Shown in pieces: positions 1 to 23,560 of a stretch of DNA of 23,560 bases. This DNA is from a virus, in IMG/VR virus record IMGVR_UViG_3300025087_000299, positions 1 through 23,560 of that record, one strand, 5' to 3'. A model generated the notes under the pieces. It saw only the letters and a list, made by a program, of their open reading frames with translations, made no database searches and was not told the DNA's origin. Both the position numbers and the translations under genes were made by a program. The stretch's first letter is position 1; each line of letters opens with the position of its first letter.

Positions 1-3000
1 TATCAAACCTCCGCCTTTGAAGATTTTTGGTTTTAGCCATTCCTGGCAATGTATATTTCATAAACTTATCCATTTGGGATTGAGTTACAACCAATTCGCC
101 ATCAAGAAGTTTGGCAAATTCTTCATTGCTTTTCAATCCACCAACAAAACCGCCGCTGTGATGAGGAACCGCAGCAACCGCCCCCGTTCCTGTGGTTGCG
201 CTTGGAGCGTTTGTTTGCCAATTGCCACCACCACCCATAGAAGAGAGATAATCATAATAGCGAACAGCTTTAGCATACGCCTCATCTGCACTCAAACCGG
301 CAGACACCCAAGAGGTAATCAAAGTTCTCATTTCTGATTCTACTGCCGCAACGCTGTCTTTGTTTTCTTTTAATTTTGCAATTATGGAATCAACTACTTG
401 CGCAACAACACTCCCTTGATATTGATACTGCGAAGTAACCGAAGAAACTCCTCCACCAACAGAATTCAATGCTTCGGCTTCATCTTTCAGTCTTTGAATT
501 TCCATATCAATCAGTTCGATTTGATATTCAATTCCTTCTTGATATTCGCTTTCTAGTTTTTCAAGAGCCTGAATTTGAAGTTCATATTTACGATCTTCGG
601 AATCTTTGTTGATTTCCTCTTCCAAAAGCATCGCTTCTTCTTCAAGTTGCAATCGTTTGGCTTTAGCTTCTTCGCTATCGTCTAGGCCAAGAATCATGAT
701 TTCTGTTTTCAGATCACCAAGTTCTTTATTTTTCTTTTGTAAGGAATCGTTGAACTCTTTTTCTTCTTTTAGAAGTTTCAGAGATTCTTTTTGAAGATCA
801 ATATACTTTTTGAAAGCCTTAAGATTATCTTGTAATGCTTTTTTCTTTCGAAGAAGTTCGTCTATGTCTGCTTGAATTCGCTTCTTTTCTGGCGATTCGG
901 CTTGACTTCCACCGCTTCCGCCCCCACCTCCTCCAAGAGTTGTGTAATTTGGTGCAACAGGTTTATACGGAGTCCCACCGGTTAGAAAACCAGTTAATTG
1001 TGCACCATACTCTGCAACTTGAGTTAGATATCCAAAAGATGAATTTTTCAGTTGAGCCATAAGTTGATCATATGAGATCATCTTATTCATCAGGGCAACT
1101 TTTACGTTTTCAGCAGAATTCAGAGTATTACCAGCAATATCAACTAAAACGATTTTCGCGTTATTAGCAGCATCAAATAAAACTTGAGAAACATCAGTTG
1201 CAAATTGTTGGAATTGATATTGGTTTAAATAAATTCCGTCAACTAATCTACCCTGAATATTTGATATAGCATTAGCAGTTTCATTCAACAGACCAAGTAG
1301 TGCCGCTTTCATTTCTTCCGACAACTCGGTTGAGTTTATGATTGCGTCATTCAGCCAGGAAAAATAACTTTCTGTATGAGACTTCAAGGCGTCTATGTTT
1401 ACAGCGCCTTCTTCGGTTAGAAAGTTTTGAATGTCTGCGCCTTCACCTAAGAATTTCTGTAATGCTTCATATGCCTCTTGAGATGTTTCTCCGAATTGTC
1501 CGATTGCGTCACTAAGAGCCTGATAACCAGTTAAAGTTTCATCAAGTCGTTCTCTTTCTTCTTCGAATCCGGTTAGAAAAAACCCACCAGATTCAGATGG
1601 CATTTTATCCATAGTCTTAAGCATGAATTCAAGAATTTCAACCTGTTTCGCAGCAGATTCGGTAAGTGGGCCTGCCGCCTTGATTGCCGCTATAGCGGTT
1701 TCAATCAACTCTTTCTTGTATTCTTTTAACTTTTCAGTGTTTAAAGTAAGACTATCTCCCTCAATTTCAAGAGCCTCTAAATATTCTGGATAGGCTTCAG
1801 CCAACTTTTGAATATCTTCAACACCGAATTCTCCCTTTCCAAAGGAAGTTATTGCATCATCTATGACCGTTATTTTATCTTGAATGCCGTCTAAGACATC
1901 CGAAAATTCTCTGAAAGCACCACCAACAAACTCCACTTCTTCTCCAAGAATTCCAGATATTCTTCCGGCCTCAAACTCTGCGTCACTAAGTCCCCAGAGA
2001 GAATTCGAATATTCTTTGACTATTCCATCAACTGTCGGAATGAGAGTATAAAACCTTCCTGTTTCATCAACCGAATATCCTAGATAAAGAGCAGTTTCTT
2101 TCAATGCCCTAGAATATTCTTCAAATGTTTTAGATGTTTTACCTAGCGTTTCAATTGTTACTTTAGCTAGGTCTTCCCGTAACTTTTCTTCGTCAATCAG
2201 CGCCCTCAGATAAAACCACTGCTTGTCTAATACAGCATTTGTATTATCCATCGCTTTGCGATATCTGTCAAGAACTTCTGTGTTGCTTGCCTCAACTTCG
2301 ATTAACTTTCTGTTTGCTTCTTCCCACGCTGAGGCAACATTTTTAATTCCGTCTTCGGCATCTTTTTGTAACTTTCTATAAACCAAAAATGCGGCAACTA
2401 ACCCGCTTATTCCTATTGCAAGATTAGCTGTTGCAATTGTTGCAGCATTTAAACCAAAGGTATATGCGTTTATTCCTGCGATCAATCTGGGAATAGATGC
2501 TATTGCAGAGGTTAAGTTTGTTCCAAATGCTAAAACGTGTTGAGAATTGTATAAGACTAGGGCAGCAGTGGCAACCACAATAATTGAACTCAAACCGCCA
2601 ATTTGATCAATCAGAGTCAATATTCCGGTTCCGAGATCAATTACATCTCTTACAAGATCGCTGGGGATAAAGTTTTGCCATAATTTCTGTTTTGTTGCCA
2701 AGAATTTTTCTTGAGCAGCTTCAACGCTTTCAAGATAAATAGCATAACGTTTCTGTGCTAGGTTCTCTGCGGCCTGTTGAAGAATCATGGCTTTTTGTAC
2801 TTTTTCTTGCTCTCCCAAAAGAGTCAGCAAAACTTCTCTCTGGCGCAAACCGCCAATGGCGGTTGCAACGGCCCGCTGTTCCAATTCACCAATCTGATCC
2901 CATTTGGAGGACAGTTCATCCAAAACATCGGCCATAGATCGGAATCCGCCCTCTTCCTCCCTAAGACGAATTCCAACCAACGACAATGCCTTTTCAACGT

Positions 3001-3074
3001 CATTGATATTGGTAGCGTCATCCTCAAAAACTTTTCCTAATTTAATATTTTCCATACGAGCAAAAATGGTTTTA
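1..3074 (-). CDS. Tail tape-measure protein, exon 2 (partial, runs off window)
   Basis: This is the downstream exon of the tape-measure gene; the protein sets tail length and occupies the tail lumen before DNA ejection. No ATG is needed at its head: joined to the exon ending at 4313 it restores the reading ...GEAF-KTIFARMENIK. It then continues through the tape-measure block with VGIRLREE, VLDELSSKWDQIGELE and ATAIGGLRQREVLL, as in Firmicutes phage tape measures. A hydrophobic region follows (about 2330-2680), then long helical stretches, a Gly/Ser-rich linker near 905-935, a coiled coil (about 480-900), and a C-terminal HHSGGFVGG...LLDGELVV motif near 80-165 that is typical of this family. 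The frame was checked open at both ends and in several places between. About 1,025 codons lie here and no stop is reached before position 1. Confidence 0.93.
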
Positions 3075-4312
3075 CATTATGTTACTACTCCGGTTTGGAG
3101 TGAGAATACTACTTCTTTAAGGTGTCTTTACACCTGAGTATTCTTCTGCGATTTCTTTTATTGGCTTATATCGCAGTTCGGACTATCTCATCACCATCTA
3201 AATATGGTGTTTTCTTATTTAGTCTCTCAACGCGCAAGTGTCATATTCAAAATACGGAACCCAGACAACATCATTATAGAACAATATTCCACCCTCAAAA
3301 TGATAATTCATGGAATGGTGGTTATCTATGTCTCCATTATTAAGCACAAAGAATTCTAGTAATTTAGAACACATTTCTGAATTTTTAATTATATCATCTT
3401 CCCATAAATATAATATTTTGTATCCAGAATCGTTTAGAGAATGTTTCTTTCGACAATCTCTTTCTACATTTCTCTGCTGCTTGTCGTTTATTGTTTGATT
3501 ATATTTTCTAACGTCACAATGCCAGTAGGTTCCCATAACCTCAATTACCAAACTTCCAATCAAAACGTCTGCGAAAAATCCATTTATTTTCTCCTCTATC
3601 AAATATTCAAACCCTAATTCATCCAGCATATTGCAGACTGCCACGTGGGGCTTAGTGAGAGAATTGATCATGGCTGCCATCGCACACTTCTTAGAACAAT
3701 GTTTTGGGATTCTGTTTCTTCGAAAAGGTCTTTTTATTTTTTCTCCGCACACTTTACATAAAAACGTTCGATCATCTTCGGAATAGTTTTTCATATAACT
3801 GGGGCTTTTTTCTCCCACCAAATTCTTTTTTCCTATTCCGACACAAGCAGTAGAACAAAACCTGTGATTTTCATGTCTTGGTTGAACAAATTCTTCCCCA
3901 CAAGATTCGCAAATTGTTACTTTTCTTCCTTCTCTTGAAACAAATGCAAAATTACATTCCTTAGAACAAAATACATGCTCACCTTTCTTTTTATAAGATA
4001 CCTCAAAATACTCACCACAGAAATCACAAAAATATTTATATTTTCCTCGATCTTGAACAGTTCTATATTCATTTCTACATTTTATAGAACAAAATTTTTT
4101 AAAAGAAACTGCATTCGGAATTTCTTTATTACAATTCAAACATCTCTTCATAAAAATATCTCACTTTCGGGAAGATAATGAGAAAACACACTCGCTTCGT
4201 CCTTGTCGCCCCGCCAAAAGGGTTTCCAAGCATTATGCGACATTGTCGCATAAATCATAAAAGAAAATTTTCTTTGCGGTTTATTTATTATGCCGCAAAG
4301 CCTCTAAAATCA
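3075..4312 (-). ncRNA. Group I self-splicing intron in the tape-measure gene
   Basis: The 1,238-nt intervening sequence has the hallmarks of a group I intron. The upstream exon ends GCCUU at 4313, which pairs with an internal GAGGC (4304-4300) to form P1 with the expected U·G wobble at the splice site. P2 is a perfect 8-bp stem (4293-4300 with 4272-4279), followed by another 8-bp hairpin (4234-4252). A P-like element, AAUGCUUGGAAACC, follows. Near the 3' end the R-like element GUUGAGAGACUAAAU (3231-3217) and the S-like element GAGAUAGUCCG (3189-3179) form P7 around P8 (CACCAU/AUGGUG). P9-type hairpins lie below. The last intron base is G at 3075 (omega-G). The endonuclease ORF lies before R, probably in the P6 loop. 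Exact boundaries are inferred from P1, omega-G and the restored frame. Confidence 0.92.
3219..4151 (-). CDS. Intron-encoded homing endonuclease, Vsr-like with four zinc fingers
   Basis: This 310-aa protein probably cuts intron-less tape-measure alleles and so spreads the intron. Four CxxC...CxxxC zinc fingers (about residues 4-25, 42-66, 81-103, 122-146) would bind DNA. The C-terminal half is a Vsr/EDxHD-like nuclease: D185 in FFADVLI, E194, the IEVMGTYWH stretch ending at H201, RD at 221-222, and the late GYKILYLWEDD motif. It sits wholly inside the group I intron. Its last codons (ALRD-stop) are part of the intron's R element. The ATG at 4151 has only a weak Shine-Dalgarno (GUGAG), and a short UCUCA/UGAGA pairing may mask it. 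Phage intron endonucleases are often kept low in this way. Family assignment is by motif only; the cutting site is not known. Confidence 0.88.
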   Translation of the reverse strand: MKRCLNCNKEIPNAVSFKKFCSIKCRNEYRTVQDRGKYKYFCDFCGEYFEVSYKKKGEHVFCSKECNFAFVSREGRKVTICESCGEEFVQPRHENHRFCSTACVGIGKKNLVGEKSPSYMKNYSEDDRTFLCKVCGEKIKRPFRRNRIPKHCSKKCAMAAMINSLTKPHVAVCNMLDELGFEYLIEEKINGFFADVLIGSLVIEVMGTYWHCDVRKYNQTINDKQQRNVERDCRKKHSLNDSGYKILYLWEDDIIKNSEMCSKLLEFFVLNNGDIDNHHSMNYHFEGGILFYNDVVWVPYFEYDTCALRD

Positions 4313-5589
4313 AAGGCTTCACCAATCGTACTCGCACTTCTTCTTGTTTCGGAAGAAACAACAGTTATATATGCTGCAAGTTGATCAAATTCAACTCCAG
4401 CCATTTGAGCAGAAGCAGATGACCTCTGCATTGCTTGAGCTATTTCCGAAACGCTAGTAGCATAGTTGTTGTCCAATTGAACCAATTTATCTACAACAGA
4501 TTCCGATTCTTCCGCTTCCATATTGAAGCCATTCATAATCGCTGTTAAATACTTTGTAGCGTCTGCGGCTTCAATTGCACCTAACTTTGAGAGCATCAAA
4601 GTTGATTTAAGCAATTCTTTAGTCTGAGAAATGCTCTTGCCGCTCCTGAGCCATTCTGTAGAGCCCCTGGCAATTTCCAAAGTGCTTACACCCATCTCAA
4701 TCGCCAAATCATTATAGGAATTCGCTAAGTCTTGAATCTGTTCGTTTGTTTTGGCTCCGGTTGTTTGTAGAACTTGAATATTTGTCAGTTCTTTATTCAA
4801 GTCTATAACATACTGAATGCCTTCTCTGAGTTGCCTATAAGCGCCATATAAAACCGCTGTGGCCGCTCCCCACTCTATAGTTCTTTTAATGGCAACCTTC
4901 ATTTGTTCCGCCCAAGACCAAGTCGCTTTACCGGATTGCCTAATTCCGGCGTCTAAAACTTGTAATTTATCATTAAGTTCAGCAACTCTCTGAGGATCGT
5001 CGCTGTCGATCATCTGCTTTGCGATAGAACGGGCTTCTCTAACTTGTGGTGTCTGAGATAACGTTTTCGCTCTTTCATCAAATTTCTGAGCCTGAATTTG
5101 CATACTCTTCATTTGATCCGCTCTTCTAGCATATAGAGCATCTAATTTTTCTTGAGTTCTTAGTTGATCTTGTTCTAGTTTCTCAGACTCTCTTATTGTT
5201 TTAAGATAATCTTTGCTGTATCTATCAGAGCGTTTGTAAAACTCTTCTTTCTGTTTGGTTACAACGCTTTCTCTCTGAGTAAGATTGAATATCGCCTTTC
5301 TTGTTTCATTTTCTTTGCTAATATACTCAAGAGTATATTGCTGTATCTTTCTCTTACCCTCAGCGTCTTCTATTTCTGTAGCGTGTAAACTACTTAGGCT
5401 TTTCGCCTCTTGACGTATTTTTTCAATTTGATCAGCAACGTCTTTTGGTAAAGTTGCCCCAATGTCTTCTAGTTTTAACTTAACAAAAAGTTGAATTTGC
5501 TGTTGCTTTTCTGCTAAAGCCTTTATTTGCGCTTCGATCTGACTTTTTAATCTGGCTTCAATTAAAACCGTAAAATTCTGTCCAGCCAT
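4313..5589 (-). CDS. Tail tape-measure protein, exon 1
   Basis: This exon encodes the first 425 residues plus two bases of the next codon. The start is the ATG at 5589, behind AGGAGGTGCTA; an in-frame GTG at 5595 lies inside that Shine-Dalgarno and is rejected. The N-terminal ~200 residues are Gln/Lys/Glu-rich and look like a coiled coil. The rest matches the conserved tape-measure core, with TGAKTNEQIQDLANSYNDLA, a STEWLRSG segment and SSETRRSASTIGEAF. Without splicing, translation would run a few codons into the intron and stop at 4288, giving a 433-aa fragment (FDFRGFAA end). Only spliced mRNA makes full tape measure. It follows the recombinase gene closely, and its translation start may be masked by a hairpin. 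Confidence 0.93.
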
Positions 5590-5618
5590 TAGCACCTCCT
5601 TTCAATTAGAGGCACTAA
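5589..5618 (-). promoter_or_regulatory. Hairpin masking the tape-measure ribosome binding site
   Basis: On the mRNA, UUAGUGCCUC (5618-5609) can pair with GAGGUGCUAA (5598-5589), a 10-bp stem with two G/U wobbles. The downstream arm contains part of the Shine-Dalgarno and the A of the AUG. The upstream arm contains the recombinase stop codon (5617-5615), so ribosomes finishing the recombinase would open the stem. This would couple and limit tape-measure synthesis. Pairing is seen in the sequence; the function is inferred. Confidence 0.5.
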
Positions 5619-6631
5619 TCTAAAAATGCCTCATCCGAATCATCTTTTTCCTTATTGATAACATAAATCTCAGTAGTTGTACTGCTTTCATGTCCGAGAA
5701 GTTTTTGAGCAACCTTAATATCTTTACCTTGTTCAATTACTAAACTAGTAGCTCTTGCTTCTCTAATAGCATGGGGGTGAAATCTTCTTCCCAGAATTGG
5801 GGTGATAAATTTTTCACTCCAGATATTGAAAGTAGATTCTGCTACCTGATGCCAGTTTCCTTCAATGCTTCTAATCACAAAAACATAAGGGCAATCATCT
5901 TCACCCCTAATCTCTAACCACTTTTTGATCGCCTTCATGGTTTTCTCATCAAACTGCAAAGTTCGTTTCTTTCCTTCGATTCCTCTACCTTTACAACGAA
6001 TAATATGAGTGATGTAAGATCGAGATTCTTTCTTTTCGATTATTCCGTTTTCTGACTTGACTTCTACGATAGAAACTTTCGGCTCGTAATGAACAACTTC
6101 TTTCAAAAGTTGTCTTACTTCATTTCTTCTAGCACCAGTCGAAAAACTAAATCTAAGATATGCGATCAACTGCCATCTTTCTTGCTTTTCTAATTCTTCA
6201 CAAATCATTTCAATCTCAGCGAGATTGGGTGGTTCCTTAGTTCTAACTAAAGCAGGAGGTGGGGGAGCAATCTTTTTGTTGATGTAATTTCTAAACATCG
6301 GATATTCTTCTTGATAATATAATTCGATATATCCGTTGAAACTAGAAATCACACTTCTTTTCAATCTAATGGCAGCAGAAGATAAACCTCTACGAACTAA
6401 GAAATTTTGATACATCAAAAAATCTCTTGACTTAATATCGTAGAAATTCTTATCTTCAAGATTATCTTTTACCCACAGAAAATAAATTTTAATAGCAGAT
6501 GAATATTGCTTCAATGTTTGTGGACTGAGTTGAACCGATTCTCGTAAGAATTCTTCAGCCATTTTTCTATTTTTAGGATTGACTAAATTCCATTGTTCAT
6601 CACTTACTTCTTCAATTTTTTCAACGCTCAT
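5615..6631 (-). CDS. Tyrosine recombinase (phage integrase / XerC-D-like)
   Basis: The 338-aa protein has a complete tyrosine-recombinase active site: R168 (TGARRNEV), K214 (KGRG), H287-x-x-R290 (HPHAIR), H314 (LLGHES) and the nucleophile Y323 (EIYV). Residues ~20-120 form the SAM-like core-binding domain, joined by a Pro-rich linker (PPPP at 123-126). The start is ATG 6631, sharing one base with the resolvase stop (TAATG) and preceded by AGAAGGA; the longer reading from 6661 begins inside the resolvase gene and is rejected. It could integrate the phage, resolve genome dimers or move a cassette. No attachment site is visible nearby, and its place between a resolvase and the tape measure is unusual for an integrase. 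Confidence 0.92.
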   Translation of the reverse strand: MSVEKIEEVSDEQWNLVNPKNRKMAEEFLRESVQLSPQTLKQYSSAIKIYFLWVKDNLEDKNFYDIKSRDFLMYQNFLVRRGLSSAAIRLKRSVISSFNGYIELYYQEEYPMFRNYINKKIAPPPPALVRTKEPPNLAEIEMICEELEKQERWQLIAYLRFSFSTGARRNEVRQLLKEVVHYEPKVSIVEVKSENGIIEKKESRSYITHIIRCKGRGIEGKKRTLQFDEKTMKAIKKWLEIRGEDDCPYVFVIRSIEGNWHQVAESTFNIWSEKFITPILGRRFHPHAIREARATSLVIEQGKDIKVAQKLLGHESSTTTEIYVINKEKDDSDEAFLD

Positions 6632-7086
6632 TATAAAATTCCTTCTTTGTGAAAATGACACAAGCCCACAGCAGCCGCGTCAGTCTCGTCTAGGTTGTTA
6701 AAGGTCATATTTGAATAAAAACTCGTAATAACGTCTCTGACAGCCTCTTTGGGGGCATTTCCACGCCCTAAAACGGCTTTCTTGACTGTCATTGGGGGGT
6801 AAAAAAGCTGTTTTATATCTGCAAACAAATATTGAACCACACCAAAAACTTTGTAAATTGCTTCTGTACTGCCTGGATATCTATAAAATCCTTGTTCAAA
6901 TAAAACAAGGTCTGGAGTGTATGTTTTTCGTAATTCTAATAGTTTATCAGCGATAATTTTTAATCTTTTCGGATGTTCTTTTTCGCTCTTTGTATCTATG
7001 CTGGTTACATGAATTAACTTTGCATCATTATCGAAAATACATATTCCAGTATTTGACATACTAATATCAAATGCCCATATGCTCAT
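6631..7086 (-). CDS. RuvC-like Holliday-junction resolvase
   Basis: This 151-aa protein has the RNase H-fold signature of RuvC-type resolvases: D7 in AFDISMSNTG, E64 in LVLFEQGFY, and the C-terminal acidic pair D133 and D136 in NLDETDAAAVGL. A basic segment resembling RuvC (KKAVLGRGNAPKEAV, about 102-116) is present. Length is close to cellular RuvC. It would cut four-way or branched DNA before packaging or during recombination. It follows a terminator, has the ribosome binding site TTGGAGAATAACA, and overlaps the recombinase start by one base, so the two are likely translated as a pair. It could instead act on other branched structures, as some phage RuvC-like nucleases do. Confidence 0.85.
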   Translation of the reverse strand: MSIWAFDISMSNTGICIFDNDAKLIHVTSIDTKSEKEHPKRLKIIADKLLELRKTYTPDLVLFEQGFYRYPGSTEAIYKVFGVVQYLFADIKQLFYPPMTVKKAVLGRGNAPKEAVRDVITSFYSNMTFNNLDETDAAAVGLCHFHKEGIL

Positions 7087-7104
7087 TGTTATTCTCCAAG
7101 ATAA

Positions 7105-7136
7105 TAAAAAAATAAGACGGATTGTTAGTCCGTCTC
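7105..7136 (-). terminator. Rho-independent terminator
   Basis: The minus-strand RNA forms AGACGGA...UCCGUCU (7 bp, 7-nt loop, 7135-7115), followed directly by a U-rich tract (UAUUUUUUU, about 7113-7105). It lies 28 bases after the holin-like gene's stop and just before the resolvase gene. It would end or reduce transcription of the structural operon. The resolvase, recombinase and tape measure then depend on read-through, antitermination or a promoter that I could not identify. Confidence 0.8.
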
Positions 7137-7163
7137 ATTTTGAATTTGTTGTTGTTATATTCT

Positions 7164-7454
7164 TTATTGCGAAGAAGGTTTCTTGTCAGCAGCATGAAAA
7201 CTCTTGCCAAGAAACAAGTTATAAAACAATCCGGAAATAATAGCAAAGAACGGATTGATTGCTTCTACAACTTCGGATGGAACAAACGTCACAATTGCAT
7301 ATGATCCCAAAGACAAAACAGCAGCAAAAATAAAGAATACCCACTTTTTAGTTTCAGCAGATAGTTCTTGATACTTTTCAAAGCGTTCAAGAATAAAACT
7401 CACGGCCATAATAGACCCGCCACCATAGACGAGCCAAGTAAAAAATTCGTTCAT
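7164..7454 (-). CDS. Small membrane protein, holin-like
   Basis: This 96-aa protein has three likely membrane helices (about residues 5-22, 38-58 and 66-83), a charged loop (ERFEKYQELSAETKK) between the first two, and a short polar C-terminus (HAADKKPSSQ). Size and layout fit a class I holin that permeabilises the inner membrane at lysis. The start at 7454 has AAGGAG five bases upstream. No endolysin is seen beside it, so the holin role is inferred from topology. A membrane-anchored tail or lysis accessory protein is the alternative. The gene ends just before the terminator at 7105-7136. Confidence 0.6.
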   Translation of the reverse strand: MNEFFTWLVYGGGSIMAVSFILERFEKYQELSAETKKWVFFIFAAVLSLGSYAIVTFVPSEVVEAINPFFAIISGLFYNLFLGKSFHAADKKPSSQ

Positions 7455-7462
7455 ATTTCTCC

Positions 7463-8011
7463 TTATTTTTTTATACCTTTAGATACTTGTAGCCCACGTT
7501 TCGTAAAACCTTCTATGAGCCATTTTTCAAGTTGACCTTCATCAAATAATTCTTTGATCGTTATATCCCAGAATGCACGGCGCTCTTTATCGAAAAATCT
7601 GTTTCCAACTCTTAAACTAGAACGATGGCCTTCAATGTTTAGGTTTTCTGCCAGATATTGTCTACCGTCTCTACCCCAACCTTCAATCAAGCTACCATGT
7701 TTCCATGTATCTTCGCCGGAACCCATCTTGGACAATTGTTTCCAATCATAAAAAAGTTTTCGTTTGATTGAATTGCTAGACTTTCTAATGTCAGTCCAAG
7801 TCCATGCCTTATCCCTAAATTCATGAGTCGCCGTTCTGGTTCCGTTATAATAAATCTGGTTCGGATAATAATCAAAAAAATAAGTATATTCGTTGATGTT
7901 TTCTTTTAGTCTCTTCGAGACTTTATCGGAAACCTCTCGAATTACCTCTTCTATCGCCGTTTCTAAAACCGCTCTTAGAATTTGAGAATTTTTTATCAGT
8001 GTTGCCATCAT
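7463..8011 (-). CDS. Probable minor tail / tail-completion protein
   Basis: This 182-aa protein lies between the chaperone region and the holin-like gene. The start chosen is ATG 8011 with AGGAGG six bases upstream; an adjacent ATG at 8008 is possible, and the longer reading from 8080 begins well inside the upstream gene. The N-terminus is helical and charged. A Tyr-rich segment (YFFDYYPNQIYYNGTRTATH) and a Trp/Lys-rich middle follow. This composition recalls HK97 gp10-like or neck/tail completion proteins, but I see no decisive motif. Assignment rests on position and is weak. The upstream zinc-ribbon gene overlaps its first 89 bases. Confidence 0.5.
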   Translation of the reverse strand: MMATLIKNSQILRAVLETAIEEVIREVSDKVSKRLKENINEYTYFFDYYPNQIYYNGTRTATHEFRDKAWTWTDIRKSSNSIKRKLFYDWKQLSKMGSGEDTWKHGSLIEGWGRDGRQYLAENLNIEGHRSSLRVGNRFFDKERRAFWDITIKELFDEGQLEKWLIEGFTKRGLQVSKGIKK

Positions 8012-8210
8012 AATCATCCTCCTTGCGCCGAACTCGCTTTTCTTCAACTTCCTTTTCGTATCCGCAATTAGGACAAACAATCACATCTTTATTTAGCAGA
8101 ATTTCTTCGCCATCTTCGATTGCTTCAACCTGAACTGTCCTCAAAGTCAAATTGCTTTTACAATCAGGGCAGCGTTCAGACAGCGTTTTTTTCAATTTTC
8201 CAAGAGACAT
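7923..8210 (-). CDS. Small zinc-ribbon protein
   Basis: This 95-aa protein carries two CxxC knuckles (CPDC at 14-17 and CPNC at 47-50), a rubredoxin-like zinc ribbon spanning most of its N-terminal half. The C-terminal ~40 residues are highly charged (EKEVEEKRVRRKEDD) and Gly/Ser/Arg-rich. They are encoded across the overlap with the next gene, so that tail may be under little constraint. Its ATG shares one base with the chaperone stop (TAATG) and lies in the -1 frame relative to it. A role in tail assembly or transcription is possible; no specific function is recognised. Confidence 0.6.
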   Translation of the reverse strand: MSLGKLKKTLSERCPDCKSNLTLRTVQVEAIEDGEEILLNKDVIVCPNCGYEKEVEEKRVRRKEDDYDGNTDKKFSNSKSGFRNGDRRGNSRGFR

Positions 8211-8803
8211 TATTCCGCCTTTGTACTCCGCTTGCGTTTCGGCTTTTCTTCTTTTTCTTTATCTGCTAAGACAGCAGTCAAAGAAGATTCCTCAAGAGCT
8301 TTTAACAAAGATCGACTTTGAGTTGTGACTGTTTCCAAATCTTCTGGAGATAATGCCGAAAACTTATCTAAAGCGTCAAATAGTTTAGCAGACAAACTAT
8401 CTATGACATTACCAATAGATTTTTCTAGTCTAATCTCCTCTTCTTTCGCTGAAACAGCATCCGAAAGCCGACTTCTGAAGTCATAATAGTTTTCGACATT
8501 CTTTTCAATATAACTCCAAAAATCATAAGCATCAAAATCATCAACTTCTAAAGAGTCTACATCAATGTTTGTGCATAGGTCGGCAATACTCATCATCAAA
8601 TTTAATTCAGCGCCAAGAAAATCTCTCGATGTTCCCTCAATTTCAATTGCGTGATTTTCAAAAGAGGTTTCCAGGTATTTAGTTATTAGAGCGCCTTGCT
8701 CAGTATAACTAAGATATGGCTTCATAATAACTGATTGACCACCTATGATGACGATTCTGTTTTCTAACTTCTTTTTAAGAACTACCTTCTCAATATTTTC
8801 CAT
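8210..8803 (-). CDS. Probable tail assembly chaperone
   Basis: This 197-aa acidic, mostly helical protein ends in a Lys/Glu-rich tail (EKEEKPKRKRSTKAE). Position after the tail-tube genes and before the tape measure, with a small gene overlapping its stop in the -1 frame, matches the tail chaperone slot (gpG/gpT-like) of siphoviruses. The start is ATG 8803 with GAGGAAAC upstream; the reading from 8845 lies inside the upstream gene. The segment MKPYLSYTEQGALITKYLE looks structured; the rest is low in recognisable motifs. I could not find a convincing slippery heptamer at its end. Function is from synteny. Confidence 0.55.
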   Translation of the reverse strand: MENIEKVVLKKKLENRIVIIGGQSVIMKPYLSYTEQGALITKYLETSFENHAIEIEGTSRDFLGAELNLMMSIADLCTNIDVDSLEVDDFDAYDFWSYIEKNVENYYDFRSRLSDAVSAKEEEIRLEKSIGNVIDSLSAKLFDALDKFSALSPEDLETVTTQSRSLLKALEESSLTAVLADKEKEEKPKRKRSTKAE

Positions 8804-8810
8804 GTTTCCT

Positions 8811-9071
8811 CTAGTAAAGAATAACTTCTCCAACTTTATAAGCAACGCCTTTTTCTCTTGGAATCCAAGTCAAAGTTCCACCATCATTTCTAACGAAGAT
8901 AGAATTTACTCTGACAGCGTGAACCACGCCCGTCCTTTTAGATTGAGGCTTTTTTTCTTCAACAACCATCTCGACAACCATGCCTGAATATTCTTCTTCT
9001 GTTTCATCTGAAAAAATATCCTCAACAAGTTCATCAATTGGCTCTAATTCTGATTTCTTTTTTCTAGGCAT
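8811..9071 (-). CDS. Small acidic protein of unknown function
   Basis: This 86-aa protein has a basic start (MPRKKK), a strongly acidic first half (ELVEDIFSDETEEEY) and a compact C-terminal half with beta-rich sequence (RVNSIFVRNDGGTLTWIPRE). The ribosome binding site AAGGAG lies six bases upstream of the ATG, and the stop lies eight bases before the next start, so it belongs to the tail operon. I do not recognise the family. It may be a small accessory to the tube-like protein encoded just upstream. Confidence 0.6.
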   Translation of the reverse strand: MPRKKKSELEPIDELVEDIFSDETEEEYSGMVVEMVVEEKKPQSKRTGVVHAVRVNSIFVRNDGGTLTWIPREKGVAYKVGEVILY

Positions 9072-9083
9072 ACAAGACTCCTT

Positions 9084-10334
9084 TTATGTTATAGTTGCTA
9101 CAACCACATCTGTCATTTCTCTTCGGTTTATAACTCTTGCTCTTATGCCACTATTCCCAACAGAAATTCCAGTTACCAAACCAGACGAATTCACCGTAGC
9201 AGAAGGTGGATTATCTGAGGTAAATTCAATATCTGAAATTGGCGGACTAAATGCCGCACCAGTATTTGGAATCGCTTTTACAACCAATTGTTTCGTTGAT
9301 CCTGAAGCAAGAGAAAAGTCGCCGTTGGCAATATATATTCCTGAAATTTCATCGTACCAATTTCTAAACGGAATCGTTTCTTTTATTGTTCCGTAGATTG
9401 AATAGTATCCAACTCCGGATTCATATGTATCATAAGACAAGGCTCTAGCTTCTATGTCTGTACTAGAAACTCCATCTGGCGACATAGTTAAAATAAAATT
9501 TCCAGAAAGAATTGCTTTTAATTTCTCTACTTGAATTTTACCAAATTCATTATAAGTTCTATCTCCAATTGCTAAAGTTGCCTCTAAAACTAAATAAACT
9601 TCCATAGGATCAATTTCACCATCTATGGTGATTACTTCTGCCGTTGAAACGTTTGTTAGATATAAAACGTCAACAACACTTCCTTCGGTTGCAGTAGAAG
9701 TAAATTGATTTCCAGTAAACAATGATCTTTCAAAGGTTCCGTTTGGTAAAGTTATCCAAGCATAACCATTTGCAATGGGTGTTTTTGAAACTTCACCGAT
9801 TCCGCCCGCCTCAATTACAACTCTCTCATCCTCATAAATGTCACTTCCAGTTTCTATATCTTTTCCTGTAGTTGCAGATATCATAGCCAAATTAAATTGA
9901 CTATCTTCAATAGTGATTGTTAAATCTGGTTCTGAGAAGTAGACAAACTCTGTTGGAGCGCCTCTATCACCATAAACATCGGTAACAGATAAAGAGAGTT
10001 CAATTCCGGTATCCATCATGGTTTTCCCTGATAAGACAAGATTTCCGCTAGAATCATAAGCGTAAACATCAGCGACAGAAATCAAAAATTTCTTATAGGG
10101 TTTGATTGGTGAAAATGGTTGATATGAATATTCTACTATTAATTTAGAAGATGTTATTCTCGGATATGGAATTGGTGGAATTTCATATTCCAACATCAAT
10201 TTTGTTGCAGTCGATCTCCTATAGGTGAGAGTATTCGTGTATTCTACTTCGGCTTTAGTAGACGTTGATCTTCTATAAGTCGTAGACTGCGAATATTCAA
10301 CATTTGTCTTAGTCGCAGTAGAACGTCTAGCCAT
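9084..10334 (-). CDS. Second tail-tube-like protein with N-terminal repeats and Ig-like domain
   Basis: Residues ~80-416 of this 416-aa protein align end to end with the tube-like protein at 11423-12460 (KKFLISVADVYAYD against KKFLVSVANVFGYD; TIEDSQFNLAMIS against AVNDAQFNLDFLA), so the two are paralogues. The C-terminal ~75 residues are a Big_2-type Ig-like domain (SATVNSSGLVTGISVG). Residues 3-69 are about four repeats of 18-19 residues. Its ATG shares a base with the LamG-like gene's stop. Codon use is AT-rich, unlike its paralogue, which suggests lower expression. Likely a minor tail component such as a tail-terminus or tip variant of the tube, or a decoration; the exact role is unknown. 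Confidence 0.75.
   Translation of the reverse strand: MARRSTATKTNVEYSQSTTYRRSTSTKAEVEYTNTLTYRRSTATKLMLEYEIPPIPYPRITSSKLIVEYSYQPFSPIKPYKKFLISVADVYAYDSSGNLVLSGKTMMDTGIELSLSVTDVYGDRGAPTEFVYFSEPDLTITIEDSQFNLAMISATTGKDIETGSDIYEDERVVIEAGGIGEVSKTPIANGYAWITLPNGTFERSLFTGNQFTSTATEGSVVDVLYLTNVSTAEVITIDGEIDPMEVYLVLEATLAIGDRTYNEFGKIQVEKLKAILSGNFILTMSPDGVSSTDIEARALSYDTYESGVGYYSIYGTIKETIPFRNWYDEISGIYIANGDFSLASGSTKQLVVKAIPNTGAAFSPPISDIEFTSDNPPSATVNSSGLVTGISVGNSGIRARVINRREMTDVVVATIT
10128..10328 (-). repeat. Four tandem 18-19 residue protein repeats (RRSTATKxxVEY)
   Basis: The N-terminus of the second tube-like protein contains RRSTATKTNVEY (3-14), RRSTSTKAEVEY (21-32), RRSTATKLMLEY (39-50) and a diverged PRITSSKLIVEY (58-69), with period 18, 18 and 19 residues. 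Each unit looks like one short beta segment. Similar ARxTxxxVEV-type ends close many phage LamG-like proteins, which suggests a link with the upstream gene. Confidence 0.85.
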
Positions 10335-11359
10335 TATACCACTTCCTCACCTATTTGCAGAGCATCAATATCGGCTTCAACCCAAGCGACTGCTGTTGCT
10401 GGATTTACTGTGTGGTCTGTGCCAACTACAGCGGTGTAAGCCGCTCCCAAAGAAATATCTGAAGAAGCATAAACAGTTCCGCCAGTTTTTAAAATCAGTT
10501 TCATAAGATCGCCAACAGCGCCAGTAGATTTTGCCCTAGATTCCACAAAGACTCTGCGAATTGTCTTTCCCGTTCCAGAATAATCAGCAATAGTATATAA
10601 GTCTTGATGACCAGCAGTTGTTCCTTCAACGTAACTCGTATCCCCATCGGGAGGAGTTTCATCTACATACGAATAATTATCAACACTTGTGGCATTAGAG
10701 TTTGTGAGTTGACTAACATCTCCGTTTCCGTCTGGGTCAATCGCAATAACATAGCCGTCATTACACCAAGAATTGTCGGAACCTCCAGTCGTATCGTTTA
10801 ACGCAAGGTCATCGAGATACATAAATTCAAAAGAACCAGCGGGAGTTAAGAATGATAGGTTATCAAAATCTGCGTCTGCCCCCGGCTTAGTGTCAACATT
10901 CTCTGCTGTAATTGCGGCAGTTCCATCGATTTTTACATCAAACACACCTGTTGTATCGTGAATATTTAGATAAATTTCAATCAGATGCCAAGTATTGTCT
11001 AATAGAGGAATAGATGAGGTTCCCAAAAGATTAGCAGCATCTCCCCGATATGCCTTCAATAGATTGACAGATTCGTCGTATCTCAAGGAATCTATAACCG
11101 TTGAGCCTTTTCTAAACTTCAAAATTGTATTCTCGCCCCCACCAGGAGCGATGTTCAAGCCAAAACGAAGGTATCCGGCGCTGATAGCGGAATCTAACAG
11201 TCTAACCATTTCGCCAGAGTTTGCACCGCTTGAGTTGGAGGTATATGAATAATTTCCGGTTCTTTTGACAACAGAACTAACATCGGCTGTTCCGCTCGTT
11301 CCGCCATTCCAAAATAACATATCTCCAAATTCAGCACCATCGGTAAATATTCTTGCCAT
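10334..11359 (-). CDS. LamG / concanavalin A-like phage structural protein
   Basis: This 341-aa protein opens MARIFTDGAEFGDMLFWNGG, a start common in phage structural proteins with a LamG/ConA-like jelly-roll. The jelly-roll covers roughly residues 1-195 (SGYLRFGLNIA-like strands, NTWHLIEIYLNI, FDVKIDGT, FMYLDDLALND). A second beta-rich domain fills 200-341. LamG-type folds often bind carbohydrate, so host-surface binding or virion decoration is likely. The ribosome binding site is GGAGG four bases from the ATG. The gene lies between the two tube-like genes, and its stop overlaps the next start. The abrupt EEVV end, followed at once by repeats of the kind that usually finish such proteins, hints at a split or frameshift-linked gene. 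Confidence 0.75.
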   Translation of the reverse strand: MARIFTDGAEFGDMLFWNGGTSGTADVSSVVKRTGNYSYTSNSSGANSGEMVRLLDSAISAGYLRFGLNIAPGGGENTILKFRKGSTVIDSLRYDESVNLLKAYRGDAANLLGTSSIPLLDNTWHLIEIYLNIHDTTGVFDVKIDGTAAITAENVDTKPGADADFDNLSFLTPAGSFEFMYLDDLALNDTTGGSDNSWCNDGYVIAIDPDGNGDVSQLTNSNATSVDNYSYVDETPPDGDTSYVEGTTAGHQDLYTIADYSGTGKTIRRVFVESRAKSTGAVGDLMKLILKTGGTVYASSDISLGAAYTAVVGTDHTVNPATAVAWVEADIDALQIGEEVV

Positions 11360-11381
11360 TTTACCTCCAATTATTGAAAGG

Positions 11382-11411
11382 TAGAGAGTACCTATTTCTA
11401 GGTACTCTCTA
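11382..11411 (-). other. 13-bp hairpin with GAAA loop after the tube-like gene
   Basis: The RNA forms a perfect 13-bp stem UAGAGAGUACCUA / UAGGUACUCUCUA closed by GAAA, a GNRA tetraloop on the transcribed strand. It starts 11 bases after the stop at 11423. No real U-tract follows (CCUUUCAAU), so it is more likely an RNA-stability or processing element, or a leaky terminator, than a classical terminator. Confidence 0.75.
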
Positions 11412-11422
11412 TAATAAAAAAC

Positions 11423-12460
11423 TTAACTGACGGTTACAATAACGTTGGCATCAATTGTTGCCACCGCAGTAATTGAAGCCTTCACCGTTGTCGTTCCAGC
11501 GGCAACAGTTGTCACAAGGCCCGCAGCGTCAACCGTAGCAGCGCCAACGGTGGACGAAGCGAAAGTCAAGTCTGCAACTGGGGGAAGGAAAGCCGCTCCA
11601 CTAGACGGAATCGCCCAAACCTGCAACAGTCTGGTGTCGGGATGAGTCAAAGCAAAGTCTCCCCCGGAAATAGCCAGAGCGATCACGTTATCATACCAAT
11701 TGGCGGTATCCAAAATTTCGATAATCTTAGCAAGATAAGGAGCGTTGGTGCAAGCCCCAGTTGTGGTTTCCTCGTAGGCTAAAGCTCTAGCGTTCAACGG
11801 AGTTGAGGCAACACCATCGGCGGTCATGCTCATCGAAAAAGCCCCAGTCATGGTGGCCTTCGGGACAATGATCTGAACCTTACCAATAACGTTGGCAGTT
11901 TCATCAGCGGAGGCCAACTGAGCCTCCATGACCAAGTAAACAATGCTCGGAATAATATTGGAAGGAATTGTCAGACTACGGGAAGCCGCATCTAGTGCAT
12001 AATAACGAACACAAACGGTTTCGCTGGCATGACCGGAAACGGCAAAGTGAGTTGTGGCGCTGAAGGTAACTTTCTGAGTGGTTCCATCACCAAAAGCGAC
12101 CCAACCATAAACCGAAGTAAATGGGGTTGCAATCGGAGTCCCAGTAACATCGCCCTCTGAACCAGCGTCCAAAACAACAGTTTCCTCAGTCCAGATGTTA
12201 TTGCTGGTTGCAACAGCAGAGCCAACATTTTTAGCCAAGAAGTCCAGGTTGAACTGAGCATCATTGACCGCAATGGTCATGTCGGCCCCATTGTAATACA
12301 CATATTGAAGCTGATTGCCCCGCCCACCACGAACATCAGTCGCGTTTAGAGCGGTTTCAATCGAAGAATCCAATAGAGTTTTACCAACAAAGACCAAATC
12401 GCCGTTCTCCTGATCGTAGCCAAAAACATTAGCTACAGAGACAAGAAATTTCTTTGTCAT
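11423..12460 (-). CDS. Tail-tube-like major tail protein with C-terminal Ig-like domain
   Basis: The first ~265 residues of this 345-aa protein are beta-rich and shared with the paralogue at 9084-10334. The last ~75 form a Big_2-type Ig-like domain (ATVDAAGLVTTVAAGTTTVKA). C-terminal Ig-like domains on major tail proteins are known in several siphoviruses. GC-richer codons match those of the capsid gene, it has a strong ribosome binding site (AGGAGGTTTAAAAT), and a stable hairpin follows the stop; all fit a very abundant virion protein. Location before the chaperone and tape measure supports a tube role. Identification is by position and composition; no sheath protein was found. Confidence 0.75.
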   Translation of the reverse strand: MTKKFLVSVANVFGYDQENGDLVFVGKTLLDSSIETALNATDVRGGRGNQLQYVYYNGADMTIAVNDAQFNLDFLAKNVGSAVATSNNIWTEETVVLDAGSEGDVTGTPIATPFTSVYGWVAFGDGTTQKVTFSATTHFAVSGHASETVCVRYYALDAASRSLTIPSNIIPSIVYLVMEAQLASADETANVIGKVQIIVPKATMTGAFSMSMTADGVASTPLNARALAYEETTTGACTNAPYLAKIIEILDTANWYDNVIALAISGGDFALTHPDTRLLQVWAIPSSGAAFLPPVADLTFASSTVGAATVDAAGLVTTVAAGTTTVKASITAVATIDANVIVTVS

Positions 12461-12480
12461 ATTTTAAACCTCCTAAAGAT

Positions 12481-13266
12481 TTATTTTAGTTTGTCCGATA
12501 GACTAATCTTATTTTTCACAGTTTCAGATTCAATCAAAGCACCACCAAAGCGATCTTTTTTTAAATCAGATAACCAGTGTTTAATAATTGATTTGTCTTT
12601 AAACTCAACCATTCCTGACAAAGAAGCTGTCAGGTAGATTTTATAATGCAATAAATGATCTGATCTTTGTATTACCATTCCGTATTTACGAATAGTCAGA
12701 TCATAAATTTGTTCTAGCGGCCATCCAGTATAAATACTAACGGCCACTATTTGCTCTTCTAAGGGAGCAATTCTCGTTTTGTTTAACCTTTGACGAATAC
12801 GATTTGCTTCTTCAATGCTATCTCGAAGTTCCTTTTGAATAGACTCATCTGGTAAATCAAGATCGTTTTGTTCAGCAATGATCATTTTTATTTCTTCAAA
12901 ATCTGAAGAATCGTACTTCTGATCACCAATCAGAATATATGGTTTTCCTTTTTCATCTCTGCGATAGCGTTGTACGCTTTTATTCATGTCACTAAAACTT
13001 TCATCATCTTTTAATACCATTTCTAAAAGACGATCAAGCCATAAAATGTAAGGCTTATTTTCCATATCTGTTTCAGTTTCATGAAATAACCATTCAAGAT
13101 AAGTCATTGTAATGATTTTGAAATCAGGAATGGAGTTTTTGTCTAAAACAAGTACATTGGCGAAGTAATGAAAAAGAAGGTAATCTCTCATTCTAACTGG
13201 ATATAGTTTTAGATTACGATAAGGAACAGGATCGTCAAAGATATAATAGTTGTCATATTTTGACAT
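12481..13266 (-). CDS. Phage structural or assembly protein of unknown function
   Basis: This 261-aa protein is hydrophilic and mostly helical, with a motif-poor N-terminus (MSKYDNYYIFDDPVPYRNLK), an acidic middle, and a C-terminal region (IYTGWPLEQIYDLTIRKYGM) that recalls small helical domains in phage chaperone-like proteins. The start follows the upstream stop after three bases, with TAGGATGA as the ribosome binding site. It directly precedes the tube-like gene. A tail assembly or tail-terminator function is possible; I do not recognise the family. Confidence 0.6.
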   Translation of the reverse strand: MSKYDNYYIFDDPVPYRNLKLYPVRMRDYLLFHYFANVLVLDKNSIPDFKIITMTYLEWLFHETETDMENKPYILWLDRLLEMVLKDDESFSDMNKSVQRYRRDEKGKPYILIGDQKYDSSDFEEIKMIIAEQNDLDLPDESIQKELRDSIEEANRIRQRLNKTRIAPLEEQIVAVSIYTGWPLEQIYDLTIRKYGMVIQRSDHLLHYKIYLTASLSGMVEFKDKSIIKHWLSDLKKDRFGGALIESETVKNKISLSDKLK

Positions 13267-13269
13267 TTG

Positions 13270-13824
13270 TCATCCTACGTTTGTTGTGAAGTACGTGATA
13301 TAGCCCGGTGTCGGAACTGTACCCGAAGGCGTTGTAAAGTCGCCCTGATCTCTTAAATAGTCAAAGTATAAAACACCAAGCCCATCGATGTTCGTTCCGT
13401 TGAATACCTCAATCAACTTTTGAGTGATCATCCCAATTCTAGTCTTATAGTTTGAAAGGGTGTTTACCTTATAATGAGCATATGTTTCCATCCCCATAAT
13501 TACCGAACCAGTAGTTCTATTTCTTGGAACAATTTTATAGGGAGAAATACGCAAAATGCACTCTTCTCTTGTAAACACGGAATCATTTCTGGTATCCATG
13601 AAAACGCGATAGAGAGATGAATCTTCTTGACCGGAATAAATTAAAGATGTTTTTTCCTCATAGGTAAGATTTGGAATATTCCAAGCATCTGCGGTTGTAT
13701 CTTTTAAAAGTTTCCAAATTAATTCATCGGATTCTAAAATTTTTACAATGCAGTTATAAGAAAAATCCGCAAATCTATAAAACTTATTATAAGCAAAATC
13801 GGGAGAGTTAAAGTTTTGCGTCAT
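13270..13824 (-). CDS. Probable head-tail connector / neck protein
   Basis: This 184-aa protein starts five bases after the stop of the upstream Ig-domain gene and ends three bases before the next start. It is Tyr- and Asn-rich, with a helical N-terminus (DFSYNCIVKILESDELIWKL) and a mixed core containing ILRISPYKIVPRNRTTG, like a beta-rich neck or tail-completion protein. Order (capsid, connector, this, tube) supports head closure or tail terminator. No diagnostic motif is visible. Confidence 0.55.
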   Translation of the reverse strand: MTQNFNSPDFAYNKFYRFADFSYNCIVKILESDELIWKLLKDTTADAWNIPNLTYEEKTSLIYSGQEDSSLYRVFMDTRNDSVFTREECILRISPYKIVPRNRTTGSVIMGMETYAHYKVNTLSNYKTRIGMITQKLIEVFNGTNIDGLGVLYFDYLRDQGDFTTPSGTVPTPGYITYFTTNVG

Positions 13825-13829
13825 CTATA

Positions 13830-15116
13830 TCACCACATCCCTTTCAGATATACTCTAAACGTTCTACTTAAAGGCCCGGTTGTTGTGCCAGTTACTTCTA
13901 AGTAATCAGTCAAGAATCTTTCCACATTTTCAACAGTGAAAGCATTGCCCAAAGTTGTATAAACATAGTGATCATACGGGATACTTCTTGCATCAAGAGT
14001 AAACACAAAAGCATCGGCTTGTAAAACACCATTTTCGTATAGTCCAACAGTAAAGGTTGTAGTTTTACCTTCCAAAACATAATTCACGTTCGGATTAATC
14101 AAAATTTCAGACTCAACAACTGGAGCCGATTGAACAGTAACAGTGATATCTTCATAGACATCTGTGTTATTTTCAAGAGTTGCTCTTACGGTACAAGTAC
14201 CAACTGCAACAGCAGTCAACAATCCTGTGCTGCTAACTGTGGCAACATCTTCATCGTCGCTAGCCCAAATAATTGTTCTAGGGGCAACTTGATTATTTAC
14301 CGTAACTGTAGCATGGAATTGTCTGGTTAAACCTGTTTGAATAGTCAATGGGTCTTCTTCTACTGATATGTCGTAAGTGTATTGAACAATGTCTGCAATA
14401 CCATTGGTTAGATCATCTGTATCAGGATTGACGTAGTTTGCCATCATACTTAAACGTAAAAGACCGGCAGATAAATTATCTTCGGTCTGCATGTTGTTAT
14501 AGTTGTTTACGCCACCACCTAAGACTCTAAAAGCATTCCAGTTATTGGCGTTACCAAACAAAAACCTTTGATTTGGTCTAACTCTATTGGATTTTGTGTT
14601 CCACTGACAGAGAACTTCCAACTGAGCAGCAGGAGCCACTAAAGCAGTACCAGCAGTAGCGAAGTCACGATTTTCTTTGATCAGATAATCAATCGAACAG
14701 GGAACTTCAAAATAACCCCCATCTGGATCAGTCCATCGTAGAACGTTATTGCAGCGTTTTACCACGCAGGAAGCAGCCAAGTTTTTGTGAATGTCTGCAT
14801 TGATTACCACCCAATAGTTTTCATCAAAGTAATACATATACCCTGGGCCAGTAGCGTGATCAATGTCTTTAAACATTATCTTTCGGTAATCATCACCCAG
14901 TTTATCGCCCGTTTCGTTGTTAATAACGTGGGTTATAACTCTAACTTCAGATTCATACCAAACATCACCGGCATAGGGCAATTCTTCTTGGATAGTCCAA
15001 ACGTCTGAAGCATTTGTAAACTGGCGATTTAGAGTTTCCTGAAAAAGATCAACATATTTGTCTTTTTGGCTTTTACCAATCATAGGCATTTGGGCTTTTA
15101 AATATGTGTAAGCCAT
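13830..15116 (-). CDS. Head-tail interface protein with Ig-like domains
   Basis: Residues ~1-240 of this 428-aa protein are a phage-specific domain (MIGKSQKDKYVDLFQETLN; NADIHKNLAASCVVKRCNNVLRW), which I associate with head-closure or neck proteins of Gram-positive phages. Residues ~250-330 are a Big_2 Ig-like domain (DEDVATVSSTGLLTAVAVGT), and ~335-428 look like a second Ig-like domain. Ig-like domains on connector proteins could be displayed on the virion neck and touch host surface sugars. The ribosome binding site GGGAG overlaps the upstream gene's stop region. The role is inferred from order and composition. Confidence 0.65.
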   Translation of the reverse strand: MAYTYLKAQMPMIGKSQKDKYVDLFQETLNRQFTNASDVWTIQEELPYAGDVWYESEVRVITHVINNETGDKLGDDYRKIMFKDIDHATGPGYMYYFDENYWVVINADIHKNLAASCVVKRCNNVLRWTDPDGGYFEVPCSIDYLIKENRDFATAGTALVAPAAQLEVLCQWNTKSNRVRPNQRFLFGNANNWNAFRVLGGGVNNYNNMQTEDNLSAGLLRLSMMANYVNPDTDDLTNGIADIVQYTYDISVEEDPLTIQTGLTRQFHATVTVNNQVAPRTIIWASDDEDVATVSSTGLLTAVAVGTCTVRATLENNTDVYEDITVTVQSAPVVESEILINPNVNYVLEGKTTTFTVGLYENGVLQADAFVFTLDARSIPYDHYVYTTLGNAFTVENVERFLTDYLEVTGTTTGPLSRTFRVYLKGMW

Positions 15117-15118
15117 AT

Positions 15119-15586
15119 TTAACTCCCTGTGTAGCCATTGAATGATTGATTAATCCATAGACTCCAATCTTGATTACGATATGAATAATCGTTTAGTATC
15201 TGTGAAAGATTTTCTTTGACAGTCATTAGGTAGGCTGATTTTTCTTTTAAGTTGTTGGCCTCACTATGGATGGAAAAATCTTTGTCGCGGATGTGTATGG
15301 ACATCTGCGTAATATCTTGTACTTCTTTATTCAGCCAATATTTTACCATTAGTTGAGCCAAGATAACTTGATTTTCTAATGTCAGAGTATCGGTGAAGTT
15401 TTTTGTAGTACCATCATACACTAAAGACTGAGTACAAATTGGAGTAAATTCTACAATTGCAAAGTTTAGGAAACTAGTTAGATAGACCGTAAAATCAGTT
15501 TCACTGCTTTGATATAATGCTGTAAGACGATAATCGTCAATTTGTGTCATAAAGAGGTCAATTACGTCTGTTATATTCACTGCCAT
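15119..15586 (-). CDS. Probable head-tail adaptor protein
   Basis: This 155-aa, mainly helical protein lies just after the capsid block. The N-terminus (MAVNITDVIDLFMTQIDDYRL) and the segment LENQVILAQLMVKYWLNKEV resemble the small helical adaptor proteins that sit under the portal (SPP1 gp15-like). It has a strong ribosome binding site (AGGAGGTCTATAA) and ends three bases before the next ATG. The family call is tentative. Confidence 0.6.
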   Translation of the reverse strand: MAVNITDVIDLFMTQIDDYRLTALYQSSETDFTVYLTSFLNFAIVEFTPICTQSLVYDGTTKNFTDTLTLENQVILAQLMVKYWLNKEVQDITQMSIHIRDKDFSIHSEANNLKEKSAYLMTVKENLSQILNDYSYRNQDWSLWINQSFNGYTGS

Positions 15587-15622
15587 TTATAGACCTCCTT
15601 TTTTTAAGTTTTAGTTTTTAAA

Positions 15623-16231
15623 TTATGCCGCCAGATTTGCATATTCTTTTGATTCTTCTGCCTTAGCAACCAAATCAATTTTTGCAATCCTAGAAATTTG
15701 AGCAACAATATTTAAGTCCACGTCTTCGTTTTTCGTGATTCTTTCAACAATCATGTCGTTGATGATTTCTTTTTGACGATCATTTGCAGACTTATAGAGT
15801 TCCACTAAATCCTGCGATTTGCCTACTCCGAAAATGATGCTCTCCATTTTATCTTTAGTCAAAAGAGTTGCATAGAGATCGTCTAGGCCGTGAAGCCTAA
15901 TGATTCTTCTGTCCAAAATAAAAAATAACCCGCGAGTAAGAAAGTGCTGTTGATTTTCTATGATGTCAGCGACTTCTTTGTAGATAATTCTTTTTACTTC
16001 ACCAAATTTTGTGAATGTGTATTTTTTTCCCTTTCCAAAACCTTCAGTTGAAAGATTGAGGCGATCATTTGTCAGACTCATAATTTGAACATAGTCTTCA
16101 GGCTTGACGGAGTCATTTTCATTTTTTGGCAGCGGAGTTCCAGAGAATTGAGCCAAAAGAGATTCTAATTGTGAAACTCTTTCTTTTAATTCGTCGTATT
16201 CCGCTTCTTTTGTAACCGATTTAGTGTTCAT
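15623..16231 (-). CDS. Coiled-coil protein next to the capsid gene
   Basis: This 202-aa protein starts with a coiled coil (about residues 8-30, DELKERVSQLESLLAQF), followed by a charged helical domain (KYTFTKFGEVKRIIYKEVAD) and a C-terminal helical part. The start is ATG 16231, with AGAGGAGAAA directly upstream; the in-frame GTG at 16285 lies inside a hairpin that follows the capsid gene and is rejected. Position and codon use place it in the head module. It might be a capsid-assembly or internal head protein; the family is not recognised. Confidence 0.65.
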   Translation of the reverse strand: MNTKSVTKEAEYDELKERVSQLESLLAQFSGTPLPKNENDSVKPEDYVQIMSLTNDRLNLSTEGFGKGKKYTFTKFGEVKRIIYKEVADIIENQQHFLTRGLFFILDRRIIRLHGLDDLYATLLTKDKMESIIFGVGKSQDLVELYKSANDRQKEIINDMIVERITKNEDVDLNIVAQISRIAKIDLVAKAEESKEYANLAA

Positions 16232-16259
16232 TTTCTCCTCTAATTGTTGAATATATTTT

Positions 16260-16287
16260 GAGTGAGGGTATATTTCAACCCTCACTC
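16260..16287 (-). other. 10-bp hairpin after the capsid gene
   Basis: GAGUGAGGGU (16287-16278) pairs perfectly with ACCCUCACUC (16269-16260), with an 8-nt loop. It begins about 21 bases after the capsid stop. An A/U-rich but not U-only sequence follows (AAAAUAUAUUC). It may protect the 3' end of the decoration-capsid mRNA, or cause partial termination before the lower-abundance connector genes. Confidence 0.75.
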
Positions 16288-16308
16288 GTAAAATATTGTA
16301 ATTTTAAA

Positions 16309-17412
16309 TTACAGTTCGATTGTGGCGGCAACGGCATTGGTCGCTACGGCGGTTCCAAAAGACTTCCAAATGGTATTGGTCTGAGTGAGGTTAGCGTTTT
16401 GATAAACGTCCGTGGTGTTACTCATGGTAGCGCCTTCCAGAACCAACTTCACAATCTTCTGCGAAGAAGGAGAAAGAAGCCAAACGCGATCATCGGCCAA
16501 TTTTAGTTGGAAGGGGGTTTCCCAATCGGCAACCTGCGGGAGCATTAGCATCGAATAACCGAAGGCCGTTGGGACATAGCCCATCTTGACATAAGGACTA
16601 TCTACGAGATCATAACGATAGTTTGGGTCTAATGGGACAATATTTCCCAAAGCTGCTTTCGTACCAACAATGACGGCTTCAGCGCCGCCATTCCATGCCT
16701 GAACCTTCTGCGCCAAAGAAATCAAGTCGGCCTGAGTGTATCCGCTAACGCGCAGGGCTGCGGCGGCGGGAGTGTTCACCAGGGCATTCATGGTTGTACT
16801 CATCAAATTATACACGTCAACAGTAACGGCGGTTTCCAGAGAGCGAACGGCTTTGGCAACAAATTCAGCCAGAGATTCCTTCCCCGCCAAAACGCGATAC
16901 AAAGACACAAACACAGAAAGTTCTCTCATAACCGGAACTACCGTGACAAGTCCAGCGTACTGTTTGTGTAATTCCGTTGAACGCTGACCGCGACCAGCCT
17001 TGCTAACTGTAAATAAGTCTCTGCTTTTAACTTCGAACGCCGCAGAATCGCCCCATCCAATAGTTCTAACGTCAGTGTATGCCCCAATCGAGTCGATGAT
17101 CGAACTCGGAAGAACAAAATCTATGAGCATATTTGTAACCGCGAAACTTGCCCACTTCACCATCGGGTTAGACGCCCAGTGTTCTAGGGGTAATTCGACC
17201 AGGTTTTGCCCAGAAACGCGTAGAATTTCCTTGCGAAGAGCGGCGTTCATCTTGTCTTCTTTCTCGGAAAAAGAAATGGTGTTATCAAACTCAACACCTT
17301 TAGAGCCGTTTAGAGAGCGATAGTGATTCCAGTAATCAGCGAACATCTTGTACACGCCAAGATTGGCTTCGCCACCAGCAAATTTAATAAGACCATCAGT
17401 AACTTTAGTCAT
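16309..17412 (-). CDS. Major capsid protein (HK97-like fold)
   Basis: The 367-aa protein has the length and composition of an HK97-fold capsid subunit: a helical N-terminal arm, a region with SAAFEVKSRDLFTVSKAGRG that fits the E-loop, a long spine-like helix (KESLAEFVAKAVRSLETAVT), and a C-terminal P/A-domain with NWETPFQLKL-like strands. GC-rich codons, a strong ribosome binding site (AGGAGGAATATTTT), and location directly after the protease-scaffold and decoration genes all fit the most abundant head protein. A stable hairpin follows. Fold assignment is from pattern and synteny, since capsid sequences diverge widely. Confidence 0.85.
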   Translation of the reverse strand: MTKVTDGLIKFAGGEANLGVYKMFADYWNHYRSLNGSKGVEFDNTISFSEKEDKMNAALRKEILRVSGQNLVELPLEHWASNPMVKWASFAVTNMLIDFVLPSSIIDSIGAYTDVRTIGWGDSAAFEVKSRDLFTVSKAGRGQRSTELHKQYAGLVTVVPVMRELSVFVSLYRVLAGKESLAEFVAKAVRSLETAVTVDVYNLMSTTMNALVNTPAAAALRVSGYTQADLISLAQKVQAWNGGAEAVIVGTKAALGNIVPLDPNYRYDLVDSPYVKMGYVPTAFGYSMLMLPQVADWETPFQLKLADDRVWLLSPSSQKIVKLVLEGATMSNTTDVYQNANLTQTNTIWKSFGTAVATNAVAATIEL

Positions 17413-17446
17413 AAAATATTCCTCCTAATTTAGTTTTTTTTGATAA

Positions 17447-17992
17447 TTAAGCCAGAGCGACAACTTCAAACTGATAGGCCGTTACTCTGCCAGAATTAAC
17501 GCCACCATCAGGAATGGAAATGTAGGTTGTGCCAAGCAGTTTGCAGGATAATCCGGAAATGGCAGCAGCAGCCCAATTCAATTGGTAGTCCGAATCGGTT
17601 GCGACAATATAGGTGTTGGTTGACTTGGTTCCAGTAATAACATCACCAGTAATGGTAAAAATATCGCCAACCTGAAGTTTAAAAATGTCAAAAGGACGAG
17701 TCGCCTTATTGATAAAATTTTGCGGATTCGGGTCGATACCAGAGAACTGTGCCGAACCAGAAATTGTTAGAACAAGTTCTGGTGAATAAATCATCCAAAG
17801 ACCAGAAGCCAGGTTTGCCGTAGCGGGCTGGACAGCAGTCCAGAGTTCGGTTTCACCGGCAGTAGCAGATTTTCCGCTGGTCAGAGCAACGACCATACCG
17901 TTTTCAAGATCAGAAGCAGAAACCGCAGAGCGATTATACGAATCAACATTCATACTCGCAACACGATTCGGGATTAGTACGCCATAGGACAT
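17447..17992 (-). CDS. Probable capsid decoration / head-stabilising protein
   Basis: This 181-aa protein is beta-rich with few charged residues and lies immediately upstream of the capsid gene, the usual place for decoration proteins. Codon use is GC-richer, as in the capsid gene, which implies high expression. It contains VGDIFTITGDVITG, reminiscent of beta-tulip-like decoration domains. The ribosome binding site TAGGAGG overlaps the stop of the upstream endonuclease. A minor capsid or head-fibre base protein is the main alternative. Confidence 0.65.
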   Translation of the reverse strand: MSYGVLIPNRVASMNVDSYNRSAVSASDLENGMVVALTSGKSATAGETELWTAVQPATANLASGLWMIYSPELVLTISGSAQFSGIDPNPQNFINKATRPFDIFKLQVGDIFTITGDVITGTKSTNTYIVATDSDYQLNWAAAAISGLSCKLLGTTYISIPDGGVNSGRVTAYQFEVVALA

Positions 17993-18004
17993 AATGTTTT
18001 CCTC

Positions 18005-18919
18005 CTAAGAAAATAAATAGTTTGTTAAAATTTGTTCAATATTGTCTTTTTCCCAATAAGGAATAACCAACAGGTTTATTCCTTGAGAAAGACAATATTC
18101 TTCTTTTATTTTGTCTCTAAAAATAGTTTCTTGGAATCCTTTCGTTCCTCCAAAAAACTCATTTTCTTCATAGTGTTGCATTCCGTTAAACTCTATCCCC
18201 GTATTATGTTCCGGTAAATAAAAATCAAAAAGCAACCTTCGAACGTTCTTGCAATCATCAAATTTATGTTGAGGAAGAAAAAATATATTATTCTCAATTA
18301 AAAAATTTTCTATTTTTCTTTCACCGCGGGAACGATTGCACATTCCGCACGCACTATTGCCTCGAATAAACAACCAAGTCGTTTCCCATGTATACGAGCA
18401 AATTGAGCAAGAAACAGTCATTTTGGGCCAATCTACGTCATCGTAGGTTTGGTAGTTAACAAAAATCAAACCTCGCCTACTTAGGTCAGACCATATTTCT
18501 TCGGCGGAAAGTCTACTTTTCCTTGTCCTAGACGCTATTCCGCAATGAGAACACCTGTGACCCAATTTGAACGACGAGAATAGTATTTTATAATTCTTTC
18601 CGCATACTCCGCAAAGAATTTCTATTTTTCCATTTCCAGAATATTTTTCCGACAATAGAACATCTCCGTTCCCATTATCTTCTACATATCCAAAAACCTC
18701 TTCGTATGTTTGCAAAAATCTTTTCGAAACATTTTTTCTGCCACATTCATCACAGCGAAGGGACTTTCCGTATATGAAATTTCCTGCCTGTGGAAAATAG
18801 TGGTTTCCACACTTACATATAATTTCAATAGGGTTTCTTCTCCCAGTATATTCTCCGACCATATCGTAGCCCATTTCTAAGACCATGTTTCTAACTTCTT
18901 CAGTTGTTAGTTTCCTCAT
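18005..18919 (-). CDS. Free-standing homing endonuclease, zinc-finger Vsr-like (EDxHD)
   Basis: The 304-aa protein carries several CxxC zinc knuckles in its first ~200 residues (CKC, CDEC, CGVC, CSHC, CSIC, CGMC) and then a Vsr-like nuclease domain: RGERKIENFLIENN with its acidic residue, DFYLPEHNTGIEFNGMQHYE, RDKIKEEYC, and the end motif LLVIPYWEKDNIEQIL. This matches the EDxHD homing endonuclease group. Its ATG overlaps the upstream small ORF's stop (ATGA). Its TAG stop is part of the TAGGAGG ribosome binding site of the decoration gene. It sits just before the decoration and capsid genes, so its target is probably in this conserved region in related phages. AT-rich codons differ from those of its downstream neighbours. 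Confidence 0.87.
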   Translation of the reverse strand: MRKLTTEEVRNMVLEMGYDMVGEYTGRRNPIEIICKCGNHYFPQAGNFIYGKSLRCDECGRKNVSKRFLQTYEEVFGYVEDNGNGDVLLSEKYSGNGKIEILCGVCGKNYKILFSSFKLGHRCSHCGIASRTRKSRLSAEEIWSDLSRRGLIFVNYQTYDDVDWPKMTVSCSICSYTWETTWLFIRGNSACGMCNRSRGERKIENFLIENNIFFLPQHKFDDCKNVRRLLFDFYLPEHNTGIEFNGMQHYEENEFFGGTKGFQETIFRDKIKEEYCLSQGINLLVIPYWEKDNIEQILTNYLFS

Positions 18920-19134
18920 ATTCCTTCTTCCTCATTATATTTAGTCTTAACGCCATTCAATTTAGACCATTCGCTTAAGGCATCTGCTAAATAATCATTT
19001 CTAATATAAACCCAATAAGGTTTATTGTTAGTTTGATTATTTCCAGTAAATTCAAAACGAATAGTTTTTTCAGTTAGAAATTCTTTTAACCGAAACGAAT
19101 AGCAAAAGAAGTATTTTTTCGTAACAGAAACCAT
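18916..19134 (-). CDS. Small ORF of unknown function
   Basis: This 72-aa basic/aromatic protein (KKYFFCYSFRLKEF; NKPYWVYIRNDYLADAL) has a ribosome binding site (AGGTGA) and ends overlapping the next gene's start. It follows the protease-scaffold gene. It is not recognised; it could be an original phage gene or cargo that came with the adjacent endonuclease. Confidence 0.55.
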   Translation of the reverse strand: MVSVTKKYFFCYSFRLKEFLTEKTIRFEFTGNNQTNNKPYWVYIRNDYLADALSEWSKLNGVKTKYNEEEGI

Positions 19135-19161
19135 GTCTCACCTTTATATAATTAGTTCACT

Positions 19162-19863
19162 CTATTCCCACAAACTTTTCTTTGTGGGTTTATCAACATT
19201 AGTAAACGGTAAACCAATTCTAACTTCATTAGAACTCTTACCTTTAGCAGCAAAAGTAAATGCCTTTGCTCTAACCATGTTTTTATACGCGTCAAGAGTC
19301 AGAAGCGAGAATTCAGCAGCTTTTTCTCTCAAAGCAGCCATTTCTTCTTTAGGCATTTCAACAGCATTTTCAACTTCTTTCAAAGTAGTTTCAACTTCAA
19401 ACTGGAATTGACTAGCTTCAACATCAGCCTTAAATTTCTTAAGGTTTTCATTCTCAGCCATATACGAATTCATCTTTTCTTCATTTTCAGCCATTTTAGC
19501 AGAAAACTCAGACATCTTACATTCAAATTCCTTCGCCTTAGAAGCATACTTCATCGCAACAGCGAACATAGCACCAGCGACCTTAGCAAATTCTTTACCT
19601 TCTTCTTTCTTTAATTCTGAAACAGCCATTCCGACCATTTCTTCATTGGATTCGGTTTCAGCTTCTAAAAACGCTAAAGCAGCAGCCACATCGAGATAAG
19701 CGTCCAAAGAAAATTCCTTTGGTTTTTCTTCTTCCTCAGATTCTTTCTTCGGTTCTTCTTTGGGAGTTTCAGGAGTTTCTTCAGCGGCCATAGGTGTGAC
19801 CGCAGATGCCACCGCAGACATTTCCTCTTCCTTTTTCAATTCTTCCTTTTCTTTTTCATCCAT
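19162..19863 (-). CDS. Scaffold protein from internal in-frame start
   Basis: Within the protease-scaffold gene an ATG at 19863 (residue 312 of the long form) is preceded by AAGGAGGAAAAAAAC, a strong Shine-Dalgarno at eight-base spacing. It would yield a 233-aa acidic, Ala/Glu/Lys-rich helical protein (MDEKEKEELKKEEE...), equivalent to the scaffold alone. This nested arrangement is known for phage lambda C/Nu3. Assembly needs many more scaffold than protease copies, which an internal start provides. Confidence 0.72.
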   Translation of the reverse strand: MDEKEKEELKKEEEMSAVASAVTPMAAEETPETPKEEPKKESEEEEKPKEFSLDAYLDVAAALAFLEAETESNEEMVGMAVSELKKEEGKEFAKVAGAMFAVAMKYASKAKEFECKMSEFSAKMAENEEKMNSYMAENENLKKFKADVEASQFQFEVETTLKEVENAVEMPKEEMAALREKAAEFSLLTLDAYKNMVRAKAFTFAAKGKSSNEVRIGLPFTNVDKPTKKSLWE

Positions 19864-20796
19864 GTTTTTTTCCTCCTTTGCAAAATAATTCACCCTCTGT
19901 TGATCCAATTCATCCATCTTAGCAACTAAGGATGAAGCCCATCTATAACCAGCATCACCACCATAAAGCATCCAAGAAACATAACTATTAGAATCTTGAT
20001 CATTATGATCTTCTTTGCTTTTCCTAGATAGGTATTTTGCTGTATGTCTTAGTTTATCTGGTGTGATTTTATCTTTTCCAGATATAAAACGTGCATTTGC
20101 TAAAGCTACAGATGTTGCACCTGTACCTTTTTTCTTATGCAAGTCCAAACCCATTTTAGTATTTGACTTTACTTCTTCAGGAATAGTAAAATCAATATCA
20201 TCATAACGAGATGAGAATTCGGCTTTATATGCTTCTAAATATTCTTTATCGGCCTCAGAGAATGACAACATTTGCATGTGAGCTCCCATTGAGGCTTCAG
20301 TCACCAAATCCCCCAAAATACAGACGCCAGTATAGGCAAAATTTAGCATTTCCAGAATTCCATCAGGTCTTTCTTTAGCCTCTATCAATTCCATCTCAAC
20401 GCTGACTTTCTTTCTTCCCCCAGAAAAACGAAACAATTCTACAACTTTAGGGGCATATCTTTTCCAAATTTTAGTCAAGACCACCAATTGCAGTCTTCCG
20501 CCATTTTCTTCCCTGATAAATTCTGCGCTGTTTGGTTCAACAAATCCGGCAATAGAAGATTTCTCAGGTTTGTCAGCATGAGAACTTAGGTCATCAAACC
20601 TAGCATCATAAACATACAAAACTGGTTTATTATAAATTGTTGAAGCAGTATTTTTCAACACTTCTTCCGAGCAACTCATATCATGCCTATTTAGAGACGA
20701 ACTAAACGCTAAAATTCTCGCAGTAGCAAATTGGGAGTTTGGATTTTCTTCAATGATGTCTGCACTTTCAACCTCAAAGTTAATGTGCTTATTCAA
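19162..20796 (-). CDS. Prohead protease-scaffold fusion
   Basis: The 544-aa protein joins an N-terminal prohead protease (about 1-200) to a scaffold (about 312-544). Likely protease residues are H73 (SSHADKP) and S132 (KKVSVEME), spaced as in HK97-family proteases. Residues ~213-300 form a separate domain (GTGATSVALANARFISG ... SWMLYGGDAGYRWAS) often attached to phage head proteases. The rest is acidic, Ala/Glu-rich and helical, as scaffolds are. Translation starts at a TTG (20796), with AAAGGAGG seven bases upstream; no ATG fits. The protease would cut the scaffold domain during maturation. It lies upstream of the decoration and capsid genes, as expected. Confidence 0.88.
   Translation of the reverse strand: MNKHINFEVESADIIEENPNSQFATARILAFSSSLNRHDMSCSEEVLKNTASTIYNKPVLYVYDARFDDLSSHADKPEKSSIAGFVEPNSAEFIREENGGRLQLVVLTKIWKRYAPKVVELFRFSGGRKKVSVEMELIEAKERPDGILEMLNFAYTGVCILGDLVTEASMGAHMQMLSFSEADKEYLEAYKAEFSSRYDDIDFTIPEEVKSNTKMGLDLHKKKGTGATSVALANARFISGKDKITPDKLRHTAKYLSRKSKEDHNDQDSNSYVSWMLYGGDAGYRWASSLVAKMDELDQQRVNYFAKEEKNMDEKEKEELKKEEEMSAVASAVTPMAAEETPETPKEEPKKESEEEEKPKEFSLDAYLDVAAALAFLEAETESNEEMVGMAVSELKKEEGKEFAKVAGAMFAVAMKYASKAKEFECKMSEFSAKMAENEEKMNSYMAENENLKKFKADVEASQFQFEVETTLKEVENAVEMPKEEMAALREKAAEFSLLTLDAYKNMVRAKAFTFAAKGKSSNEVRIGLPFTNVDKPTKKSLWE
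19167..19188 (-). other. 8-bp hairpin over the scaffold stop region
   Basis: CCCACAAA (19188-19181) pairs with UUUGUGGG (19174-19167) around a GAAAAG loop, inside the last codons of the scaffold gene. It has no U-tract and overlaps coding sequence, so it is only a weak candidate for an RNA-stability element like the other post-gene hairpins here. Confidence 0.4.
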
Positions 20797-20812
20797 TAAT
20801 CCACCTCCTTTC

Positions 20813-21022
20813 TTATAATTTTTCCAACCATTTAATCAAACCACTTTTTATTTTCAACTTAATTGGCATTCTTTTCAAAGATTCTTTTAGCGTTGCGGTA
20901 TTCATAAAATAATAAACATTACCGTCAATACCTAATAATGGAACATTCTCTTTTTGTAACCAGTCTGCAATAATCTTTGAGAAACCAAGTTTGTTTTCTA
21001 TGATTTTAGGATTGACTAGCAT
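20813..21022 (-). CDS. Small basic ORF of unknown function
   Basis: This 69-aa Lys/Leu-rich protein (GIDGNVYYFMNTATLKESLK; MPIKLKIKSGLIKWLEKL) begins directly after the endonuclease stop (TGAATG). Its GGAGG ribosome binding site lies inside the endonuclease's last codons. It is 16 bases upstream of the protease-scaffold gene. No family is recognised. The W/Y/L pattern suggests a small folded protein rather than a random ORF. Confidence 0.6.
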   Translation of the reverse strand: MLVNPKIIENKLGFSKIIADWLQKENVPLLGIDGNVYYFMNTATLKESLKRMPIKLKIKSGLIKWLEKL

Positions 21023-21988
21023 TCAACCTCCAAAAATCTCTTTCATTAATATTTTATCAATATTCTTAATTTCCCAATATGGAATAATCAATAACCTAAT
21101 ATTGTTTTCTAAACAAAAATTTATTTTTATAGAGTCTCTAACTTTTAAATCATTGAAAAAGTTAATTGAGTGTTCAAATCCTTTTCCTCCGAAGTCAACT
21201 GGCTTATAATGCTGTATTCCATGATATTCAATACAAAAGTTTCCGCTACCCAATATAAAGTCAAACGGTAAATGCCTTATGCTTTTGCATCCCAGAATAG
21301 ACTTATGAGTTTCAAACTCAACATTATTGCGTAAAAGAAATCTCGAAACAATATTTTCCCCGCGTGACGTGGAGGCGCACACAGGACAGCCACTTCCCAA
21401 ATTATAAACCCTTACGTTTATGTCGCACTTCCAAGAATGTCCACAAGAATTACATTTCCACCAAACAGTCCTTCCACTTCCGGGGGAATACTCCTCTGGA
21501 CTCTTACTATTCTTTTCATAATCCCATTCTTGCAATAGTTCCGAGTGAACCGAAGCAAACGACCTGTTCGGAGAAACTCTCTTTCCTGCACAATACGGGC
21601 AGCCCTTCTTGTTGGCATACATCGTGTCCCAAGAGGCATCGAATTCATTAGAACAAACGCTACAGAAAAACATCAGTTTTTCTCTTGCTCCAAGATATTC
21701 CGTAGATTTCAAAGAAATCGAACCTTTAAATTCCTTAAGCCATTTTTCAATGTTGTACAATGCAAACGGATTATCCTTATTAAATTTTTCTGGTATATTA
21801 TTGCGTTTTATCGCAGACCAGAACTTGCTACAAGTAGTATAACTAATATATCCGTTTACATCAGATATGTACACGGGAGAGCCAAATCCGGCATACTCAT
21901 CTTCTTTTGTAATAAGAGTATATCCGTTTGATTCCAGGAAGAATACTGCTTCTTGATACGGCTTTCTATTATACGCAATTCTTGTCAT
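21023..21988 (-). CDS. Free-standing homing endonuclease, zinc-ribbon Vsr-like (EDxHD)
   Basis: Zinc-binding modules of this 321-aa protein occupy about residues 100-205 (CSVC...CPYC; CNSCGHSW...CPVC). The second matches the WWKC/CGHxW zinc-ribbon type (PF14311-like) common in these proteins. A Vsr-like domain follows: RGENIVSRFLLRNN, DFILGSGNFCIEYHGIQHYK, KVRDSIKINFC, and the terminal LLIIPYWEIKNIDKIL. It is homologous to the endonuclease at 18005-18919 and to the remnant at 22483-22614. Its start has a poor ribosome binding site, 16 bases after the ferritin stop. Its GGAGG-containing end serves the next gene. Codons are AT-rich. Confidence 0.87.
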   Translation of the reverse strand: MTRIAYNRKPYQEAVFFLESNGYTLITKEDEYAGFGSPVYISDVNGYISYTTCSKFWSAIKRNNIPEKFNKDNPFALYNIEKWLKEFKGSISLKSTEYLGAREKLMFFCSVCSNEFDASWDTMYANKKGCPYCAGKRVSPNRSFASVHSELLQEWDYEKNSKSPEEYSPGSGRTVWWKCNSCGHSWKCDINVRVYNLGSGCPVCASTSRGENIVSRFLLRNNVEFETHKSILGCKSIRHLPFDFILGSGNFCIEYHGIQHYKPVDFGGKGFEHSINFFNDLKVRDSIKINFCLENNIRLLIIPYWEIKNIDKILMKEIFGG

Positions 21989-22004
21989 TTTATAACACCA
22001 TAAA

Positions 22005-22481
22005 CTAAGAACCCATGATTAGATCGAAAACGATTATGTCTGAGACAGAAGTCAATCTTTTCACAAATTCTTCAGATTCGCGCTCTTCCAAAACTTGGTA
22101 TGAAAGCAGTTCGGAAATAAAAGGCAGGTCAATAAATGATCTACTTTCTAAAGCCAATCCATAAATATCTTCAATTGATTCTGTTGTAGCTTGTTCTGTT
22201 TCCAGATAAATTCTGCCAACATCATCAAGTGAATTAATTTTGATTTCAGGTTGTTCAACCTCAATGTAGTGATACTGACCATCTACGCGAGAATTTATGT
22301 AATCTAAAATTTTCTCGTAATGACTCATTTCTTCATCGGCTTGAGATTTAAAATGTTTAGCTAAGTTTTTTAACTGTAAGTTTTCAAAGTAAGATTGAAT
22401 AGTTGTATACTTGTAAAAATTACCCATCTCTGAAGCCATTTGATTACAAAAAGAGTCACATAATTCTTGTGATAATTTGAT
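22005..22481 (-). CDS. Ferritin (bacterial non-haem type), probable AUC start
   Basis: The 158-aa protein aligns along its length with FtnA-type ferritins, which oxidise Fe(II) and store iron in 24-subunit shells. Counted from the AUC: E18, E51 and H54 (EEMSHY) and E96 match the FtnA ferroxidase residues E17, E50, H53 and E94; the Q127 position is E133 here. KLSQELCDSFCNQM matches the ferritin N-terminus, so the natural start falls on the ATC at 22481. AAGGAGG lies six bases upstream of it. The alternative ATG at 22511 has no ribosome binding site and would add ten residues encoded by the endonuclease remnant. Ferritin in a phage head operon is unusual: iron handling, oxidative defence or cargo are possible roles. 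Confidence 0.85.
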   Translation of the reverse strand: MKLSQELCDSFCNQMASEMGNFYKYTTIQSYFENLQLKNLAKHFKSQADEEMSHYEKILDYINSRVDGQYHYIEVEQPEIKINSLDDVGRIYLETEQATTESIEDIYGLALESRSFIDLPFISELLSYQVLEERESEEFVKRLTSVSDIIVFDLIMGS

Positions 22482-22482
22482 A

Positions 22483-22614
22483 TCACACCTCCTTTCCGAA
22501 CAGTTCTTCATAGAGAATTTGTTCGATGTTATCGAATTCTGTATAAGGGATTCGAATTAATTTTATGTTGTTGTCGATACGGTGTTGAGTTTTGATGGAG
22601 TCTCGCGCCACCTT
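22483..22614 (-). pseudogene. C-terminal remnant of a Vsr-like homing endonuclease
   Basis: Reading KV-ARDSIKTQHRIDNNIKLI then RIPYTEFDNIEQILYEELFG down to a TGA at 22485-22483, this piece matches the C-termini of the endonucleases at 21023-21988 (RDSIKINFCLENNIRLL; IPYWEIKNIDKIL) and 18005-18919 (RDKIKEEYCLSQGINLL; IPYWEKDNIEQIL). Nothing homologous remains upstream. The last codons contain the AAGGAGG ribosome binding site of the ferritin gene, which may explain why this end was kept. Confidence 0.85.
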
Positions 22615-22635
22615 TTAGACATAGCGCAAGACTCC
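22597..22635 (-). other. 12-bp hairpin between the head-fibre-like gene and ferritin
   Basis: On the minus-strand RNA, GGAGUCUUGCGC (22635-22624) pairs fully with GCGCGAGACUCC (22608-22597), one pair being U·G. On the plus strand that position would be a C·A mismatch, so the structure favours the transcribed strand. The loop is 15 nt. No U-tract follows. It starts about 20 bases after the stop at 22656, and its 3' arm lies within the endonuclease remnant. Confidence 0.72.
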
Positions 22636-22655
22636 ATTTTTATCAACTAATCCAA

Positions 22656-23560
22656 TTACGCAAACGTAATGGCGGTACTGGCAACCAACTTGCCGCTTGG
22701 CATAACCAAAACGAGATACCACGTAGCCACACCCGATTCAACAATGTCGATGTCAATATCGCCGTCAGACTCACTAACCAATTCAAAGGACTTGGCAGCA
22801 CCAATGGCAACTTCTGTGCTATCATTGAATGAGGCAGTGGTCAGATCACTACCATCGGTCATGTCACTGGTGTTAGCAGTCCAATCCGCAACCCCAGCGG
22901 CGATAGCAATGTAACCCAAAGACACGTTCCCCGCGTCAACAGCGGGAAGAGCAGCCAAAGCGGTTGGGGCATCATCGTAAATCTGGGGAGACAGAGGAAC
23001 CTTAGTACTAACCGTACCGGCAGCATTTATCTGAACCAGAACCACACCGAATTTCGTAGCAGTAACAACGTGTGCGGCAGAGAAGACGAGTTCAACCGTT
23101 GCGGCTTTGGTATGACTTACGCCATTAATTAAGAAGGCAGAGGTCTGAGTTGTCTTGAACTTCTCAGGAGTTGCGTCAATCGCCAGATTTCCGTCCACGA
23201 CCAGAGAATTCCCCAGAGTCGGAGCGGAAGCGATAAGAAGACCGTCCGTACCAATGGCAGTTCCGCCAGACGGAGCGGTTGTAGCCAAACTGTCGCCGTT
23301 AGCATCATTGCTCAAATAGGCTTTGACAGCGCCACGCACAGCTAAATCGGCAGAATTCCCGTCAACGAGTTGAACACCAACGTTGATTGTATCTGCACCC
23401 TCAACGCCAACCACAAAGGTAGCGCCTAACGGAGCGCCGTCCAAAACATTCAGTTCGGCGGCGGTAGCGGTAACAGCCGTACCAGCGCCAGCACCAAGTT
23501 TGAAACCGCCATCGGCAATGACTAGTGTGTCAAGGTTCTTGTCAGACCCCAACACCACGG
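22656..23560 (-). CDS. Head-fibre-like structural protein (partial at window edge)
   Basis: At least 300 residues of an Ala/Val/Thr/Gly-rich beta protein are visible. Near the visible N-terminus is VTATAAELNVLDG, a motif common in phage fibre and fibre-like structural proteins; the C-terminal ~120 residues look like a compact beta domain (DIDIVESGVATWYLVLVMPS). The first complete codon at 23558 is GTG, but the frame is open to the edge, so the true start is probably outside. GC-richer codons match the capsid and tube genes and suggest a highly expressed virion protein. A head fibre is most likely from its position upstream of the protease; a tail fibre is less likely. Confidence 0.65.
   Translation of the reverse strand, partial: VVLGSDKNLDTLVIADGGFKLGAGAGTAVTATAAELNVLDGAPLGATFVVGVEGADTINVGVQLVDGNSADLAVRGAVKAYLSNDANGDSLATTAPSGGTAIGTDGLLIASAPTLGNSLVVDGNLAIDATPEKFKTTQTSAFLINGVSHTKAATVELVFSAAHVVTATKFGVVLVQINAAGTVSTKVPLSPQIYDDAPTALAALPAVDAGNVSLGYIAIAAGVADWTANTSDMTDGSDLTTASFNDSTEVAIGAAKSFELVSESDGDIDIDIVESGVATWYLVLVMPSGKLVASTAITFA

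Follow-up and report, generated by a model that had tools for sequence, protein, structure and literature searches.

The interrupted tape-measure gene

The window (the whole 23,560-nt stretch of viral record IMGVR_UViG_3300025087_000299 that was analysed) carries a tail tape-measure protein (TMP) gene in two parts on its minus strand. Exon 1 (4313–5595; 427 codons plus 2 nt, from a putative start codon) matches Pfam PhageMin_Tail (2.5e-24) and PHROG 4211, and exon 2 (2–3074), which reaches the contig end, also matches PHROG 4211 and is found in the sister contig L002. The two halves are consecutive in this one tape-measure family (profile positions 393–773 and 787–1008), in agreement with the host gene named in an earlier sequence-only reading. 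The ORF starting at 5595 ends at 4288, with a stop right behind GEAF (DFRGFAA-stop), and a second long ORF, which opens with an in-frame ATG at 3055 and extends as far as the end of the contig, is the continuation of the tape measure. Removal of the 1,238 nt from 4312 to 3075 joins the two in an open, stop-free frame, ...STIGEAF/KTIFARMENIKLGK... (GEAF-KTIFARM; here and below, a slash within a peptide marks the insertion point). The last base of exon 1 is U4313, the intervening sequence opens with U and closes with G, and the first base of exon 2 is U3074. These limits are exact to the base compared with the sequence-only reading, whose splice sites are borne out by the restored frame, an invariant U.G pair (7/7 introns, below), and the terminal G. 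From the restored frame, covariance models, and covariation, 3075–4312 is almost certainly a group I intron of the mobile type within the TMP gene, which would be cut out of the RNA and spread between phages by its own nuclease.

Several other features of the region can be noted. Exon 1 (4313–5595) also matches PHROG 29312 and 14441, short tape-measure families ending at the exon 1 end, which are possibly intron-split fragments annotated as whole proteins. Over 7.5 kb, the sister contig differs from the window only by a 20-nt deletion (L002 5875 vs. window 1610–1629) that would shift the TMP frame and is possibly an assembly fault; the final ~25 nt of the window, where exon 2 meets the contig end, are unlike the sister contig. 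A tyrosine recombinase gene is an odd conserved neighbor upstream of the tape measure, in the window (5615–6661) as in L003 (1683–2678), L005 (1785–2798), and L008 (1978–2988), and a ferritin-like protein gene (22005–22511; Pfam Ferritin, 2e-17) is located within the phage structural region.

The endonuclease ORF

Within the intron is a 310-aa homing endonuclease ORF (3219–4151, minus strand) with its own start and its own frame, separate from the TMP exon frame. It lies in the P6a loop and is closed by a TAA that overlaps the 5′ strand of P7 (GACUAA). Zinc-finger-like Cys motifs are followed by a Vsr/EDxHD-type nuclease domain, with matches to PHROG endonuclease families. The C-terminal ~100 residues are homologous to PDB 3r3p, "Mobile intron protein" (phmmer, E 2.8e-5), which we take to be I-Bth0305I, and the earlier proposal that the intron encodes its own endonuclease is supported by this match. 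Vsr proper is reached by phmmer only at E 0.4; the EDxHD homing family has been reviewed (PMC3943268). Residues D195, E204, and G207 are invariant across six related endonuclease ORFs. Several zinc-finger-type CxxC pairs occur in the N-terminal half, where Pfam matches are weak only. The start region of the ORF adjoins a predicted hairpin, UCUCAUU...AGUGAGA, that pairs the likely ribosome-binding site and may delay translation, as happens in td.

Two more HNH/homing nuclease ORFs (PHROG 559) with zinc-ribbon domains are found amid structural genes of the window, at 18005–18919 and 21023–21988. Neither of the two covariance models described below finds an intron core near them in the window, and they are probably free-standing homing genes.

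Relatives with and without the intron

A search with the endonuclease identified L005–L007, in which the TMP is 45% and the endonuclease 28% identical to those of the window and the intron is at the same TMP codon. In all, six distinct introns are located exactly at GxxF/K (window/L020, L005/L037/L038/L043, L035, L036, L039/L048, and L047), and a seventh, in L042, is six codons upstream of it. All seven start after a U, end in G, and restore the frame when removed, and the same-codon relatives also retain a long homing endonuclease gene (HEG) ORF.

Uninterrupted TMP homologs, which the sequence-only reading had suggested looking for, do exist: they include L017, L018, L019, L026, L027, L029, and Perkons, among others, and L003 is uninterrupted at the GEAF/K codon. 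The arrangement that it had named as contrary evidence, relatives with the two halves as separate proteins, was not seen among these; there, the TMP is either unbroken or split by an intron. Six changes on the TMP tree are required to account for the presence of the GEAF/K intron, no fewer than three of them forced by well-supported branches, and presence and absence differ within pairs such as L026/L037. In these comparisons of sequences, the patchy occurrence at an identical codon indicates intron mobility.

Fold of the intron RNA

The intron RNA, read from the minus strand, can be folded from end to end. The internal guide GAGGC (4300–4304), the 3′ strand of P1, pairs with exon GCCUU (4317–4313), the full P1 being AAGCCUU/GAGGCUU with the U.G at the 5′ splice site. 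Adjacent to it, UUUUA (4305–4309) forms the 5′ strand of P10 with UAAAA of exon 2 (3074–3070). This pairing, 5 bp in the window, goes beyond the features listed in the sequence-only reading; its first pair is A-U, G-C, or U.G across relatives, and it is absent in L036 and L047. The P2 hairpin, CUUUGCGG/CCGCAAAG (4272–4300), has two-sided changes at 4/5 scored pairs. P3 pairs UUUUCUU (4261–4267) with AAGAAAA (3210–3216) and is paired in 7/7 introns, with two-sided changes at two pairs. Between P3 and P4, in J3/4, is an extra 9-bp hairpin, UUAUGCGAC/GUCGCAUAA (4233–4253); hairpins of differing sequence are found at the same place in five of the seven introns (window, L036, L039, L047, and L042) and none in L005 and L035. 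P4–P5 (4202–4230) consists of CUUG (4230–4227)/CAAG (4205–4202) around CCC/GGG, with two-sided changes at 3/4 pairs of P4; P5 is poorly aligned in the seven-intron set. P6 was judged by eye and from the minimum-energy fold, with P6a pairing GCGAGUGU (4188–4195) and ACACUUGC (3241–3234) around the loop that holds the ORF.

Downstream of the ORF, P8 (CACCAU/AUGGUG, 3192–3209) is flanked by the R element GACUA (3224–3220), the 5′ strand of P7, and the S element UAGUC (3185–3181), its 3′ strand. The R element was placed by covariance model and covariation, the S element by both covariance models and covariation, and P8 and the 3′ strand of P3 by seven-sequence covariation. Five introns have A-U as the last pair of P7, and two (L047 and L042) have G-C. 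P9 (CUGCGAU/AUCGCAG, 3146–3176) has two-sided changes at 4/6 pairs, and P9.1 (3104–3143), with the inner hairpin AGGUGU-AAAG-ACACCU, at 6/7 outer and 2/6 inner pairs. P9.2 (ACUCC/GGAGU, 3087–3101) precedes the 3′ end, AGUAACA...G, of which AGUAACA is common to the relatives. The P1 with its U·G, the R and S elements around P8, and the terminal G of the sequence-only reading were thus each recovered, and all seven introns end in G. No P7.1/P7.2 stems, a trait of the IA subgroup, are present between P7 and the 3′ strand of P3, which follows P7 by at most 3 nt, so membership in IA is not claimed. An alternative fold, in which AAGGACG in the 5′ half would be the R element and P8 would hold the ORF, was rejected, since the strands of P6a pair on either side of the ORF and the positions of P3 and P7 are fixed by the L005 homolog.

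Covariance models and covariation

Rfam RF00028, which the sequence-only reading expected to match the core, gave no match over the intron at gathering or permissive thresholds. This negative is uninformative because the control T4 td escapes the model too (no match at E up to 0.01); nrdB scores 35.7 bits against a cut-off of 50, and Microcystis phage MaeS 27.5. Long ORF insertions defeat this model. Models were therefore built here on the contiguous 3′ core, P7-P8-P7′-P9, from introns other than that of the window, and these do match. The first was made from nine other phage introns, with P7–P3 inserts left out because variable inserts misplaced the R element in the MAFFT alignment; its sole match in the window is 3230–3146 (62.5 bits, E 1.7e-12). 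The second, from the T4 introns td, nrdB, and nrdD only, finds the same 3′ core at 33.0 bits (E 2.4e-6), with a runner-up in the window at 9.7 bits.

Covariation was assessed in the seven introns (the six at the identical codon and that of L042) with ORFs excised, over a 57-pair structure comprising P1, P2, P3, P4, P5, P7, P8, P9, both parts of P9.1, and P10. Two-sided, compensatory changes occur in 28 of the 57 pairs, P3 and P10 pseudoknot pairs included, and none of 500 shuffles reached as many; the structure was partly drawn from the same seven sequences, which biases the count somewhat in its favor, but the excess is far larger than that. Over the seven introns the structure is 93.4% paired, as against 41–50% when slid. 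The strands of P3 are ~1 kb apart in the genome yet covary, and P4, P7, and P8 covary as well. Together with the two models, these changes confirm the group I identity proposed earlier. BLASTN with the 5′ half of the intron against phages gave short chance matches only, a plasmid search with the 3′ half gave matches at chance level, and an exact-pattern scan of viral contigs with the core motifs found the sister contig alone.

Proposed mechanism and alternatives

As structure and covariation suggest, the RNA would fold to a P3-P8/P4-P6 ribozyme core with guanosine bound at P7, cleavage at the U.G pair of P1 would fall immediately behind U4313, and exon ligation, with P10 aligning exon 2, would yield an uninterrupted TMP frame. 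The ORF in the P6a loop is predicted to produce an I-Bth0305I-like nuclease (Vsr fold, EDxHD). By analogy, this may cut intron-free TMP alleles near the IGEAF/KTIFAR codons, a step supported by the patchy presence at an identical codon, and repair of the cut allele would copy the intron across. The sequence-only reading went on to propose that splicing efficiency would control virion assembly, which is speculative.

The arrangement could also be read as a fractured gene, with a HEG that entered the TMP unaccompanied by a functional intron and with two separate TMP proteins as the products. The stop of the exon 1 ORF at 4288, the in-frame ATG of exon 2 at 3055, and the short PHROG families 29312 and 14441, which could be split genes, would fit this; a free HEG, however, needs neither the full covarying core nor the precise in-frame splice sites found in seven relatives, which makes this reading very improbable. 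An intein is suggested by an endonuclease between the halves of one protein; it is excluded by the in-frame stop past GEAF and by the endonuclease having its own start and frame, the Pfam scan includes no protein-splicing domain, and its probability is negligible. Somewhat more weight, while still unlikely, is given to a genuine intron that depends on a helper protein, or whose window copy has degenerated and is spliced inefficiently. The AU-rich P3 and the J3/4 insertion point in that direction, and in sequence tests a splicing-defective copy would appear nearly alike, but every core helix is intact in the window copy, the sister contig has an identical intron (no mismatches, over an aligned 7.5 kb), and the same-codon relatives retain the long HEG ORF. 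A mobile intron with an intact ribozyme core is the preferred reading.

Multiple insertion sites in one gene

A TMP profile search retrieved 33 loci, representing 25 TMP lineages at 95% identity. Within the ~328-aa region scanned, 15 of these are interrupted and 10 uninterrupted; the scan was limited to relatives with two peptide patterns, so this ratio describes the retrieved set and not the frequency in phages. About eight intron sites fall inside ~200 codons: EW(L)/RQGK (L034/L040, L042), KL(V)/SLDN (L042, L044/L045), YATSAG/E (L030/L003, L031), SA/ETIG (L042), GEAF/K (window and five lineages), a probable site IG/ESF (L044), IAG/VRQ (L022/L023, L024/L025, L028), and one near NL/LM (L033). 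L042 has three consecutive ORF-less group I introns (1733–3099; 328, 381, and 340 nt), each at its own codon of a single TMP; one of them is homologous to the window's intron, yet six codons upstream. The closely related TMPs of L030, L031, L035, and L022 have introns at three different sites.

One intron type (guide GCCAG, start ...GCCAGAACAUAUAG) follows CUGGU at KL(V)/SLDN, YATSAG/E, and IAG/VRQ, at L030 2041, L031 2022, L042 2229, L044 3826, L022 4220, L024 1580, and L028 4220. Its distribution among these sequences suggests that GCCAG-guide introns moved within one gene. It is conceivable, if on balance rather doubtful, that the ~200-codon TMP core is a preferred group I home, with one type spreading within the gene and the J3/4 hairpin a new peripheral element. 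GCCAG introns at three CUGGU codons would be expected had they been moved by reverse splicing or a relaxed endonuclease. No description of dense multi-site occupation of a TMP, or of CUGGU/GCCAG reuse at three codons, was found in the open-access literature searched; the multi-site hotspot and the use of three CUGGU sites by a single intron type appear to be new here. The unusual P3–P4 hairpin may be new as well. This allele set, in which one TMP either lacks an intron or has one at any of about eight codons, is a natural experiment on group I intron movement within and between phages. TMPs of metagenomic phages may be mistaken for a pair of unrelated fragments and an HNH-like gene when they are one spliced protein; if the introns are left in, tail-length predictions from such genomes would therefore be wrong.

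Known tape-measure introns and comparison systems

The ICP1 TMP contains three introns, and RNA-seq and RT-PCR demonstrate that they are spliced (PMC10448857; PMC9040626). Barth et al. (2023, PMC10448857) count the TMP among the genes that are frequently interrupted; phage structural genes in general host introns too (PMC3706429). A HEG-bearing intron in a phage TMP is thus of a kind already known, and that of the window is a further case. With three proven introns in ICP1 (PMC10448857) and 15/25 lineages interrupted here, the tape measure can hardly be called an uncommon host, as the sequence-only reading had it. ICP1 resembles the present case in that a HEG-bearing intron splits a phage TMP and that one TMP can have multiple introns, but its HEGs are of HNH-3 type, and the likeness to the window is by description, not by sequence. 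The T4 td, nrdB, and nrdD introns share the R-P8-S-P9 core, found in the window by the model made from them, and td, like the window, has a P6a-loop ORF running up to P7 (I-TevI in td). The T4 introns differ in their DNA-metabolism host genes, their P7.1/P7.2 stems, and their endonuclease family. Homology to I-Bth0305I covers the C-terminal ~100 residues, upstream of which lies the zinc-finger-like region; the host gene of I-Bth0305I is different.

Among the BLASTN matches of the 3′ core are the termini of split genes that carry a HEG, from MaeS, from a pair of crAss-like phages, and, with a weaker E, from KPN234. The MaeS intron (MT362618) is also in a TMP, with a 3′ core 72% identical over 87 nt and an endonuclease 26% identical, but at a different codon of a distant TMP. 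In MaeS (L009, 2862–4156) both intron and endonuclease are unannotated, and the TMP is annotated as two "hypothetical proteins". In the crAss-like phages cr1_1 and cr50_1 (L011/L012) and Klebsiella phage KPN234 (L013), the split genes, for dUTPase and RNA polymerase, contain introns that share this 3′ core.
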